A stretch of 64,000 bases of DNA from NCBI RefSeq assembly GCF_900104675.1, contig NZ_LT629944.1:248001-312000 (forward strand), in the 5' to 3' direction. Each line of letters opens with the position of its first letter. The stretch's first letter is position 1. Both the position numbers and the translations under genes were made by a program. Shown piece by piece: positions 1-64,000 of this stretch. Below the pieces are notes generated by a model that saw only the letters and a program-made list of their open reading frames with translations, had not been told where the DNA came from and searched no databases. The DNA comes from Angelakisella massiliensis (GTDB taxonomy: Bacteria > Bacillota > Clostridia > Oscillospirales > Ruminococcaceae).

Positions 1-564
1 AGCCCCTTTATAGGTTCTCGTCAGGCTGGAGGCCAGAAGCGTGATTGCAAACAAAGTCAACCCTGTCAAAAACAGGCCCAATGTGGTGGTAAAAGCAGCG
101 TTTCTTTGCTCTAAACCGCCTAGCGGTAAAATGGCGGTAAAATAATTACATAACCCGCTGAATACCGCAAGTGCAAGCAAATTACATACACAGGCAACTG
201 CTTTGGCACAGACAACCTTGTTGCGACCCACTGGTTTTGTAAATAGATATTCTGCCGTTCCCTGCGCCTGTTCTTTCGCTACACACGAAACACCGAGATA
301 GACCGCATAGCTGTTGGTTAGCATCGTGACCCAATAATACATACAGCCATACCAGCCCAAAGCAGAAGTCAGATCACCGCTCACACCAAACATAGCTTTC
401 AGAATTTTCGGAAAATTCGATATTAGCCCTGTCAGCTCATTGAGGCTTTCCTTTAGTGACAAATACTCAAAGTAAGCGAAGCCACACAAAATCAAGACAA
501 TTCCCATCCAGATCAGCAGTAGTTTTCTTGTTAAGCGCAGCTCGTTTTTCACTAACGCCTTCAT
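1..564 (-). CDS. ABC-2 type permease, partial (C-terminus off window)
   Basis: This is the last gene visible of the TetR-ABC operon and it runs off the left edge, leaving 188 codons. The start at 564 is supported by an AAAGGAGG sequence just upstream. A hydrophobic segment at about residues 13-31 and further segments near 90-105 and 120-175 mark an integral membrane protein. The stretch GTAEYLFTKPVGR near residue 110 closely matches GNTAEYLYTKPCGR in the adjacent permease, so the two are paralogues that likely form a heterodimeric channel. The exporter substrate cannot be told from sequence. Drug or peptide efflux is a reasonable inference from the TetR regulator. Confidence 0.85.
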   Translation of the reverse strand, partial: MKALVKNELRLTRKLLLIWMGIVLILCGFAYFEYLSLKESLNELTGLISNFPKILKAMFGVSGDLTSALGWYGCMYYWVTMLTNSYAVYLGVSCVAKEQAQGTAEYLFTKPVGRNKVVCAKAVACVCNLLALAVFSGLCNYFTAILPLGGLEQRNAAFTTTLGLFLTGLTLFAITLLASSLTRTYKGA

Positions 565-576
565 TCGTTTCCTCCT

Positions 577-1368
577 TTACACAGCCAACGCAATATCCCG
601 CTTCAAGATTTTCCAGTATGCCAGCAGCGCAAACCCAAACAGCAGGAGCAGATACCAGAGCATATAGTCCCATGAATAAGTTCCAGCATTGTGGATTTCC
701 GCTGGACTGAAAAAAGAAAACGGCGATAAAAAGCCGATTGCCCGGATATTGACAGTCCTCGAAAAAGAAGTGATACAATATTCCACAAACACAACCAATC
801 CGGCTGTCAGAAGTGGGGAACGATTATTGGGGTGAAATATTCCAACCATCAGTCCCAATAGTGCAAAAAAGAGGGAGATGAGAATAAACGAACCTGCCAC
901 CAAGAAAAATTCCCCGATGGGAAATCCGAAACGGAACAGAGTCATCGTTAGAAATGAAGTCGCCAGATAAAAAATCCCTGTTACACATATTCCGGCAAGC
1001 GCACATAGCAGCTTTCCCATATAAATCTGTTTCCGTCCACAAGGCTTTGTGTATAAGTATTCAGCCGTATTTCCCGTACACTCTTCTGTATGTAACGACA
1101 GCCCCAAGTGCATCCCGAAAATCCCCCCTGCAACCATAAAAAAGCCTGTGAGGAACGAGTACATACCAAGTGGCTCCATCAATAGCTCCAGAGAAATACC
1201 AACCGTTTCAAAAAAGCCTCCCTGTGTAAATTCCACAGGCAAAGTTTCCACCGTTTCAATCATGCCATAATACACTGGCGTCATGGAGAAGATACAGACC
1301 GCAAGAGTTGCGGCCCAAATCAGAATATATTTTCGTTTTCGTTTCCATTCAAATCGAAAAATCAACAT
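577..1368 (-). CDS. ABC-2 type transporter permease
   Basis: A 263-residue membrane protein with about six hydrophobic segments: one at about residues 14-34, then others between 65 and 250. It has the ABC-2 permease pattern of a cytoplasmic EYLYTKPCGR loop between the second and third segments. It sits between the ATPase gene (9 bp gap) and a second permease (12 bp gap), so the three are surely co-transcribed. It would form the membrane pore with the adjacent permease, driven by the ATPase. The family includes bacteriocin, lantibiotic and drug exporters; the substrate here is unknown. The gene is intact, with nothing odd in it. Confidence 0.88.
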   Translation of the reverse strand: MLIFRFEWKRKRKYILIWAATLAVCIFSMTPVYYGMIETVETLPVEFTQGGFFETVGISLELLMEPLGMYSFLTGFFMVAGGIFGMHLGLSLHTEECTGNTAEYLYTKPCGRKQIYMGKLLCALAGICVTGIFYLATSFLTMTLFRFGFPIGEFFLVAGSFILISLFFALLGLMVGIFHPNNRSPLLTAGLVVFVEYCITSFSRTVNIRAIGFLSPFSFFSPAEIHNAGTYSWDYMLWYLLLLFGFALLAYWKILKRDIALAV

Positions 1369-1377
1369 AACGACCTC

Positions 1378-2265
1378 CTATTCGTAGTAGTGGAGGAATA
1401 CTTCTTCCAATGACGGTTCCTCAATTAAAATATCCTCCAGCTCCAGCCGATGAAGCTGGTTCATAATCATCATAACTGGTCCGCTGAACATAAAGGATAC
1501 AGAAGTCTTGCTCTTGTCCCACTCTAAATTAGCCGTACCGGGAACAGAAAAGAAATCCTCTGGAATGGCGCTTTTTGCTGTCAGCGAGATTTTCTTGTAT
1601 CCGTTTTCCCGCAGTTCCTTCATGGATTGAACACTGATCAGCTTCCCCTCCCGCAGAATGGCTACACGGTCACAAAGTCTTTGCACCTCACTCAAAACGT
1701 GGGAGGACAGAAAAATGGTCACACCTCGTTTGTTTTCTTCTTTCAGAATATCATAGAAAGCCTGCTGGATGAGCGGGTCAAGGCCACTGGTAGGCTCGTC
1801 CATAATCAGCAACTTCGGAGAGGGTAACAGAGCCGACACAATGCCAACTTTTTTCTTGTTCCCTAAAGACAAATCGCCAATTCGCCTGGATAAGTCTAAA
1901 TTCAACCGCTCCGCTAATTCTTCCATCCGGCTGTGGGCATTCACACCATAGAGTTCTGCTGTGTAGAAAAGCATTTCTTTTACTTTCATATTGTTGTAGT
2001 AACAGTTTTCGCTGGGAAGATACCCCACATCCTTTGCGATACGGGCGGGCTCCCGACTACAATCTAACCCAAAGATAGAGGCTCCTCCGTTGGAGGGTTT
2101 CAGCAGGCCCATTAGAGTACGGATTGTGGTAGATTTTCCTGCTCCATTGGGGCCAATAAAGCCGAAAACCTCGCCTTGTTCAACAGTAAAGCTAATGTTT
2201 TCAATTCCTCGATGTTTTCCATAGCTTTTTGTAAGTTCGTTTAGGACAATTACCGGCTTGCTCAT
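1378..2265 (-). CDS. ABC transporter ATP-binding protein
   Basis: A 295-residue nucleotide-binding subunit. Walker A GPNGAGKS lies at residues 38-45, the signature LSLGNKKK near 130, Walker B LLIMDEPTSGLD near 150 and the switch histidine in FLSSHVLSEV near 190. The C-terminal 80 residues are the extra domain usual in drug/lantibiotic-type ATPases. The start overlaps the TetR stop by four bases (ATGA), which shows translational coupling. It energises the two downstream permeases at the inner face of the membrane. The operon order TetR-ATPase-permease-permease suggests export induced by a compound sensed by the TetR protein. Confidence 0.93.
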   Translation of the reverse strand: MSKPVIVLNELTKSYGKHRGIENISFTVEQGEVFGFIGPNGAGKSTTIRTLMGLLKPSNGGASIFGLDCSREPARIAKDVGYLPSENCYYNNMKVKEMLFYTAELYGVNAHSRMEELAERLNLDLSRRIGDLSLGNKKKVGIVSALLPSPKLLIMDEPTSGLDPLIQQAFYDILKEENKRGVTIFLSSHVLSEVQRLCDRVAILREGKLISVQSMKELRENGYKKISLTAKSAIPEDFFSVPGTANLEWDKSKTSVSFMFSGPVMMIMNQLHRLELEDILIEEPSLEEVFLHYYE

Positions 2266-2867
2266 GGCAAATATTCCTCCTTGTAAAAGTTGTGTTTCAA
2301 CATATCTAGGATGTTTCGAAACTCTTTCATCATGCTGTCATAATCCACTCCACTTTCCAACTGAACGGACATACCCTTTGCAAGCATCATAAGCATCTGA
2401 AACACTAATTCTGCATCCTCCGGGTGTCTGAATTTTTTATAATCCCGCTCATGCAGAACAAGCGATGCGATATATTTTTCATTTGCTTCTGAAAATATGG
2501 CACTTTTCAATTCAGGCGTTGGTTCCACTGCCACACTTGCAATAAACGACGCAATATGCGGGTGCTTTTTTAAGATTTCCACTTTCATAACGCTGGCTTC
2601 CCATACACGGTCAAAGAAATCCGTAGTTTCCTCCAATGCACTCGTGTTATAGGCTTGCTTCATTTGGGCAGCGCAGTAATCAAATAAATACTGGTAAAGT
2701 GTCTGCTTATTTCCAAAATACTGGAATATAGACGCCTTTGAGATACCTGCCGCTACCGCAATATTATTGATTGACGTTTTTTCATATCCATGTCTTGCGA
2801 AACAGGCAAGCGCCGCATTACGGATTGTTGCCTGTTTCTCCTGTGAAAGCGCTAAAAATTTTTCCAT
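2262..2867 (-). CDS. TetR/AcrR family transcriptional regulator
   Basis: A 201-residue protein with an N-terminal TetR helix-turn-helix (residues about 11-58, including TSINNIAVAAGISKASIFQY) and a larger all-helical C-terminal ligand domain. It is the first gene of the exporter operon. Its promoter region carries two copies of a palindrome, one overlapping the -35/spacer and one just after the -10, which is the classic layout for self-repression. The likely role is derepression of the ABC exporter on ligand binding. The ligand is not predictable. Confidence 0.92.
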   Translation of the reverse strand: MEKFLALSQEKQATIRNAALACFARHGYEKTSINNIAVAAGISKASIFQYFGNKQTLYQYLFDYCAAQMKQAYNTSALEETTDFFDRVWEASVMKVEILKKHPHIASFIASVAVEPTPELKSAIFSEANEKYIASLVLHERDYKKFRHPEDAELVFQMLMMLAKGMSVQLESGVDYDSMMKEFRNILDMLKHNFYKEEYLP

Positions 2868-2884
2868 TACTATTCTGCTCCTTC

Positions 2885-2940
2885 AAATAACCGAATCGGT
2901 TATTTGTATACAGTGTAACATAAATAACCGAATCGGTCAA
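2885..2940 (-). promoter_or_regulatory. TetR-operon promoter with two tandem operators
   Basis: On the minus strand, -35 TTGACC (2940-2935), a 17-bp spacer and -10 TACACT (2917-2912) form a strong promoter. A perfect 10-1-10 palindrome, half-site AAATAACCGA, covers 2885-2905. A second copy with two mismatches in its outer right arm starts at 2922 and covers the spacer and -35. Centre-to-centre spacing is 37 bp, about 3.5 helical turns. Confidence 0.8.
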
Positions 2941-3112
2941 GACGTTTTGCGCTATTTTGAGAGGAGCGCACAAATGGCAAGCAGGGCAAGTGTAGCCACA
3001 CTTGCTATTTTTGCATCCCGTGGGGGCTGCAAAAACGCTTGTTGGGGAGCCTCCCCAAACCCGGCACTTTGGGACAAGTTGTCCCGAAGTCTGTTGTCTG
3101 CGTCACCGTTGC
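2941..3112. other. Non-coding stretch: hairpins, possible oriT of the ICE, palindrome copy 1
   Basis: No gene is supported here. It holds an imperfect palindrome at 2986-3005 (GCAAGTGT arms) and a hairpin at 3042-3058 (TTGGGGAG, one base, CTCCCCAA). The hairpin and its flanks (TTGTTGGGGAG ... CCCCAAACCC) recur, in reverse orientation, upstream of the MobC-relaxase genes of IME2. Sharing between two MobP-type elements makes it an oriT candidate. Palindrome copy 1 follows at 3066-3090. Confidence 0.4.
3066..3090. repeat. ICE palindrome, copy 1
   Basis: Half-site ACTTTGGGACA, 3-nt centre AGT, half-site TGTCCCGAAGT. It lies 22 nt beyond the relaxase stop codon. The two 11-nt arms pair along their whole length with one G-T wobble. 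Confidence 0.8.
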
Positions 3113-4537
3113 TTATCGCTCCTGTTCCTTATTTTTGCGCTCGTCCGACAGGCCGAGCAGATGATCGATATTCGCCTTGACCGCCACGGCCTCCCGCATT
3201 TCCTGCTGGGCCGCCCGGTACTCGGCATAGAGGGCTTTTTTTCGCGCTGCAAGTTTGCGGCGTTTTTCTTTTAGCGCGTCCATCTTCGGGAGCTTTTCAC
3301 CGTCCAGCAGCTCATTGAGTGCCGCCTTCGCTGCCCGGTAGTCGGCCAGCTCCGGGCCATGCTCGGCCAGATATTTCTTGCTGTACCGGGCCGCCTTGTA
3401 CCCCTCGAACACAGGCCGGGACTTGGCGTACTGCACCACAGCCTCCATCAGCGCGGAGGTTTTGGCGAGGTCAGCCTCGGTCTGACGCAGTTCCCCGGCC
3501 AGCGCATGAAACCGCTGGGCCGTTCCGTCAGCTTGCGCAGCGAGCTGGTCATACTCGGTGAGCTGGTGCTCCTGCAAAAACATGAGGGCTGCTGCCATCT
3601 GTTTGAGGTTATACACCTTGGCCCACCGTTCATAGGCCGGGCCTTTGCCGGAGCGCAGACGCTCCTGTATATCCACAATGAGATTGACACGCCTGGGCGT
3701 GGGAGCCGCCGCATCGTGGATATGCGGGACGGGTCGTTTCCCGGCAATCACGGCTCGAATGTTCTCGGGATCGTAACCTTCCCCAAGGGTGGATGCCCGG
3801 AGCCGCGTTGCCCGTTCCTGTCCGGGAACAAGGAACGAGATCACACCGCCGCGCCCATGCTTGACCGCATACCCGGACTCCGCCATGAGCCGCAGAAAGT
3901 CGGCAAAATCGGCGGGGCCTTTTGCGAGAGCATCGTTGATGGCAAGGCGCAGCCTTTCTTTATAAGAGGGCTGGCGCTCGGCTCCCAGCCATGCCCCATA
4001 GTGAAGAAAGCGGCCCTTGCTATGTAGCTTGGGATTGAGGATCACGGACAGGTCATTTTCCAGACACACCCGATCCGAGAGCCGCCGCACAGCGCGGGCC
4101 GAGCCGATGAAATCCCGGAACTTCCGGGTACAATCCAGCGAAGTAGAATTGTAGTAAATATGGTTATGGATATGCTGGCGGTCTGTGTGGGTGGCAACGA
4201 AAAAGGCGTACTTGCCCTTCGTCCAGCGCATCGCCGTTTCGTAGCCGATGCGATTGGCCTCCTCCGGGGTAATCTCTCCGGGCTTGAACGCCTGCCGGAT
4301 CTGATAGCACAGCACATCGGCATCCCGGCGCTGCTCCCGGCCCGTGACAGCCCGGTACTTTGCCTTGCTTAACAGGAACTCCGCATCGGCGGTCATGTGG
4401 TCGCAGGCATAGGAAGAAATCAACTCGCCACCCTGCGTCTTATCCGGGTTTTGTCCGTATTCAAACCGATCCTTCAGCGATTGCGCGATAGTTTCTCCCT
4501 TGCTGATTTTGTGCTTTTTGAGATAGGTCGTTGCCGT
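3113..4537 (-). CDS. MobP-type relaxase; start codon appears to be ACG
   Basis: The relaxase/mobilization nuclease of the ICE, which nicks oriT and pilots the strand. The histidine triad HIHNHIYY lies near residue 110, a catalytic tyrosine candidate is near the N-terminus, and a coiled-coil C-terminal half (about 290-470) follows. The family normally begins MATTYLKKHK. Here the matching codon at 4537-4535 is ACG, seven bases after an AGGAGG site, and no in-frame ATG lies between the ribosome binding site and the conserved core; a TTG is found 38 codons further in. Either the start codon has mutated and expression is poor, or ACG/CTG is used. The C-terminus is intact. Confidence 0.85.
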   Translation of the reverse strand, partial: TATTYLKKHKISKGETIAQSLKDRFEYGQNPDKTQGGELISSYACDHMTADAEFLLSKAKYRAVTGREQRRDADVLCYQIRQAFKPGEITPEEANRIGYETAMRWTKGKYAFFVATHTDRQHIHNHIYYNSTSLDCTRKFRDFIGSARAVRRLSDRVCLENDLSVILNPKLHSKGRFLHYGAWLGAERQPSYKERLRLAINDALAKGPADFADFLRLMAESGYAVKHGRGGVISFLVPGQERATRLRASTLGEGYDPENIRAVIAGKRPVPHIHDAAAPTPRRVNLIVDIQERLRSGKGPAYERWAKVYNLKQMAAALMFLQEHQLTEYDQLAAQADGTAQRFHALAGELRQTEADLAKTSALMEAVVQYAKSRPVFEGYKAARYSKKYLAEHGPELADYRAAKAALNELLDGEKLPKMDALKEKRRKLAARKKALYAEYRAAQQEMREAVAVKANIDHLLGLSDERKNKEQER

Positions 4538-4557
4538 AGGCAGCCCTCCTTCCTGTA

Positions 4558-4588
4558 AGAAAAACGGCGGCTGTGTTCAGCCGCCGTC
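4558..4588 (-). terminator. Rho-independent terminator
   Basis: A ten-base-pair stem (ACGGCGGCTG with CAGCCGCCGT), a 4-nt loop and a T-run on the minus strand. It lies between the small membrane protein gene and the relaxase gene, so the relaxase may need its own promoter or readthrough. Confidence 0.8.
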
Positions 4589-4593
4589 ATGCT

Positions 4594-4618
4594 ACCTTGG
4601 GACAAATTGTCCCGAAGT
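4594..4618. repeat. ICE palindrome, copy 2
   Basis: Half-site ACCTTGGGACA, centre AAT, half-site TGTCCCGAAGT. It starts one base after the stop codon of the 4620-4907 gene, followed closely by a true terminator. Confidence 0.8.
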
Positions 4619-4619
4619 A

Positions 4620-4907
4620 TCAGCCTGTGATGAAGCCCCGCAGAGCAAAGTTGAGATTGTGCAGCTTATCCACCAGCCACTCCGCGATGGCCGGGATGCC
4701 ATAGGGAGAGATCAGAAACGCAAGGACAAGGAACACGATCCCGCCCAGCGTCTGGCCGCTGATGAACAGGGCCACGGCAAGCAGGGTCAGCACCACACAG
4801 GCCACAACGAAAACCGCAGTTGCCATACAGAACAGAAAAGACACCACGGCGGCCAGAACGGTGAGCACCACCACAAAGGGGGCGGCAAGGATTTTCAGAA
4901 CGATCAT
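4620..4907 (-). CDS. CD1845-like small membrane protein
   Basis: A 95-residue protein with three hydrophobic segments (about residues 5-28, 28-50 and 52-75) and a short polar tail ending LRGFITG. It resembles the small membrane protein CD1845 found next to relaxases in Clostridium difficile-type conjugative transposons; that match is from memory of the family. Its role in transfer is unknown. An AGGAGGTAG site precedes the ATG at 4907. A palindrome copy begins one base after the stop codon. Confidence 0.65.
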   Translation of the reverse strand: MIVLKILAAPFVVVLTVLAAVVSFLFCMATAVFVVACVVLTLLAVALFISGQTLGGIVFLVLAFLISPYGIPAIAEWLVDKLHNLNFALRGFITG

Positions 4908-5000
4908 AAGCGGCTACCTCCTGTAAAAGTTGATGGGTTTCCTCCTACCAATATTATAACTCCGCCCATATAAGCAAACAAGGATGTCGATGGCCGGGCT

Positions 5001-5025
5001 ACTTTGGGACAAAATGTCCCAAGGA
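5001..5025. repeat. ICE palindrome, copy 3
   Basis: Half-site ACTTTGGGACA, centre AAA, half-site TGTCCCAAGGA. It abuts the stop codon of the SLOG gene with no spacer. Confidence 0.8.
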
Positions 5026-5487
5026 TTATATCTCAATGATGCGAATTTCCTTTTCGTTTGCCTGTGCAAAACGAATGGTGTAAAAAGTGCCGCCCGTGGA
5101 TCTCCCGTCATAAACGGCAATTACCCGATCCGAGGAAAGTACCATGTAGCGGTTGCGTTCATGGTAGCATTGGCGATTGGATTTTTCAGACTGAACATAC
5201 ACGCGATCACAACAAGCAAGCAATTCTTGAAACAAGGGAGATTTAGCATTGATACGGTTTCGATATGGGAGCGCGGCCTCCAACTGCAAACAGCTATTTT
5301 GTTTCTTTTCCGCTGCAACTATGGCGGCAAAAGTGAGATCAACACCATCGGCAAACCCGGAGATAAAACGGGTATATCCCGCTGCAATCGCAGCCAGCAC
5401 TTCTTTCCGTAGTGCTTCTTCCACATACTGCTCCTTGCCGACTGGCACATCACGATGGCCTGTTACACAACAAGTTTTCTCTCCCAT
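5026..5487 (-). CDS. SLOG-fold protein (DUF1273/YpsA-like)
   Basis: A 153-residue protein starting MGEKTCCVTGHRD. The N-terminal TGHRD followed by a glycine-rich ISGFADGVD near residue 45 is the nucleotide-binding pattern of the SLOG superfamily (YpsA/DUF1273 branch). Members are thought to bind nucleotides or nucleotide-derived signals, and some act beside effectors in conflict systems. The gene is divergent from a small HTH gene at 5607 with an inverted repeat between them. A related SLOG gene (63,531) lies close to an HTH gene at the other end of the window. Function here is unknown. Confidence 0.75.
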   Translation of the reverse strand: MGEKTCCVTGHRDVPVGKEQYVEEALRKEVLAAIAAGYTRFISGFADGVDLTFAAIVAAEKKQNSCLQLEAALPYRNRINAKSPLFQELLACCDRVYVQSEKSNRQCYHERNRYMVLSSDRVIAVYDGRSTGGTFYTIRFAQANEKEIRIIEI

Positions 5488-5533
5488 TATCCAAACCTCT
5501 TTTCTGAAATTGCCCCGCCTTGGTATGGGCAAT

Positions 5534-5568
5534 ATTGCCTATCACGCTTTAGGTCAATTATAGGCAAT
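5534..5568. promoter_or_regulatory. Inverted repeat in a divergent promoter region (operator candidate)
   Basis: ATTGCCTAT (5534-5542) and ATAGGCAAT (5560-5568) form a perfect 9-bp inverted repeat with 17 bp between. On the minus strand TTGACC (5557-5552) and TATTGC with 17-bp spacing could be the SLOG-gene promoter. The small HTH protein encoded divergently at 5607 is the obvious candidate to bind. Confidence 0.55.
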
Positions 5569-5606
5569 AATGTTTATATAAGCAAGCGTGAAAGGAGGTA
5601 GGCCGG

Positions 5607-5816
5607 ATGATCTCATACGCCCCATTGTGGGAAACTATGAAGCGCAAAAATGCAACCACATACACTTTGCAGGTCAAAGGGGAGATCAGTAGCTCCACGG
5701 TGCGTAGGCTGAAAGCGAATGAATCCGTTTCTACCAACACGCTGGATGCCCTTTGCAGAATACTTGATTGTGAGCTTGACGACATAATCGCATATTTGCC
5801 CGATGAAACAGAATAA
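5607..5816 (+). CDS. Small XRE/Cro-family HTH regulator
   Basis: A 69-residue protein, almost entirely one Cro/C1-type helix-turn-helix domain (start MISYAPLWETM, end IIAYLPDETE). GGAGG lies upstream of the ATG. It is transcribed divergently from the SLOG gene with a 9-bp inverted repeat in the shared promoter region, and a strong terminator follows. Its length and layout match two other small HTH genes in this window (20,277 and 63,097), all with a PLW or KLW motif near residue 8 and VST/IS-TL near residue 45. Likely a local repressor. Confidence 0.8.
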   Translation: MISYAPLWETMKRKNATTYTLQVKGEISSSTVRRLKANESVSTNTLDALCRILDCELDDIIAYLPDETE

Positions 5817-5817
5817 T

Positions 5818-5856
5818 GCGGGGAGCAAGGTATAAACCTGTGCTCCCCGCGTTTTG
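5818..5856 (+). terminator. Rho-independent terminator after the HTH gene
   Basis: A ten-base-pair stem (GCGGGGAGCA with TGCTCCCCGC), 13-nt loop, then GTTTTG. It separates this plus-strand gene from the convergent mobC gene. Confidence 0.8.
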
Positions 5857-6201
5857 TTATAGCTCCACCACCTCCGACAGCTTTTTAATCAGAACGGACA
5901 GCGGCCCCCACAGGTCTGCATAGTCCTTTTGCAGCGCAGCGATCTCCGAGGGGTAGATGCCGTAGGTATTGGCATGGATCGCCACTTGGTTGAGGTTGTT
6001 TGCACACCGCCGCTGCAAGGACACCAGCTCCCGCACATCCGCAAGATCAACATGGAGCACATACCCATTGAGGGCCATTTTCCGCATATATGCTCCCATA
6101 TTTTGAATACCCGCCTCGGCCATGCGCTCATAGATCAGCTCCTGCTCCTCGGGCGTTACCATGACATTGAGATGGTCGCAGCGACGGCGCTTTTTCGTCA
6201 A
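5857..6201 (-). CDS. MobC-like relaxosome accessory protein
   Basis: A 114-residue protein with the MobC pattern: a basic N-terminus (TKKRRRC), a ribbon-helix-helix-like segment (VMVTPEEQELIYERMAEAG) and the conserved CANNLNQVAIHANTYG block near residue 70. MobC proteins bind near oriT and help the relaxase. The start is TTG at 6201, preceded by GAGGAG and overlapping the stop of the upstream 59-residue gene (TTGA), so the two are coupled. The relaxase is 1.3 kb downstream, with the SLOG/HTH pair lying between them. Confidence 0.82.
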   Translation of the reverse strand: MTKKRRRCDHLNVMVTPEEQELIYERMAEAGIQNMGAYMRKMALNGYVLHVDLADVRELVSLQRRCANNLNQVAIHANTYGIYPSEIAALQKDYADLWGPLSVLIKKLSEVVEL

Positions 6202-6377
6202 CGCTCCTCGCGCTCCCTGCTGCGGCGTTTGGGCGGGATCTCCCGCACCTTATCCAGCGGCTTTTCCTCGGGCGGGAGCACCGGGGCCGGGCCGTTGTTC
6301 AGAATACCGTCGATCATATTATAGTTCTGCTCGGTGGTGAGTTCCGCGCTTTTCAGCGGGTCATACTTTTCGGGCAT
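6198..6377 (-). CDS. Small hypothetical ICE protein (DUF4316-like)
   Basis: A 59-residue polypeptide starting MPEKYDPLKSAEL at an ATG preceded by GGAGGATCGCT and ending in a basic REREER tail. The TEQNYNMIDGILNN segment is like the C-terminal part of DUF4316 proteins found before mobC in related ICEs (recalled, not searched). It overlaps mobC by four bases. Function is unknown. Confidence 0.6.
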   Translation of the reverse strand: MPEKYDPLKSAELTTEQNYNMIDGILNNGPAPVLPPEEKPLDKVREIPPKRRSREREER

Positions 6378-6387
6378 AGCGATCCTC

Positions 6388-6738
6388 CTATCTGTCGCCC
6401 CTGTCGGGGGTAGTCTTTTTCGGGGCAGCGCGGCCCCGGTCAGCCTCGGCCAGCTTTGCGGCCTCTTTCATCTGCTGGGCAATCGTGCGGGGCTTGACCT
6501 CCTGCACCTTATACATCCGCTTGTAGTCGGTGGCTCGATCCTTGAAATCCTTTTGAGCCGATGCCTCGTCTGCGTGGTAATGGCCCCAATAATAATCCCG
6601 CCGCCCGTTCTCTTCGGCAAACTGCCATGTGACAAAGGGAGCCGGGACTTTGGGGTTTCCATGCTCCGCGATGGCAAATCCCCGTTTGTTGTCAAAGAGA
6701 ACGGACTCGCGGATCACATATCCGGCGTTTTTCTCCAC
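6388..6738 (-). CDS. Hypothetical ICE protein, 116 residues
   Basis: A soluble protein with an aromatic- and charge-rich N-terminal domain (GYVIRESVLFDNKRGFAIAE, then RRDYYWGHYHADE) and a Lys/Arg-rich tail after residue 80. The ATG at 6738 follows an AGGAGGTGTACC site. It lies between a Cys-rich VLP gene and the small DUF4316-like gene, 10 bp from the latter, so it belongs to the mobilization operon. I do not recognise a catalytic motif. It may be a relaxosome or DNA-mimic type accessory protein, but this is a guess. Confidence 0.6.
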   Translation of the reverse strand: MEKNAGYVIRESVLFDNKRGFAIAEHGNPKVPAPFVTWQFAEENGRRDYYWGHYHADEASAQKDFKDRATDYKRMYKVQEVKPRTIAQQMKEAAKLAEADRGRAAPKKTTPDRGDR

Positions 6739-6780
6739 GGTACACCTCCTTCAAAAAGTGGAAAGTATTTTGCGAAAACA

Positions 6781-6870
6781 GGGGTGGGGTATGAAATGAT
6801 ACACCCCACCCCACAAGCGGCCCCGAAAAGCCTTGATACAGGCGGTTTTTTCGGGCCTAATTTTCCACGG
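6781..6870. other. Non-coding hairpins between VLP and the 116-residue gene
   Basis: A GC-rich hairpin (GGGGTGGGGTAT at 6781, matching arm to 6812) is followed by a GCCTTGAT motif near 6834, similar to one placed the same way after the two other VLP genes in this window (24,413 and 32,216). The region may be a remnant of the conserved leader seen there. Confidence 0.35.
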
Positions 6871-6871
6871 G

Positions 6872-7225
6872 TCAGCGCCTTGTTTTACGCATATAATCCC
6901 GCTTCTGTTTTCGCAGGGCAGTAGCGGAACAGGCCGCAGAGCAATACCGTGTCCGGCCATCCGGGAGGAAAGGTCGCCCACAGATCGGGCAGGGCCGCGT
7001 TTCCGGGACCGGGCCTTCGGCGGTCAGCGCCGCCTCCAGCACCGGATCATTGGGCAGAACGGCATCCCGGAAGTAGCGGCAGTAGGCTCCCGTCCAGCAT
7101 TTCCCCAGCATATAACAGGGGCCGTCCAGCGGTAAGCACCCATACTCCCGATCATAGTTCGCACACAGGGAAAACACCAGCTTGCGGATCGCCCTCTTTT
7201 CCTCGCGGGTCAGTTCCCGGCTCAT
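6872..7225 (-). CDS. Cysteine-rich VLP domain protein
   Basis: A 117-residue protein with many cysteines: CANYDREYGC near 20-30, CYMLGKC near 40, and a C-terminal zinc-knuckle-like CPICGRPFLPDGRTRYCS near 85-102 followed by a basic tail. This is the 'cysteine-rich VLP' family carried by Tn1549-like elements, with unknown function and probable zinc binding. Start ATG at 7225 overlaps the DUF4366 stop (ATGA). Paralogues occur at 24,428 and 32,224 in this window. Confidence 0.75.
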   Translation of the reverse strand: MSRELTREEKRAIRKLVFSLCANYDREYGCLPLDGPCYMLGKCWTGAYCRYFRDAVLPNDPVLEAALTAEGPVPETRPCPICGRPFLPDGRTRYCSAACSATALRKQKRDYMRKTRR

Positions 7226-7959
7226 ACCTCGTCCTCGTCCCAAGGGGGCGTATCGTCCTCGAGATCGTCAAAGGCATCCAGCTCGTCCCCGTAGTCCTCC
7301 TCAACCGCTTCTGTGGCCCGCTGCTGCTTGGGGCGGTAAACCTTGAAATACCAGCCAGCACCGCCGCCCACGGCGGCAATCGCCAAAATGAGCAGGATCG
7401 TACCCATATTGCCGTCTGTGTCCTCGGGCTGCTCCGGCTCGGGATCGTCCACAGGCTCGGTGTCCTCCACCGGCTCGGGCTCCACGCCCACGCACTCGGT
7501 CATGTTGGTGGCGCATACGGGGCAATCGGTGTTGATGGCCCCGGCCATGCACTTATCCGTACAGGCACAGGCGGGGACTTCCATCCCGGCGGCTTCCATA
7601 GCAGCCAGCAGATCGGCCTCGTCCACAATGCTGAAAAAGTATGTTTCGTACTGTTCGCCGTCCTCGTCCACGGGCTTATCGTAGTCAATGACGATATAGA
7701 ATGTATTGCCGCCGCTGGTCTGGACGGTGATAAACTGCTTGTTGGTGTGCTCGTCATAGAGCAGATCGCGGGTGACAAGGTTGCCCTCGTCAGAAAAGCC
7801 TACCCCCGGCTCGGTGGTGGGGGTAGGCTCCTCCAGCCCTTCCCACTGGTCGGTAGGCTCGATGTACTCGTCACCGCCCCCGGCATGGGCCGTCACGGTA
7901 AAGCCGCACATGAACACGGCCACGCAGAGCGTCAGTAAAAGAACACGCAGCTTTTTCAT
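7222..7959 (-). CDS. CD1107/DUF4366 family secreted membrane-anchored protein
   Basis: A 245-residue protein with a Sec signal peptide (KKLRVLLLTLCVAVFMCGF, cleavage after AHA near 26), an extracellular domain including ACACTDKCMAG with paired cysteines, an acidic Pro/Glu-rich linker near 155-180, a transmembrane helix (GTILLILAIAAVGGGAGWYF near 187-206) and an acidic cytoplasmic tail. This is the CD1107 mobile element protein family, probably part of the mating apparatus at the cell surface. It overlaps DUF4315 by four bases. Confidence 0.82.
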   Translation of the reverse strand: MKKLRVLLLTLCVAVFMCGFTVTAHAGGGDEYIEPTDQWEGLEEPTPTTEPGVGFSDEGNLVTRDLLYDEHTNKQFITVQTSGGNTFYIVIDYDKPVDEDGEQYETYFFSIVDEADLLAAMEAAGMEVPACACTDKCMAGAINTDCPVCATNMTECVGVEPEPVEDTEPVDDPEPEQPEDTDGNMGTILLILAIAAVGGGAGWYFKVYRPKQQRATEAVEEDYGDELDAFDDLEDDTPPWDEDEV

Positions 7960-8204
7960 TCCGCAGCCACCTCCTCGGACTTCGGGACATTTTGTCCCAA
8001 GGTTTTCCCGGCCCGGAGCTGCTGGAGCACCAGCGGCAGCTCCGCGAGAGGGATGCTCATGCCGCGCACGATGTCCACGATCTCGCTGTTTTCAGCCTCC
8101 ACCTTGCGCTGTTCCAGTTCTTTCAGTTTGGTCTGCTGTTCCGCGATTTTGGCCTTGACCTTTTCGATCTCGGCTTCGATTTTCGCGCTTTTCGTAGTTG
8201 CCAT
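7956..8204 (-). CDS. DUF4315 coiled-coil protein; start buried by a palindrome
   Basis: An 82-residue protein, mainly a coiled coil at residues 5-40 (KIEAEIEKVKAKIAEQQTK), typical of DUF4315 in Tn1549-like elements and always beside DUF4366. The ATG at 8204 has no ribosome binding site: palindrome copy 5 occupies bases -1 to -25. Translation may rely on coupling to an overlapping upstream frame (8,123-8,314) that does have AAAGGA. A second palindrome (copy 4) lies inside the coding sequence, encoding LGQNVPK near the C-terminus. Confidence 0.75.
   Translation of the reverse strand: MATTKSAKIEAEIEKVKAKIAEQQTKLKELEQRKVEAENSEIVDIVRGMSIPLAELPLVLQQLRAGKTLGQNVPKSEEVAAE
7979..8003. repeat. ICE palindrome, copy 4 (inside the DUF4315 gene)
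   Basis: Half-site ACTTCGGGACA, centre TTT, half-site TGTCCCAAGGT, wholly within coding sequence near the 3' end of the DUF4315 gene. Confidence 0.8.
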
Positions 8205-8314
8205 ACTTCGGGACAATTTGTCCCGAAATCCGCCCGCTCCGTTGCGCCTCCTCTCCCCACAAAGTCTGCCGACTTTGCGGGGTACCCCTTGTTTTCCAAA
8301 GTGGTTTTGTTCAT
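8123..8314 (-). CDS. Possible leader peptide overlapping DUF4315
   Basis: A 63-residue frame starting MNKTTLENKGYPAKSADF at an ATG with AAAGGA eight bases upstream; the second half overlaps the DUF4315 gene in another frame. Its product is mostly a translation of the bipartite repeat, so it may be selected as a translation-coupling leader, not as a protein. It lies exactly where PrgI, VirB4 and the hydrolase genes would be expected, so it could also be a deletion scar. Confidence 0.3.
   Translation of the reverse strand: MNKTTLENKGYPAKSADFVGRGGATERADFGTNCPEVWQLRKARKSKPRSKRSRPKSRNSRPN
8205..8296 (-). repeat. Bipartite hairpin element A (contains palindrome copy 5)
   Basis: Read on the minus strand: hairpin 1 (GCAAAGTC, loop, GACTTTGT), a linker with GAGGAGGCGCAACGGAGCG, then palindrome copy 5 (8205-8229, centre ATT). 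Element B at 28,743-28,815 has the same order and linker, with paired base changes in both stems. Confidence 0.7.
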
Positions 8315-8328
8315 GGCGTTGTCCTTTC

Positions 8329-9195
8329 TTAATGCGCGCCGAATATGCTCTTTGCCACCGAGCCAGTTTTGAACAGGGTGAAGCACAGCAGCACCGTATA
8401 GCCGATGCAGCTCCAGATCGCCCCGATGGGATCGCCGCTAGTGGCAATACCCTGTACCAGCACCGCATAGATGGCCACGCACACAAGGATCAGCAGACCT
8501 TGGAAACCGACAGCAAACAGGGACTTGATATAGTTCTGGCCCATACTGCCAATTTCACGGTTGGAGAGCGTAGCCACGGGTATGGGGGCCAAGCTGGTGA
8601 GCAGATATATTTCAATCATGCGCCCATAGACGATGACGAAAATAATAATGTTCAGCGCAAGCATGGTAATGTGAATGAGGAACGACTGGAGCCACAGACC
8701 CAGCAGGGGGCCGACTTCCATCGCCTCCAAGGTAGCCTCCAGATTATCCAGCATGGACGCGCTGATGTCGGTGGAGCCGCGCACCAGCCCTGCGGCGTTG
8801 GCAATCACGCTCTGGGACATATCAAATACCGCCATGACGATATTGAATGTATTGGAGAGAATGAGAATAGCCGCCGCCGTTTTGAAAATCCACTTGAAGA
8901 AAATCCAGTAGTCCAGATCGTGTAGGTTGTTCTTTTCGATAATGAGCTGGATCAGCTCATAGGTGGCAACAAAGGTTAAAATCAGACCGGCAATCGGCAG
9001 TATCACCGTTTCAGAAAGCTGCCGTATGAGGGAAAAGACCCCGGCGTTCCAAGCCGCCGGGGTCGTCCCTACTTGCACCGCAATCTCTCCGACACGGGTA
9101 TTGACCGTATCAAAAAGGCCCGTGAGGTTGCCCATGATACCCTCAATCAGCAGCCCTTTTATCCAGTCTGTAAGCCAGTCGGTGAGAAATCCCAT
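8329..9195 (-). CDS. TrbL/VirB6-like conjugation membrane protein
   Basis: A 288-residue polytopic protein with an amphipathic N-terminus (MGFLTDWLTDWIKG) and about six transmembrane segments (near 65-85, 105-125, 175-200, 210-225, 235-260 and 265-280). It fits the VirB6/TrbL family that sits directly after maff2 in Tn1549-like ICEs and forms part of the inner-membrane channel. The gene is intact. Upstream is the cut maff2. The genes normally next downstream (PrgI, VirB4, hydrolase) are missing. Confidence 0.82.
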   Translation of the reverse strand: MGFLTDWLTDWIKGLLIEGIMGNLTGLFDTVNTRVGEIAVQVGTTPAAWNAGVFSLIRQLSETVILPIAGLILTFVATYELIQLIIEKNNLHDLDYWIFFKWIFKTAAAILILSNTFNIVMAVFDMSQSVIANAAGLVRGSTDISASMLDNLEATLEAMEVGPLLGLWLQSFLIHITMLALNIIIFVIVYGRMIEIYLLTSLAPIPVATLSNREIGSMGQNYIKSLFAVGFQGLLILVCVAIYAVLVQGIATSGDPIGAIWSCIGYTVLLCFTLFKTGSVAKSIFGAH

Positions 9196-9206
9196 AAGCT
9201 AAACCC

Positions 9207-9287
9207 TTAAAACAGGGAGGACAGCAGGGGGATCAGAGTGGTGCCGAGCACGATGATGCCGCCGCCAGCCATGAGCTGTTTTATCCC
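9207..9287 (-). pseudogene. maff2, C-terminal fragment
   Basis: Reading on the minus strand gives IKQLMAGGGIIVLGTTLIPL then LSSLF and a stop, which is the conserved C-terminal half of Maff2-family small membrane proteins. The matching N-terminal half lies 19.2 kb away at 28,506-28,636 on the same strand. Together they make one maff2 gene split by the insertion of IME1. Confidence 0.85.
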
Positions 9288-9376
9288 TGATTAGGAGTAA
9301 AACTCTGCTCGATGGCGGGCGGCGGCGTGTCAAAAAATATATGGAATTGTTTTAGAACCGCCCCGGCGGGAACAGG

Positions 9377-11041
9377 TCAGCCCTTGACCTGTTCCACCTC
9401 CGGGATGGGTTTGAGATTGAAGTGAATTTCGATAGAAATGTGTCGTGTCTTATCGCTGTCGATGTGTTCATGGACAACGATTTCTTTAATCAGGCGGTTT
9501 AAGGTGGCTGCGTCCAGCTCCGTGATGTCGGCATATTCCTGAATGGCGTCCACCCATTGTTTGGCGTCCATCGCCAGCCGCATTTCATCAGCCAGCTTCT
9601 TGCGCCCCTGTGCAACCCGTTCTTTCAGTTCAGCCTGTTCCTTCTGCGTCTTGTCAAGCATGAGATTGAAGTTGGCTTCGCTGATCCGCCCGGCAACCAT
9701 ATCCTCATAGAGCCGCAACACCATCTTTTCCAGAACCTCGATCCGTTCCTCGTCTTTTGTCAGGGAACGCTCCAACGCTTCCCGCTGGCCTTTCTGTTCG
9801 GCTTCGCAGGTGTTGGTCAGCTTCCCGGCAATGGCTTCCCCATCGGTCAGGGCGGCCTTGGCGCACTCCCGAATTTTGTTCAAGACAAGGTGGTAAAGGG
9901 TGTCGTACTCTACCCGGTGCTGGGAACAGTGGTTCTTGCCGAACGCCCCATAGGTCTTACAGGCATAAATCTGCTGCGGGTGCTTGGCGTGGGTGGTGCG
10001 GATGGTCAGTGACTTGCCGCACTCGCCGCACTTGATAAGCCCGGCAAACAGGCTGGTTTCCCCGTCCTGACGGGGGCGCTGGCGGGATTTCAGCTTGTCC
10101 TGCACGATGGCAAAACTTTTGCTGTCAATCAACGGTTCGTGCCGTTCCTCCACCACGATCCAGTCCTGTGGCTTCTTCTCGCCAATGGTGCCGATTTTGA
10201 AGCGGTAGTCTTTCTTTTGGGAAGCTATCGCCCCGGTATAAACGGGATTCATCAGGATGTCCTTTATCACGGAGAAGTCCCACATATACCGCCCGTTTTC
10301 CGGGTCTTTCTTTTCCCATTTGGTGCGAACATTGCGGAAGCCCCGTTCTCGGTTCCACCATGTAGGGCAAGGCACCCTTTGTTCTTCCAGTCTGCGCCGG
10401 ATGAAGTTTGGGCCGTGTCCTTCCAGCGCCCAAAGGAAGATTTGCCGGACAATGGGGGCGGTTTCCTCGTCCACCAGCAGGTGGTTTTTGTCCTCCGGGT
10501 CTTTCCGATACCCAAAGGGAGCCACACAGCCGGTAAACTGGCCTTGCTGGGCTTTCAGAAGATACGAGGAATGTACCTTCTTGGAAATATCCTTGCTGTA
10601 CATCTCGTTCAGGATGTTCTTGAACGGCGCAATGTCGTTGTTGTCCCGCATGGTGTCGATACCGTCATTCATGGCGATATAGCGGACGCCGTGACGAGGG
10701 AAGAAGTCCTCGATCAGTGTGCCGGTCTGCAAGTAATTTCGGCCCAACCTCGATAAATCTTTCGTTATCACAAGATTTATCTGCCTGCGCTCGATGGCCT
10801 TTAACATCCGTTTCAGGTCGGGGCGCTCCATGTTCAGCCCCGTGTAGCCATCGTCCTGATAGACTGCCACAACCTCCCATCCCTGCTTTTCGCAGTAGCT
10901 TTCCAGCATATCCCGCTGGTTGGCAATACTGGCGCTCTCCCCGTCAAGGTCATCGTCTTTGGAAAGCCTGCAATAGATGGCCGCCCGGAAGCTGCCCGCC
11001 AGAATTGCGTCCATGCCTGTGTATTCGTATCCGTTCATCAT
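9377..11041 (-). CDS. Large serine recombinase of IME1 (TndX/TnpX-like)
   Basis: A 554-residue recombinase. The N-terminal resolvase domain has AIYCRLSKDD near residues 20-29 (nucleophile serine in RLS) and VITKDLSRLGRNYLQTG near 95. A recombinase domain follows to about 300, then a zinc ribbon with CGECGKS and CKTYGAFGKNHCS near 330-370, and a long coiled coil near 405-480. It lies 89 bp from the left end of IME1 and would excise and integrate it. The start has only a weak ribosome binding site; the ATG nine codons in is an alternative. Confidence 0.92.
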   Translation of the reverse strand: MMNGYEYTGMDAILAGSFRAAIYCRLSKDDDLDGESASIANQRDMLESYCEKQGWEVVAVYQDDGYTGLNMERPDLKRMLKAIERRQINLVITKDLSRLGRNYLQTGTLIEDFFPRHGVRYIAMNDGIDTMRDNNDIAPFKNILNEMYSKDISKKVHSSYLLKAQQGQFTGCVAPFGYRKDPEDKNHLLVDEETAPIVRQIFLWALEGHGPNFIRRRLEEQRVPCPTWWNRERGFRNVRTKWEKKDPENGRYMWDFSVIKDILMNPVYTGAIASQKKDYRFKIGTIGEKKPQDWIVVEERHEPLIDSKSFAIVQDKLKSRQRPRQDGETSLFAGLIKCGECGKSLTIRTTHAKHPQQIYACKTYGAFGKNHCSQHRVEYDTLYHLVLNKIRECAKAALTDGEAIAGKLTNTCEAEQKGQREALERSLTKDEERIEVLEKMVLRLYEDMVAGRISEANFNLMLDKTQKEQAELKERVAQGRKKLADEMRLAMDAKQWVDAIQEYADITELDAATLNRLIKEIVVHEHIDSDKTRHISIEIHFNLKPIPEVEQVKG

Positions 11042-11047
11042 AACCGT

Positions 11048-11245
11048 TTACCCGCACAATCCAGACGGAACACGGTTCTTCTGAACCTCGTCTTTATTAT
11101 ATCCCAAATCTTGTGTTTTCGCAAGATTTTCCTTGCCGGTATTCTGCCCATATTTTTGGGCAATCAGGCTCACAAAGACATCCGCTGCGTCCAGCTCGCC
11201 GTCAAAAACTGTGGTAACATGAATCTCTGTTTTCGTTTTTGCCAT
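11048..11245 (-). CDS. Small hypothetical protein upstream of the recombinase
   Basis: A 65-residue protein (start MAKTKTEIHVTTVFDGELDA) with GGATAACTGCC upstream. It is separated from the recombinase start by 6 bp, so the two are co-expressed. Short conserved proteins with this TVFDGELDAADVF signature precede serine recombinases in Clostridia elements (family recalled, unnamed); a directionality or accessory role is possible but unproven. Confidence 0.6.
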   Translation of the reverse strand: MAKTKTEIHVTTVFDGELDAADVFVSLIAQKYGQNTGKENLAKTQDLGYNKDEVQKNRVPSGLCG

Positions 11246-11486
11246 AGGCAGTTATCCTCCATAATAGAATAGCCAGACAAGGAGAAGGTCGGCAACGAAG
11301 TCCGGCAACGGGCTTCAAAAAACCTCAAAACCATCTCTGTCTGGCGGTTTGGTTACAATTTATATTTTCTTTTATTTTTCTGTTGCTTTGGTTGCTGATA
11401 GGGGAAAAAGCCCGCAGTTACGGGGCTTTTCCCGGCAACCAGCCCGGCAACGGGAGTGCAACAAAGTCGGCAACGGGGTGGGATTT
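11246..11486. repeat. Iteron-like CGGCAAC repeats and terminator downstream of vapE-like gene
   Basis: Five direct copies of CGGCAAC occur at 11290, 11303, 11433, 11445 and 11468, and inverse copies occur just inside the vapE-like gene. A hairpin with T-run on the minus strand (11401-11433, GGGAAAAGCCCC arms) acts as terminator for the primase/helicase operon. Clustering next to replication genes suggests an origin. Confidence 0.4.
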
Positions 11487-12881
11487 TCAGAAAGAAAGTT
11501 CCATCTGCTCTGTGACCTCCACAAATCCCTCCGGGATTTTTTCGGCTCCGTTGCTGGTATCCGTTGCCGGGGTTTCACGCTCCCAGCCCTTTTGCCTGCC
11601 GTATTCCGGGAACATCCGGGGATTGGAAAAGTAGTGCCAGCCTGTGACACAATGGTTCATAATGTCGTTGACCTCCCGGATTTCCCATTGTTTCGGCTCG
11701 TCAAAGGGATGGTTCAGAGCTTCCCGGAAAAGCTGCTTGGAACACACCATGCTGCCGGTGTAGCGGTCAAGGTAGGCTTGGATCATCCCGGCCTTGGTGT
11801 CCTCCGGCATGAAATCCCGCTGGTGTTCTTTGAGATAGCGTACCATTTCGGGGCTGAAAGACAGCTTAAAATCTCCGCTGCGGTAAATGGTCATGGCTTC
11901 CGCCCATAGCTGCTCCATGTAGGCTCTGGAAGCGGCTTCATCGTCCAAAATATGAACTTCCGCCTGTTCCGGGTACACCATGACCGGCAAGAAGCGCCGG
12001 TTGCCGGAACGGTCAAGGGGCAGGAAGTCCAGGGCGTTGGAAGTTCCTCCGAACACGCATTGCCGCAGCCTGTCCTCCGGGTGGGTTTCGTATGGGATTT
12101 TATAGACCTCCTTCTGTCGGCTCAAAAAAGACTTGATTTCCTCAATGCTCTTGGCGTTTGCGGTGGCGATCATCTCCGACATCTCAATAATCCAGTGGCC
12201 TTGCAGCTTGCGGTACACATTGTCATCGTCCAGCTTGCGAAGGTCATCGGAAAACCACTCGTCTTTTACAGCCAGCAGCCGGAAAAAGGTGGATTTTCCG
12301 GCTCCCTGACCGCCCACCAGACAGAGCATGATTTCAAATTTGCAGCCGGGATGAAATGCCCGGTGGATGGCTCCCAGCAGAAACAGCCGCAGGGCTTCAT
12401 AGGTGTACTGGTCGCTGTCGGCTCCTAAAAAGTGGTGCAGGCAGGTACGGATACGCTCGGTTCCGTCCCATGAAAGGCCGTTCAGATAGTCCCGGATGGG
12501 GTGATAGCCGTTTTCATTGGCAACGATCCCGATGGCGGCGGCAATCTTCTTTTCGCTGGTCAACCCGTATGTTTCTTCCAGATACAGGAGCAGATAGTTC
12601 ATATCCGTGTCTGTGATGGCAGTGCCGGTACGGTGGTAGCCGATGGGCTTGATGATGTCGGTTCGCTCGGTCAGCAGATTTTTTGCGATTGCCCCGGAAA
12701 GCAGCGGGTCATTCTGAAAGACGGTCAGGCAGTTGCGGATACTGTTGCGGACGCCGCCTTTCTCGGTGCTTTCCAGCATGGCTTTGACTTCCTCAACGCT
12801 CCGGGGCGGCGGTGCTTCTTGCATGGTCTGTTCTGCGGCTTGCCGTATCTCCGGCGGTAAGCTCTGCCATTCGTCTTTCAA
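11487..12881 (-). CDS. VapE-family / superfamily 3 helicase-like ATPase
   Basis: A 464-residue ATPase. Walker A VGGQGAGKST at residues 189-198, a Walker-B-like HWIIEMSEM near 230 and the sensor-like FGGTSNALDFLPLDRSGNRRF near 275 match virulence-associated protein E / primase-helicases of phages and plasmids. It probably unwinds the origin of IME1 together with the CHC2 primase encoded just upstream. The TTG start at 12881 lies inside the primase gene (89-bp out-of-frame overlap), with AAAGGAAG upstream, indicating coupling. Confidence 0.85.
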   Translation of the reverse strand: MKDEWQSLPPEIRQAAEQTMQEAPPPRSVEEVKAMLESTEKGGVRNSIRNCLTVFQNDPLLSGAIAKNLLTERTDIIKPIGYHRTGTAITDTDMNYLLLYLEETYGLTSEKKIAAAIGIVANENGYHPIRDYLNGLSWDGTERIRTCLHHFLGADSDQYTYEALRLFLLGAIHRAFHPGCKFEIMLCLVGGQGAGKSTFFRLLAVKDEWFSDDLRKLDDDNVYRKLQGHWIIEMSEMIATANAKSIEEIKSFLSRQKEVYKIPYETHPEDRLRQCVFGGTSNALDFLPLDRSGNRRFLPVMVYPEQAEVHILDDEAASRAYMEQLWAEAMTIYRSGDFKLSFSPEMVRYLKEHQRDFMPEDTKAGMIQAYLDRYTGSMVCSKQLFREALNHPFDEPKQWEIREVNDIMNHCVTGWHYFSNPRMFPEYGRQKGWERETPATDTSNGAEKIPEGFVEVTEQMELSF

Positions 12882-13428
12882 GATTGTTCACTTCCTTTCC
12901 ACAGTCGATGATAAGGGCTGCCCGTTCCTCCATATCCGGAGAGAGCAGAACATCCAGCAGATAGTCCACATAGTCCTGCTTTTGCAGGGCTTCCACAAAC
13001 AGCGGGTGGAAATCCTCGTCTGGCGTCTTGGGGGCATAGTCCCGTTTCCAGCAGCGCAGCAGGTTTCGGTAATCGCACAGCACCCGGAAGCAGTAACGCT
13101 CCATACGGCGAAACCGCTGTTCCGGGGTTTCCTGCGGTGCTTTCCTGTGGCTGGGCGGCTCCTTGTCCTCATAGGGGATGGAAAACTCCTGTGCCAGCAT
13201 AAGGGCGGCTTCCTTGGGGCTGACAGCTTCCAGACGGGAAACAAAGTCGATCACATCCCCGTCTGCCTGACAGCCGAAACAGTGAAAGCGCCGGTCAACT
13301 TTCATACTTGGGTTTTTGTCGGCATGAAAGGGACAGACGCACATCCCGTTCCGTCCCACCCGGATTCCGAAATGCTCGGCAGCCTGCCGGGTGGTAACAG
13401 ACTGCTTGACAGCTTCAAATACATTCAA
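12793..13428 (-). CDS. CHC2 zinc-finger DNA primase-like protein
   Basis: A 211-residue protein with the DnaG-type CHC2 zinc finger at about residues 32-55 (CVCPFHADKNPS ... FHCFGCQADGD) followed by FVSRLEAVSPKEAA. It lacks the Toprim catalytic domain, so it may recruit or bind DNA, not synthesise primers alone. The 3' end overlaps the helicase gene by 89 bp. An equivalent overlapping CHC2/helicase pair occurs in IME3 (53,995 and 52,725), indicating a shared replication module. Confidence 0.83.
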   Translation of the reverse strand: MNVFEAVKQSVTTRQAAEHFGIRVGRNGMCVCPFHADKNPSMKVDRRFHCFGCQADGDVIDFVSRLEAVSPKEAALMLAQEFSIPYEDKEPPSHRKAPQETPEQRFRRMERYCFRVLCDYRNLLRCWKRDYAPKTPDEDFHPLFVEALQKQDYVDYLLDVLLSPDMEERAALIIDCGKEVNNLERRMAELTAGDTASRRTDHARSTAAPER

Positions 13429-13447
13429 CTAAATCCTCCTGAAAATA

Positions 13448-13490
13448 AGAAAAGCGCCTGTCATTCTCGAAAAGAAAATGGCAAGCGCCT
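13448..13490 (-). terminator. Terminator between relaxase and primase genes
   Basis: An imperfect 12-bp stem (GCGCTTGCCATT with AATGACAGGCGC) and a T-run on the minus strand, located directly after the relaxase stop. Confidence 0.65.
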
Positions 13491-13491
13491 G

Positions 13492-15081
13492 TTAAAGCTC
13501 CATATCCTGTTTTTTCTCTGTGCGGGGCTGCTGGCGTTTCTCGGCCTGTTCCTCCCGGATACGCTGCGCCCGACCTTTGACTGCCTGCTGGATGGACGGT
13601 TTCTTGCCTGGTTTGGCGGTTTGGCGGTACTGCTCGGACGGAAGCACCTGATTGAGCCAGTGGCGCACATCCCGGAGAATCTTTACATCCTCCTGCATCG
13701 CCGACAGGCGTTCCCTGTACTCGGCCACCTCTCCGGCAAGCTGCGTCCGTTCCTCATTCAGCTTTTTGGTGCTGTACTTGGTTCCCTCCAAATGCACCTT
13801 GAAATAGCGGACAGCGGCATTATAGGCGTCCAGCTCGTCCCGATGGGCGGCGGCAAACTGTTCCTTTGGCTTCTTAAACCGGATGGCGGCATATTCCGCA
13901 TGAACTGGCTTGTGGGCTTCAAAGTTGGCAATATGGGAAAGCATGGTGTCGATCTCCTTCATACGCTTTTCCTTCGGCTTCATCTCTGCCCGGATGGAAA
14001 CAGCCTGTCCGCTGACGGTATCCAGATAGGTGTCAAGGCTCTCCACGGTGGACAGTTCCTTTTCCCGCAGATAGCGGATAGCGTCCATAACCTTGTTGAA
14101 GTCGTTCACAGTGCCTTTGAGCTGGCCTTTGCTCGTCCAGCCGGTGCGCTCCTCCCGGCGCAAATCCAGATATTTGCCCAGCAGCTCCGGCAGAGTGGGT
14201 TCCTTCGCTTCCTGCAAGGCTTCCAGCAGGGCGGCCTTTTTCTCCTTCAGGTCTGCAATCCAGCCTTTCAGATGGCGCACCATCTGACGGATAGACTGCA
14301 TGAGCCGGTTGGCGGCGGTGATATCCCGGTTCAGGTTGCCGATATTAGTCTGTATTCCTCGTTTCTCCATCTGGCTGACCGCTGGCCCCATGTGGACGGT
14401 GGGAATTTTATCAAGCCCCTGCCGTTCATAGGAACGAAGGTCAAGGCGCTCCGGGCGGTCATTGGCTTCCAGATAGCGGTTAGCGACAGCCGCCCAGCCC
14501 TGCCGCCATATCTCGCCGTACTTCTGGTCATTCCAGTCCACGGTGTCCTCCTTGTGGCTTTTCCAGTTCCCGGACGGGAGCCGGATACGCTCGCCGTTCT
14601 CGTCAAGGTCATAAACCTTCCGGCTCTTGGGAAGCCATTTCCCGGTTTCGTCCATTGCCCGCATGGTCAGTAGGATGTGGGCGTGGGGATTCCCGTCCCC
14701 CTTATCGTGAATGGCAAAATCGGCAATCATGCCTTTGGAAACAAAAAACTCCCGGCAATAGTCCCGGATCAGGTCGGCGTGCTGCTCCGGGGGAATTTCC
14801 CTCGGTATGGCAAGCACGATTCTCCGGGCAAGCTGGGAGTTCCATTGTTTTTCTACAGCTTCGGCGGCGTTCCACAAAGTGTTGCGGTCTGCGTACTCCG
14901 GTGGAGCGTGGGGCGGCAGCATGATTTCTGTGTGGACGATCCCTCGTTTCTCGGAATAGTATTTCTGTTTCTGGTCGTACTCGGAAAACAGCCGTTCGCC
15001 GCTCTGGTAAGCTGCGGCGGCTACGGCTGACTGGCGGTTGCTGCGCTGAACGATTTTTATATCATGGTGGGGACAGGGCAT
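13492..15081 (-). CDS. MobA/MobL (MobQ) relaxase of IME1
   Basis: A 529-residue relaxase. The N-terminal SNRQSAVAAAAYQSGE, then EKQWNSQLARRIVLAIPRE near 75 and the metal-binding DGNPHAHILLTMR near 130 are MobQ hallmarks. A long coiled coil fills residues 260-520. It would nick the oriT at about 15.94-15.98 kb, whose sequence is of MobQ type. GGAAGGAGG upstream of the ATG supports the start. The element has no transfer channel genes of its own, so it depends on a helper. Confidence 0.92.
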   Translation of the reverse strand: MPCPHHDIKIVQRSNRQSAVAAAAYQSGERLFSEYDQKQKYYSEKRGIVHTEIMLPPHAPPEYADRNTLWNAAEAVEKQWNSQLARRIVLAIPREIPPEQHADLIRDYCREFFVSKGMIADFAIHDKGDGNPHAHILLTMRAMDETGKWLPKSRKVYDLDENGERIRLPSGNWKSHKEDTVDWNDQKYGEIWRQGWAAVANRYLEANDRPERLDLRSYERQGLDKIPTVHMGPAVSQMEKRGIQTNIGNLNRDITAANRLMQSIRQMVRHLKGWIADLKEKKAALLEALQEAKEPTLPELLGKYLDLRREERTGWTSKGQLKGTVNDFNKVMDAIRYLREKELSTVESLDTYLDTVSGQAVSIRAEMKPKEKRMKEIDTMLSHIANFEAHKPVHAEYAAIRFKKPKEQFAAAHRDELDAYNAAVRYFKVHLEGTKYSTKKLNEERTQLAGEVAEYRERLSAMQEDVKILRDVRHWLNQVLPSEQYRQTAKPGKKPSIQQAVKGRAQRIREEQAEKRQQPRTEKKQDMEL

Positions 15082-15140
15082 AATGGCTTCCTCCTTCCTG
15101 TGGTTAATTGGATGGGGTGGTGGTTTGCCACCTCATTGTG

Positions 15141-15181
15141 GGCAAAAGAAAAGCAGGAAACCGTTTCTGATTTCCTGCTCG
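15141..15181 (-). terminator. Rho-independent terminator
   Basis: A nine-base-pair stem (AGCAGGAAA with TTTCCTGCT) and a TTTTCTTTT run on the minus strand, downstream of the flavin-fold gene. Confidence 0.75.
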
Positions 15182-15271
15182 GGGTGCCGTCGGTGGACGA
15201 CAGGTATTCAATTTTAAGGTGTTGCAACTACTAAAACAATTACCACGGAGTTCCAATATGCTTATCCAAAG

Positions 15272-15691
15272 TTAAATCTCATGTCTTGTTCCATGTGAAA
15301 GTAACAGCCCACTTGTCAATTCTATTCGCAGAATTATGGTATTTTCATCATCGAAATTATTGTGTCCATTATCAATCCATTCAGCAAAGACCTTCTTTAG
15401 CTTTTCGGCGATCACATGGTTTTCCTCTTTCCTAAAATAACCCAAATTGATGCCTTTCCCATGTGCCGTAAACCAGTCTCCCGATATTGCAACGGTAGGG
15501 TTACTTTTGATTTGTTTCATCTTGTTTGAAAGCGCATGCGTAATAATATAAAATGCACCGTTCTCATAATAAGCATTTACACTTCGCACATAAGGCACGT
15601 CATCTTTTACCGTTGCTAACGCAATAACAGTATCTTTACCAAAACGTTCAATCATTATCTTTTCAGCTTCTGGGCTCATTTTTTTCATCAA
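15272..15691 (-). CDS. Pyridoxamine 5'-phosphate oxidase family (FMN-binding split barrel) protein
   Basis: A 139-residue protein with the split-barrel pattern: ERFGKDTVIALATVKDDVPY near 15-34, VNAYYENGAFYIITHALSNK near 38-57 and NPTVAISGDWFTAHG near 64-78. Small members bind FMN or F420-like cofactors and can reduce or modify small molecules, including nitro compounds and antibiotics. ORF-scale AGGAGG precedes the ATG. It appears to be cargo between the relaxase and the oriT. The substrate is unknown. Confidence 0.75.
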   Translation of the reverse strand: MMKKMSPEAEKIMIERFGKDTVIALATVKDDVPYVRSVNAYYENGAFYIITHALSNKMKQIKSNPTVAISGDWFTAHGKGINLGYFRKEENHVIAEKLKKVFAEWIDNGHNNFDDENTIILRIELTSGLLLSHGTRHEI

Positions 15692-15938
15692 TAGTTCCTC
15701 CTCTCGACTTCCAATTTGAAGATAGCTTTATTATACTTCATCCATCCAAATAAGCATATGCGGAATTTGTAAACTTGTCGGACGGGAACAGCTTGCAGGG
15801 CAAGGTGTTCCCGGGCGGCAAGTCCACAAAGGGGTAGCTGGCGCAGCCAGCGCAGGGGAAGCGTAGCGTCCCCTGTGGTGATTGGAAGCAGCCGCAAGTG
15901 TGCTGGAAATCATCCGCTTTCCGCAGGAAGCCCCCGAC
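15692..15938. other. Non-coding stretch preceding oriT
   Basis: No supported gene. GC-rich with several short inverted repeats (for example AGCTGGCGCAGCC near 15,836 and GGGACGCTACGCTTCCCC near 15,860 on the minus strand). Probably part of the extended transfer-origin region. Confidence 0.4.
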
Positions 15939-15990
15939 AGGGCGCAACGCACCGGCTCGACCGGTGTATAGTTGCGCCCTTACTCCGTAA
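15939..15990 (+). other. oriT of IME1 (MobQ type)
   Basis: A perfect 10-bp inverted repeat, AGGGCGCAAC (15939-15948) and GTTGCGCCCT (15971-15980), encloses a second one, ACCGG/CCGGT (15951-15955/15961-15965). The tail ATAGTTGCGCCCTTAC is close to the nick region ATAAGTGCGCCCTTAC of pIP501/RSF1010-class oriT sequences. The MobQ relaxase of the same element supports the call; nicking is expected within GCGCCCT. Confidence 0.75.
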
Positions 15991-16282
15991 GGGGTTTCCC
16001 GGCTACCCGACCTTTCACGCTTTCTGCAACAACTTCTTTCATGCCAGTTTGGGAAAATGCCTGTTTCAAAATGTCCATCACATCATCGTCCGTCAGCACT
16101 TCCGGCCTTAACAGGAAACTTTCCAGCATAGCCCCTCTGGTACAGAGGCGGTGCGTCCGTTCTTTCCGGGTAAGCTGCTTTATCTGGTGTTCCAGTATCT
16201 TTTCTTCATGCTGCGCCCGCCGCAGTCTGGCTTCGCCTTGGGCAAGCTGCCGGTTGAGCTTTTCCAGCTTTTCATTCATCAC
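15980..16282 (-). CDS. DUF3847 family protein
   Basis: A 100-residue protein: an N-terminal coiled coil (LEKLNRQLAQGEARLRRAQH) and a basic RKERTHRLCTRGAMLESFL segment, as in DUF3847 proteins carried by MobQ elements of Clostridia. The stop codon touches the oriT inverted repeat, so the protein may act in the relaxosome. It overlaps the preceding Rep-like gene by 11 bp. Confidence 0.75.
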   Translation of the reverse strand: MMNEKLEKLNRQLAQGEARLRRAQHEEKILEHQIKQLTRKERTHRLCTRGAMLESFLLRPEVLTDDDVMDILKQAFSQTGMKEVVAESVKGRVAGKPLTE

Positions 16283-16613
16283 GGCAGCCCTCCTTTTTGG
16301 GAAGCAGCGTGTAAATGCGGTTCGGCTCTCCCACGCCCCGGCGCACCCGCAGGATCAGTCCGGCGTCCTCCAATTCTTTCAGGGAACGCTTGACGGTCAC
16401 AGAGCTGCGGGACAAGGCTGCTGCCAGCTCCACAATGGGGAAACGGACAAACAGTATCCCGTTGGTATCCTCCGCACCTTCCGTAAGGGTGGCGTCCAGC
16501 AGACGGGCATACATGACTTTTGCAGTGCTGCTGACCGGCAACCGCAGCATGGCGGCGGGAAGTGGCATGCAGGGCGGCAGAACGGTGTCTGCGGTCATAA
16601 ATTCAAAGTCCAT
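16272..16613 (-). CDS. Replication initiator-like winged-helix protein
   Basis: A 113-residue protein with a winged-helix core (AKVMYARLLDATLTEGAED, then FPIVELAAALSRSSVTVKRS and LKELEDAGLILRVRRG). The pattern matches the N-terminal domain of replication initiator protein A of Tn1549-like elements, here without the C-terminal domain seen in the 23,557 and 31,358 genes. Its ATG begins immediately after the upstream stop (TAAATG). A DNA-binding regulator of replication or mobilization is likely. Confidence 0.7.
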   Translation of the reverse strand: MDFEFMTADTVLPPCMPLPAAMLRLPVSSTAKVMYARLLDATLTEGAEDTNGILFVRFPIVELAAALSRSSVTVKRSLKELEDAGLILRVRRGVGEPNRIYTLLPKKEGCRDE

Positions 16614-16799
16614 TTAGTTGGTTTTCTCCTTTCGCTTGGCTCGTTTGGACAGGTAACAGGGGCAGTCGATCACGACAGCCCGGAAGCTCTGTTTACACTC
16701 ATGCTGACACTTCCGGCACAGGTCGTTGTAGGCCACACGCCCCCGGTCATTGAGGAAGAAGGACAGCTCCAACTTCCGTTTCTTGCTCATTCTCGGCAT
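16614..16799 (-). CDS. Small Cys-rich hypothetical protein
   Basis: A 61-residue basic protein starting MPRMSKKRKLELSFF after AGGAGGCACC. Four cysteines (CRKCQHECKQ and DCPCYLSK) suggest a zinc-binding knuckle. Short proteins of this type are common in Lachnospiraceae transposons; function is unknown. Adjacent to and translationally coupled with the Rep-like gene. Confidence 0.65.
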   Translation of the reverse strand: MPRMSKKRKLELSFFLNDRGRVAYNDLCRKCQHECKQSFRAVVIDCPCYLSKRAKRKEKTN

Positions 16800-17331
16800 G
16801 GTGCCTCCTATCATAGAAAATCCGCCCATTTCAGCTGTAACGGTAGAGATGGGCGGATAGCGGTTTCTGGTGTCATGTTTCGGGGCAATTTTCAAAGAAA
16901 ATACGGCCATAGAGCCGTCCTAAAAAGCCCCATAGTATCACGGACAGGGCAGACTACGCCCCGCCCATTTGTCATGTTTGGGTAGCGTTTTGGTGTCAGT
17001 TCTGCCGGGTCTCCCTGATGTCGTTCCTGCCCCTGAATCTCACAGCAGCGTTTTGTTCCCGTTGGTACGCTCGCTGCGGTCAAGGTTCCTCCAACTCCTT
17101 GCCGCAGGTCGTTGCGCTACATCGCCAGGGAGCATATCCCATCAGGCCGGTCATTCGATTGGAATAATCCATCGATGAACTGACTTAATCATAGCTCATT
17201 TTTGAACCCTTTCCCGTATGTCCAGAAAGTAGGAATACCGCCCCAAAATCGAAAATTTCCACGATTTCGGAACGGTATGGTATAATGATTATATATGCTC
17301 GAAAACCACATGGGAAGGGAGTGGCAAACCG
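16800..17331. other. Intergenic region with promoter of the HTH gene
   Basis: No gene is supported in 530 bp. A -10 TATAAT at 17281-17286 with a weak -35 (TTCCAC, 18-bp spacing) reads into the HTH gene at 17332. Just upstream, TCGAAAAT and GATTTCGG form an imperfect inverted repeat near 17,250-17,270 that could be its operator. The rest shows no clear structure. Confidence 0.45.
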
Positions 17332-18153
17332 ATGAAAGACCATGTTTCTTTGCAAGAACGCTTGAAAGATTTACGGGTCGAAAAGGGCTTGAAGCTGGAA
17401 GAACTGGCGGAAAAGACCGGCATTTCAAAATCTGCTTTAGCCAGCTATGAAAATGAAGAAAACCGAAATAAGGAAATCAATCACGGCAACCTTATCACAC
17501 TGGCAGACTTTTATGAGGTGTCCATTGACTATCTGTTCTGCCGGACAGAAAACCGGGAGCAGATAAATACCCCGCTGTCCGAACTGCATTTGACTGATGA
17601 AGCTGTGGCGCTTCTGAAAAGCGGACGGATCAATACCCGGCTGCTGTGCGAGATGATGTCCCACGAAAAATTTGCGGAACTGATGGCTGACGCAGAAATC
17701 TATGTGGATGGAATGGCTACCATGCGGTTCCATGACATCAATAGTGCTTTGGCCGCTGTCCGGGCAATGATACTGGAAAAACATCCCGAAGCCGCCGCAG
17801 ACCGTTCCTTGAAAATTCTGGAAGCCGGTCAGATAGAGGAAGAAGATTTTTTCTGCCATGTGACACACAAAACATGGGACGCTATCCTTCACGATATACG
17901 CAAAGCCCATGAGAACGATATGGAGAGTGCGCCGGATACCACGCCAGCCGATGAACTGATAAGGGAAGTCCGAAAGGCCATGCAGTCCACTGGCGATAGG
18001 GTGCAGGAATTTTTGGAAATCTTCTGCAAGGCGTTCCAGCTAAAATACAAGCGGCTCACAGACGAGGAAAGAACTACCCTGAAAAGGCTGTTCAAAAGAT
18101 CGCCGCTGATTAAAAATTCCGGGATCAACTTCCGTCGCAGGCCGTGGAAATGA
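17332..18153 (+). CDS. XRE-family HTH regulator, 273 residues
   Basis: An N-terminal Cro/C1 helix-turn-helix (residues about 8-62: LKDLRVEKGLKLEELAEKTG ... SKSALASYE) is joined to a 200-residue helical C-terminal region with no motif I recognise. It is the only plus-strand gene of IME1 and lies between the mobilization genes and the resistance-type island. GGGAAGGGAGTGG precedes the ATG. It probably controls the divergent mobilization operon. Similar long XRE proteins are frequent in Clostridia IMEs. Confidence 0.82.
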   Translation: MKDHVSLQERLKDLRVEKGLKLEELAEKTGISKSALASYENEENRNKEINHGNLITLADFYEVSIDYLFCRTENREQINTPLSELHLTDEAVALLKSGRINTRLLCEMMSHEKFAELMADAEIYVDGMATMRFHDINSALAAVRAMILEKHPEAAADRSLKILEAGQIEEEDFFCHVTHKTWDAILHDIRKAHENDMESAPDTTPADELIREVRKAMQSTGDRVQEFLEIFCKAFQLKYKRLTDEERTTLKRLFKRSPLIKNSGINFRRRPWK

Positions 18154-18156
18154 AAA

Positions 18157-18199
18157 CTGCCGTTGTGGGAACAGGCGTTCCTGCAACGGCAGCGTCTTT
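18157..18199 (+). terminator. Probable terminator after the XRE gene
   Basis: A nine-base-pair stem (CTGCCGTTG with CAACGGCAG) plus an inner GAAC/GTTC pair, followed by only a short T-run. It separates this gene from the convergent GNAT gene. Confidence 0.55.
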
Positions 18200-18206
18200 G
18201 TTGTAG

Positions 18207-18665
18207 TTATTTGTGAATGTACATTCTTGTCATGTCCGGCTCATTATTACCCTGAACCATACACAAGAATTCCCAGCCATATTTTTCATAAAAACTTGTA
18301 TGGTCTGTAATCAAATAAAGTGGGGCAATTCCTTTAGATCTCATATCTTTTACAACCATGTCAAGTAACTGTCCCGCAATTCCTCGACAGCGATAATTCT
18401 CTTCCGTATATAATGCACATACATTTGGCGAAAGGTCTTTTCTATTGTGAAAATCATTTTCTATTACACCCAGACCACCTATAATAAGCTCGCCATCTAA
18501 GCAAAGATACCAGCCGTATTCCGTTTCATTTTTCAGGTAGGATTCCATACATTCAAGATAGGCTTCTTGCGGTACGCCCCATTTGGCATGAAACCATGCA
18601 GCGGCGGTTTCTTTTAATTCTGGTATTTGTCTTAATGTGACATAGCTATATTCATTCATATCCAT
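18207..18665 (-). CDS. GNAT family N-acetyltransferase
   Basis: A 152-residue acetyltransferase. The acetyl-CoA loop NYRCRGIAGQLLDMVVKDM lies near residues 82-100 (R/Q-x-x-G-x-G/A form), followed by the APLYLITDHTSFYEKYGWEF strand near 110-130 typical of GNATs. It lies 6 bp from the GrpB-deaminase gene, in the same orientation. With Vat and deaminase neighbours it looks like part of a small resistance island, but the substrate (aminoglycoside, streptothricin or other) cannot be inferred. Confidence 0.82.
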   Translation of the reverse strand: MDMNEYSYVTLRQIPELKETAAAWFHAKWGVPQEAYLECMESYLKNETEYGWYLCLDGELIIGGLGVIENDFHNRKDLSPNVCALYTEENYRCRGIAGQLLDMVVKDMRSKGIAPLYLITDHTSFYEKYGWEFLCMVQGNNEPDMTRMYIHK

Positions 18666-18671
18666 GCTTCT

Positions 18672-19571
18672 TTATATCCACCAGTTGGAAGTAATATCCC
18701 CCAATGTGACTATTTTTTTGTTCTCATAGTCCAACATAATTTCAATAGAATGATAATTCTCTGGCATGAGTTGTGTCATAAATTCCCGACACGCACCGCA
18801 AGGTGGGATAGCGTTTCCATTCCGATCAATCGCTATAACACGGCGAATATAATTTTCTCCGTTTGTAATCATGTTGGCAATCGCATTTCTTTCTGCACAC
18901 ATTCCCAATGAGCAAGCAGTATCAATGCAAACGCCGACGTAGATATTTTCTTTTTCGGTAAAAATTGTAGCGGAAACACTTCCGGCTTCAATCAATGGAG
19001 AAATTACTCTTTCCTGTTGTACTTTCCTTGCGGCGATATACATTTTATCCCATGTACCATCAAATTGAGAGAACGCCAGTTTTTCAATTTCACGCACAAA
19101 ATTCTCTTTTCCGTCACAATATCCATCAATATCATACGGAAATTTCTTTGCAAGTTCTGTTTTTATTTTTGCGTATTCTTCTCGCTCCTTTTCATGGGTA
19201 CGCATATAATCACGAAAAGCAAGGTGACGCCCGATATTATTCCAGTCGTCTGCCTGGAAAATATGAATTTGATGGGTTCGCTCATCACCACCTTTGCGAA
19301 GATAGCGTCTACCCTCTATGCCAAATTCTCCAAGATATTCATAACCTATGTCGGAAAACTTTTCTGCATCAATATCCACTCTCTCAAGACTTCTGACAAC
19401 TGCCATAATATCAATAATTGGTTTAGCGGCTAAACCTTCCACAGAAGTGCTTCCAATGTGGTAAATTGCTATGCAATTATCCGCAAGAATATTTCTAATC
19501 AGCAAAGACTCTTCTTTATACTTGTTTTTCCATAAGGGACTATACTCTATTACTGTTATGTGTTGACTCAT
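18672..19571 (-). CDS. GrpB (UPF0157)-cytidine deaminase-like fusion protein
   Basis: A 299-residue two-domain protein. Residues 1-170 are a GrpB/UPF0157 nucleotidyltransferase-like domain (YHIGSTSVEGLAAKPIIDIM at 37-56). Residues about 175-299 are a cytidine-deaminase fold with the zinc motif CAERNA (225-230) and PPCGAC (256-261), all-cysteine zinc ligands as in CDA and blasticidin S deaminases. GrpB-domain proteins are often found near resistance genes. The enzyme may modify a nucleoside-type antibiotic, but that is inference. Both catalytic motifs are intact. Confidence 0.8.
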   Translation of the reverse strand: MSQHITVIEYSPLWKNKYKEESLLIRNILADNCIAIYHIGSTSVEGLAAKPIIDIMAVVRSLERVDIDAEKFSDIGYEYLGEFGIEGRRYLRKGGDERTHQIHIFQADDWNNIGRHLAFRDYMRTHEKEREEYAKIKTELAKKFPYDIDGYCDGKENFVREIEKLAFSQFDGTWDKMYIAARKVQQERVISPLIEAGSVSATIFTEKENIYVGVCIDTACSLGMCAERNAIANMITNGENYIRRVIAIDRNGNAIPPCGACREFMTQLMPENYHSIEIMLDYENKKIVTLGDITSNWWI

Positions 19572-19606
19572 TTATTTCCACCATCAAAACATCAATTCCA
19601 ACAAAA

Positions 19607-20248
19607 TTACACCTCGATTATGTTGCGGATCTGTTCCAAGTCACCGCTGCATAACGCCTTGAGATTTGCGAATATTTTCTCTGGTGACCAGTCCCACCAT
19701 TTTATTTCTTGCAAGTATGCAATAAGCTCATCATCAAAGCGTCTTTTTATTATTTTGCAAGGATTTCCACCGGCAATACAGTAGGCGGGAATGTCTTTTG
19801 TTACAACAGAATTTGCAGCTATAATTGCACCATCTCCGATATTCACACCCGGCATTACAGTAACATTTTGCCCAATCCAGACATCATTTCCAACCACGGT
19901 ATCACCCTTTAGCGGCAAGTCCGCCAAAGTCGGAGTGAACTGTTCCCAGCCACCGCCCATAATATTAAAAGGATAGGTAGTAACGCTGCACATTCGATGA
20001 TTTGCACCGTTCATTACAAACTCTATTCCCTTAGCTATAGCACAAAATTTACCTATAATCAATTTATCACCGAGGAATTCGTAATGATGCGTTACGTGTT
20101 CTTCAAATCTTTCTGCGCCATTTATGTCATCATAGTAAGAATATTCGCCCACTATGATATTGGGGCGGGTAATAACATTTTTAATAAAGCACACACTCTT
20201 AATTGCCTCATTCGGATAAATTGCATTCGGATTTGGTCCGTATTGCAT
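19607..20248 (-). CDS. vat: Vat-like streptogramin A O-acetyltransferase (hexapeptide xenobiotic acyltransferase)
   Basis: A 213-residue left-handed beta-helix acetyltransferase. Key features match VatA/VatD: PNIIVGEYSYYDDINGAERFEE near 29-50, the catalytic histidine in MNGANHRM (H84), PLKGDTVVGNDVWIGQNVTV near 110-130 and IVAGGNPCKIIKRRF-like IAGGNPCK near 160. The enzyme acetylates streptogramin A drugs. The start chosen (20248) follows GAGGAGG; longer forms have no ribosome binding site. Identity to named vat alleles is not known, so the allele is unassigned. Confidence 0.85.
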   Translation of the reverse strand: MQYGPNPNAIYPNEAIKSVCFIKNVITRPNIIVGEYSYYDDINGAERFEEHVTHHYEFLGDKLIIGKFCAIAKGIEFVMNGANHRMCSVTTYPFNIMGGGWEQFTPTLADLPLKGDTVVGNDVWIGQNVTVMPGVNIGDGAIIAANSVVTKDIPAYCIAGGNPCKIIKRRFDDELIAYLQEIKWWDWSPEKIFANLKALCSGDLEQIRNIIEV

Positions 20249-20276
20249 ATATATAACCTCCTCATAGATCTTTGTT

Positions 20277-20501
20277 TTATTCTTTACTTTGATTAGCCCC
20301 ATCTACTTCCAACTCAATCACATCTAAAATGCCACAATGCAGGGTTTCACAGATACGAAGAAGCGTTTTCATACTGATATGCTCGCCCTTGCCCATGTTG
20401 GCAATTATATTGGTGGTCAGACCGGCGGCAAGCCGCAAGTCCTCTTTTCTCATACCACGCTCTTTCAATGTGTTCCATAATGGCTGATAGCTGATGTGCA
20501 T
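20277..20501 (-). CDS. Small XRE/Cro-family HTH regulator
   Basis: A 74-residue single-domain helix-turn-helix protein (start MHISYQPLWNTLKERG, with LRLAAGLTTNIIANMGKGEH as the recognition region). It lies 28 bp upstream of the Vat-like gene, in the same direction, and may regulate the resistance genes. Closely similar in layout to the small HTH genes at 5607 and 63,097. Just past its 5' side lies the left edge region of IME2. Confidence 0.78.
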   Translation of the reverse strand: MHISYQPLWNTLKERGMRKEDLRLAAGLTTNIIANMGKGEHISMKTLLRICETLHCGILDVIELEVDGANQSKE

Positions 20502-20705
20502 AGGCTTCCCGTCCCTCTTTCCATCGTCCAGCGTTCTGTATCCATTATAGCAGAAATCTTGTGTTTCCACAATATTTCTTGACCGCACCGCCGATTCCGT
20601 CTGGATTGTGCTTTTCCTTTCTTCACTTTTGTTACATCTAATTAGCCATCAGCTGCTTCATACCCTGGCTCTTTGCTTATGTGTGATAAAGAAGTAATAG
20701 AAGTG
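20502..20705. other. Junction region between the resistance island and IME2
   Basis: No gene is supported. The minus strand probably holds the promoter of the small HTH gene. The left end of IME2 should lie in or near here, but I could not define it: no matching end sequence was recognised near 27.3 kb. Confidence 0.3.
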
Positions 20706-20753
20706 TAAAAAATTTTGCCGTTCCTATCCGGCACATGAGGTATGTCGGATAGG
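20706..20753 (-). terminator. Hairpin and T-run after the IME2 recombinase
   Basis: CCTATCCG (20723) and CGGATAGG (to 20753) form an 8-bp stem; the minus strand continues to a six-T run. It could be a terminator or an arm of the recombination site. Confidence 0.5.
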
Positions 20754-20761
20754 TCGGGCGG

Positions 20762-22387
20762 TTAGGTGTCGGGCAGTTCTACCTTGCCGACAAAAGAATA
20801 ATAGATTTCGATTTCCTGTCTGCGTAACTTGCCCCGGCGTTTCCCGTCAAGGGCAACGCTTTCATGGACAACGATTTTCTCCACAAACTCCCGCAGCAGA
20901 GTAGGGGTAAGTTCTTCAATGGTAGTGTGCCTGCGTACCACATTCATAAACTTTTCAGCGTTTGCGGTGGCTTCCTGCGCTTTGGAAAGTTCTTCCCGCA
21001 GTCTGGCGGCACGTTCTTTCAGTTCTTTCTGCTCGGCTTCATAGTCTGCCGACAGCTCTGTGAAACGCTCGTCCGATATGCGCCCGGTTACGCTGTCCTC
21101 ATACAGCCGCTTGAAGATAGCAGATAACTCGGCTATGCGTTTCTCGGCGGCTTCCAGCTCCTTTTTCTTGGCGGCGTTCCTGCGTCTGTCCCCGTCCTCA
21201 TTCTGCTCGATTAAAAGCTTCATAAACCGGGCTTCATGCTTTGCCGCATAGCTGGTAACTTTCCGCAGATTGGAGAGTACGCCAGCGGTCAAGAGGTCAG
21301 TGCGGATAAAGTGCGCTGTGCAGTCGGCGGTGCGTTTCTTGTAGCTTCCGCAGATATAACAGTCCTGCTTGCGCTTGTCCGTCTGGTATCGCTGCTGGTA
21401 CATGACGCTGCCGCAGTCGGCACAAAAGAGTATGCCGGAGAACAAGCCCACTTCGTCATAACGGTTGGGGCGTTTGCGCTGCTTGCGTAACTCCTGCACC
21501 CGTTCCCACGTTTCCCGGTCAATGATAGGCTCATGGTGGTTCTCAAAAACCGCCTGCTTTTCCGGGGGATTTTCTATGCTGTGTTTCAGCTTGTAGGACG
21601 GCTTCTCGGTCTTAAAGTTTACCAGACAGCCCGTATATTCCCGGTTTTCCAGCAGATGAACCACGGTATTGGTCGCCCACTTGCACTCATAGCCGGGGTG
21701 GTAGCGGCGGGTGCTGCCCGTCCTGCGGTATTCCAGCGTCCCCGGCGTGGGGATTTGCTGCTCGGTCAGCATACGGGCTATCTTGGTCGGACCGTTCCCG
21801 GCAAGGCAAAGGCTGTAAATCTGCCGTACCACCGGGGCGGCTTCCTCGTCAATGATAAAGTTTTCGTCCTCGTCCATGAGGTAGCCATAGACGGGCTTGC
21901 TTGTGATGGGCTTTCCGCTCATGCCCTTAGAGCGTTTTACTGCCTTGATTTTCTTGCTCGTATCTCTCACCAGCCATTCGTTAAAAATGTTCCGCAGCGG
22001 GGCAAAATCATTTTCCCCCTGTGCGCTGTCCACTCCGTCATTGATAGCGATGAAGCGGACACCTTTCTGTGGGAAAATCATTTCTGTGTACATTCCCACC
22101 TGTAAGTAGTTTCGCCCTAACCTCGACATATCCTTGACGATAACTGTCCCGACTTTCCCTGCTTCAATGTCTGCAAGCATGGCTTGAAATCCGGGTCTTT
22201 GAAAGTTCGCACCGGAATAACCGTCGTCGGTGTACCAGCGCAGATTAGAAAATCCATTCTGTTTGGCATAGGTTTCCAAAATCCTCTTTTGGTTGGAAAT
22301 GGAATTGCTCTCGCCTTGCAGCTCGTCCTCATGGGACAGTCTTGGGTAAAGGGCGGTAATGAGTTGCTGGGTGGTCTGTCTTAACAT
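20762..22387 (-). CDS. Large serine recombinase of IME2
   Basis: A 541-residue recombinase. Resolvase domain: TALYPRLSHEDELQGESNSI near 11-30 (nucleophile serine in RLS) and VIVKDMSRLGRNYLQVG near 85. A recombinase domain runs to about 290, a zinc ribbon (CADCGS near 325, CYICGSYKKRTADC near 350) and a coiled coil (375-480) follow. Homologous to, but clearly different from, the recombinases at 9377 and 48,407. It lies at the left edge of IME2 and would drive its excision and integration. Confidence 0.92.
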   Translation of the reverse strand: MLRQTTQQLITALYPRLSHEDELQGESNSISNQKRILETYAKQNGFSNLRWYTDDGYSGANFQRPGFQAMLADIEAGKVGTVIVKDMSRLGRNYLQVGMYTEMIFPQKGVRFIAINDGVDSAQGENDFAPLRNIFNEWLVRDTSKKIKAVKRSKGMSGKPITSKPVYGYLMDEDENFIIDEEAAPVVRQIYSLCLAGNGPTKIARMLTEQQIPTPGTLEYRRTGSTRRYHPGYECKWATNTVVHLLENREYTGCLVNFKTEKPSYKLKHSIENPPEKQAVFENHHEPIIDRETWERVQELRKQRKRPNRYDEVGLFSGILFCADCGSVMYQQRYQTDKRKQDCYICGSYKKRTADCTAHFIRTDLLTAGVLSNLRKVTSYAAKHEARFMKLLIEQNEDGDRRRNAAKKKELEAAEKRIAELSAIFKRLYEDSVTGRISDERFTELSADYEAEQKELKERAARLREELSKAQEATANAEKFMNVVRRHTTIEELTPTLLREFVEKIVVHESVALDGKRRGKLRRQEIEIYYSFVGKVELPDT

Positions 22388-22514
22388 AAATTCCTCCGTT
22401 TCCGACAGCCAGCCCCACTATTCCGTACCTTGATTGTACCACATGGGGCGGCTGTCTGTATAGCGGCAAAAGCGTCAAATCTGCTTCTTTACGGTCGGTA
22501 AAAATGACGGTTTT

Positions 22515-22709
22515 TCAATCAGGCTTATCACAGGTCAAATATCCGGCGGCGGCTTCTGCTTCCAGCACTTTCATCATCTTGTCAGCGGCGGTGTCGGTCG
22601 CCCCCTCCTTGAAAAAGCCAGACACCACAAGGATTGTGTTGCCTATCCTCGTTTCGGTCACGCAGTCCGGGCGGCGGGCAGGGCGTTTGTTTCTCTGGGT
22701 GTCGGTCAT
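22515..22709 (-). CDS. TnpW-like transposon-encoded protein
   Basis: A 64-residue protein (start MTDTQRNKRPARRPDCV) with the TnpW core RIGNTILVVSGFFKEGATDT followed by AADKMMKVLEAE. TnpW proteins accompany TnpX-type recombinases in Tn4451-like elements; their role is undefined. The ATG overlaps the stop of the DnaC-like gene (ATGA). Similar cores occur in the proteins at 30,264 and 50,155. Confidence 0.72.
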   Translation of the reverse strand: MTDTQRNKRPARRPDCVTETRIGNTILVVSGFFKEGATDTAADKMMKVLEAEAAAGYLTCDKPD

Positions 22710-23560
22710 AGGCAAATCTCCTTTCCGGCAAGCAGCCGTTTCAGCTGTTCCATTTTTCCCTGTGCGGCGGCTTTCCTCAAATTCTCCCCGGTAAAGCAGA
22801 GAGGGGAACACATTTCAAGCAGGCGGTCATAAATCCGGGCGTGGGCGGTGTCCTCCGGGTGCTGCAATTCCTCCAGCGTGAGGTTGGTCGTCACAATCAG
22901 CGGCTTCCTGCTCCGGTAGCGGCTGTCAATCACATTGTAGACCTGTTCCAGACCGTATTCTGTGCCACGCTCCATTCCAAAATCGTCAATGATGAGCAGG
23001 GGGAAGCTGCAAAGGCGGGAAATATATTCGTTCCTGCCCGCAAAGCTGGCGGCAAGGTCGTTTAATATTGCTGCAAAGTTTGTCATGCACACCGGGACTT
23101 CCTGCTCCATGAGGGCGTTTGCAATACACCCGGCAAAATAGCTTTTCCCAGTGCCTACCCTGCCCCACAAGAGCAGCCCGTAGTTCCCGTCCTTTATCTG
23201 TTCCCAGCGTGCCACATATCCGGCGGCGTTCTTCATCTGCGGGCAGCTGCCGTTATCGTTGGCAAATGTCCAGTCCTGCATGGTCTTGTCTGTAAAGCCC
23301 TGCCGTTTCAGCCGTTCCACCGTTTCAAGGTGGCTGCGCCGCTTCTCGGCGGCTTCCCGTTCCTTACGGGCTGCCCGCTGGCAGTCGCACTCTGACGGGT
23401 GGCGGTCACGCCCGAAAAAGGTCTTGCCCTCCGGGAAATAGGCTTCTTTGGGTTTCCGGCATTTGCCGCAGTATAAAAGCCCGTCCTCCCCGGTGTAATC
23501 CTCCGGCTCGGCTGTGGTGTCGGTCATAGGCAGTATGGTGTTGTGGATTGTATCGGTCAT
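22706..23560 (-). CDS. DnaC/IstB-like ATP-binding helicase loader
   Basis: A 284-residue AAA+ protein. An N-terminal zinc motif (CGKCRKP then CDCQR near 30-60), Walker A GRVGTGKSYFAGC near 130, Walker B LLIIDDFGMERGTE near 190 and an arginine-finger region SRYRSRKPLIVTTN near 215 match DnaC-type helicase loaders of Tn1549-like elements. It would work with the Rep protein whose stop overlaps its start (ATGA). A close homologue is encoded at 30,498 in the ICE. Confidence 0.88.
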   Translation of the reverse strand: MTDTIHNTILPMTDTTAEPEDYTGEDGLLYCGKCRKPKEAYFPEGKTFFGRDRHPSECDCQRAARKEREAAEKRRSHLETVERLKRQGFTDKTMQDWTFANDNGSCPQMKNAAGYVARWEQIKDGNYGLLLWGRVGTGKSYFAGCIANALMEQEVPVCMTNFAAILNDLAASFAGRNEYISRLCSFPLLIIDDFGMERGTEYGLEQVYNVIDSRYRSRKPLIVTTNLTLEELQHPEDTAHARIYDRLLEMCSPLCFTGENLRKAAAQGKMEQLKRLLAGKEICL

Positions 23561-24318
23561 AGGCTTTCTCCCTCCTTGAATGAATAGTCCGGTATGCCTT
23601 TCTTTGGCTTCTCTTTGGCAGCGTCCTCCTGCGCCCACTTGTAAATGGTGGCTGCATGGCTCTGGTACTGCTTCCCGGTGGAAGCGATGTGGCAGGAAAG
23701 GCGGTCAAGGTAATACTCCCACTTGCCGGGGAAGTCCTGTTCCAGCTCCAAAAGTTCTGTGTCAGAAAGAAATACATTTTTATATCTGCCATAAGCGGCG
23801 GGGGGCTGCCCCTCACTCGCTCCTTTTGTTTGGCTCTCTATTAGGTTGTTTATATTAGTTTGGTTAGGGGACGGTTTTCCGACCGTCATAAGGTCAGTTT
23901 TCCGGCTGTCAGTTGGTCGGTTTCCCGCCCTTATGAGGGGCGGTTTTCCGTCCGTCAGTTGGTCGGAAAACTGTACCACTGGGATAGGCGGCACTTTCAC
24001 ATACAGACGGTTGGCGGCAGAAAAGCCCGTCCGTCTGCGTTCCAGCAGCCCGGCAGCGTCCAGTTCGTTCAGTGCGCCCTTTATGGTGGTGCAGCCTTTA
24101 TCCAGCATTTCCGCTATCTCTGCTATGGGGTAGACAATGTATGTCCGTCCCTCGCTGTCCTGCCAGCCGTTCTTCTGCGAAAGGGTGGAACGGTCTAACA
24201 GCAGCGCATATAACTCTCTTGCGGTGTGGGATAGGTCTGTTTCCAGCAGGAAACGGGGGTAAGGCAGGTAAGCGGGCAGCTCCGTTCCTGCGGTCATATA
24301 ATCAGCGATAGGGTTCAC
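23557..24318 (-). CDS. Replication initiator protein A-like
   Basis: A 253-residue protein with an N-terminal winged helix (LSHTARELYALLLDRSTLSQ, YPIAEIAEMLDKGCTTIKGA) and a C-terminal DUF6017-like domain (YGRYKNVFLSDTELLELEQD, SHAATIYKWAQEDAAK). The linker repeats VGKPxP/NRP-type segments. Such proteins start replication of Tn1549-type elements. The start is uncertain: GTG at 24318 touches the GGAGG, while an ATG seven codons in is 20 bases away. The 5' leader is strongly conserved with the ICE Rep gene. Confidence 0.83.
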   Translation of the reverse strand: MNPIADYMTAGTELPAYLPYPRFLLETDLSHTARELYALLLDRSTLSQKNGWQDSEGRTYIVYPIAEIAEMLDKGCTTIKGALNELDAAGLLERRRTGFSAANRLYVKVPPIPVVQFSDQLTDGKPPLIRAGNRPTDSRKTDLMTVGKPSPNQTNINNLIESQTKGASEGQPPAAYGRYKNVFLSDTELLELEQDFPGKWEYYLDRLSCHIASTGKQYQSHAATIYKWAQEDAAKEKPKKGIPDYSFKEGESL

Positions 24319-24427
24319 CTCCTTGTGGTGTCTGTCTGTGGGTTCTGTTACGCTTTTAGGGGGCGTTTTTAAGGGAAAAGGATAAATGTATCACGCACCC
24401 TTTGACACCCTCCAAAAAAGCCTTGAT
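24319..24427 (-). promoter_or_regulatory. Conserved VLP-rep intergenic leader, IME2 copy
   Basis: About 100 bases on the minus strand match the corresponding stretch of the ICE (32,111-32,223) almost base for base: AATCAAGGCTTTTTT, GAGGGTGTC, TGATA-ATTTATCC, CTAAA-GCGTA and CAAGGAGG are shared in order. The coding sequences on each side are less alike than this leader, which points to a structured RNA or a protein-binding site controlling Rep. Confidence 0.6.
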
Positions 24428-24814
24428 TTATGCGGGTTTGAAATGCCCTAAAGCGTGACATTTCTCCCTTTGTTTCCGCTTCCGTTTGGCGGCGTTTATC
24501 CGCTTCATGCGTCCGGCGCAGTCCGGGCAGTATTTCCCCCGGTTGGATTTTGGGAAGAAGAACGCCCCGCAGACAGCGCAGCGTTTCCGGCTTCCCCGGC
24601 GCAAGAGGGCGGCTTCCAGTGCTTCATCAAGGGGCAGGACAGCGGCGGTAAACCAGCGGCAGAGCAGCGAATAGCTGATACTCTGTACACACACGCAAGG
24701 CTCGCCGTCCTCCAACAGCAGGCAGTTCCCGCTGTCATAGTTGCAGCACTCATGCACAAGGCGGCGGGCTGCCCGGTACTGGCGGTAGTCCATGCGGGGG
24801 ATATTACCGTTCAT
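24428..24814 (-). CDS. Cysteine-rich VLP domain protein
   Basis: A 128-residue protein, start MNGNIPRMDYRQYRAARRL. Cysteine clusters CCNYDSGNC, CVCVQSISYSLLCRW and a C-terminal zinc knuckle CAVCGAFFFPKSNRGKYCPD with a basic tail. Function is unknown; the family sits between relaxase and Rep genes in Tn1549-like elements. The 5' end overlaps the relaxase stop by 11 bp. It is very close to the VLP gene at 32,224, which suggests recent common origin. Confidence 0.78.
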   Translation of the reverse strand: MNGNIPRMDYRQYRAARRLVHECCNYDSGNCLLLEDGEPCVCVQSISYSLLCRWFTAAVLPLDEALEAALLRRGSRKRCAVCGAFFFPKSNRGKYCPDCAGRMKRINAAKRKRKQREKCHALGHFKPA

Positions 24815-26429
24815 GGCTCTGCTCCTTTCTGCGCTGCGGCTCGCTCCGGCGTAAAATCTGGTCGATATTGCCCTTGACAGTCTGCAAGCGGCGGTACTCC
24901 TCCCGTTTTGCCCGGTAATCGTTGTAGCCGCTGTTTTTCTCTTTGATAAGGCTTTCAATCTCTGCTTGCAGGGATTTATAGCTCGGCAGCTTGGAAATGC
25001 CGTTCTCCCTGAAATAGCGGGCGGCTGCGTCTGCTATGATAAAGTCACTTTCATGCTTCTGACGGTAGGCTGCTTTTGCTTTGGCGTTTTTCTGCTGTTT
25101 CAGCCCGTCCCGGACAGGGCGGGTCTTGAAATAGGCAAGCACCTGCCGTTGCAGCTCCTTTTTCCCGTTCAGCGTCTTTTCCACCTGCTTCAACCACGCA
25201 AGGCTTTCCTGCATGGCGGCATAGGCGGCAGAACAGGCTTCGTCCAGTTCCTCCGGGGAGGAAAAGCCGTACTGCTGATAGGCGGTAACGGTAGCTGCCA
25301 TTTGCTTTAGGTTGTGCTTTGCCGCCCAGCGGTCATAGCCCACGCCCTTGCCCTCGGCTCGCTTGGCTTCCCGGTCAACCATGCGCTGCAAGGTGTTGTC
25401 TGCCGGGGTGGTTTTTGCAGCTTTTTCCCCTTGTAACGGCTTTTTAACTGCGGCAGGGTATTCGGGTATGGCTTTGGTCTGTTCGGCAGCTCTGTGGGCG
25501 TTCTGCGTGAGCAGGGCAAGGACAGCAGCCTTGTCAAAATCGTCCCCCAGCTTTCGGGCTGTGATAGGCTTTGTCCTGTCCGGCGTGAGGTAGGAAAGCC
25601 GCCCCCGGCTCTCCTTGACGGTCACACCCTCCCGCAGCAAAAGGGAAGAAAACTCGTCAAAGCTGCCAGCTTGGGAAAGTGCCTGCCGTATCGTCCGGCG
25701 CAGCTTCGCCTTGTCCGTTTCAAACTTGGTGGGCTTGGTCGGCTGTCCGGCGGCTTCTCTGGCGGCGTTCTCTTTGTCAAGGGCAAGCTGCCCTTTCTTT
25801 GCCGCCCAGTATTCCCGTTCGGTTATCCGTTCCTTGCTGCCGTTCAAGAGGTCGATTTGGTAAAGCCCCTCCCGGTGGCACATTTCCATGACTTCGCTCT
25901 TGAAATATTCCATAGCGGCGTTGGTGCAGCGGTGCTTGCAGCCCTCCAGCGTGTCGGCTGGTCTGTCCATGTAGGGCAGAAGCGGGACTTCGTAAATCCG
26001 CAGGGAGTTGATGACGATATGCACATGGATATTCCCGCTGTGGTTATGCCCGTCCGGGTGGGTGCAGATTAGGGCTTGGTGTCCGGGGAAATGCTCCTTG
26101 CAGAACTGCTCGCCCAGCTCCTGCGCCCGGTCTACGGTCAAGCCGTTGTCTGTCCCGTCCCGTGGGTCAAAGCTGATGATATAGTGGTGGCTTTTCACAT
26201 CTTCCCGTTTTTGGTTTTTCTCATAGCGGAGATTGGCTCGCATACAGGCAACAGCGAAATCCTCGCCCCCGCAGTTGAGGGAAGAAATGCGGTAATCCTC
26301 CCTCGGTATCAGCCGCCCGTTTTCATCAAGGGTGGCTTTCATGGTAAACTCGTCATGCTCAAATGTGAGATAGGCTTCCGCTGCGCCATAGTCGGCGTTT
26401 TTAGAGCTGATATGTTTGAATGTTGCCAA
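24804..26429 (-). CDS. MobP-type relaxase of IME2
   Basis: A 541-residue relaxase. ATFKHISSKNADYGAAEAYL at the N-terminus and the metal-binding CTHPDGHNHSGNIHVHIVIN near 145 are typical. A long helical C-terminal region (300-540) follows. The TTG at 26429 is taken as start because the family begins MATFKHISSK; it lies within the 3' end of mobC, so the two genes are coupled. It would nick an oriT upstream of mobC (candidate near 26.93-26.99 kb). Confidence 0.9.
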   Translation of the reverse strand: MATFKHISSKNADYGAAEAYLTFEHDEFTMKATLDENGRLIPREDYRISSLNCGGEDFAVACMRANLRYEKNQKREDVKSHHYIISFDPRDGTDNGLTVDRAQELGEQFCKEHFPGHQALICTHPDGHNHSGNIHVHIVINSLRIYEVPLLPYMDRPADTLEGCKHRCTNAAMEYFKSEVMEMCHREGLYQIDLLNGSKERITEREYWAAKKGQLALDKENAAREAAGQPTKPTKFETDKAKLRRTIRQALSQAGSFDEFSSLLLREGVTVKESRGRLSYLTPDRTKPITARKLGDDFDKAAVLALLTQNAHRAAEQTKAIPEYPAAVKKPLQGEKAAKTTPADNTLQRMVDREAKRAEGKGVGYDRWAAKHNLKQMAATVTAYQQYGFSSPEELDEACSAAYAAMQESLAWLKQVEKTLNGKKELQRQVLAYFKTRPVRDGLKQQKNAKAKAAYRQKHESDFIIADAAARYFRENGISKLPSYKSLQAEIESLIKEKNSGYNDYRAKREEYRRLQTVKGNIDQILRRSEPQRRKEQSHER

Positions 26430-26796
26430 CAGCGTCACCCACTTTCTGCAAGACTTCAAACTTTAGGGCAGCAAGGTCGGAAACCGCCGCCCGTACCTCC
26501 CCGGCAAGCTGCGGATAGGGACTGTGCCACTCGTTCAGCGTCCGGGCTATCTGGTTTAAGTTGCCGCCGATCCTCCCGTATTCGGCGGTCAGCTTCCCGA
26601 CAGCGGCAAGCAGCTCGTCATTGATGGGGGAAACGGTTATGATGGGGCGTATGGCTGCCCCGGTTATGGCTTGCCGGATAAACTCGGCTTGGCTCATGTG
26701 GTAAGCAGAAAGCCGCTGGGCAAACTCGGCGTATTCTTCCTCGGTCATGCGTGTTTTGACTACCCGGCTGCGGTGCGGCGTGTTGTATCGTTTCAT
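26401..26796 (-). CDS. MobC-like relaxosome protein of IME2
   Basis: A 131-residue protein: basic N-terminus, ribbon-helix-helix-like VKTRMTEEEYAEFAQRLSAY and the MobC block YGRIGGNLNQIARTLNEWH near 88-106. It binds DNA near oriT and aids the relaxase. AAGGAGGTCAACCACCT precedes the ATG at 26796. It is the first gene of the IME2 mobilization operon, overlapping the relaxase start by 29 bp. Confidence 0.87.
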   Translation of the reverse strand: MKRYNTPHRSRVVKTRMTEEEYAEFAQRLSAYHMSQAEFIRQAITGAAIRPIITVSPINDELLAAVGKLTAEYGRIGGNLNQIARTLNEWHSPYPQLAGEVRAAVSDLAALKFEVLQKVGDAVGNIQTYQL

Positions 26797-27304
26797 AGGT
26801 GGTTGACCTCCTTTCTGTGCGTGGTGTCCTCTCACTAATAGGAGAAAAACAGGGTGTGAAGCGGAACTGTTTTTGAAAAATCCGAAAAATATTTTGAGGG
26901 GTTTTTCAGCGGCGCAAGCCGCATAAGCAGGGTTTGGGGAAGGCACTCCCCAACAAGATTCCCGCAGGGGCAAAATGAGCGATAAGCGAATTTTGGCACC
27001 TCGGTAGAATCTTGCTCTAAGAAACTGCCGGCCTGCCGTTCACTTGCTACTGCCACTTTTTCAGAAAATCTATAACCAGCTTTTTTTATAAAAGGCTGCG
27101 GGCTGGCGTTTTTCCCTTACTCCCTACAAACCACAAAAGAGCAGAATGGACGGACTTTCCGGCAAGAACTTTTCCGGCGGCTCGGTCTTTCCCGACAATA
27201 AGGCGTTTCGGAAGCTGCGTTTTGCCCGCTGTCTGAAAAAAATGGCAGCCTTTTTTGGTTTCACTGTCTAATACGGAACTTTTGGAAATTTGCCAAAAAT
27301 GGAC
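26797..27304. other. Non-coding region upstream of mobC; oriT candidate of IME2
   Basis: A hairpin TTGGGGA (26934-26940) with TCCCCAA (26947-26953), then CCCGCAGGGG and an imperfect repeat AGCGATAAGCGAATTTTGG. Read on the minus strand it contains TTGTTGGGGAG and CCCCAAACCC, shared with 3.03-3.06 kb of the ICE. Its position upstream of mobC-relaxase fits oriT. No gene is supported in the remaining 300 bp. Confidence 0.45.
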
Positions 27305-27342
27305 GCAAAAAAAGCAGCAAATCTTTTTCGGATTTACTGCTT
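27305..27342 (-). terminator. Rho-independent terminator of the lipoprotein gene
   Basis: A twelve-base-pair stem with one mismatch (AAGCAGTAAATC with GATTTGCTGCTT) and a seven-T run on the minus strand. Confidence 0.8.
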
Positions 27343-27423
27343 CATGTGCCGCTGCGGTGCGGCGGGATGGATATTCAGTTGAAATAAAAGAGGATGGTGG
27401 TACTTTAGTCTATCGACTCTTTA

Positions 27424-27912
27424 CTAACTATTAGGTAATCTTGAAAGATTTTCCTTGAATTTATCTAAAGAATGTTCATTGTTTCCCGCAAAAATAAGTG
27501 GAATTGTATATTCATATGATATGCCATTTTCATAGTCCGATAATTGTATTTTTATAGTATCATCCCTCTCATCTTTAGGTGCTATATATATGAATGAATT
27601 TTTATTTATATCAGATATTTTCCCTTTTTCAGAAGAAACAGTATAACCCCAGTCTGTTAAATTTGTCTTTATTGTAACTTCTGTTTCTGTTTCTTTTCTA
27701 GTCTGCAATGCTGTTTTATCGATTTGGATATCAAAAGGAGTCGAACCTAACAATTCACTGTTTATATTTACAAGTTCTTCTCCATTTGTTTTAGAAATAT
27801 TAGATTCATCTTCATAATTTTGTTGAGATTCATCTTTTGGTGTTTCTCTGTTACATCCTAATAAAAAGCATAAAATAATTAGTACTAATACAGAAAGTTG
27901 TTTTTTTTGCAT
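27424..27912 (-). CDS. Hypothetical lipoprotein
   Basis: A 162-residue protein with a lipoprotein signal peptide: positively charged MQKKQ, a hydrophobic stretch, and the lipobox LLGC with Cys at residue 20. The mature part is polar, with a Ser/Asn/Glu-rich linker then an Ig-like or beta-sandwich-looking region (ETEVTIKTNLTDWGYTVSSE, KDERDDTIKIQLSDYE). AT-rich compared with its neighbours, which suggests a separate origin. AAAGGAG precedes the ATG. No known family recognised; cargo at the right end of IME1. Confidence 0.72.
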   Translation of the reverse strand: MQKKQLSVLVLIILCFLLGCNRETPKDESQQNYEDESNISKTNGEELVNINSELLGSTPFDIQIDKTALQTRKETETEVTIKTNLTDWGYTVSSEKGKISDINKNSFIYIAPKDERDDTIKIQLSDYENGISYEYTIPLIFAGNNEHSLDKFKENLSRLPNS

Positions 27913-27936
27913 TTATTTCTCCTTTCATATTATCAA

Positions 27937-27996
27937 AGAAAGCACTGAGAGTACTTTCAAGAAATTTTGAAATATTCTCAATGCTTTCTATTTTTT
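27937..27996. repeat. Long imperfect inverted repeat
   Basis: AGAAAGCA...TGAGA...TA...TTCA on the left pairs with the matching arm ending TGCTTTCT on the right; a T-run follows on the plus strand. It sits between two AT-rich cargo genes and may be a bidirectional terminator or a small mobile-element end. Confidence 0.5.
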
Positions 27997-28080
27997 GATT
28001 ATAAACTTGCCGGTAATGATACTATGTTAATTTATCTCTTTCGCGTAACCTTTGTTGCAATATACACATGCACCATTCAC

Positions 28081-28332
28081 TCATTTGTGAGACATTTCAA
28101 TCGTCTCAACTTCATAAATGCTTACTTCTCCACAAATTAAACATTGTTTGTAATTATATACATGACGTGTCGCACATTTATCCCAGTCATCATATATACC
28201 AGGCATTTCATCTTCATATCCATAGTACTGGGGAGAACCCCAACTATGAGTATGAGCGGCAAATACAGTCATTGGAGCAGCTACAATTCCAGCTACTACT
28301 GAAAGTGCTAAAATAGATTTTCTTAAATTCAT
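28081..28332 (-). CDS. Small secreted protein, unknown
   Basis: An 83-residue protein with a clear Sec signal peptide (MNLRKSILALSVVAGIVAAP, cleavage after VFA near 25). The mature 58 residues are rich in His, Tyr and Trp, with three cysteines (DKCATRH, KQCLICGEV), possibly metal-binding. A strong promoter and GGGAGGAAC site precede it. I do not recognise a family. It is AT-rich like the neighbouring lipoprotein gene and is the last gene before the right end of IME1. Confidence 0.68.
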   Translation of the reverse strand: MNLRKSILALSVVAGIVAAPMTVFAAHTHSWGSPQYYGYEDEMPGIYDDWDKCATRHVYNYKQCLICGEVSIYEVETIEMSHK

Positions 28333-28379
28333 AAGTTCCTCCCTTTCCTTAAAAATACATAGCTCTTTGTTACATTGTC

Positions 28380-28408
28380 ATTTTAACATAATAATTGGTA
28401 AAATGCAA
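28380..28408 (-). promoter_or_regulatory. Promoter of the small secreted-protein gene
   Basis: Minus strand: -35 TTGCAT (28408-28403), 17-bp spacer, -10 TAAAAT (28385-28380). Confidence 0.7.
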
Positions 28409-28505
28409 TAATTTATTTTCTATTTACGAGAAAATACTGTGCATATTATCTTATTTAGGAATAGTTAAGGCGGCTACCTAAATCTTTTTATTACTTTACC
28501 GCACA

Positions 28506-28636
28506 TGAGCATTCGCGCCGGGGTTATCGGAGCCGTAGCCCTCCAGCAGGTTGACAACGCCCCACACGCCAAGGCCAGCGCCGAGGGCAATAACGAGGGT
28601 CTGCAAAGTGTTGATGGCAGAAGCGAAAAACTGCAT
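28506..28636 (-). pseudogene. maff2, N-terminal fragment
   Basis: An AAAAGGAG site and ATG at 28636 start a reading frame MQFFASAINTLQTLVIALGA continuing through NLLEGYGSDNPGANA, the conserved N-terminal half of Maff2 proteins. It then runs into IME1 sequence and stops after four codons (HVR). The C-terminal half is at 9,207-9,287. Maff2 lies between virD4 and trbL in intact elements, as here. Confidence 0.85.
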
Positions 28637-28672
28637 ATATTACTCCTTTTCTCCGGGCTATACCCGGCCATG

Positions 28673-28698
28673 AAAAAAGCCGCCCCGTGTAGGGCGGC
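28673..28698 (-). terminator. Terminator between virD4 and maff2
   Basis: A seven-base-pair stem (GCCGCCC with GGGCGGC) and a six-T run on the minus strand. Confidence 0.75.
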
Positions 28699-28742
28699 AG
28701 CGTCCGTACCTCGGGACTCGTCGGCACAAACTTCGCTTTGCT

Positions 28743-28815
28743 ACTTTGGGACAAAATGTCCCAAACTCCGCACGCTCCGTTGCGCCTCCTCTTCCCACAA
28801 AATCGCTGATTTTGC
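28743..28815 (-). repeat. Bipartite hairpin element B (contains palindrome copy 6)
   Basis: Read on the minus strand: hairpin 1 (GCAAAATC, loop, GATTTTGT), linker GAGGAGGCGCAACGGAGCG, then palindrome copy 6 (28743-28767, half-site ACTTTGGGACA, centre TTT or AAA by strand). Compared with element A, stem bases differ but stay paired. Confidence 0.7.
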
Positions 28816-28838
28816 GGGAACCCTAAAAGCCCAAGGTT

Positions 28839-29732
28839 TTATACAAAAGCGTCTGGATCGTCGAGGTCGTCATAGTTGAGGATGTCCTCGTCCTCTTCTG
28901 TGAGCGCCTCGGCGGGCACATCCACTTCGTACACCTCACAAGCCTCGTTGGGGCCGGGCCGCCTGCGGCGGTTTATCAGCCTGTCGAGGTTAAAGGCGTT
29001 TTTCTTGTCGGCCTCAGCCGTAAACTTGTAGTTGGGGTGTTGCTTCAGATCGTATTTGCGGGAATAGAACGGGGGCAGGCCCCGGAGCTGCAAGATGCAC
29101 CGATCACCGGGCATTGTGGCAAGCTCGCTGGGGGTCATCAGCTCCCGGCCCAGCCGCTGGATGTTTTGGCTGTAACTTTCGGACTGGCCCCGTGTGCGGC
29201 CATCCGTCTGCATGGAGATCGTGGACTTGCCCAGCCAGTTTTCCGATATTTCCTTGATAGTGCTGGCCTCGCGGCCACCGAGGAATATCACGCTGTCCAT
29301 GTTGCCGAGGATCGTTTCCGCATTTTTATCGTAAATGGCCTTGCATTGAGCAAGCTGCTGATAGAGCAGTACAAGGCTCACCTCGCGGGAACGAATGACG
29401 GCCACCAGCTTTTCCAGCCCCGGCACTTGGCCCGTATTGGCCGCCTCGTCCCACAGGACGCGCACATGATGGGGCAAGCGGCCCCCATGCACATTGTCGG
29501 CCCGTTCACACAGGAGATTGAACATCTGCGAAAAAGCGAGAGCGACCAAAAAATTGTAGGTGCTGTCCGTATCGCTGATGCAGAAAAATGTTGCCGTCCG
29601 TCTGTCACCCATACGGTCAAGTTCCAGTTCATCGTAGCTCATAATCTCCCGGAGCTGGGGGATGTCAAAGGGAGCCAGACGAGCACCGCAGGAAATCAAA
29701 ATGCTTTTGGCCGTCTTGCCCGAAACGAGTTG
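28839..29732 (-). pseudogene. virD4/traG coupling protein, C-terminal part
   Basis: The open frame reads SGKTAKSILISCGARLAPFD, then VLWDEAANTGQVPGLEKLVA (Walker B-like DEA) and FLGGREASTIKEISENWLG, which is the C-terminal half of VirD4/TraG-family coupling ATPases. The N-terminal half with Walker A is absent: a stop lies at 29,735-29,733 and unrelated sequence follows. A 12-bp sequence at the break (29,726-29,737) recurs inverted at 35,571-35,582. Coupling function is therefore lost. Confidence 0.85.
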
Positions 29733-29768
29733 TCAAGGACTTTTTAATCAAATTCACAAAAAGGCCAC

Positions 29769-29791
29769 AAAAAAAGTGCCAGAAGCACTTT
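29769..29791 (-). terminator. Rho-independent terminator
   Basis: A seven-base-pair stem (AAAGTGC with GCACTTT), 5-nt loop and T-run on the minus strand, after the 121-residue gene. Confidence 0.8.
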
Positions 29792-29819
29792 CATGCTCCT
29801 GACACTCAGGCGAGTAGAG

Positions 29820-30185
29820 TTACTTGCGGCCGCTTAGCAGTTCGTCGCAAATGTACGCATATTCCGGCAGTTGGTCGATATAGGGTTTCCAGCGCCGCTT
29901 AATCTCGGCCAGTTCCAGCGGATCGGCGTCCTCGAAGTCATGGTCGTTTCCAGTCATTCCGAAAACATCCAGTGCTATATCATTCAAGCACTCATAACAA
30001 AGGCTGGCAGCGGACTCTATCCAGTTTCCGGTGTCAATATAGATCGGGTCGATAGATATTGCCAGCCACACATAGCCGACCTTGTCCGACCAAACCAAAT
30101 CATAACCAGTCATTTGTTGGATGTGTTTCTCGAACACTTTACGGACGCGCTCAATCTCATTTTTCTCTTTTTCTGTGTACAGCAT
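29820..30185 (-). CDS. Hypothetical protein, 121 residues
   Basis: An acidic soluble protein (start MLYTEKEKNEIERVRKVFE, helical N-terminus; then DLVWSDKVGYVWLAISIDPI and a C-terminal acidic helix region). The ATG at 30185 is preferred over one six bases upstream because AAGGAGG then has eight-base spacing. It looks like a stand-alone small protein; no motif recognised. It lies between the TnpW-like gene and the broken virD4, where PcfB would be expected. Confidence 0.6.
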   Translation of the reverse strand: MLYTEKEKNEIERVRKVFEKHIQQMTGYDLVWSDKVGYVWLAISIDPIYIDTGNWIESAASLCYECLNDIALDVFGMTGNDHDFEDADPLELAEIKRRWKPYIDQLPEYAYICDELLSGRK

Positions 30186-30263
30186 TTTCATGTCCTCCTT
30201 GGATAAAAGTTTTGGTGTGTACCGTCATCAGTTTAACACAAGGCGACTGGCTTTATCAGCCGG

Positions 30264-30455
30264 TCACATCTGCTGTATCTCGTTTTTGAGCATACGCTTG
30301 ATTTTGTCGCTCATGGTTTCGGTGCTGGTCTGGCTGAAATGGACGCGCACCTTGTAGGTGGTCTTGCCGATTTTCTTTACCAGCGCGGGGGCATCCTCCG
30401 GCGCTCTGGTAGGGGTGGTGTCTGCGGTCTGTATGGTACGGGTTTCTTCGCTCAT
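30264..30455 (-). CDS. TnpW-like transposon-encoded protein
   Basis: A 63-residue protein starting MSEETRTIQTADTTPT, with the TnpW core VKKIGKTTYKVRVHFSQTST then ETMSDKIKRMLKNE. GAAAGGAGCACC precedes the ATG. It is placed after the DnaC-like gene exactly as in IME2. Function is unknown; proteins of this type travel with serine recombinase elements. Confidence 0.7.
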   Translation of the reverse strand: MSEETRTIQTADTTPTRAPEDAPALVKKIGKTTYKVRVHFSQTSTETMSDKIKRMLKNEIQQM

Positions 30456-30497
30456 GGTGCTCCTTTCTCCGGGCGGGGCTGTGCCGTCCGGCAAAAA

Positions 30498-31361
30498 TTA
30501 CTCATGCTTGCGGTTTACAATGTCTTTCGCCGCCTGTCTGGTGGCCCCGGCGTTTTCCTCCCGGAAGTTTTTCCCGGCAAAGAGGATCGGGGCGCACCGT
30601 TCCAGGATGCGGTCATAGATACGGGCGTGGGCCAGATCGGGCGGGTTTTTGAGTTCGGCCAGCTTCAGGTTGGTGGTGATGATCATGGGCCTGCGGCTGC
30701 GGTAGCGGCTGTCAATGACGAAAAACATCTGCTCCATCGCATACTCGGTACTGCGCTCCACACCCAGATCGTCAATGATGAGCAGGTCGTACTCGTCAAA
30801 GCTGGCGATAAAGTCAGCCCTGTCCTCAGAGAACATCCCTGTCAGGCGGTTCAGGATGGTGGGAAAGTTTGTCATCAGCACCGGCACATCCCGGTCAAGC
30901 AGGGCGTTGGCGATACAACCGGCGAAAAAGGACTTGCCGGTTCCCACATCCCCAAACAGAAGCAGGCCGGTGTTGTTTTTGTATGCCTCCTTCCAGTTCT
31001 CCACATAGGCGCGGGCCTTGTCCATCAGGGGATTTTTGCCGTTGTCATTGGCAAAGGTGTAGTCGTACAGATAGCGGTCTTGCAGGCCCTGGGCCTTCCT
31101 GCGCTTGATACGCTCCATGCGGCGCTGCCGTTCCTCGGCGGCCTTGCGTTGTTCCTCGGCCTCCCGCTGGCACTGGCAGATACAGCGGGGCATGAAGTAG
31201 CCGGGTTTCCCAAAGCATGGCACAACGGTCTGCCTCTGGCCGCCGCACTTTTTACAGTGAATGAGGCCGTCTGCCGGGTCTATGTACTCGTCCCCGGCCA
31301 GTTCCATACCGGCGGCTGCCTTGTCGATCAGTGCCCGGATTTCTGCGGTAATCTCCATCAT
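30498..31361 (-). CDS. DnaC/IstB-like ATP-binding helicase loader
   Basis: A 287-residue AAA+ protein homologous to the IME2 gene at 22,706. N-terminal zinc motif CKKCGGQ/CICQCQR near 36-65, Walker A GDVGTGKSFFAGC near 138, Walker B LLIIDDLGVERSTE near 198 and SRYRSRRPMIITTN near 222. It should load a helicase at the ICE origin with the Rep protein. Its ATG overlaps the rep stop (ATGA). Confidence 0.88.
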   Translation of the reverse strand: MMEITAEIRALIDKAAAGMELAGDEYIDPADGLIHCKKCGGQRQTVVPCFGKPGYFMPRCICQCQREAEEQRKAAEERQRRMERIKRRKAQGLQDRYLYDYTFANDNGKNPLMDKARAYVENWKEAYKNNTGLLLFGDVGTGKSFFAGCIANALLDRDVPVLMTNFPTILNRLTGMFSEDRADFIASFDEYDLLIIDDLGVERSTEYAMEQMFFVIDSRYRSRRPMIITTNLKLAELKNPPDLAHARIYDRILERCAPILFAGKNFREENAGATRQAAKDIVNRKHE

Positions 31362-32110
31362 ACGGTTTCATCCTCCTTTACGCTGTAATCCCGGTTTCGG
31401 GTGGGCGGGGCCGCTTTCTTCGCGTCCTCACCGGCCCAGCGCCGGATGGTGGCGGCATGGCTCTGATACCGCTTGCCGGTAGAGGCCATGTACTCGGACA
31501 GCTTTTCGATGTACTGGCCCCATACGGTGGGAAAGCTGGCCTGCAAGTCCGCCAGTTCCTCGTCTGTCAGGAAAACATTCTGGTAACGGCCATAGGCGCG
31601 GGCGCTCTCACTCTCTCTATTCTCTATACTCTTATCTCTAATATCTAATCTCTTATCTCTAATCTCTGGTGGACAAATGTCCCCCCGGCTATATGGTGGA
31701 CAAATGTCCGCCCCGTCGGATGGGAGCAGTTTTTGACGCTTCAACCGCATACGCTCTTTCTTTTTCCGTTCCCCCTCGGTAGAGGACTGGCCGATCAGCA
31801 ATTGGATGTCGGCCATGTAGTAGGCCCCGTCGGTCAAAATCTCCACAAGGCCAAATTCGAGGAACACCTTCAAGGCCCGTTCCACCGTCCCCACCTGATG
31901 GCGGGTAAAGGTGGCGATGGTCTGGGGCGTGTGGGGCAGATGGTCGTTGAGCATGAGAATACCGCCGCTTTTGAGTGACATGAGGTACATTTTCAGCAGC
32001 AGATTGGAGTACAGCAGGCCGTCCTGCATACTCTCCAAAATAACCATTGTTTCGCTGTTGTAGAAGTTTTCTTTCAGCTTGAGGTAGTAATATTTTCGAT
32101 TGTCTGACAT
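31358..32110 (-). CDS. Replication initiator protein A-like (ICE)
   Basis: A 250-residue protein: N-terminal winged helix (MILESMQDGLLYSNLLLKMY, TPQTIATFTRHQVGTVERAL) and a C-terminal DUF6017-like domain (YGRYQNVFLTDEELADLQAS, SHAATIRRWAGEDAKK). The ATG at 32110 has AAGGAGGAACCC upstream. The middle contains two GGACAAATGTCC palindromes that differ in spacing from the ICE palindrome. A long conserved leader precedes the gene. Confidence 0.85.
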   Translation of the reverse strand: MSDNRKYYYLKLKENFYNSETMVILESMQDGLLYSNLLLKMYLMSLKSGGILMLNDHLPHTPQTIATFTRHQVGTVERALKVFLEFGLVEILTDGAYYMADIQLLIGQSSTEGERKKKERMRLKRQKLLPSDGADICPPYSRGDICPPEIRDKRLDIRDKSIENRESESARAYGRYQNVFLTDEELADLQASFPTVWGQYIEKLSEYMASTGKRYQSHAATIRRWAGEDAKKAAPPTRNRDYSVKEDETV

Positions 32111-32223
32111 GGGTTCCTCCTTGGGGTTTATTTCAGGGGTCTGTACGCCTTTAGAGGGCCGTTTTGGGGGCCAGAGGATAAATCTATCAGGCCCCCAGCG
32201 ACACCCTCAAAAAAAGCCTTGAT
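32111..32223 (-). promoter_or_regulatory. Conserved VLP-rep intergenic leader, ICE copy
   Basis: Nearly identical in order and sequence blocks to the IME2 leader at 24,319-24,427: AATCAAGGCTTTTTTT, GAGGGTGTC, TGATA-ATTTATCC, CTAAA-GCGTA and CCAAGGAGG. The same neighbours flank both copies. Confidence 0.6.
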
Positions 32224-32622
32224 TTACAAGGGGTTTTCGGCCCCTAAAGCGTGACATTTCGCCCTTTGTTTCCGCTTGCGCTGGGCGGCCTTGATACGCT
32301 TCATGCGTCCGGCACATTCCGGGCAGTATTTGGCCCGGTTGGAGCCTGGGGTGAACAGCGCCCCGCAGACGGCGCACCGCTTGGCGTCCAGGCGGTGGAA
32401 CAGGGCCGTTTCCAGCTCTCTGTCCAGTGGCAGCACCGCCGCCCGGAACCACCGGCACAACAGGGAGTAGGAAATGGACTGGACACAGACACATTCCTCC
32501 CCATCATCCAGCGCGATACAGTTGCCGCCGTCGTAGTTGCAGCACTCATGTACCAGCCGCCGCGCTCTGCGGTACTGGCGGTAGTCCATGACGGGGACGG
32601 GTTCAGGCTTGCTTTTCTTCAT
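32224..32622 (-). CDS. Cysteine-rich VLP domain protein (ICE second copy)
   Basis: A 132-residue protein, start MKKSKPEPVPVMDYRQYRR. Cysteine clusters CCNYDGGNC, CVCVQSISYSLLCRW and zinc knuckle CAVCGALFTPGSNRAKYCPE, nearly identical in pattern to the IME2 VLP protein at 24,428 and more distant from the ICE one at 6,872. Function is unknown. It overlaps the upstream small gene by 20 bp. Confidence 0.76.
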   Translation of the reverse strand: MKKSKPEPVPVMDYRQYRRARRLVHECCNYDGGNCIALDDGEECVCVQSISYSLLCRWFRAAVLPLDRELETALFHRLDAKRCAVCGALFTPGSNRAKYCPECAGRMKRIKAAQRKRKQRAKCHALGAENPL

Positions 32623-32833
32623 GCTGGCACTTCCCGCACCCGCCGCAGTTGCCGCAGCCCTGGCAGGCATGGGCCTCCGGCTCCGGGCCGGTGGGCGCGT
32701 CTGCCGGTTCCGGCTGCAAGAGGGCAAGGGGCAGGCGGATATTCAGGTGGACAGTGACGGGTAAAATAATCTGCTTCATACTGGCCCGGACGGAAACTGC
32801 AACAGTACGCCGGGAAATATCTTCTTCTATCAG
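32603..32833 (-). CDS. Small Cys-rich protein with PcfB-like N-terminus (start uncertain)
   Basis: A 76-codon frame. The first ATG (32779) has no ribosome binding site and yields MKQIILPVTVHLNIRLPLAL with a C-terminal CQGCGNCGGCGKC cluster. An in-frame CTG at 32833 lies eight bases after AAAGGAGG and adds IEEDISRRTVAVSVRAS, which looks like the N-terminus of PcfB-family proteins. PcfB normally sits before virD4, so this may be a deletion fusion. CTG initiation is inferred. Confidence 0.4.
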   Translation of the reverse strand: MIEEDISRRTVAVSVRASMKQIILPVTVHLNIRLPLALLQPEPADAPTGPEPEAHACQGCGNCGGCGKCQHEEKQA

Positions 32834-32852
32834 CTATGCCGCCTCCTTTCTC

Positions 32853-32877
32853 ACCTCGGGACAAGTTGTCCCAAGGT
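32853..32877. repeat. ICE palindrome, copy 7
   Basis: Half-site ACCTCGGGACA, centre AGT, half-site TGTCCCAAGGT. Four bases after the ardA stop codon. Confidence 0.8.
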
Positions 32878-32881
32878 GGGG

Positions 32882-33595
32882 TTATCGTTCCGTATGGCCC
32901 AGCGTGGGCCGTTTCCGTTCCCCCTCCAGCGAGGAACGGTCTATAATTTCCTTGAAAGCTGACATCTGCTCCCGGATGGACAGCTTGGGCATGGAGAAAA
33001 CGCGGTGCTCGTCGGGAATGTCATCCCGGCCCGTGTAGTGCTCTATAAAGCTGCTGCGGTTGTCGGCCACATATCCACCGGGGGCATAGTGGCCGCCGTC
33101 ATTGATCCGCACATCCCGCCCGTATGCCTCATAGTCGATATAATCAATGAGGTGTTCCGGGACTTCCACACCGCCGAACTCCAGCACATACATACGGCCC
33201 AGCTCCTCGTCACTACGGACACCGGAATAGAACTCAAAGCAATCCAGATTTTGCGTGAGGTTGATTAAGTCTTTTACGCTACCTGTGTATTCGCCAGCGT
33301 CTATGACCGCCTCAAACTTTTCTATATCGCTCTGATCCATTTCCGACAGCAGCGCGGCCAGATAGTTGAGCTCGTCAATGCTTTCATATTCGCCCAAGTG
33401 CTCATGCAGCCCCAGTACATCGCCGTCAAAGCTGGTTATGAAAATCTCCTCATACCGTATGCCGTCCACGCCGATGCGCTTTAAGAGGGACTGTACCTCC
33501 TCCGCCGTGGTGGGAAATTTCAGCGTTTCGCCCACAAGCTGCCCCTCGGCATATTTGCCGAGGTTGGTAATGTAGGCTTCCAGCAGGGCCGCCAT
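32882..33595 (-). CDS. ardA: Antirestriction protein ArdA
   Basis: A 237-residue acidic protein with the ArdA pattern: AYITNLGKYAEGQLVGE at the N-terminus, YEEIFITSFDGDVLGLHEHL near 48-67, ELNYLAALLSEM near 75 and LIDYIDYEAYGRDVRINDGG near 150-169. ArdA mimics DNA and blocks type I restriction enzymes when an element enters a new host. It follows the DUF7768-type gene by one base, so it is co-transcribed. Palindrome copy 7 starts four bases after its stop. Confidence 0.9.
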   Translation of the reverse strand: MAALLEAYITNLGKYAEGQLVGETLKFPTTAEEVQSLLKRIGVDGIRYEEIFITSFDGDVLGLHEHLGEYESIDELNYLAALLSEMDQSDIEKFEAVIDAGEYTGSVKDLINLTQNLDCFEFYSGVRSDEELGRMYVLEFGGVEVPEHLIDYIDYEAYGRDVRINDGGHYAPGGYVADNRSSFIEHYTGRDDIPDEHRVFSMPKLSIREQMSAFKEIIDRSSLEGERKRPTLGHTER

Positions 33596-33596
33596 A

Positions 33597-33938
33597 TCAG
33601 CGGCGGCCCTGTCCCTTGACCGTCAAGATGCCCTCCAGCGTGGTTGCCGTGATACCCAGCCGCTGGGCAACAGCAATATCGTTCTTCATAGCCTCGGTGA
33701 CGGTATGGCCGCACACCACCAGCACATGAGAGCGTTTGAGCAGATTACGGGCCATGTCGATCCCGCTTTTATGCTCCTCGGGAATGGCATCATTGAGGAA
33801 CAGGGGATGGAACAGCGTGGGGCAGATGGGCGAAAAGCCCGCCTCATACACGCTGCGGCAATACTGCGCCGCCTGTTTTGCGTTTTCGGCATCGCTGCCG
33901 CACCACGCAGCGGTGATATATGCGAGGGGTCGTTTCAT
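33597..33938 (-). CDS. DUF7768-like (nucleoside deoxyribosyltransferase-fold) protein
   Basis: A 113-residue protein: KRPLAYITAAWCGSDAENAK at the start, FSPICPTLFHPLFLNDAIPEE near 35 and the acidic/GH-containing KRSHVLVVCGHTVTEAMKND near 70-90. The layout resembles small Rossmann-like/nucleoside 2-deoxyribosyltransferase folds grouped as DUF7768 in mobile elements (from memory). Catalysis is unproven. AATGGAGGTTTTAACA precedes the ATG. Confidence 0.65.
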   Translation of the reverse strand: MKRPLAYITAAWCGSDAENAKQAAQYCRSVYEAGFSPICPTLFHPLFLNDAIPEEHKSGIDMARNLLKRSHVLVVCGHTVTEAMKNDIAVAQRLGITATTLEGILTVKGQGRR

Positions 33939-33964
33939 TGTTAAAACCTCCATTCAATGAAAAA

Positions 33965-33989
33965 ACCTCGGGACAAATTGTCTCGAGGT
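33965..33989. repeat. ICE palindrome, copy 8
   Basis: Half-site ACCTCGGGACA, centre AAT, half-site TGTCTCGAGGT. It overlaps the parB stop codon by one base. Confidence 0.75.
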
Positions 33990-35410
33990 TACAGGCTCTT
34001 ATCCGTTTTCTTTTCGGGCTTGCCCAGCTCGGGGGGCTGCTTGGCCTTCCAGTCATCCAGCAGGGCCATGATCTGATCCTTCATCTGACGGGGGGACTTG
34101 TCCTTGCCGAAATACTTTTCCAGTTCCGCGCTATTGATAATCACCTTATCAACCTCCTTCTTTTCTTCCATCAAAATGCCGTCGATCACATCGCCGTTCA
34201 GCTTGCCCTCTTGATCCAGCTTGCGGAGCCGCTGGGCTTGGGATAGGGACGGAGAGGACTGCTGGCCCTCAATGGACACGGCGATATACTTCTGATGTTT
34301 GGGCCGGATAAAGGAAATCTCCACGGCGGGGGTAAATGCCAGCTTTTTTTCGTCCAGCATTTTCTGCAAATCCGGCACCAGCTCGGTCAAGCGGATATAC
34401 CGCTGTACCTGTTTGTAGTTCATGCCGTTGCGATCACCCACGATCTGCGTGGAGCGTTTACCCGCCTCCTGTGCGTCCTCACCGGGACGAGCGCCTTGGT
34501 GCTTGATGGCCTCCACCTGCATTTTCAAAGACTGTGCCTTTTCCGTGGGCAAAATCTTTTCGCGGTGGCGCAGGTTGTCATCCGTCATAGCGAGGATGGC
34601 CTCGTCATCGGTCATGTTACGGACAATACAGGGCATATTCACAAACCCGGCCAGCTCGCTTGCCCTCTGGCGGCGGTGGCCCGCGATGATCTCATACCCG
34701 CCATCCTCGGTGGGGCGCACCAGCGCGGGCTGGTTTACACCACTTGCCCGGACGGACTCCACAAGGCCCTGCATCTCGGCATCGTCACGGACACCAAAGG
34801 GATGGTTTTTGAACGGGCGCAGCTCGGACAGATTGAGGTAGACAATTTCCTCTTTTTCTGCGCGGGTAGCGTCACGGGGCGCGGCGGGCTGCTCCGGCGC
34901 GGCAGGGGCGGGAGCCTCCTGCGGATTGGGTGCAGCATTTTCCGGGGCAGCCTTACTTTGGGACATTTTGTCTCGCGTGGGCGGCTTGGCCTTGTCGGGG
35001 GCCGCCTTGTCAGCCTTTGCCGGGCGGCCCTTGCTGGCCTTGGCCGCTGCTTTGTCCTTCGACTCCGTGGTTTTCTGCTTGGGAGCCTTTTCCTTCGGGG
35101 CCTTGTCCTTTCCGGCCTCCTCACGGGCGGCGGCGAAATCCACCACCTTGCCAGAGGGAGCAGGGGCAGGATCACTCTTGTCCGGGGTGGCAGTCTGCTT
35201 GGCCTCCTTGTCGGGCTTGAGCGGCTCGGGAGCCGCAGGGCTGGGAGCCTCCGGGACGGTGGGCTCCGCCTTTTCTGCGGGAGCTGCCTTTTCAGCCGGG
35301 GCGGGATCTGCCACAACGGGCTCGGCCTTGCCGGGAGCAGGCTGCTCCTGCGCGGGGGCCGTGTCAGTCGTTTCTGCCTCGGGGCCGATATTCTTTTTAT
35401 CGTCTGCCAA
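33989..35410 (-). CDS. parB: ParB/Srx-like DNA-binding protein, no ParA seen
   Basis: A 473-residue protein. The first 180 residues are a low-complexity Ala/Pro/Lys/Glu-rich tail. The ParB N-domain follows: LRPFKNHPFGVRDDAEMQ and the nucleotide-binding EIIAGHRRQRASELAG near 240, then IVRNMTDDEAILAMTDDNLR and a helix-turn-helix region near 310-345. Start TTG at 35410 is chosen for spacing to AAAGGAGG. No parA is found in the window. It carries one palindrome copy, making the palindrome a candidate binding site. Confidence 0.87.
   Translation of the reverse strand: MADDKKNIGPEAETTDTAPAQEQPAPGKAEPVVADPAPAEKAAPAEKAEPTVPEAPSPAAPEPLKPDKEAKQTATPDKSDPAPAPSGKVVDFAAAREEAGKDKAPKEKAPKQKTTESKDKAAAKASKGRPAKADKAAPDKAKPPTRDKMSQSKAAPENAAPNPQEAPAPAAPEQPAAPRDATRAEKEEIVYLNLSELRPFKNHPFGVRDDAEMQGLVESVRASGVNQPALVRPTEDGGYEIIAGHRRQRASELAGFVNMPCIVRNMTDDEAILAMTDDNLRHREKILPTEKAQSLKMQVEAIKHQGARPGEDAQEAGKRSTQIVGDRNGMNYKQVQRYIRLTELVPDLQKMLDEKKLAFTPAVEISFIRPKHQKYIAVSIEGQQSSPSLSQAQRLRKLDQEGKLNGDVIDGILMEEKKEVDKVIINSAELEKYFGKDKSPRQMKDQIMALLDDWKAKQPPELGKPEKKTDKSL
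34955..34979. repeat. ICE palindrome, copy 9 (inside parB)
   Basis: Half-site ACTTTGGGACA, centre TTT, right half TGTCTC then diverged. It lies in the low-complexity N-terminal coding region of parB (reads RDKMSQSK on the minus strand). Confidence 0.65.
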
Positions 35411-35435
35411 TGTCAAACCTCCTTTGTCTTGAAAT

Positions 35436-35531
35436 GAAAAAAGCCAGCCCGATGGCTGGCAGCAGATAAGGGACTCCTCCTTTCAAGTTGTGGTGTATGA
35501 AAACGCCGCCCATAGTCTCACTCGGGCGGCG
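35436..35531 (-). terminator. Two tandem rho-independent terminators
   Basis: Minus strand: CGCCGCCC/GGGCGGCG stem (35504-35531) with TTTTC, and GCCAGCC/GGCTGGC stem (35443-35460) with six T. They isolate parB from the small upstream gene. Confidence 0.8.
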
Positions 35532-35570
35532 TAATGCTCAATATGAAATTGTTTTAGAATAAATACCTTG

Positions 35571-35582
35571 CTTGACAACTCG
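35571..35582. repeat. 12-bp sequence inverted relative to 29,726-29,737
   Basis: CTTGACAACTCG here; its exact reverse complement CGAGTTGTCAAG lies at the break point of virD4. Nearby, ATGAAATTGTTTTAGAA (35,544) resembles ATGGAATTGTTTTAGAA at 9,345 near the IME1 left end. Confidence 0.6.
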
Positions 35583-35596
35583 GATTTAATTTTAGA

Positions 35597-35773
35597 TTAG
35601 ATTTTTTCGCGGTGGCCTTCGTTCCACATTTTTTCATCGACATCGGCCATCATCAGCTTTAACAGGATGTCCGACATACTTTCACCGTTTTTATCATAAC
35701 GGGGCTCCACGATAAAAACGCGATTGCCGATCTCATATCTTTGCGGCTCACCAGCTATATATTCTTTCTCCAT
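35597..35773 (-). CDS. Small hypothetical protein at the ICE right end
   Basis: A 58-residue protein, start MEKEYIAGEPQRYEIGNRVF, ending EGHREKI. The ATG at 35773 has AAAGGGGG upstream, and a -10 TATAAT lies near 35,809-35,814 on the minus strand. Proteins of this kind recur at ends of Clostridia elements next to recombinases (recalled). It may be a directionality or regulatory factor, but there is no motif to prove it. Confidence 0.55.
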   Translation of the reverse strand: MEKEYIAGEPQRYEIGNRVFIVEPRYDKNGESMSDILLKLMMADVDEKMWNEGHREKI

Positions 35774-35860
35774 ACTCAACACCCCCTTTCGCTATGGAAC
35801 AAGGAAATTATACCATGCGAAAAGGGAATTGCGGTATCGAGCTTGTTTTCAAATTTAGTA

Positions 35861-35889
35861 TTGATATGCGGTCTGGCCCCAGCTATAAT
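35861..35889 (+). promoter_or_regulatory. Outward-facing promoter at the ICE right end
   Basis: Plus strand: -35 TTGATA (35861-35866), 17-bp spacer, -10 TATAAT (35884-35889). It would transcribe the tRNA-Ala fragment and stop at the terminator at 36,052-36,085. No other gene lies in 35,774-35,993. Confidence 0.55.
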
Positions 35890-35993
35890 GAATTTCAAGA
35901 AAAACGCCGATGGTTTTGCGGCTTTTGGTGGGGTGTCCCGCGTATTGAACGCTCTATTGGCCCGATTTAGAGGGGTATGTAACCGATCTAACC

Positions 35994-36052
35994 GGGAGAG
36001 CGCTTGAATGGCATTCAAGAGGTAAGGGGTTCGATCCCCCTCATCTCCACCA
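35994..36052 (+). pseudogene. tRNA-Ala(GGC) 3' fragment (element attachment site)
   Basis: From GGGAGAGC to CCA the sequence matches a tRNA-Ala: anticodon arm CTTGA-ATGGCAT-TCAAG with anticodon GGC, T-arm GGGGTTCGATCCCC, acceptor 3' strand CATCTCC, discriminator A, CCA. The expected 5' half (GGAGATGTAGCTCAG...) is missing; the bases upstream cannot pair with the acceptor fully. This is the attR-type remnant of integration into the tRNA gene. Confidence 0.75.
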
Positions 36053-36085
36053 AAAAATCCGGTCATTGATTTGACCGGATTTTTT
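36052..36085 (+). terminator. Rho-independent terminator of the tRNA operon
   Basis: A fourteen-base-pair stem (AAAAAATCCGGTCA with TGACCGGATTTTTT), loop of six, T-run included. It is the original chromosomal terminator after tRNA-Ala. Confidence 0.85.
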
Positions 36086-36162
36086 CATATCCAAATTTAT
36101 TTTTTATTGCCTATGCAGTTTGTGGGCGGGCAGTTCTTCCCATCCCCTATTTCAGCCCCCCA

Positions 36163-36380
36163 CTACCCACAGCAAAAACAACAGTCAAAAAGATGCTGTG
36201 CCCTTTGCCCCAGCTTCACTTTTGCGTACTCCCGCAGTTTCACCTGCAAAGGATCTGCATTTGCTGTGTACTCCGGGATGATTTTTCGTTCATCGGCCTC
36301 AAAGAACTTTCCTCTGCCGGCAACCTATGGGAGAAGGGCCGCACTTATAAAAATATCTGCTGTTCTTTTCAACAGTGACC
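36163..36380 (-). pseudogene. Possible degraded gene remnant
   Basis: The minus strand reads VAGRGKFFEADERKIIPEYT then DPLQVKLREYAKVKLGQR before a stop, preceded across an in-frame stop by YERSLLKRTADIFISAALLP. It looks like a protein C-terminus with a nonsense change and no start. I do not recognise the family, and the call is weak. Confidence 0.3.
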
Positions 36381-36520
36381 GTTCATAGGAATAACCCTCC
36401 CCTTTTGTAGGAACCTTTTCCTGCTACAGCTGTGTTCAAAAATATGTGTATCTTGATTCTTTCCAGACTTTTTCCCACATTAACTTTGAATTTGTCACCA
36501 GCTTCTTTTCTCCATCATTA

Positions 36521-36560
36521 AAAAGATCCGGCCATGTACAGGACCGGATCTTTCTTTTTA
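36521..36560. terminator. Bidirectional terminator
   Basis: A perfect 10-bp stem (AAAGATCCGG 36522-36531, CCGGATCTTT 36544-36553) with T- and A-rich flanks. It lies downstream of the DUF4261 gene (minus strand). Confidence 0.8.
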
Positions 36561-36634
36561 CTTTGTTTTTTATGATCTTTCCTCCGTCACCCGAAAAAGC
36601 TATCAAAGATCTTTTCAGGCAAGGAACACCGGAT

Positions 36635-37510
36635 TTATCTGCCGCCGGAAGCATACTCCCCCATGTTCACATCCAGCACTCCCCGGGGAGGCTGAACAAG
36701 AGCATCTTCATACTGACAGAGCCACTGCACCTGTTGGCTCATGCGTCCCCCCGTAATGCCGTCCACCGTTTCGCCGGACTGGATAGGGTTGTCATTTTCC
36801 AGAATATAAGAGGCCAGATTATAAGCATGGCCAACCACCCAGTTGGGGTCCATATCATGGAAATGGTATTGGAGGTCCGGCAGAAACAGCGTGCTCATTC
36901 CCACGGTGTCCACAATCATATCCTCCGTGTCCTGGATATTGAAAAAGCGGGCGTTGACGCCGAAGCGAATAAAACGATCCGACCCCTGGAGACCGTGAGA
37001 GCGCACCTGTTCCCCGGAGAACAGCTTGCCGCAGTTCTGAAAATAGAACCCCTCACAGGTGGGATACAGCTCCGCCAGAGCCTCCAGAAAGTCCATATCC
37101 AGCTGTGCCCGCTCCAGCGCCGGGAGAGAGGCCGCCAGCATATCCACCGCCACCACCTGGTATTGGCACTGCTCCAAAATCCGGTCCCGCTCTTCCATGC
37201 AGTCCCACATCTGGCTTGTGAGAAATGGATCGAAACCCTTCCCCTGAAAGCTCTCGCAGGCAGTTACTATCAGCTGTACCGGGACCTTCCCTTCCTTAAA
37301 CTCTCCCAAATGCTCCATAGTGGAAAAGCCGGCTGATTTTTTGTCGTGACTATAACATTCCACCCGGCCCACATGGCGCTCCATTACAGCGATCATCCGC
37401 TCTTTGTCCGGCATGGTCACCGGCTCACGGAACAACAGCTGAATGAGAAAGGGACCTCCCGGCCTGGGACTTTTTCCTTTCAAATCCTGTTGGAATACTT
37501 CTGCGCTCAT
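36635..37510 (-). CDS. DUF4261 domain protein
   Basis: A 291-residue soluble protein. PGGPFLIQLLFREPVTMPDK near the N-terminus, a central region with AVDMLAASLPALERAQLDMD and DFLEALAELYPTCEGFYFQN, and near the C-terminus DMDPNWVVGHAYNLASYILE plus a PPRGVLDVNMGEYA tail. The arrangement fits DUF4261, whose function is unknown. The second ATG (37510) is chosen because AGAAAGGAG is nine bases upstream. First chromosomal gene after the ICE. Confidence 0.72.
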   Translation of the reverse strand: MSAEVFQQDLKGKSPRPGGPFLIQLLFREPVTMPDKERMIAVMERHVGRVECYSHDKKSAGFSTMEHLGEFKEGKVPVQLIVTACESFQGKGFDPFLTSQMWDCMEERDRILEQCQYQVVAVDMLAASLPALERAQLDMDFLEALAELYPTCEGFYFQNCGKLFSGEQVRSHGLQGSDRFIRFGVNARFFNIQDTEDMIVDTVGMSTLFLPDLQYHFHDMDPNWVVGHAYNLASYILENDNPIQSGETVDGITGGRMSQQVQWLCQYEDALVQPPRGVLDVNMGEYASGGR

Positions 37511-37633
37511 CTCTTGCTTCTCCTTTCTGTTCACTGGTTCCAGACCCCATTGCCGCTCTCACAGGTCCTTTCAATAAGGCAAAATGCTGCATCTCCAAAA
37601 CCAGCCTTATGTCTGTATGTTTCCTTTTTATAC

Positions 37634-38842
37634 TCAGTCCTCATCCCCGGCTTTGAAGTTATAGATGGGCCGAATGATTTTGAGCACCTCCGCTGTAGGT
37701 CCGATATAATCCAAAATGTCCTGCATCCCTTTATATGCCATAGGACACTCATCCAGGGTGGATTTGCTGACAGAGGTGGTGTAGATCTCCGCCATCTCCT
37801 TTTTGAACTGGGAAACAGTAAAGGATTCCTTGGCTTGGGCGCGGCTCATCAGGCGGCCCGCGCCGTGGGGAGCGGAAAAGTTCCAGTCCTCGTTGCCCTT
37901 TCCCAGACAGAGAAGGCTTCCATCCCGCATATTGATGGGAATAAGAAGCTTTTCCCCCGCCTGGGCCGAGACAGAGCCTTTCCGCAAAATCATGCTGTCC
38001 GTGTCAATATAATTGTGGATGGTGGTGAACTGTTCCTCCACATGGAGCTTCATCCCCTTGACGATCTCGTCCATCATCGCCTGACGGTTGAGCATGGCAA
38101 AGTGCTGGACAATCTTCATATCATGAATATACCGCTCAAATAATTCTCCCGAAACATAGGCCAGCTGACGGGGAATACTGGTTTGTTTGAGATTTTTCAG
38201 GCGTTTGAGCTCCTTTTGAATCTCCTTCTGGCGTCCCTCCCCCTTCATTTGGGCAATGACTGCCTCCAACGAGGCGTCGTCGGTGCCATTGAGGACCTTG
38301 TATCCCTCTTCCTGGTAATACTTGGCCACCTCCAGCCCCAGATGCCGGCTGCCTGAGTGGACCACAATGTAAAGGTTCCCCTCATCATCCCGGTCCACCT
38401 CGATAAAATGGTTGCCGCCGCCCAGGGTACCGATGCTTTTTTCCGCCCGGAGCAGATCCACCTGTTTGGCGCAGCAGAGGGCGTCCAAATCAATCTGCCG
38501 AAGATAGGGATGGGCCTTGGCACGGGTACCAAAGCCGGAAGGGATTTTCTCATAGATCAGCTTATCCAGTTTTTGCAGCTCCAGATGGGTCTCCCGGATG
38601 CGTATCGTCTCCATCCCGCAGCCGATGTCCACCCCCACCAAATTGGGTACCACCTTGTCGGTGATGGTCATGGTGGTGCCAATGGTGCAGCCCGCTCCGG
38701 CGTGAATATCCGGCATCAGACGGATGCGGCTGCCCGCCGTAAACTCCTGGTTGCACAGCTCCTGCACCTGAGCAATGGAGGCGCTGTCCACCACATCGGT
38801 GAAAATTTTGGCCTCATTATATTTTCCTTTTACTTCGATCAT
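37634..38842 (-). CDS. rtcB: RtcB-family RNA ligase
   Basis: A 402-residue protein that joins RNA 2',3'-cyclic phosphate or 3'-phosphate ends to 5'-OH ends using GTP and Mn. Metal-binding motifs GVDIGCGMET near 72 and GTLGGGNHFIEVD near 140, HSGSRHLG near 160 and the guanylated-histidine loop SAPHGAGRLMSR near 330 are all present. Start MIEVKGKYNEAKIFTD at 38842 has GGAGA upstream. At about 400 residues it belongs to the shorter RtcB type that may act in RNA repair, not tRNA splicing. No archease or RtcR seen nearby. Confidence 0.9.
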   Translation of the reverse strand: MIEVKGKYNEAKIFTDVVDSASIAQVQELCNQEFTAGSRIRLMPDIHAGAGCTIGTTMTITDKVVPNLVGVDIGCGMETIRIRETHLELQKLDKLIYEKIPSGFGTRAKAHPYLRQIDLDALCCAKQVDLLRAEKSIGTLGGGNHFIEVDRDDEGNLYIVVHSGSRHLGLEVAKYYQEEGYKVLNGTDDASLEAVIAQMKGEGRQKEIQKELKRLKNLKQTSIPRQLAYVSGELFERYIHDMKIVQHFAMLNRQAMMDEIVKGMKLHVEEQFTTIHNYIDTDSMILRKGSVSAQAGEKLLIPINMRDGSLLCLGKGNEDWNFSAPHGAGRLMSRAQAKESFTVSQFKKEMAEIYTTSVSKSTLDECPMAYKGMQDILDYIGPTAEVLKIIRPIYNFKAGDED

Positions 38843-39509
38843 AACAGGTCTCCATATCATTCTTCGCACTCTGCCGCAGCAGAGGTTGTACGCCAGAGAT
38901 TTTCCCCTGCTCTTCACTCCTTTTTCTGCCGCGGCCTGATTCTGTTCTGTCCTGAAATCCGGCTTGCAGCCTTTGAAACCCAGGACTGTGTCCTTGCCGT
39001 TCTTGGGGAAAGAATCAGCTTCTCCACCATTTTCCAGGCTCTTTGCCGATTGTCCCCATTATACTATGAAACCGCCGTGGAAGCCATACCATGTACTTTT
39101 AAATTCCGAAAGGGGGATAAACCCTTCATCAAAAAAGCAGTATAAACCAACCGGCGGCTTTGTCCGGCTTTACCCGGGCCTGTCCAGGTTATCGGACGAT
39201 CTTTGCCTGCCGGGACAGAGGCAGAAACCATCCCTCCCGGCCGCCGCCCTTAAAACCAAAAGGGAATAACCAAAACCGCGGCAGGCACTATCTCCGATGA
39301 ACTGGACGGTACCTTTCCGGGCAATGGGTTTCCAAAGGGATGAGCCTCTTTGGCCGTCTCCCCTGTCCGCCCTCATCCTTATCCCCATCAAATTTTCAGG
39401 ACGCACTTAAATTCAACTTCTCAGACAGCGCAAAGCGCCCTCAGCCGTGGAACACCTTTCAAGAGAGGTTCCGCCGGCTGCGAGCGCCTTTGATTTTTCC
39501 TTTTGTCTG
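38843..39509. other. 667-bp intergenic region
   Basis: No gene is supported. A -10 TATAAT on the minus strand near 39,058-39,063 with a poor -35 could start rtcB transcription, giving a 5' leader of about 215 nt. Nothing else clear; long reading frames here are low-complexity. Confidence 0.35.
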
Positions 39510-40286
39510 TCATGCCTGGGCACGCTGCTGCAGGATTATCTGACGGATGGCTTCCACCGCCACCCGAATGGCTCCGTCGGTATCCAGACATTCCCGCTGG
39601 TCCAGGCCGGCCTTTTCCCGCTCCTGGTTCCAAATCACATGGTAAACGGCCCCAAAACGAACATTCCGGGCTGCTGCGGCCACCATCAAAGCGGCCCCCT
39701 CCATCTCACTGGCCAGCACCCCCAGCTTCTTCCACATCTCCCACTTTTCCATCAGCACATGGGCCATGGGGGAGCGCTCCGGAGAATGCTGCCCGTAAAA
39801 GGAATCCTTTGCCTGCACCACACCCGCTTTCCAGGGTTTTCCCAGCTTCCGGGCGCTTTCCACCAGGGCAAACAGCACCTCAAAGTCGGGGACGGCGGGA
39901 AATTCGATGGGCGCGTATTCCCGGCTGGTGCCCTCCATCCGCACAGACCCTGTGGGGATAATGATATCATCCGCTTCCACATCCAGGCGGATGCCGCCGC
40001 AGGTTCCCACCCGAATAAAGGTATCCGCCCCGATAGCCACCAGCTCCTCCAGAGCGATGACCGCCGACGGCCCGCCGATACCGGTGGACACCACGCTCAC
40101 CGGCTCCCCCTCCAGCGTGCCTGTGTAGGTAGTAAATTCCCGGTTGGAAGCGATTTTTTTGCTGTTATCCAGGTAAGCCGCGATTTTCTCGCACCGTCCC
40201 GGGTCGCCGGGAAGGATGCAGTAGCGGCCCACGTCCCCCTGCTCCAGCATAATATGAAACTGCCGCTGCCGATGTAAATGATCCAT
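39510..40286 (-). CDS. udp: Uridine phosphorylase
   Basis: A 258-residue nucleoside phosphorylase of the NP-I family. It shows [20 protein letters not shown] at 22-41 (phosphate-binding GDPxR), [10 protein letters not shown] near 46, [20 protein letters not shown] near 65-84 and [11 protein letters not shown] near 90, plus ASEMEGAAL near 190 for ribose binding. The signatures are closer to E. coli Udp than to DeoD. It salvages uracil by cleaving uridine with phosphate. A strong sigma-A promoter lies 130 bp upstream. Confidence 0.88.
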
Positions 40287-40413
40287 CCTCTCGCCCTTTC
40301 TTCTTTAGCCTTCACCGTCATCCGGCAACCTCAGCCGCCGGATGCGGACATCCTGGAGATGCAGTCCCCAGGGACAATGCACCGTCCACTTCTCCCCAAT
40401 AAAACACAATTAT

Positions 40414-40442
40414 ATTATAGTATGCCCCTATAGGAAATGCAA
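40414..40442 (-). promoter_or_regulatory. udp promoter
   Basis: Minus strand: -35 TTGCAT (40442-40437), 17-bp spacer, -10 TATAAT (40419-40414). The 40,443-40,780 stretch has no gene; no convincing promoter for the plus-strand lipoprotein gene was found there, although TTGACA occurs at 40,618. Confidence 0.8.
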
Positions 40443-40780
40443 ACTCCGGCGCACTGGATATTTGCCGGTTTTCTGCCGGGACCACCAGGGGGATGTTCTT
40501 GATATTTAATCTTTTTTCTAAGTTCAAGCCTGACTGTGGGAATTTTCAAAGAATCTGTGCGCCAGGGATAAAATGATGATATCCATATATATTAGGAAGG
40601 ATTCTCCAAAAATCTTTTGACATCCACTAAATTTATACTTCCTTCACACATCCCCATTGTCCGCCGTGCTACAATAAGACTGAAGAAGATCAAACAGTGC
40701 CTTTCAGCAGCCCCTTTTTGGACCGAAGGGACCTGAACAGGCGCTTTTCCGTTATACAGACAAAAGTGAGGTGCGGATGG

Positions 40781-42238
40781 ATGAAAAAACTTTTCAGATG
40801 GACAGCCCTTTGGGCGGCGGCGGTGCTGCTGCTGTTGGCAGCGGCCTGCGGGGGGGAGAAACAAACGGCTTCCCTGACGGCTGAGGAGGCGTTTCCCACG
40901 CTGTTGGGGCAGGATTATGAGGCGGCCTATCTGCTGACCAATCTGGGCATGACGATAGATTCCACCGCAGGGGTGGATGTGGACGGCGCGCTGTACTATC
41001 CCGCTGTATCGGAAAAATATAAAACCACTGCCGACCTGCGGGCCCTGTTGGAGAGTACCTATGCCGATTCCGCCACGGTGGACCGGCTGATGGCCACGAC
41101 CGATCAAAAGGGCAATCCACTGTTCCGGGACATTGACGGCAAGCTGTATCAAAGCGCTCAGGGAACAGCTGCTTCCCAGTGGCTGGAGCCGGATCTGGAC
41201 AACATTCGGGGGCAGGAAAACGGGGACCAGGCCACCGCCGTGGTACAGGAGACCGGCCTGGACGGATTTTTGTACGAATGCACTGTGACGGCGGTGCGCA
41301 GTGAGGATGGCCAGTGGCGGCTGACAGCGCCCCGGAGCGAGGCTCCCCGGAAAAAGGTGGGGGATGTCCTGACAGGGGAAGAAGATCAGCAGCCTCAGGT
41401 AAGCAGCTCCCAGGTGCGGCAGATGGCGGAAAACTTTCTGATGGCGCTGAAAGCCGGAGACACCCAGACCATTGAAGAGCTGGCGGGGGCCCAGCCGGGA
41501 ACCTATCAGGGCTGGAGCGCGCTGGAAATTTCCAAAGCGGAGCTTAACGAAACTTTGGAGGAATATGAAACCGGAGGCACCTACCGGGTAGCGCTGACAG
41601 TGGACAACGGCGTGGGGCTGCTGCCGGAGGGAGAGCAGATCTGGGAGCTTTGGATTCGGTGCGACGAAAATCTGCAGCTGAAAGCGGAGCGGTTCCAACA
41701 GGGAGACCCCGCCCCCTACCGCCATATGGAGCATCCCGCCGGGGAGCAGGTAAGCCGGATGCTCAGTTACTTCGGCGGACCGGATTTTCAGGGCCCCTCT
41801 CAGTTGGATGACAACATTATCACCGAATACTGCCTCCAGGTTCTGGCGGAGGAAAACGGCTTCCAGGACAGCGGCTTCACTCTGGAGCAGGTGCAGCAGG
41901 CGGTATACCGGTATTTTGGCCTGGAGAACTTTGATCCTTCCGGCACCTCCTTCTATCGCCCGGAAACGGACGATTATATGGCTTATGGCCGGGGCGGAAT
42001 CGAAATGCCGGAGTACAATCTCTATCTGACCCAGGGGGATGAGGGCAAGGTGGAGGTTCGACTGTACACCTATCAGGACCCCCTGTGTACCCGTCGGGAC
42101 AAAATGCAGCTGTGGACCCTCTCGGACAACGGCAACGGCACCTATGAGTTCCTTTCCGCGGTCACCGGGGAACCGGACGGAGGAGAACAGCAAAGCGCCC
42201 AGCCGGATACCGGCGAAGAACCGGAAAATCAGGAGTAA
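40781..42238 (+). CDS. Large hypothetical lipoprotein
   Basis: A 485-residue protein with a lipoprotein signal: MKKLFRWTALWAAAVLLLLA then AAC (lipobox Cys near residue 23). The rest is soluble, acidic and repetitive in layout: helical segments containing SSSQVRQMAENFLMALKAGD near 208 and a C-terminal region with TLEQVQQAVYRYFGLENFD near 365, ending in a Gln/Glu/Pro-rich tail. NTF2-like repeats are possible but not demonstrated. GTGAGGTGCGG precedes the ATG. Function is unknown. Confidence 0.75.
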   Translation: MKKLFRWTALWAAAVLLLLAAACGGEKQTASLTAEEAFPTLLGQDYEAAYLLTNLGMTIDSTAGVDVDGALYYPAVSEKYKTTADLRALLESTYADSATVDRLMATTDQKGNPLFRDIDGKLYQSAQGTAASQWLEPDLDNIRGQENGDQATAVVQETGLDGFLYECTVTAVRSEDGQWRLTAPRSEAPRKKVGDVLTGEEDQQPQVSSSQVRQMAENFLMALKAGDTQTIEELAGAQPGTYQGWSALEISKAELNETLEEYETGGTYRVALTVDNGVGLLPEGEQIWELWIRCDENLQLKAERFQQGDPAPYRHMEHPAGEQVSRMLSYFGGPDFQGPSQLDDNIITEYCLQVLAEENGFQDSGFTLEQVQQAVYRYFGLENFDPSGTSFYRPETDDYMAYGRGGIEMPEYNLYLTQGDEGKVEVRLYTYQDPLCTRRDKMQLWTLSDNGNGTYEFLSAVTGEPDGGEQQSAQPDTGEEPENQE

Positions 42239-42321
42239 ACAGGAGGCTGCTTTTCCTTTCTGCCGGGGGCAGGAATGGGAGAGCAGCCTTTCCAGTATGG
42301 GAAAAGAAAGAGGAGAGCTGA

Positions 42322-42705
42322 ATGAAGATCGAGCATATTGCCCTCTATGTCAACGACTTGGCGGCGGCCCGGGATTTCTTTGTCCGCTATTTTGGGGCGT
42401 CCTCCAATGAGGGGTATCACAATGAGAAAACCGGTTTCCGCTCCTTTTTCCTCACCTTTGAGGGCGGGACCCGGCTGGAGCTGATGACCCGCCCCGCCAT
42501 GGAGGACCTGGAAAAGCCTTTGACCCGAACAGGATTTGCCCATATCGCTTTCAGCGTGGGCAGCCGGGAACAGGTGGACGCCTTGACCAAGAGGCTGCAA
42601 ACGGATGGCTTTGAAGTGGTCAGCGGCCCCCGGGTTACAGGGGACGGCTATTATGAAAGCTGCGTGGTGGCCCTGGAGGGAAACCAGATCGAGATCACCG
42701 TCTGA
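42322..42705 (+). CDS. VOC (glyoxalase/bleomycin-resistance fold) protein
   Basis: A 127-residue protein with two beta-alpha-beta-beta-beta modules: KIEHIALYVNDLAAARDFFV at the start (metal-ligand His in HIAL) and TGFAHIAFSVGSREQVDALT near 70-89, ending VVALEGNQIEITV with the conserved Glu. It could be a lactoylglutathione lyase-like or dioxygenase-like enzyme; the substrate is unknown. AGAGGAGAGCTGA precedes the ATG. Confidence 0.87.
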   Translation: MKIEHIALYVNDLAAARDFFVRYFGASSNEGYHNEKTGFRSFFLTFEGGTRLELMTRPAMEDLEKPLTRTGFAHIAFSVGSREQVDALTKRLQTDGFEVVSGPRVTGDGYYESCVVALEGNQIEITV

Positions 42706-42894
42706 GTTCCCGGAAGAAAGAAAAAATGTCAAAAGGAAGGCTGAAACAGGAGGCTTTGCTCCTTCCCCGGGAGGAGAGGCTGCCTCATCCCGGAAAGGGG
42801 CGCAGCCATCCTCTCCCCCGCCCTCTTGAGGGGGCCGGATGGCTACCTTTCCCTGGAGTTTTTCTGAAAATTCTGTGAAAAACCGGCGGAGGGG

Positions 42895-42923
42895 TTGAGT
42901 TTTTATTTTTCATCAGGTATAAT
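42895..42923 (+). promoter_or_regulatory. Promoter of the SRP RNA
   Basis: -35 TTGAGT (42895-42900), 17-bp spacer, -10 TATAAT (42918-42923), placing the start at about 42,930. The 42,706-42,894 stretch shows only a GC-rich hairpin near 42,760-42,835 (GGGAGGAGAGG with CCTCTCCCCC), possibly a terminator of the VOC gene. Confidence 0.8.
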
Positions 42924-42929
42924 AGATAA

Positions 42930-43095
42930 GCTATCACGCCCAAGCAAGGATGGACAGGACAGTTGATGTCCATTGTCACGCGGATGTTCGGTCCTGTGCG
43001 ACGCGGCGCTGTGAACCATGTCAGGCGGGGAACCGAGCAGCATTAAGCAGCGTTTCGCGGGTGCCGCAGCCAACCGGACGTCCGTGTGATAATGC
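42930..43095 (+). ncRNA. ffs: Signal recognition particle RNA
   Basis: The apical domain is recognisable: ATGTCAGGCGGGGAACCGAG then CAGCATTAAGCAGCG, the Ffh-binding loop and asymmetric loop of bacterial SRP RNA. The 5' TATCACGC and 3' GTGTGATA ends pair to close the long helix, giving about 165 nt. Position directly upstream of dnaX is the usual Firmicutes arrangement. Ends are approximate. Confidence 0.85.
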
Positions 43096-43144
43096 ACACC
43101 AGCGGCTTTGTCCGTCCTTTTTTGGTAACTGAGGAGGGAAAGAA

Positions 43145-44746
43145 ATGTATCAGGCCCTTTACCGCAAATGGCGGCCCAAAAGTTTTGACGACGTGGTGGG
43201 CCAGGAGCATATCACCACCACCCTCCGCAACGAGATCGCCGCCGGCAAGCCCGCCCACGCCTATCTTCTCATGGGCAGCCGGGGTACCGGCAAAACCACC
43301 TGCGCCAAGCTCATCGCCAAGGCGGTCAACTGCCTTGCCCCCAAGGACGGCAGCCCCTGCGGTGAGTGCGAGATCTGCAAGGGCATCGATAACGGCTCCA
43401 TGGTGGATGTGGTGGAGATCGACGCCGCCAGCAACAACGGCGTGGACAACATCCGGGACCTGCGGGAGGAGGCAAATTTCCTGCCCAATGTCACCAAATA
43501 CCGGGTGTACATCATCGACGAGGTCCATATGCTCAGCATGGGGGCGGTCAACGCTCTGCTGAAAATCATGGAGGAGCCCCCTTCCCATGTGATCTTTATC
43601 CTTGCCACCACCGAGGTCCACAAAATCCCTGCCACCATCCAGTCCCGATGCCAGCGGTTCGACTTCAAGCGCATCGACAGCGCCGCCATTGCCGGCCGTC
43701 TGCGGTATGTGTCGGACCAGGAGGGGATTTCCATCACCGACGAGGCCCTGGCCATGATCGCCCGGCTGGCCGACGGCGGAATGAGGGACGCCCTTTCCCT
43801 GCTGGACCTGTGTTCCTCCCACAGCCACGAGGTGACGCTGGAAACGGTCAGCGAAGCGGCGGGCCTCATTGGACAGGATTATTTGTTTGATATCGCCGAT
43901 GCTGTCAGCCGCAAGGATCTGTCAGCCGCTCTGGACCTCATCGGCGTCCTGGGCAGTCAGGCGGTGGAATATGACCGGCTGTGTCAGCAGCTGGTGACCC
44001 ATTACCGCAATCTGCTGATGGCGGCCACCTCCAAAAATCCCGGAGAGCTGATCGTCTGCCTGCCGGAGACCCTGGAGCGGTATAAAACCCAGGCCGCGGC
44101 CTTCACCCCGGCACGGCTGGTATACGCCATCAGCGCTTTGCAGCAGGCTTCGGCCCTGATGAGCCGCACCACCTCCCGGCGCACTGAGCTGGAGCTGTGT
44201 CTGGCCCGTTTGTGCGATCCCCGTTTGGATCAGTCCCCTCAGGCGCTGCTGGCCCGGATCGATCAGCTGGAGGCGAAGCTGAACCGGCTGCTGGCCGAGG
44301 GGGTCACCCTTCCGGCGGAGGTCTCCCAACCCCAACAGGAGGAAGCTCCCGCCAAACCCCAAAAGGAAAAGAAAGCGGCCCGTCCATCCCCCTCTCCGGC
44401 TCCCCCTTCCCAACCGGCTGTACCTATGGAGCGGTGGGGCGAGGTGATGGACCGGCTGAAAATCGTCAATCCAGCCCTCCGGGGGGCTCTCACCGGTTCC
44501 CGGGCCTTTATCAGCGGCAGCCGGGTGCTTATTGATTTCCCCAATCCGGTGTTCCGGGAACTGATGAACAGCAGCGACGACGTGCGTGTGCAGCTGAAAC
44601 GGGCTATTGCCGAGGTGACCGGCACCCGGTACGGCATCGGCCCCTATGATCCCCCCAAGGAACAAACCCCAGAACAACAGGTCAAACCCCTGGACGAGCT
44701 GCTGGCGGCAGCGGCGGACAGTGGTATAGAAATCAAAACCATGTAA
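43145..44746 (+). CDS. dnaX: DNA polymerase III subunit gamma/tau
   Basis: A 533-residue clamp-loader ATPase. MYQALYRKWRPKSFDDVVGQ at the N-terminus, Walker A GSRGTGKTT at 44-52, a zinc module with CLAPKDGSPCGECEICKG near 63-80, Walker B YIIDEVHMLS near 120, SRC motif QSRCQRFDF near 170 and a Pro/Ala-rich linker near 395-430 before the C-terminal domain. It loads the sliding clamp at replication forks. AGGAGGGAAAGAA precedes the ATG. No obvious slippery site was noticed for a gamma form. Confidence 0.97.
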   Translation: MYQALYRKWRPKSFDDVVGQEHITTTLRNEIAAGKPAHAYLLMGSRGTGKTTCAKLIAKAVNCLAPKDGSPCGECEICKGIDNGSMVDVVEIDAASNNGVDNIRDLREEANFLPNVTKYRVYIIDEVHMLSMGAVNALLKIMEEPPSHVIFILATTEVHKIPATIQSRCQRFDFKRIDSAAIAGRLRYVSDQEGISITDEALAMIARLADGGMRDALSLLDLCSSHSHEVTLETVSEAAGLIGQDYLFDIADAVSRKDLSAALDLIGVLGSQAVEYDRLCQQLVTHYRNLLMAATSKNPGELIVCLPETLERYKTQAAAFTPARLVYAISALQQASALMSRTTSRRTELELCLARLCDPRLDQSPQALLARIDQLEAKLNRLLAEGVTLPAEVSQPQQEEAPAKPQKEKKAARPSPSPAPPSQPAVPMERWGEVMDRLKIVNPALRGALTGSRAFISGSRVLIDFPNPVFRELMNSSDDVRVQLKRAIAEVTGTRYGIGPYDPPKEQTPEQQVKPLDELLAAAADSGIEIKTM

Positions 44747-44776
44747 TTTCAGTTGATAGGAAAGGAATCAATCACT

Positions 44777-45124
44777 ATGAAAGCAAGATTACCCCAGGGA
44801 ATGGGCGGCGGCCCCAGCAATATGAACCAGATGATCCGTCAGGCTCAGAAGATGCAGGAGGAGATGACCAAGGCCCAGGAAGAGATCAACGCCAAGGAAT
44901 ATGTCACCACCTCCGGCGGCGGCATGATCGAGGTGACCATCACCGGCAAGAAGGAGCTGAAATCCGTCAAGCTCAAGCCCGAAGTGGTGGACCCCGAGGA
45001 TATCGAGATGCTGGAGGACCTGATCGTGGCGGCAGTCAACGAGGCTATCCGCACCGCTGAGGAGGATTCGGCCAAACGGATGGAGAAGATCACCGGCGGT
45101 CTCAACGTCCCCGGTATGTTCTGA
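44777..45124 (+). CDS. YbaB/EbfC family nucleoid-associated protein
   Basis: A 115-residue protein with an N-terminal coiled coil (NQMIRQAQKMQEEMTKAQEE) and the conserved GGGMIEVTITGKKELKSVKL core near 55-75, ending in LNVPGMF. It forms dimers that bind DNA; the gene almost always lies between dnaX and recR, as here, and may link recombination repair with chromosome structure. AGGAAAGGAATC precedes the ATG. Confidence 0.94.
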   Translation: MKARLPQGMGGGPSNMNQMIRQAQKMQEEMTKAQEEINAKEYVTTSGGGMIEVTITGKKELKSVKLKPEVVDPEDIEMLEDLIVAAVNEAIRTAEEDSAKRMEKITGGLNVPGMF

Positions 45125-45232
45125 TAAAACCCGTTAGGGGGGAACGGCTCCGGGAGTGGGTTGGGGCTGTTCCTCCCCTTTTTTTCCCAACATGGGAGCA
45201 AGAAACAGTGGAAGGATAACAGGTGTTTGACC

Positions 45233-45829
45233 ATGGAAAGCGCGCTGCCCCTTACAAAGCTTATTGAACAATTTGCCCGCCTGCCGGGGGTGGGCCGCAA
45301 AACCGCTCAGCGGTTTGCCTTTTATATCCTGGACCTGCCGGAGGAAAAAGCCCGGCAGTTTGCCGAAGCCATCGTGGACGCCCGGACCAAAATGAAAAAA
45401 TGCACCGTCTGCGGCAATCTCACCGACCAGGAGCTGTGCCCCATCTGCGCCGCCTCCGGCAGGGATCACTCGGTCATCTGCGTGGTGGAGGACCCCCGGG
45501 ATGTGCTGGCCTTTGAGCGGACCCGGGAATATAACGGCGTTTATCATGTCCTTCACGGCCTGATTTCCCCTATGGAAGGGGTGGGGCCTGAACAGCTGAC
45601 CATCAAGGAGCTGCTGGCCCGGGTGAACAAAGGCGGGGTGGAGGAGGTCATCATGGCCACCAATCCCACTGTGGAGGGAGAAGCCACCGCCATGTATATC
45701 GCCCGGCTGCTCAAACCCCTGGGGGTGAAAACCAGCCGCCTGGCCTATGGCATCCCTGTGGGAGGCAATCTGGAATATGCCGATGAGGTGACCCTTTATC
45801 GGGCCCTCCAGGGACGCAGCGAAATTTGA
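45233..45829 (+). CDS. recR: Recombination protein RecR
   Basis: A 198-residue protein. A helix-hairpin-helix near the start ([20 protein letters not shown]), a zinc finger [16 protein letters not shown] near 54-69 and a Toprim domain with [14 protein letters not shown] near 80-93 and [15 protein letters not shown] near 143-157. RecR works with RecF/RecO to load RecA at gaps. The start at 45233 follows ybaB by about 110 bp. The intergenic GC-rich stretch (45,135-45,185) includes a hairpin, GGGAACGGCTCC-like, that may attenuate transcription. Confidence 0.96.
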
Positions 45830-46074
45830 GGAGCGGATCGCAGACATCCCCCTTGGAGACGGAGAACAGCGCCATGCCTTTTTCTCCCACAAATCGTTAT
45901 AAATCAGCAAAAATATACAATTCGTTTTAGAATTTGATTCATTTTGATCCTGATGAGAAAGCAGCACGGTCTATCGGCCCCAGTGCCATCGCCGCCGGAG
46001 GACAGGAAAAAGGGCTCTGTTCTTCCTTCCCAATGCCTCGTATACAGACGCTTTTTCAGGACCATACTCTTCCA

Positions 46075-46491
46075 ATGAAAGGTGGTTTTCAGGTGGACCG
46101 CGGCTTTAAGGAACTGCTTCGGGCGGCAAAATTTGCCGTGGTGGGGGTTGCCAATACCCTCATCGATATGGGCGTTTTTGCTCTGCTGGCCCAGGTGCTG
46201 GGCTTAAATGTCTATCTTTCTCAGGTCATCAGCTACAGCGCCGGGATGCTCAACAGTTATGTTTTCAATCGCAGCTGGACCTTCCAGGCCAAAGACCGCT
46301 TTTTCAGTCCCGCTTTGGTGCGGTTTGTGGCGCTGAATCTGGTGATGCTGCTGGTGAGCACCGGACTGCTGTGGTTTTTCTTCGACTTCTGGGGGCTGCC
46401 CAAGCTCATCGCCAAGGTGCTGGCCACTGGCTTTACCCTGGTCCTCAGCTTTGGAGCCAACAGACTGTGGGTATTCCGCCAGGCGGAATGA
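46075..46491 (+). CDS. GtrA-family membrane protein
   Basis: A 138-residue protein with four transmembrane helices (about 18-40, 42-62, 82-102 and 108-130) in the GtrA layout: RAAKFAVVGVANTLIDMGVF, VISYSAGMLNSYVFNRSWTF and a C-terminal GANRLWVFRQ. The family is thought to flip polyprenyl-linked sugars. The ATG at 46075 lacks a good site; a GTG at 46093, seven bases after AAAGGTGG, is a strong alternative start. The 45,830-46,074 gap shows no gene. Confidence 0.82.
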   Translation: MKGGFQVDRGFKELLRAAKFAVVGVANTLIDMGVFALLAQVLGLNVYLSQVISYSAGMLNSYVFNRSWTFQAKDRFFSPALVRFVALNLVMLLVSTGLLWFFFDFWGLPKLIAKVLATGFTLVLSFGANRLWVFRQAE

Positions 46492-46500
46492 TCCCCCCTC

Positions 46501-46529
46501 TTGAATCCCCCCGTGATCCATGATATACT
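46501..46529 (+). promoter_or_regulatory. smpB promoter
   Basis: -35 TTGAAT (46501-46506), 17-bp spacer, -10 TATACT (46524-46529), 43 bp before the smpB ATG. Confidence 0.75.
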
Positions 46530-46571
46530 AGGAAAGCATCAAACGCGGCCCGGCAGAAGGAGGCGACGCCC

Positions 46572-47039
46572 ATGGGCAAAGACAGTATCAAACAGATCTC
46601 CTACAACCGGCAGGCCCGGCACAACTACTTTGTGGAGGAGTCCCTGGAAGCCGGCATCGAGCTGTTCGGCACCGAGGTAAAGTCTCTGCGCTGCGGCGGC
46701 CTGAACCTCAAGGATGCCTGGTGCGATTTTGAAAACGGGGAGCTGTTTGTCAAGCAAATGCACATCAGCCCCTATGAACAGGGAAACATCTTCAACCGCG
46801 ACCCCATGCGTCCCCGGAAGCTGCTGCTTCACCGCCGGGAGCTGAACCGGCTGTTCGGTCTGGTCAAGCAGCAGGGCATCACCCTGGTTCCCCTTCAGGT
46901 CTACTTCAAGGGGCCCCGGGTCAAGGTGGAAGTGGGGCTGTGTAAAGGTAAAAAGCTTTATGACAAGCGGGACGACATGGCCAAACGGGACGCCCAGCGG
47001 GATATTGACCGGGCCATGAAGGACCGGAGCAGAAGGTGA
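46572..47039 (+). CDS. smpB: SsrA-binding protein SmpB
   Basis: A 155-residue protein with the SmpB oligonucleotide-binding fold: QISYNRQARHNYFVEESLEA, GIELFGTEVKSLRCGGLNLK, HISPYEQGNIFNRDPMRPRK and the basic C-terminal tail KRDAQRDIDRAMKDRSRR that folds in the decoding centre. It binds tmRNA to rescue stalled ribosomes. The tmRNA gene is 0.9 kb downstream, with one hydrolase gene between. GAAGGAGGCGACGCCC precedes the ATG. Confidence 0.97.
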   Translation: MGKDSIKQISYNRQARHNYFVEESLEAGIELFGTEVKSLRCGGLNLKDAWCDFENGELFVKQMHISPYEQGNIFNRDPMRPRKLLLHRRELNRLFGLVKQQGITLVPLQVYFKGPRVKVEVGLCKGKKLYDKRDDMAKRDAQRDIDRAMKDRSRR

Positions 47040-47046
47040 ATGCAAG

Positions 47047-47850
47047 ATGGAGCTTTTGGATCTTCCTCTCCGCCATGGAGGCCGGCTGACGGCATATCTG
47101 CCGGGGCGGTATCTGCCGGAAGAATTTTCGGAGCGGCCCCGCCCGGCGGTAATTGTCTGTCCCGGCGGCGCCTACGGCTTTCTTTCGGAGCGGGAAGGCG
47201 AATCCATTGTGGCAAAATTCCTTTCCGCCGGATGCAACTGCTTTCTGCTGCGGTACAGCGTAGCGCCTGCCCGCTTCCCCACCGCTCTGACCCAGTTGGC
47301 TGAGGCGGTGCGCCTCATTCGCCGGGAGCATGAGGGGTGGAATGTGGACCCTCAGCGGGTGGTGGTTTGCGGTTTTTCCGCCGCAGGTCATCTGGCCTGT
47401 TCTCTGGGCACCTTCTGGAACCGGGATTTTCTGTGGGAAGAAATGGGCGGCCAGCGTGAGGAGTACCGTCCCGATGGTCTGATTCTCTGCTATCCAGTGA
47501 TCTCCGCCCTGGACCGGCCTCATGAGGGGTCCTTCCGCAATCTCCTGGGGGAGCGGTATGGGGAGCCAGAGTTGATGGAGCTTCTTTCCCTGGAGCGTCA
47601 GGTGACAGCCCAAATGCCGCCGGTATTCCTCTGGCACACCTATGAAGACCGGACTGTGCCGGTGGAAAATGCCTTGCTTTTGGGGCTGGCTATTGGCCGG
47701 GTGGGAACAGGACTGGAGATGCACATTTATCCCCATGGTCCTCATGCGTTGTCCAACAGTCTGCCTTTTACCGCCAGAAGGCCGGAAGAAATCGTTCCGG
47801 AAGCCGCCGGATGGCTGGATTTGGCTGTTCGCTGGATCGGACAGCTTTGA
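47047..47850 (+). CDS. Alpha/beta hydrolase (esterase/lipase, BD-FAE-like)
   Basis: A 267-residue hydrolase. AVIVCPGGAYGFLSEREGES near 34-53 carries the oxyanion-type PGGAY motif, VVVCGFSAAGHLACSLG near 105-121 holds the nucleophile Ser in GFSAAGH, and HTYEDRTVPVENALLLGLAI near 197-216 and HIYPHGPHALS near 226-236 give the acid and His. Related proteins deacetylate xylo-oligosaccharides or other esters. The gene starts 7 bp after smpB, so it is co-transcribed. A terminator follows. Confidence 0.85.
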   Translation: MELLDLPLRHGGRLTAYLPGRYLPEEFSERPRPAVIVCPGGAYGFLSEREGESIVAKFLSAGCNCFLLRYSVAPARFPTALTQLAEAVRLIRREHEGWNVDPQRVVVCGFSAAGHLACSLGTFWNRDFLWEEMGGQREEYRPDGLILCYPVISALDRPHEGSFRNLLGERYGEPELMELLSLERQVTAQMPPVFLWHTYEDRTVPVENALLLGLAIGRVGTGLEMHIYPHGPHALSNSLPFTARRPEEIVPEAAGWLDLAVRWIGQL

Positions 47851-47868
47851 GATGGTTTTTGTTTTCCC

Positions 47869-47890
47869 TCGGGAGGAAAGCCTCCCTTTT
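47869..47890 (+). terminator. Terminator after the hydrolase gene
   Basis: A six-base-pair stem (GGGAGG, AAAG, CCTCCC) and TTTT. Confidence 0.7.
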
Positions 47891-47948
47891 CATAAAAAGC
47901 GATTCCCCTTGCGGGGCGCGCATATTCCCGGCTTTGCCGGGCAGATAT

Positions 47949-48293
47949 GGGGGCGCACTGGTTTCGACGGGGACTCTGAAGTATGGTAAGCGAGCAGAGG
48001 CGCTCGACCTCTATAAAACGGGCAACTTAAAAAGAAACGATAACAATAGTTACGCGTTTGCAGCCTAATTAGGCTGCCGTCCGGCCGATGAGGACCACGG
48101 CATCGGTTCGGGCGTCGATTAGTGGTGAACGATCATGGGGAGCGCTTCCGCCCCATGATTGTATTGGAAGCTACTGAGCCGGGCAGTCCGCCGCTCGACG
48201 GTCCGGCGAGGGAATGTAAATTTGCGGCTATGCTCGTAGAAAGCCATAGGGATGGGTTTTCGGACGCGGGTTCGATTCCCGCCGCCTCCACCA
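47949..48293 (+). ncRNA. ssrA: Transfer-messenger RNA
   Basis: A 345-nt tmRNA. The 5' end GGGGGCGCACTGGTTTCGACG pattern and the 3' end GGTTCGATTCCCGCCGCCTCC then ACCA form the tRNA-like domain (GGGGGCG pairs with CGCCTCC). The tag reading frame reads GNLKRNDNNSYAFAA then TAA. It works with SmpB to tag and release proteins from stalled ribosomes. It is intact although IME3 starts directly after it. Confidence 0.95.
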
Positions 48294-48311
48294 TAAAATC
48301 AAAACGGTATA

Positions 48312-48340
48312 GATGCCACTGGCGAAAAGCCAGTGGCATC
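48312..48340. repeat. Perfect 12-bp hairpin downstream of tmRNA
   Basis: GATGCCACTGGC (48312) and GCCAGTGGCATC (to 48340) with a 5-nt loop, no T-run. It may be the tmRNA terminator or an IME3 end sequence. Confidence 0.6.
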
Positions 48341-48388
48341 AAGGCTTAATAGTGATAAGGTACTATTTAGCTTTGCGAGGGGCAGAGA

Positions 48389-50424
<2,036 letters not shown>

Positions 50425-50441
50425 GCAGTTTCCTCCATCAA

Positions 50442-51728
50442 TTAAAGTTCCATATCCTGCGACTTGCGGTGGGAAGGTTGATCGTGCTGCCTTGTTTGCC
50501 GGGTCCGGGTTAAAATGGCGTCAAGAAAAGCCCGCACCTTTTCGGGTGCGAGCTTGACAGCGTCCAGATATGGCTGGACTTCCTTTTTCAGTTCTTGGTA
50601 CTTGTCATAAATCTTTTCGTATCGCTGTTTCCAGACAGCGGCACTCTTTTGCGCTTGTTGCAACTTATCTTCCAAACGGCTGTTTTCTGCCTTGGCAAGA
50701 ATCCCATTGACCGCATAATCCTTGAGTGTGCTGCACTCGGATGGGGTCAGAGTGATGTTGCCGGTGATCGTCTTTTTCCCCATGGAGCGGATTTCCTGTA
50801 CGGTCAGGGCGGTGGTGCGCTGTTCTTTGGTCTGCTTTTGCAGGGATTGCAGTTCCTTCTGCTTTTTCTCAACGGCAGCCTGTGCAGTGTCCAGTGCCTG
50901 CTCCGTCTGAGCGATTTGAGCGGTCACATCTTCCAGCCGCTGCTGCTCCTGTGCCACTTTGAACTGGGTCACAGTCAGATGTTCTTCGGTGCTGCCACGC
51001 TCTCCACGCTCCACATCGGTATATCCGGCAGCTTTCATATAGTTGAAGAAATCGTCTTGCAGGACACTGTATGATGTCCGCAGGACTTTCTTCCCCTTGG
51101 AGGTCAGAAGCGGATTACCCTGCTCATCCAGAGCTACCTTGGATTCCCACTTTTTACTGCGGCTGACCTGCATGATGGTCTCCTTGACTGTGCCCACAAG
51201 GGACTTGTCCTTGCACCGCTTTGACCAGAGAATCTGTTTTTCCACCACCGGGATATAGACCACGTGAAGGTGGTAGTGATACAAATTCTGCCCCAGAGCT
51301 TCCGACATGGCCCGGTTGCGTTCATCGGCGTGCATGACGGCAGAGAGGATATACTGCTCACCGCCCACGATCTCCACGGCTGCTTTGTATGCGTCGGTGT
51401 AGAACTGCTTGGCATATTCGTAGCCGCCGTGATTGTGGAAGTAAGCGGAGTTCACATCAAAAATCAGCTCCCCATATTTCACCGCATCGGCTTTCAGGCC
51501 ACGGGTGGAGATGACGCCATCGGCAATCATCTGATCGAACATAGCGGCATAGCTGTCGGTGGGAGCTTTGAAGTGAATATTCCGGTAGGTCTGGGTGGTA
51601 TCAATATCCTGGTTGGAGTAGCTGTCCTTTTCTCGTTCGTTGTGCTCCTGAACCTTCGCCACATCATCAAGGGTGGGCAAGTCCTGGTTACGGGCAAAGG
51701 TGCGGTCGATTCCGTCATTTCTGGCCAT
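50442..51728 (-). CDS. MobV (Pre/Mob) relaxase of IME3
   Basis: A 428-residue plasmid-recombination/mobilization enzyme. N-terminal HNEREKDSYSNQDIDTTQTY, the metal motif NLYHYHLHVVYIPVVEK near 150 (His-x-His-x-His form typical of MobV) and a long coiled coil at 250-330 and 350-400. It nicks oriT upstream of its own gene, where a pMV158-like site is seen. AAAGGAGCTGATTTGT precedes the ATG. Transfer needs a helper element. Confidence 0.9.
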   Translation of the reverse strand: MARNDGIDRTFARNQDLPTLDDVAKVQEHNEREKDSYSNQDIDTTQTYRNIHFKAPTDSYAAMFDQMIADGVISTRGLKADAVKYGELIFDVNSAYFHNHGGYEYAKQFYTDAYKAAVEIVGGEQYILSAVMHADERNRAMSEALGQNLYHYHLHVVYIPVVEKQILWSKRCKDKSLVGTVKETIMQVSRSKKWESKVALDEQGNPLLTSKGKKVLRTSYSVLQDDFFNYMKAAGYTDVERGERGSTEEHLTVTQFKVAQEQQRLEDVTAQIAQTEQALDTAQAAVEKKQKELQSLQKQTKEQRTTALTVQEIRSMGKKTITGNITLTPSECSTLKDYAVNGILAKAENSRLEDKLQQAQKSAAVWKQRYEKIYDKYQELKKEVQPYLDAVKLAPEKVRAFLDAILTRTRQTRQHDQPSHRKSQDMEL

Positions 51729-52079
51729 ACAAATCAGCTCCTTTCCATTGTGCGGCAGACGGCTGGGGGACGAGGATGCACTTCCTGCGGGAAGTGTAAT
51801 AACCCACTATGACACTTTTATCCCAGAGGGCTGCAAAGTGCCGTGGGCTCTCCGAGGGGGAATGCGGCATCTGCGAATGCCTTGCCGCCTTTAGAGGCTT
51901 GTGTGTGGCACCCAAATCCTCAAAAGGCGGTGTGACCGACAGCATCTCCGCAATCTCGATTGCTTCATTTCTGCCACTCACAGGCAGAGCAGATTTTGCA
52001 AATCCACTCTGCCATCCATCTCCAAATCTGCGGATTTTTCGATGGGGACGGGAGATGCGGTGGGTAAGAACGGCGGACA
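51729..52079. other. Non-coding region with MobV oriT candidate
   Basis: CACTTCC (51779) and GGAAGTG (51790) form a hairpin; AAGTGT (51792) and ACACTT (51812) form an overlapping one around TAATAACCCACTATG. On the minus strand CATAGTGGGTTATTACACTT resembles the pMV158 nick region TAGTGTG/TTATACTTT. The remaining bases to 52,079 show no gene. Confidence 0.5.
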
Positions 52080-52301
52080 TCATTTGTCCCTCCGCTTTTG
52101 CCATACGAGATCATAGCCAAGGGCATCGGCGAGCTGTACCGCCTCCACATACCGCAGAGACTCCCGCTGGAGCTTGTTGGACAGGTTGGAAACGCTGTCG
52201 CTCCAGCCGTAATCCTCAGAAAGCCGGTCAACGACTTCCTGCATCGTGTATCCGGAACGCACAATGTACGACTTGATTTCATTTCTCAAATTGGATTTCA
52301 T
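52080..52301 (-). CDS. XRE-like HTH (LLM-class) regulator
   Basis: A 73-residue protein, start MKSNLRNEIKSYIVRSGYTM, with a single helix-turn-helix (MQEVVDRLSEDYGWSDSVSN and LSNKLQRESLRYVEAVQLAD) and basic tail. It resembles the short LLM-type regulators placed upstream of mob genes. The ATG at 52301 has GAGGTGTTTTCT upstream. Likely regulates the mobilization operon. Confidence 0.75.
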   Translation of the reverse strand: MKSNLRNEIKSYIVRSGYTMQEVVDRLSEDYGWSDSVSNLSNKLQRESLRYVEAVQLADALGYDLVWQKRRDK

Positions 52302-52724
52302 AGAAAACACCTCATTCTTTCATGAAATGGTTTTACCGTGGAGCATACACGCTGCATGGTACAGTAAATCTTGATTGCTTCTTAAAAGTCACTCAGGATT
52401 GCGCCTGTGAAGAACTGTCCGAAACAGTATCCCATCGACTTTGCGATTAGGTGGGCTTACAAGCGAAATAGTGAAAATAGGCACCTTTCCGCATACTACC
52501 ATCACCATTCTGTAAATCACCGAATGATGATTTGTGCTCTGCTTATGGTAGTGTTTTTCACTGTTTGCACAACCATTGATCGGGAAGTGCGGATTTTAGA
52601 GCGCCCGCTGAGCCGAACAATAAAAAATGAACTTCGATTTTTTGCGTTCGTGCGTTCCTTCGTTCCACAGGCTGTACCCGGTCAGGAACGCATGAACGCA
52701 CGAACAGAAAGTTTTGATGTTCCG
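52302..52724. repeat. Non-coding region with nested inverted repeats (origin candidate)
   Basis: GTTCGTGCGTTC (52646-52657) and GAACGCACGAAC (52694-52705) are perfect 12-bp arms. Inside them CGTTCC and GGAACG pair as well, and GTTC repeats three times in a row on the left. The site lies just downstream of the primase-helicase operon, so a replication origin or a strong terminator is possible. No gene supported. Confidence 0.5.
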
Positions 52725-54020
52725 TTACAACTCCATAGGCGAGAGCAGAACATAAATGCCCATATATCCCCGGCACCGTTTTCCACCGCCGATGTGTAGA
52801 TTGTTGACCGGCTCCAAATGGTAGCGTTCAGCATTCTGGCTGAGCTGGTTTGCGAAGCTCTTTGGTGACAGTGGGTTTTCGGCGTTGTCCTCACACCACC
52901 GCTTATAGGCTGCATACAGATTTTTGGTGCTGGCTTCATAATCGGCCTTGAATGCCACATAACCCTCAGAATCGAGAAAGTCCAGAATGTTGTTGGCATC
53001 CCGAACTGCGGAAGTGATATTGTCCTTGGCTCTCTGGCTGATGGTGAAGTGATAGTGATTGGCGATCAGCCGCCGCAATCCCTCCAGCATCCAGAGGAAG
53101 ATTCCCTCTTTTTCGGCAATCAATTTCTCAGCAAGAAACGGGTCATCGAACCGATCCACAGGCTTATCTTTGGTGGTCAGAATGATCTGACGGCGAAAGA
53201 AACCATCGCTGCGGTCATGAAGTGCAGTCAATGCCCCGTTGCCAAAGCAGAGGAAACGCACATAAAGCAGCCCCTGATAGCTCTGTTCTCTCTTCCGTTC
53301 CAAATCCATCCGCAGTTCTGCTGTCACGATGGATTTTACATAGTTGGTCTTGGTCAAGGCATTCATGTCCAAATCATCGTCCAGCATGAGCAGCTTGCCC
53401 TCCAGGTCGGCTCTGGCAAAACGACTGTTCTCTACTTTCTGGATGGAAGTGGTATTCATGTTGAGCCCGAAAATGGCGTTCATCGCCACACCGATGCGGC
53501 TTTTGCCCTCGCCGCCCTTGCCGATCAGCATAAGCATTTTCTGTCCTTTGGTGGAGGGAATCAGGCAGTAGCCCAGATACTCCTGCAAGGCGGGAATATC
53601 CTCCGGCTCCAGCAGTTCCGAAAGGAAGCACAGCCAGTGTTCCGGTGCCGGAGCATCTGCCCGATAAGACACCGACAGACGGTTGCTGCAATACTCTTTT
53701 TTCTCTGTAAACGTGCCATCCAGAAAACAAGTGCCGTTCGCCACATGGATGCGGTCACATTGCAGGGGCAAAGGGTCTGCGTATGCCGCCAGCTTCAACG
53801 TCTTGAGCACCTGCTCCACCGTCTGTGCGACCTTGTCATGCAGCCAGGGCGAGATTTCCTCATAAATCGTTCGCTTTAATTTGCTTTCATCCGGCAGCGG
53901 TCCCTCCACAGTATAAAAGCGGTCGTTGATACAGCGCATTGGATGCCGGGACAGGAAATCCCGGCAGTATTCCGGCTCGACGATTTTCCCTTTATCATCG
54001 ATCCAAACAGGGTTGTTCAT
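52725..54020 (-). CDS. Phage/plasmid primase-type helicase (D5/SF3-like)
   Basis: A 431-residue protein. The N-terminal third resembles D5_N regions (ISPWLHDKVAQTVEQVLKTL). Walker A IGKGGEGKSR at 166-175, Walker B LLMLDDDLD near 215 and LRMDLERKREQSYQGLLYVR with FLCFGNGALTALHDRSDGFF near 250-275 fit SF3 helicases of phages and integrated elements. It would unwind the IME3 origin with the CHC2 primase, whose gene overlaps its start by 26 bp. ATP site intact. Confidence 0.85.
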   Translation of the reverse strand: MNNPVWIDDKGKIVEPEYCRDFLSRHPMRCINDRFYTVEGPLPDESKLKRTIYEEISPWLHDKVAQTVEQVLKTLKLAAYADPLPLQCDRIHVANGTCFLDGTFTEKKEYCSNRLSVSYRADAPAPEHWLCFLSELLEPEDIPALQEYLGYCLIPSTKGQKMLMLIGKGGEGKSRIGVAMNAIFGLNMNTTSIQKVENSRFARADLEGKLLMLDDDLDMNALTKTNYVKSIVTAELRMDLERKREQSYQGLLYVRFLCFGNGALTALHDRSDGFFRRQIILTTKDKPVDRFDDPFLAEKLIAEKEGIFLWMLEGLRRLIANHYHFTISQRAKDNITSAVRDANNILDFLDSEGYVAFKADYEASTKNLYAAYKRWCEDNAENPLSPKSFANQLSQNAERYHLEPVNNLHIGGGKRCRGYMGIYVLLSPMEL

Positions 54021-54609
54021 GGTATCGCTCCTCTCTCAGGCGGGCCTGTAATTTGCGGATGTACCCGTCTGCCGTTAGATTACTCACGGTTTCGCCTCGT
54101 TCATAGGAATCGCCTTGCAGCAGGATGCCCAGCTGATACTCTGCCCAGGGCAACCGGTGGCAGGCTTCCACAAACCGCTCGTCCGGCACATCTTCCGGCG
54201 CTTGCGGCGCATACCGTTTTTCCCAATCCAGGAGCAGCCGCCGATACTCGTTCAAAACAGAAAAGCACAGCCGCTCGTTCTCACGAAGCTGCTGTGCTTT
54301 GGTTTTGTGTTTCATTTTCCGGCGAATGGCTTCCGGCAAGGGCTTGTCCGGTGCAAGGTGAAAGTCCGACGCCAGTTTTCGGGCCGCATCATACAGCCGA
54401 AGGTCAAACAGTTTGGCAGTCAGGTCGATCACATCCCCGTGCTCCCCACAGGCAAAACAGTGGTAGTGGTCATCCGATACATACAGGCTCGGATGACGGT
54501 CATTATGGAACGGACACAGTGCCATACCATGGTGGTTGATGTCAATTCCATACGTCTGCGCTGCTTCCTGTGTGTTGATGCTGGCTTTCACCACTTCAAA
54601 CAAATTCAT
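53995..54609 (-). CDS. CHC2 zinc-finger DNA primase-like protein
   Basis: A 204-residue protein with the CHC2 zinc finger near 31-55 (LCPFHNDRHPSL ... YHCFACGEHGDVIDLT). No Toprim domain is present, as in the IME1 homologue at 12,793. The start MNLFEVVKASINTQEAAQTY aligns with MNVFEAVKQSVTTRQAAEHF of that homologue. Overlaps the helicase gene by 26 bp. First gene of a minus-strand operon, divergent from the DUF6076 gene. Confidence 0.83.
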   Translation of the reverse strand: MNLFEVVKASINTQEAAQTYGIDINHHGMALCPFHNDRHPSLYVSDDHYHCFACGEHGDVIDLTAKLFDLRLYDAARKLASDFHLAPDKPLPEAIRRKMKHKTKAQQLRENERLCFSVLNEYRRLLLDWEKRYAPQAPEDVPDERFVEACHRLPWAEYQLGILLQGDSYERGETVSNLTADGYIRKLQARLREERYHEQPCLDR

Positions 54610-54698
54610 ACAGATTCCCTCCATTTCCTTTTTGATGGGGCAGTTTTCTCACCCCTCTGTATAGGTTATGGGGAAAATCGAAAAAAACAGGCTAATGG

Positions 54699-54773
54699 CA
54701 TGACAAGCCGTTTTCAAAAAACATGACAAGGTCTTTGTTGTGTGCTATTATGAAAATAGAAAAACATGACAGG
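54699..54773 (+). promoter_or_regulatory. Promoter of the DUF6076 gene with three CATGACA repeats
   Basis: -35 ATGACA (54723-54728), 17-bp spacer, -10 TATTAT (54746-54751). CATGACAAG occurs at 54699 and 54722 and CATGACAGG at 54765, spaced 23 and 43 bp, so two lie on the same DNA face about two turns apart and the third four turns on. One covers the -35. A regulator binding all three is likely. Confidence 0.6.
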
Positions 54774-54782
54774 AGGGAGAAG

Positions 54783-55913
54783 ATGGATCGGATCATCAAC
54801 CATACGGTTTTATCGCTGGATTTCTGGCAGGACACCGTGACCTATGAGAGGAGTACCATGCCCACGGGAACCATTGGCTGCGAGGTGCTGAACATCCCGG
54901 ACAGTACCATTGAAGAGCTGGATACTCCCTGCAATGTGCTGAACCAGCTGCTTCAGGGGATGAACACCGGTTCCGTGGATATGGAGCTGCTGCCGCAGGT
55001 GCAGCAGGCCGCTGGCGAGATCATCTCCTTTTTACAGGCCACGCCACCGTTCTCCCGCCTGAATCGAAGCTATTTTGAGCAAAAACTTACAGCCATCTTT
55101 TCCGAAGAATACATGGAAGATGCCAAAGCCTATTTGCAGCTCACCCAGCAGGAGCAGTTGATCTGTGCTTTGACTGGTCAGCACAGCAAGGCAACAATGC
55201 TCGTCCGAATAGCGCAGGTGTTGGGGCATTTGAGCTATTCTCTGGGGCAATACAAGGAGGCCCTGACGAAATTTGCAGAGCGGTTGGATGAACCAGGCTA
55301 TGACCGTACCCCGGATGGTTATGCGGCAATGTTCGGTCAGTTCTTCAAAGGTGAGCCAACTCTGTCGCTGGATAACCCGGCCTGGATGACCCTGACCAAT
55401 GCTTCAGTGCAGTATATAGCTGCTATTCGCCCCGGAAAGACAGAGCCGCAACTGGTCAAGCGAATACACTATGTTTCTTTTGTAGGAATGTTCCGTTCCG
55501 ATCTGTTTGAGGGGCTTTGTGTGGGCCATGCGCCCAAGAAATGTCCCATCTGCGGCAGGTGGTTTCTCACCATTGACGCACGGCACACCAAATACTGCGG
55601 CGGGCTGGCCCCCGGTGACCAGCGGGGACGGACGTGCCGACAAATCGGCAATCTGAGAGGACGGGAGCAGCGGGAGCTTGCAGACGATCACCCCATTAAG
55701 GCCATTTATACCCGCCGTATGAACACCATTTTGCAAAGCACCCGTCGTGGAAAGCTGGATGAAGGAACGGCAGCAGCTATGAAAAAGCTGGCAAAAGATA
55801 AGATGCTCCGTGCGCTTTCAGATCAGCGCTATGCCAGCACTGTCTATGAGCAGGAAATGACCCAAGATGCACTGCTGAAAGCAGTACAAAAAACTAAGCA
55901 GCGAAACATCTGA
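54783..55913 (+). CDS. DUF6076-like zinc-finger protein
   Basis: A 376-residue protein. The N-terminal 250 residues are helical with no known motif. A C-terminal zinc-finger-like segment, KCPICGRWFLTIDARHTKYC near 275-294 then GRTCRQIG, is followed by a basic helix region. The Cys pattern resembles Cys-rich modules in DUF6076 proteins (recalled). AGGAGGGAGAAG precedes the ATG. It is followed 16 bp later by a sigma-like gene; the two probably act together. Confidence 0.65.
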   Translation: MDRIINHTVLSLDFWQDTVTYERSTMPTGTIGCEVLNIPDSTIEELDTPCNVLNQLLQGMNTGSVDMELLPQVQQAAGEIISFLQATPPFSRLNRSYFEQKLTAIFSEEYMEDAKAYLQLTQQEQLICALTGQHSKATMLVRIAQVLGHLSYSLGQYKEALTKFAERLDEPGYDRTPDGYAAMFGQFFKGEPTLSLDNPAWMTLTNASVQYIAAIRPGKTEPQLVKRIHYVSFVGMFRSDLFEGLCVGHAPKKCPICGRWFLTIDARHTKYCGGLAPGDQRGRTCRQIGNLRGREQRELADDHPIKAIYTRRMNTILQSTRRGKLDEGTAAAMKKLAKDKMLRALSDQRYASTVYEQEMTQDALLKAVQKTKQRNI

Positions 55914-55929
55914 AAGGTGGTGAGGGAAA

Positions 55930-57123
55930 ATGGATACAGCGTGGACATGGGAGCTGCCCGGCTATTGTGCCAAATACAGCTTCCTAACGGAACCCAAGGG
56001 CTTGACCATGCGGGAAGTGGAACGCATCTTTCAGCTTGACCCGGAACCGCCTGCCCATGAAAATCTGAATGATTATATCATTAAGGCCGTACAGAGACGA
56101 GAACAGTGCTGGTTTTCCTTTTTTCTGCACCACTATGAGAACCGGCTCAATGGCCGTGTTCGCCGTTTCCTGCTGCGGGAAGGGCTGGATCGCTATGACC
56201 CGGAACGCTTTTTGGACTATAAAATGGGCTGTGTACTTGCCATGCTGGACTGTCTCCGGGAATACGATCCCGCACAAGGGGCAGATTTCCTGACCTATGC
56301 CTACCATTTTATCGGGAACGCCCTTTTGACCTGCCGGATGCAGGAGGAGGCCGGTTCCTTTGAAAATGTGGATGAGTACAAAGCTGTGCGTGGGCTTGCT
56401 TGGCTCTACAATCAATCCGGTCAGTCTGAACAGGCGGCGATCCAGAAATATGCGCAGAAACATAACTGCTCAAGTGAAACCGCAGCGAAGTTTTTGGCAT
56501 TGGCCAAACAAAATCGAAGTCGTGTTCCGTTTTATCAGACTGTGCAGGATGAGGACAGCGAAGAAACCGGCGAGGATGTCAGCCGGGATGACCATTGGGA
56601 CTATGCGGAGATTCTATGGAACGGCATCCAGGCTGAAGCTGTCCGAGAAGCGTTTGAAAAGCTGAATTACCGGGAGCAGACACTTTGGGAAAAGAGAAAC
56701 GCCATCTGTATGACCTGTGGTAGGGTCAGTCCCATCAGCACCCGACTGACCTTTGAAGAACTGGCAGTCCTCTTTGAGGGCAGCACAGCCAGTGGTGCAG
56801 AACGGGCCTACCGCAAAGCTGTGGAACACTTGGCCTGTCTGCTGACAGAAGCCGGAGTGCTTCACATAATTCGCCTAAAACGCAAATCCCAGACCAAACG
56901 CAAAAAGAAAATCGCCGCCGCTGTCTACCTGTATCAGGTGGACAACGACGGCGAATGGGGTGAGGTTTCGTTTGATTTTGAGACCGAAACAACGGAGATC
57001 ATCCGGCTGGCGGAATGGGATACGACGGTAAGCAAGAAATTTGCAAAACAAGCAATCCGTCATCTGCAAACTTCTCCAAGGCATAATCTTCCCAAGGATT
57101 CTGTAATCATACTTGAAGCATGA
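55930..57123 (+). CDS. Sigma-70-like RNA polymerase factor
   Basis: A 397-residue protein. YENRLNGRVRRFLLREGLDR and LDCLREYDPAQGADFLTYAY followed by HFIGNALLTCRMQEE near 60-140 match sigma region 2; RYAQKHNCSSETAAK-like QKYAQKHNCSSETAAKFLAL near 180 fits region 3, and LTFEELAVLFEGSTASGAER near 275 fits region 4. The long insert near 205-240 and extended C-terminus are unusual. It may direct transcription of element genes. GAAAGGTGGTGAGGGAAA precedes the ATG. Confidence 0.7.
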   Translation: MDTAWTWELPGYCAKYSFLTEPKGLTMREVERIFQLDPEPPAHENLNDYIIKAVQRREQCWFSFFLHHYENRLNGRVRRFLLREGLDRYDPERFLDYKMGCVLAMLDCLREYDPAQGADFLTYAYHFIGNALLTCRMQEEAGSFENVDEYKAVRGLAWLYNQSGQSEQAAIQKYAQKHNCSSETAAKFLALAKQNRSRVPFYQTVQDEDSEETGEDVSRDDHWDYAEILWNGIQAEAVREAFEKLNYREQTLWEKRNAICMTCGRVSPISTRLTFEELAVLFEGSTASGAERAYRKAVEHLACLLTEAGVLHIIRLKRKSQTKRKKKIAAAVYLYQVDNDGEWGEVSFDFETETTEIIRLAEWDTTVSKKFAKQAIRHLQTSPRHNLPKDSVIILEA

Positions 57124-57170
57124 TATAGCTCCCTGGATGAAAGCAAGATAGTTGAGTTTTGTCTTTGCTG

Positions 57171-60100
57171 TTATTTGGAGATACTTACTTTTCCTTCGAT
57201 AATCTCAATTCGTTCTTGTTTTACCAACAGTTCAAAGGCTTCGTTGATTACAGAAGTAATATTTTGGGTCATTCGGTGGAAATTATACGCACGTGCAGTC
57301 TCCGCACAAAGAAGCTCCTTTGTTAGTCCAACGCTCTTGCTCAGAACCCTGTACATCGCTTCCGCCAATTCCTCGGTGGATATATGATTGATTTTTCGGC
57401 TATTAACACGAGGAGAGACTTTTGTATATCCAGCAGGGAAAAAGAAGTCTCCTTTGCGAATCAGCTTTTTACCCAGTTGTTGCAGCTGATAATCTACCTC
57501 CCTCTTTACTTTAACTGTTGCTTTTGTGTTTCCGAGCAGAGGGGCAAGGTGCTGGCAAATCAAATCATAATGGACAGGGTAAAGCCTGTTCACGATTTCC
57601 ATAATGCAATCAGCTCCGGACAGATAGCCGCTGCTGTTGCGGGAAAGATGTGCAAAAGACACCTGTTGCTCCCCTTCAAAGCCATAAGGATTTTCTATGT
57701 CTTCTATAGAGACGGCCTTTTCTTCTAAAGAAACAAAGTCCTCGGCATCGACTTCCACCTTGGAAGACACGGTTTCATCAATCCCATAGTTTTTTAGAGC
57801 ATCCTCGATGGCTTCAATCAGACGATTTCCTTCCGTAACCGGATCTTTGATCCAATCCGTGGACCAAATGCGGTAAATTTTCCACCCCATATTTTCCAAA
57901 ACATCTTGCCTCAAACGGTCACGCTCTCGGGCTGTTTTGGCAGAGTGATATGCTGCTCCGTCGCATTCTATACCGAGAACATACTGACCGCTAATTGTGG
58001 GATGTTTTACCGCCATATCTATCCGGTATCCAGAGCATCCTACTTGCGTGGCCAGCTTGTAGCCTTTGCGATCAAGGAAGTCATACACCGCTTTTTCAAA
58101 AGGTGAATCGTGCTGTACAATATCACTTTCTGTCACTTCACGCTGCAAAGAATCGATTCCATTGATAGCAAAGTCGATGTAAGAGCGCAGAAGTTTCGGT
58201 CCTTCAGCGGAAACACGATCAACATCAATGTCGGTGGGCAGAATTGATCCTACCAACTTGACGTTGTATTTCGCACGTGTTATGGCTACATTCAGTCTGC
58301 GCTCACCTCCAGATTTGCTGAGGGGGCCAAAATTCATGCGGAACACACCTGCAGCATCTTTGGCATATCCAACACTAAAAATGATGGTATCACGCTCGTC
58401 ACCCTGAACATTTTCAAGGTTTTTGATGAAGAAAGCGTCTTCCTTTTCTTCGTTGAAGAAACGCTCATACTGCTGATTTCTCAAGCGCATTTCTCGAAGC
58501 ATTGTTTCAATGGCCTGTTGCTGCACTTCACCAAACGCAATTACCCCCAGTGAACGATTGGGATGCTTTTTGAAGTGCTCAAATACCAACTCAGCAACCC
58601 GTTTTGCCTCCGGCACGTTTCCTTTTTTTCCGCCACGATCATAGAAGCCTTCTTTTACATAAAAGTACTCTACACCATTATCTGGAACCCGATCCACATT
58701 AGAAGGGAACGTGATCAGATTATTGTGATAAATTTTTGCATTCGAGAAAGCAATCAGATGTTCATGACGGCTGCGGTAATGCCACAAAAGTGTACGTTCC
58801 GGCAATAGATTCGCTTCATCCAAGATGGATTCATAAGCAGCACTGTCGTCATCCTCTTCATCGTCCGTATCGTAATCGTCTGTATCCGAAGTGGACGCAG
58901 AGAAAAAGCTTGTCGGCGGCAGCTGTTTACTGTCACCAGCAATGACTACTTGTTTGCCACGAGCAATTGCGCCGATTGCGTTTTCCGTACATACCTGGGA
59001 TGCCTCATCGAATATAACGGTATCGAATTGATAGGTATCTGCTTCCAGAAAAAGGCTAACAGACAGCGGAGACATCATCAGGCAAGGCTTTAGTACCAGC
59101 AAAAGATTCGGAATGTGACGGAATAATTTGCGGATGGGCATGATCTTTCTCTGCTTGCCGAGCTCACGTTTGAGTATTCCCACCTCGTCCATGCCGCTTG
59201 TGAATTTGTCCAGCAAAGGCAGATCGTTGATTAGTTTGCTCTTGATTCGTGCTTTTGCAATCTCAAACTGCATCCTGTCCAGTTCACAAAATTCACGAAT
59301 CGTATTTTCCTGATTCAATCGTCTGAAATTCAGGACAGCGGGATACTCCGGCAATACCGCATCCAGCCACAGGCGGAAGAATCGCTTCTGGAAGATAGGG
59401 AGAATTTGGTATGGTTTGATTTTTTGTTCTTCGATTTGCTGAACATATTCGAAAAGACCTTCTTTTTCGCAATCTTTCCTGGCATTGACAAAATCAATCC
59501 ACTCTTCCAGCAAAAACAAACCATTAGCACAGCGTTGAATACGGTTTGCCAACACTTGAAGATCCATTTGGGCATACAGCTCTGGCTCTCCAAATAGACT
59601 GAGGAACCATTGAAAGTCCTTGTCTGTTTCTCGGAGTGCATTGGCTATCGTTTCTTGATATGTGCCGCATTTCTTTATGATTTCGCCGCCAGAACAAATG
59701 CACTTGACAAACTCGTCATTGGGCTGATATTTGTCAATTTCTTTTTTGAATTCGATAGTCCAGTCAAGGGCATCTCGTATGTCTTGCCAGGATGTGGCCA
59801 TGCCTTCGTAAAAGAAACCGTACTGCTCACGGAGATCAGCTTCCTGCAGATTCAACTCCTGCATCATGGCATCCATATCGACAAGAATGGATTGCGCCTG
59901 GATAAATGCGGTGTATGTTGTTAAAAGTGCATCTACCAGCTTAAAATCTGTGTTTTCATATTCAAATACGGCATCAAATACGAATATGAAGTGGGGGCAT
60001 ACAACATTACACTTTTCTCTTTCGGCGTCTAACTGTCTCAACGCAAGCAACACCTTTATTACAGCGTGTTCGGAAAGCTCTTCGGTGTCATTTTTGTAGT

Positions 60101-63074
60101 ATGGTTGGAATACAGTTACCTCGTTTCGGATTTTCTGGCGAAAATCTGCAGTTTTTTGCAGTGCAAGCAGAACGAGTTCCCAGGAAGTATCAATTCCTTT
60201 ATACCAGACGCCGTATTTTTCTGCCAGTTCGCTGTCTGCCGGATCAAAATCCTGTACAATTTCCATCATATCTGACACAAGGCGAATTGCTTCCAGAAGA
60301 TTGGCATATGTGTCCAGCACCATGCTGATGTTTTGAAAATCGGTATCTTCATATTGGAAGCTATCCCCAAATGCCTCCATCAAATTCTTGCATTCACATC
60401 CCATGTCCTCTCGGGTTTGCCCAATATCCTGTAATGTTGTCAATGCAGCAATGATGGTTTTGTCATCGATTTTCTGGGAAACGTTTCTGTACAAAAGTTT
60501 CATTTGTCGCTGATCTGCATAGTAGCTGCCCCTCACATATTTCAAAATAGAGGTATACTGCAACTTATATCGAACCAGCATTTCCTGATAATTGACACCC
60601 AAAACTTCCTTTTCAAAATTCTGAAGCAAGTCAGATTGCATGGAATGAATTTTGTTCGCTTTCTGCTGTGCGCCTAAGAGTTCCTTTCTGCAAGCTTCAA
60701 TCAGCTTTCCTGTGTCAATCGCCGACATTGCACTGTTCCCGGCAATAATTGCGTGCAATTTTTGCAGCTCTGCTTCCAGTGCTTCAAAAGTAACCAACTG
60801 ATCAGCATTTGACGTCAACTGTTCCTCAGTAGCGGAAATTACACCATACAGCTTCTTGAGCTCTGCCGCTTTCTGCTGGAAGGTTTCCTTTCTTTGTTCA
60901 TATGTTTGAGCATCACTGCTTAACTGGATTAGGTTTTCTGCTTGAATCCATTGCTCAGGGAGTAGATCATCTGGTCGGGAAACAACGCTGATACCCGGAT
61001 AATAATTTTCTTGGAGAGCGTTTGTCAGAGAGCTATAGGCTTCGTGGTAACGAGATAAAACAACCTTATAATCAATCTCAAAGATGCCCTCGGCAAAGTC
61101 CTGAGAAATTTGTCCTTTTATTGCATTGATTGTCCATGCTTGTCCTTCAGCTATTTGACGTTCATTTTGAATGAGCGCCAAATTTTCACCCTGCTGCTGC
61201 ATCCGTAAAAGTTCCGGAACACCCTCTGCACATTTGGAAAGTATCTCTTTGGCACCGCAGATTTTTTCCACACTGTCCAAATCGGCAAAAGTGTGAGGTT
61301 CCAGTTCGCAGATTCCCTGTCCATTGATTACTGCATACTGGGATTGCAGTTCAGCAAGTTTTCTGGCAAAGCCCGATGTTTTTTCTTCATATACCGAAAT
61401 TCCGTTAAATAACGATATAACATTAGGTTCTGATATCCAACTATAAGGAATACCGGGAGATTTTTTGGCAACTGCCAGCAAATCTATTCCTTTTTTCAGA
61501 TTTTCATAAGAACGCTCAAAAGTCAAATATACTGAGGCAAAAATATCGTTTGCTTGAGAAGCGCACCTGCTAAGACTGCTGGCAAGTGCGGGAAATCGTG
61601 CGCTTACATCATGCCGCAGCTCATTTGTGACAACCGGTACAATCGATCCACGCCAAGGATTACCATCAAAGTCTTCCGACATTTTCCCGATTGTGTTCTT
61701 AAAAGCGTTGAGCACATATAAATACCGACGATACTGTTCAGCAGAAGTGCTACGGATATCTGGTATACTAAATATAACATCTGGGTAATCATCAAGTTCG
61801 GCAAGCGTTCCATTGACTTGATAGATTGTCATATTGAGCGGACTAACTGTTTCAAAAATCTGTTCCGCATACTGGTTCAGCTTTTCTTTATCTTGGTACA
61901 GCGTCTCCAGTTTCATATATGCTTCATCGCTCAGCTGCGCTTTGTTGCGAGCAAGGCTCAGTGCTTTTCGCAACTGCTCAAGTACAGCTTTTTTATTTGC
62001 TTTATGACTATGCAGAACCAAACAAAAATCATCCAATCCGGCTGAGGTCAACCGCTTGTGTACGACATCCAGTGCGGCCATCTTTTCGGATACAAACAGC
62101 ACCTTTTTCCCATCAGCTAAGCATTCTGCAATAATATTGGTGATTGTCTGACTTTTACCTGTTCCGGGAGGTCCCTGCAAAACAAAGCTAACACCTTTTT
62201 TCGCACACAGAATTGCCTCTTGCTGGCTGGAATCTGCGTCCACTACCTGAAACACATCAACGGGCTTTAGCTTTTTGTCAAAGTCATAGTCATTGAGCTC
62301 TTCCGGGATGTGTTGTGCTGCAGAAGTATCTCCTGCGATTGTACGCACGATAGGATTGGAAACAACATTTTCCTTGTTTCTGGCCAAATCTCTGTACATA
62401 TTGATTTTCAAGAAAGAGAACAGGCTGAGTCCAACTTCAGGCGTTACCGTCCAGTTGTTGTTTTTTACCGCTTTCTGAACTGCATTCAGATAGTTTTGTA
62501 ACCCGAGATCTTCATCAAATTCTGGGAAGGTCAATCCGAAATCGTTCTCCATCTTGTACTTTAATGCCGGATTTACCACAATTTCATCATCGGTCATTTG
62601 CAACACAAACGGAGAGGAAATGGACTCTACAGTCAGACTGACAGGGACAAGCAAAAGCGGTGATACGATTTGCTCGGTACTATAATCAGCTTCAGTCCAT
62701 TTCAAAAAGCCAAAGGCCAAGTACAGGATATTTATGCCCTGTTCTTCTATCGCCATTTTCGCTTTATTTCGGAGATTTCTCAGAGTTCGCTGCAACTCTT
62801 TTACGTTCTGATTAGTTGTTACATCAGAAGATGTAAGGAAACCGTTGTCAATATCATATTCCACGTCCGTTTCTTCTTGGGGTTCACGATAATATGGGAA
62901 TTCCAATGGATTGTCATTCTCCACAAAACTCTCCCAAAGCTCAAAAATTTCGGGAGTCTTGATAGATAGCGTAGACCGCTTCGTTTCACGATAATTGATA
63001 AGACGATTCCGCTTTCCTAAATCAAGTAATTTGTTCTTCCAAATTTCGACTTTTTGATCTATCCCTGCCGGCAT
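57171..63074 (-). CDS. DUF4011-SF1 helicase-nuclease-DUF3320 protein (Hhe-type defence candidate)
   Basis: A 1,967-residue protein. Order: DUF4011 N-terminal region (IWKNKLLDLGKRNRLINYRE near 15), Walker A QGPPGTGKS near 300, a long central helical region, helicase Walker B FDEASQVC near 1355 with GDSKQLPP, a Vsr/PD-(D/E)xK nuclease-like segment (YRIDMAVKHP, LGIECDGAAYHS near 1680) and a DUF3320 C-terminus. The single-gene architecture matches the Hhe-type anti-phage systems (recalled). The second ATG (63074) is preferred since GGAGG touches the first. Co-operonic with the upstream HTH gene. Confidence 0.85.
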   Translation of the reverse strand: MPAGIDQKVEIWKNKLLDLGKRNRLINYRETKRSTLSIKTPEIFELWESFVENDNPLEFPYYREPQEETDVEYDIDNGFLTSSDVTTNQNVKELQRTLRNLRNKAKMAIEEQGINILYLAFGFLKWTEADYSTEQIVSPLLLVPVSLTVESISSPFVLQMTDDEIVVNPALKYKMENDFGLTFPEFDEDLGLQNYLNAVQKAVKNNNWTVTPEVGLSLFSFLKINMYRDLARNKENVVSNPIVRTIAGDTSAAQHIPEELNDYDFDKKLKPVDVFQVVDADSSQQEAILCAKKGVSFVLQGPPGTGKSQTITNIIAECLADGKKVLFVSEKMAALDVVHKRLTSAGLDDFCLVLHSHKANKKAVLEQLRKALSLARNKAQLSDEAYMKLETLYQDKEKLNQYAEQIFETVSPLNMTIYQVNGTLAELDDYPDVIFSIPDIRSTSAEQYRRYLYVLNAFKNTIGKMSEDFDGNPWRGSIVPVVTNELRHDVSARFPALASSLSRCASQANDIFASVYLTFERSYENLKKGIDLLAVAKKSPGIPYSWISEPNVISLFNGISVYEEKTSGFARKLAELQSQYAVINGQGICELEPHTFADLDSVEKICGAKEILSKCAEGVPELLRMQQQGENLALIQNERQIAEGQAWTINAIKGQISQDFAEGIFEIDYKVVLSRYHEAYSSLTNALQENYYPGISVVSRPDDLLPEQWIQAENLIQLSSDAQTYEQRKETFQQKAAELKKLYGVISATEEQLTSNADQLVTFEALEAELQKLHAIIAGNSAMSAIDTGKLIEACRKELLGAQQKANKIHSMQSDLLQNFEKEVLGVNYQEMLVRYKLQYTSILKYVRGSYYADQRQMKLLYRNVSQKIDDKTIIAALTTLQDIGQTREDMGCECKNLMEAFGDSFQYEDTDFQNISMVLDTYANLLEAIRLVSDMMEIVQDFDPADSELAEKYGVWYKGIDTSWELVLLALQKTADFRQKIRNEVTVFQPYYKNDTEELSEHAVIKVLLALRQLDAEREKCNVVCPHFIFVFDAVFEYENTDFKLVDALLTTYTAFIQAQSILVDMDAMMQELNLQEADLREQYGFFYEGMATSWQDIRDALDWTIEFKKEIDKYQPNDEFVKCICSGGEIIKKCGTYQETIANALRETDKDFQWFLSLFGEPELYAQMDLQVLANRIQRCANGLFLLEEWIDFVNARKDCEKEGLFEYVQQIEEQKIKPYQILPIFQKRFFRLWLDAVLPEYPAVLNFRRLNQENTIREFCELDRMQFEIAKARIKSKLINDLPLLDKFTSGMDEVGILKRELGKQRKIMPIRKLFRHIPNLLLVLKPCLMMSPLSVSLFLEADTYQFDTVIFDEASQVCTENAIGAIARGKQVVIAGDSKQLPPTSFFSASTSDTDDYDTDDEEDDDSAAYESILDEANLLPERTLLWHYRSRHEHLIAFSNAKIYHNNLITFPSNVDRVPDNGVEYFYVKEGFYDRGGKKGNVPEAKRVAELVFEHFKKHPNRSLGVIAFGEVQQQAIETMLREMRLRNQQYERFFNEEKEDAFFIKNLENVQGDERDTIIFSVGYAKDAAGVFRMNFGPLSKSGGERRLNVAITRAKYNVKLVGSILPTDIDVDRVSAEGPKLLRSYIDFAINGIDSLQREVTESDIVQHDSPFEKAVYDFLDRKGYKLATQVGCSGYRIDMAVKHPTISGQYVLGIECDGAAYHSAKTARERDRLRQDVLENMGWKIYRIWSTDWIKDPVTEGNRLIEAIEDALKNYGIDETVSSKVEVDAEDFVSLEEKAVSIEDIENPYGFEGEQQVSFAHLSRNSSGYLSGADCIMEIVNRLYPVHYDLICQHLAPLLGNTKATVKVKREVDYQLQQLGKKLIRKGDFFFPAGYTKVSPRVNSRKINHISTEELAEAMYRVLSKSVGLTKELLCAETARAYNFHRMTQNITSVINEAFELLVKQERIEIIEGKVSISK

Positions 63075-63096
63075 CGTAGCCATCCTCCATTTTCTG

Positions 63097-63324
63097 TTAT
63101 TCCAGATTTGCTCCCGCCTCTTTGCTGGGGGTTATTTCCATAATATCGCCTATATCGCAGCCAAGCGCCGTGCAAATTTTAACCAAAGATTCGGTGGAAA
63201 CATTTTCATTTCTGCCTAACTTAGCGATCAATGCCGGACTGACACCAGACAGGCGCTGCAAGTCCTTTTTCTTCATGTCACGATCAATAAGCAACTTCCA
63301 AAGCTTTTTATAACTAACTGACAT
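63097..63324 (-). CDS. Small XRE/Cro-family HTH regulator of the defence operon
   Basis: A 75-residue helix-turn-helix protein, start MSVSYKKLWKLLIDRDMKKK with LQRLSGVSPALIAKLGRNEN as the recognition region. It lies 22 bp upstream of the defence helicase gene on the same strand and shares its promoter, so it probably controls the operon. It is similar in size and layout to HTH genes at 5607 and 20,277. Starts at 63324 (GGTGT upstream, weak site). Confidence 0.8.
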   Translation of the reverse strand: MSVSYKKLWKLLIDRDMKKKDLQRLSGVSPALIAKLGRNENVSTESLVKICTALGCDIGDIMEITPSKEAGANLE

Positions 63325-63362
63325 AATTGAGACACCATCCATGTAGAATAAACGCATTCAAT

Positions 63363-63391
63363 ATTATAACAAGAAAATTCTGTAACAGCAA
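63363..63391 (-). promoter_or_regulatory. Promoter of the HTH-defence operon
   Basis: Minus strand: -35 TTGCTG (63391-63386), 17-bp spacer, -10 TATAAT (63368-63363). The start lies about 30 bp before the HTH ATG. The rest of 63,392-63,530 shows no gene. Confidence 0.75.
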
Positions 63392-63530
63392 TATAACTAC
63401 ACGGATATGAAGAAAATTTTCGGAAAATCTAACGGATAACGCATAGGTGTTTGCTATACTGCGGGAACGGCATAATTACAGGTTCTTTTAGATGTAATCC
63501 ATCGAGAGAGTTTACCTTGTTGTGTTTGAT

Positions 63531-63998
63531 TTACCTGAAATCATTATGTGGTAAGGCTGTTACCTGGATTAACCCCTTGCCCTCTCTCTTCCTTGCATAT
63601 TCGAGAAGATCTTTTGCATTGCTGGCGGGATGCCACGCATAGGCAATGAGGAAATCGGTATGATCGACCACATACCGATTTGCCCGAACAATGGCAACCT
63701 TGCGGGGTACACTTTCCATGCCTGGAGGATAATAAGTGCTGTCAAACCCATCTGGTACAGGAATAGGGCGCTCTGCTGGATGGTAAGGTAACAATAGGGT
63801 CAGTTCGACTTCTGGATGGTTTTGTTTTGCGGTTTTTACGGCTTTTGCCGCAAGACCGTCAAAACATCCATAACGACCAACAATAAATTCAGTAACACCG
63901 TAGCGGATTATATGCGTCTCAACAGCGGCGTAAAGTGATGGATAAATTTCTTCCGATGCTTCTCTATGTCCAATAAAGAAACAACTCTTCCTGCTCAT
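63531..63998 (-). CDS. SLOG-fold protein (DUF1273-like)
   Basis: A 155-residue protein starting MSRKSCFFIGHREASEEIYP. The FIGHRE start and the glycine-containing FIVGRYGCFDGLAAKAVKTA near 38-57 fit the SLOG nucleotide-binding fold, with VRANRYVVDHTDFLIAYAWH near 100-120. It is a relative of the SLOG gene at 5026. It lies about 170 bp upstream of the defence promoter, same strand. Sensor or effector roles are known for SLOG proteins elsewhere; the role here is inferred only from context. Confidence 0.72.
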   Translation of the reverse strand: MSRKSCFFIGHREASEEIYPSLYAAVETHIIRYGVTEFIVGRYGCFDGLAAKAVKTAKQNHPEVELTLLLPYHPAERPIPVPDGFDSTYYPPGMESVPRKVAIVRANRYVVDHTDFLIAYAWHPASNAKDLLEYARKREGKGLIQVTALPHNDFR

Positions 63999-64000
63999 TG

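Follow-up and report, generated by a model that had tools for sequence, protein, structure and literature searches.

Close to the right edge of the 64,000-nucleotide stretch of Angelakisella massiliensis DNA analysed here (the window), a single gene for a giant helicase-nuclease lies directly behind a small HTH regulator gene, and the question this arrangement raises is whether the two form a phage-defence cassette carried by a mobile element and, if so, what the regulator does. The reading that we favour, and which we think probable from homology and gene arrangement, is that of an autorepressor-controlled, non-modifying DNA-targeting defence cassette, exchangeable and borne on an integrative mobilizable element.

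The helicase ORF (57171-63083, minus strand) is uninterrupted and encodes 1970 amino acids; an SD sequence, GGAGG, lies 9 nt 5' of its fourth codon, and because of this spacing M4 (63074) is the likelier start. Pfam finds DUF4011 (1.1e-43, from residue 18), AAA_11/AAA_12 and REase_MTES_1575 (4.1e-39), and the order of DUF4011, helicase motifs I-VI and MTES_1575 nuclease is the layout of the DUF4011-SF1 helicase-Vsr superfamily (PDC-S37). Alignment shows intact Walker A and B motifs, helicase motifs III-VI and D/E/H nuclease residues: motif I reads GPPGTGKS at 304 and motif II FDEASQ at 1358, motifs III, IV, V and VI are present, and the nuclease residues fall in YRID, IECDG..YH and GWKIYRIWSTDW. 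Both sets of motifs are conserved across the window protein and eleven aligned homologues, with minor substitutions chiefly in two divergent ones. The SF1 helicase is split, its middle region between motifs I and II being long and variable in length, and the window protein carries about 290 additional residues there (587-759 and 926-1056) that most of its close relatives, at about 1675 aa, do not have. The preliminary description of this locus had given the protein a DUF3320 domain as well; that domain has no Pfam match here, whereas the remaining domains and the intact motifs stand. Residues 1640-1970, when modelled (mean pLDDT 68), form a nuclease fold and behind it two winged helices, which the predicted secondary structure of the model places in the C-terminal DUF3320 region; winged helices have been described as overlapping DUF3320 (Anantharaman 2013, PMC3710099). 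Against the PDB, with weak E-values, the same model matches I-Bth0305I in its Vsr-like catalytic domain (TM 0.64-0.79 on the target) and also SelB in its winged helices.

Compared with existing models, this single-gene defence candidate does not represent a new family. The helicase scores 1324.6 bits against the NCBIfam model for anti-phage protein ProA (NF058533), below its curated cut-off of 1500, and 917 bits against NCBIfam Hhe (NF042953), far below the cut-off of 2000; the PADLOC Hhe model gives 656 bits, and the best PADLOC match is PDC-S37, a phage-defence candidate, at 1447 bits. Full-length clade relatives (L044, L045 and L051) begin at ProA profile position 356/357 and span to 1903, so this clade lacks the first ~355 residues of ProA; the window protein, too, opens with DUF4011. 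Judged by its sequence, then, the protein is a shorter variant of a kind already named anti-phage (ProA, Hhe), and not a new defence system. Matches to the DUF4011 helicase occur in 113 of 391 genomes of the class, many of them covering the helicase part only. A search of viral contigs found no helicase relative, while two phage records matched the helicase, MT836269 substantially (32% identity over 60%) and the other weakly. Some more distant DUF4011 homologues adjoin housekeeping genes, and in P. aeruginosa a DUF4011 gene is core and flanks a defence hotspot (PMC10250203), so not every DUF4011 member need be a defence gene. Two longer-clade homologues (L126 and L128) follow, by eye, a dnaE-like gene in both genomes, and this longer clade is possibly a chromosomal, vertically kept branch. 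Elsewhere, also by eye, AbiE-type toxin-antitoxin-like genes lie 5' of the DUF4011 gene at L051 and L123, and genes for JAB-domain and ThiF-like proteins lie upstream of it at L119, which by the same visual judgement is a possible CBASS-like island.

The helicase, HTH and SLOG genes all sit inside one mobile element of about 16.5 kb, running from about 48341 to 64869 (L003:869), its right end some 870 bp beyond the window. Near-identical copies define its limits: those in Oscillibacter valericigenes An907 and Clostridium polynesiense MS1 are 96.6-99% identical and all end at the same points, the element being 96.6% identical to L060+L061 over 48339 to 64887 and having the same ends in L043/L062. 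The ends are imperfect inverted repeats (GGCTTAAyAGTGATAAGGwACTA), and no 13-bp direct repeat was found at them. From left to right the backbone encodes a large serine recombinase with Resolvase, Recombinase, Zn ribbon and DUF4368 domains (48407-50164, minus strand; Pfam), a Mob_Pre (MobV-type) relaxase (50442-51728, minus; Pfam 1.9e-31, with the MobV model below its cut-off), a P4-type primase/helicase C-terminal protein (52725-54020, minus; TIGR01613, above cut-off), a DnaG-type CHC2 zinc-finger primase (53995-54624, minus; Pfam 1.7e-15), a DUF6076 protein (54723-55913, plus; Pfam 1.2e-56) and, closing the backbone ahead of the cargo slot, a sigma-factor-like protein (55930-57123, plus) with weak FliA/sigma-70 matches below cut-offs. 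No conjugation genes were recognised in 48341-64869. With its integrase, relaxase and defined ends, the element reads as an integrative mobilizable element, and it appears to have been transferred recently between distant hosts. In the C. polynesiense copy (L043:5564-11475) the helicase gene is broken in two, giving one ORF of 1049 aa and one of 942 aa, either as a pseudogene or through a sequencing error. To the right of the element, L003:945-9206 holds ArdA (Pfam) together with relaxase-like and VirD4/TraG coupling protein-like genes (by eye), so that another conjugative element, recognised partly by eye, seems to abut it there; and two relaxase matches of identical score elsewhere in the assembly (G000:C2:43893-45047 and G000:C5:440-1594, one at a contig end) are either a repeat or an assembly duplicate.

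On the chromosomal left flank lies tmRNA (ssrA; 47949-48293, plus strand; Rfam RF00023, 170.8 bits), which the preliminary description had correctly placed beside the element, whose left end is at 48341. The element splits the stem-loop terminator that follows tmRNA, leaving its left arm at 48294-48340; a genome of the same genus (L063) has the same terminator, unbroken, behind a tRNA. The Oscillibacter copy follows a tRNA and lies in a hairpin that likewise resembles a terminator. We considered tmRNA as a specific target and rejected it, since one of the other copies follows a tRNA and the second sits at an unrelated site. The insertions lie within or next to rho-independent terminator hairpins; two of the three follow tmRNA or a tRNA, and the flanks are different each time, a pattern that points to terminator targeting and not to a fixed attachment gene.

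What the element carries in its cargo slot differs between copies of the backbone within this one genome. A sister element at about 833.7-857 kb of contig C5 (G000:C5:833700-857000; L139, L113) has a backbone 93% identical over 50318-57035, and homology stops at 57035. In the sister the slot holds an HTH_26 gene (834206-834442), then an HKD-Snf2 helicase (412 bits) and three more genes, and further on Type III R-M genes for a methylase (689 bits) and, after a HEPN gene, a restriction subunit (946 bits). Because the sister carries this HTH_26-HKD-Snf2/Type III R-M set in the same place, the slot holds exchangeable defence operons, each led by a like HTH, and because the sister integrase differs, exchange between elements is modular. 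Family membership, the swap with Type III R-M and recent transfer together make it well supported that the helicase is defence cargo on a mobilizable element, as had been proposed for it.

The regulator (63097-63357, minus strand) had been noted as an HTH gene beside the helicase, and it is indeed HTH_26 (Pfam 4e-20), ending 13 bp upstream of the helicase ORF, a gap so short that the two genes are very likely co-transcribed. Its homologues begin at the twelfth codon, M12, which makes 63324 the likely start. The operon had been credited with a strong promoter, of which one half is borne out: a perfect extended -10 element (TGTTATAAT; TG-T-TATAAT, 63371-63363, minus strand) lies 5' of the HTH gene and a similar element precedes its relatives, but there is no good -35 and a consensus promoter scan did not list the site. 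The regulator matches VanUG (PDB 3tyr, 7.3e-21) with 62% identity over 66 aa, counted from the alignment, and scores 88.5 bits against the VanUG equivalog NF000090, below the curated cut-off of 150. VanUG binds and represses its own promoter, as footprinting has established (PMC4405338). The HTH is not, on the other hand, a conserved partner of the helicase family: upstream genes vary at 27 other helicase loci (one of them with only 260 bp of upstream sequence), none has this HTH, and an adjacent HTH, of a different type, is present at L048 only.

Seen from the side of the regulator, the association with defence is much broader. Relatives of the HTH are present in 209 of the 391 genomes. At 17 non-redundant loci forming a first sample (63-75% identity), the next gene matches PADLOC defence models in 14, among them Type I, II and III methylases, DrmD-like helicases, HKD-Snf2, a PDC-S05 protein, a Type II restriction enzyme and, at a distance of 450 bp, BrxC. 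In the second sample, at 43-67% identity, the count was 16 of 20 loci, so that an R-M or other defence gene comes next in 30 of the pooled 37. For a control HTH, an RstR-like gene (L003:106-420), two of ten next genes matched PADLOC, one of them UvrA and a false match. The difference (30/37 against 2/10; Fisher p = 0.0006) has to be read with the breadth of the PADLOC models, with the shared ancestry of the HTH loci and with a possible bias in the ten control genes, which were hand-picked from 27 as clear protein-coding after the sequence starts had been seen. The E-value limits for PADLOC were 1e-5 for the first sample and the control and 1e-8 for the second sample, whose loci were hand-picked across the identity range before the next genes had been seen, except G397 (L207), where the downstream helicase was already visible from an earlier search. 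We consider the association strong but not final, drawn as it is from sampled loci and not from a full survey. On this sequence evidence the HTH comes from a VanUG-like family whose members lead many defence operons of unrelated kinds in Clostridia, and this is the newer part of the finding. Three genes directly after the HTH have no PADLOC match (L153:1784-3199; L163:820-1467, minus strand; L210:352-2919) and are candidates for unknown defence or restriction genes.

The promoters of these relatives suggest a common operator. Across 35 non-redundant promoters a palindrome, TTTGCGwwCGCAAA, scores 76.3 against 23-43 in 20 shuffled sets, in a single run at one width with a palindromic model, for a motif first noticed by eye in promoters of shared ancestry, and with 15 starts and 25 iterations for the shuffled sets against 30 and 40 for the real one, which somewhat favours the latter; an earlier non-palindromic motif search had recovered the extended -10 itself. 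In many of these promoters the palindrome starts 34-40 bp (about 37) 5' of the extended -10, a near-fixed spacing that gives a derived position of about -56 to -43 and falls within the span of the VanUG footprint (PMC4405338). In the window's own HTH promoter the match to the palindrome is not significant (p = 0.41) and no inverted repeats of at least 7 bp were found; two short dyads seen there by eye, ATTTTCCGAAAAT and CTGTTACAG, were set aside as within chance by a rough estimate. The window HTH has the recognition helix SPALIAK, most relatives SSATITK or STASMAK, and because of this difference it may use another site. The earlier idea of the HTH as an expression switch thus gains support from the likeness to VanUG and the leading position in defence operons, but not as a trait of the helicase family, and not from any operator recognised at this promoter.

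The cassette most likely works as follows. The VanUG-like HTH would be made first and would repress its own promoter, with the downstream helicase-nuclease kept low and self-limiting. Because no methylase is associated with it, the helicase-nuclease probably reads the state of the invading DNA and not missing methylation, and that state might be ends, single-stranded regions or replication intermediates. The protein would translocate with its split UPF1-like SF1 motor, and its Vsr-type domain would cut DNA, guided by the two C-terminal winged helices. Protection, the self/non-self rule, repression and the trigger are all inferred from homology.

The same cassette could be wired differently, with the HTH acting as a C-protein-type activator or timer that delays expression after transfer to a new host. 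Most HTH relatives do head R-M operons, where a delay is useful, Mollicutes are known to have C proteins in Type I and II systems (PMC5282649), and the position of the upstream palindrome would also suit an activator; yet VanUG, the closest characterised homologue, is a repressor, and a cassette without a methylase would gain less from a delay, so we hold this to be rather unlikely. The HTH might instead be a stray regulator that travels with the element and leaves the helicase uncontrolled, as its absence from the 27 other DUF4011 loci and the lack of a recognised operator in the window's promoter would allow. We find that improbable given the 13-bp gap, the promoter shared with the helicase, and the leading place of the same HTH family both in the sister element's defence operon and at 30 of the 37 sampled loci.

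Repression of a defence nuclease, our preferred reading, also has to be set against a role of the helicase-nuclease in element maintenance or DNA repair, by competitor exclusion or end processing. Such a role is unlikely in our view, since the gene occupies a slot exchanged with Type III R-M, travels on a mobile element and has its best matches among proteins named anti-phage, even though Vsr and SF1 domains occur in repair too, some DUF4011 homologues adjoin dnaE-like and other housekeeping genes (by eye), and DUF4011 is core in P. aeruginosa (PMC10250203). A further question is whether the defence system extends to the neighbouring gene (63531-63998, minus strand), which had been called a SLOG gene and which, despite having no Pfam match, yields a model that matches YpsA/DUF1273 (E 1.5e-6), LOG, MoCo carrier protein, DprA and the ThsA SLOG domain, and is thus predicted to have a SLOG Rossmannoid fold. 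It might be a nucleotide sensor or signal producer for the system: it adjoins the HTH-helicase operon on the same strand in all three element copies (L042, L043 for the other two), and SLOG domains sense nucleotides in Thoeris, as the ThsA match recalls. We regard this as very unlikely, because a gap of ~206 bp containing the operon's own promoter separates it from the HTH start and none was seen at the other DUF4011 helicase loci examined.

Beyond this locus, we tentatively entertain a wider possibility, which we rate as somewhat doubtful: that one VanUG-like repressor family with a single common operator serves mechanistically unrelated defence systems in Clostridia as a general, transferable control module. 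Interchangeable repressors would then keep the cassettes low and might cross-regulate them. If one repressor family and operator did preside over R-M, DISARM-like, HKD-Snf2 and DUF4011 defences, the silencing and switching of traded immune genes would become testable from one promoter motif, and the genes that follow this HTH would offer a sequence-based route to unknown defence genes.

How does the cassette compare with systems already described? ProA has the same core as the window protein, beginning with DUF4011 and taking in the helicase and Vsr domains, and differs in the N-terminal ~355 residues of its profile, which the helicase clade lacks; Hhe has the same DUF4011, helicase and Vsr nuclease, although the window protein scores far below its cut-off; and with PDC-S37, the best PADLOC match, the difference lies in the ~290 middle residues by which the window protein exceeds its close relatives. 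The MTES_1575-type giant proteins (PMC3710099) likewise combine an SF1 helicase, a Vsr-family nuclease and wHTH with no methylase, but Pfam finds no HEPN or transglutaminase domain in the window protein. On the regulatory side, VanUG of E. faecalis (PMC4405338), besides its close identity to the HTH, is also the first gene of its operon, and is an autorepressor; it controls vancomycin resistance, whereas the window HTH heads a helicase-nuclease gene, and the recognition helices differ (GVSKSTFAK in VanUG against GVSPALIAK). C proteins/HsdC, BrxR/CapW and RptR (PMC5282649, PMC12255303) are, like the HTH, small regulators ahead of defence genes, but BrxR/CapW are WYL proteins where this family is HTH_26, and RptR has another fold and is mainly tied to Type I R-M, unlike the present family with its varied defence genes.
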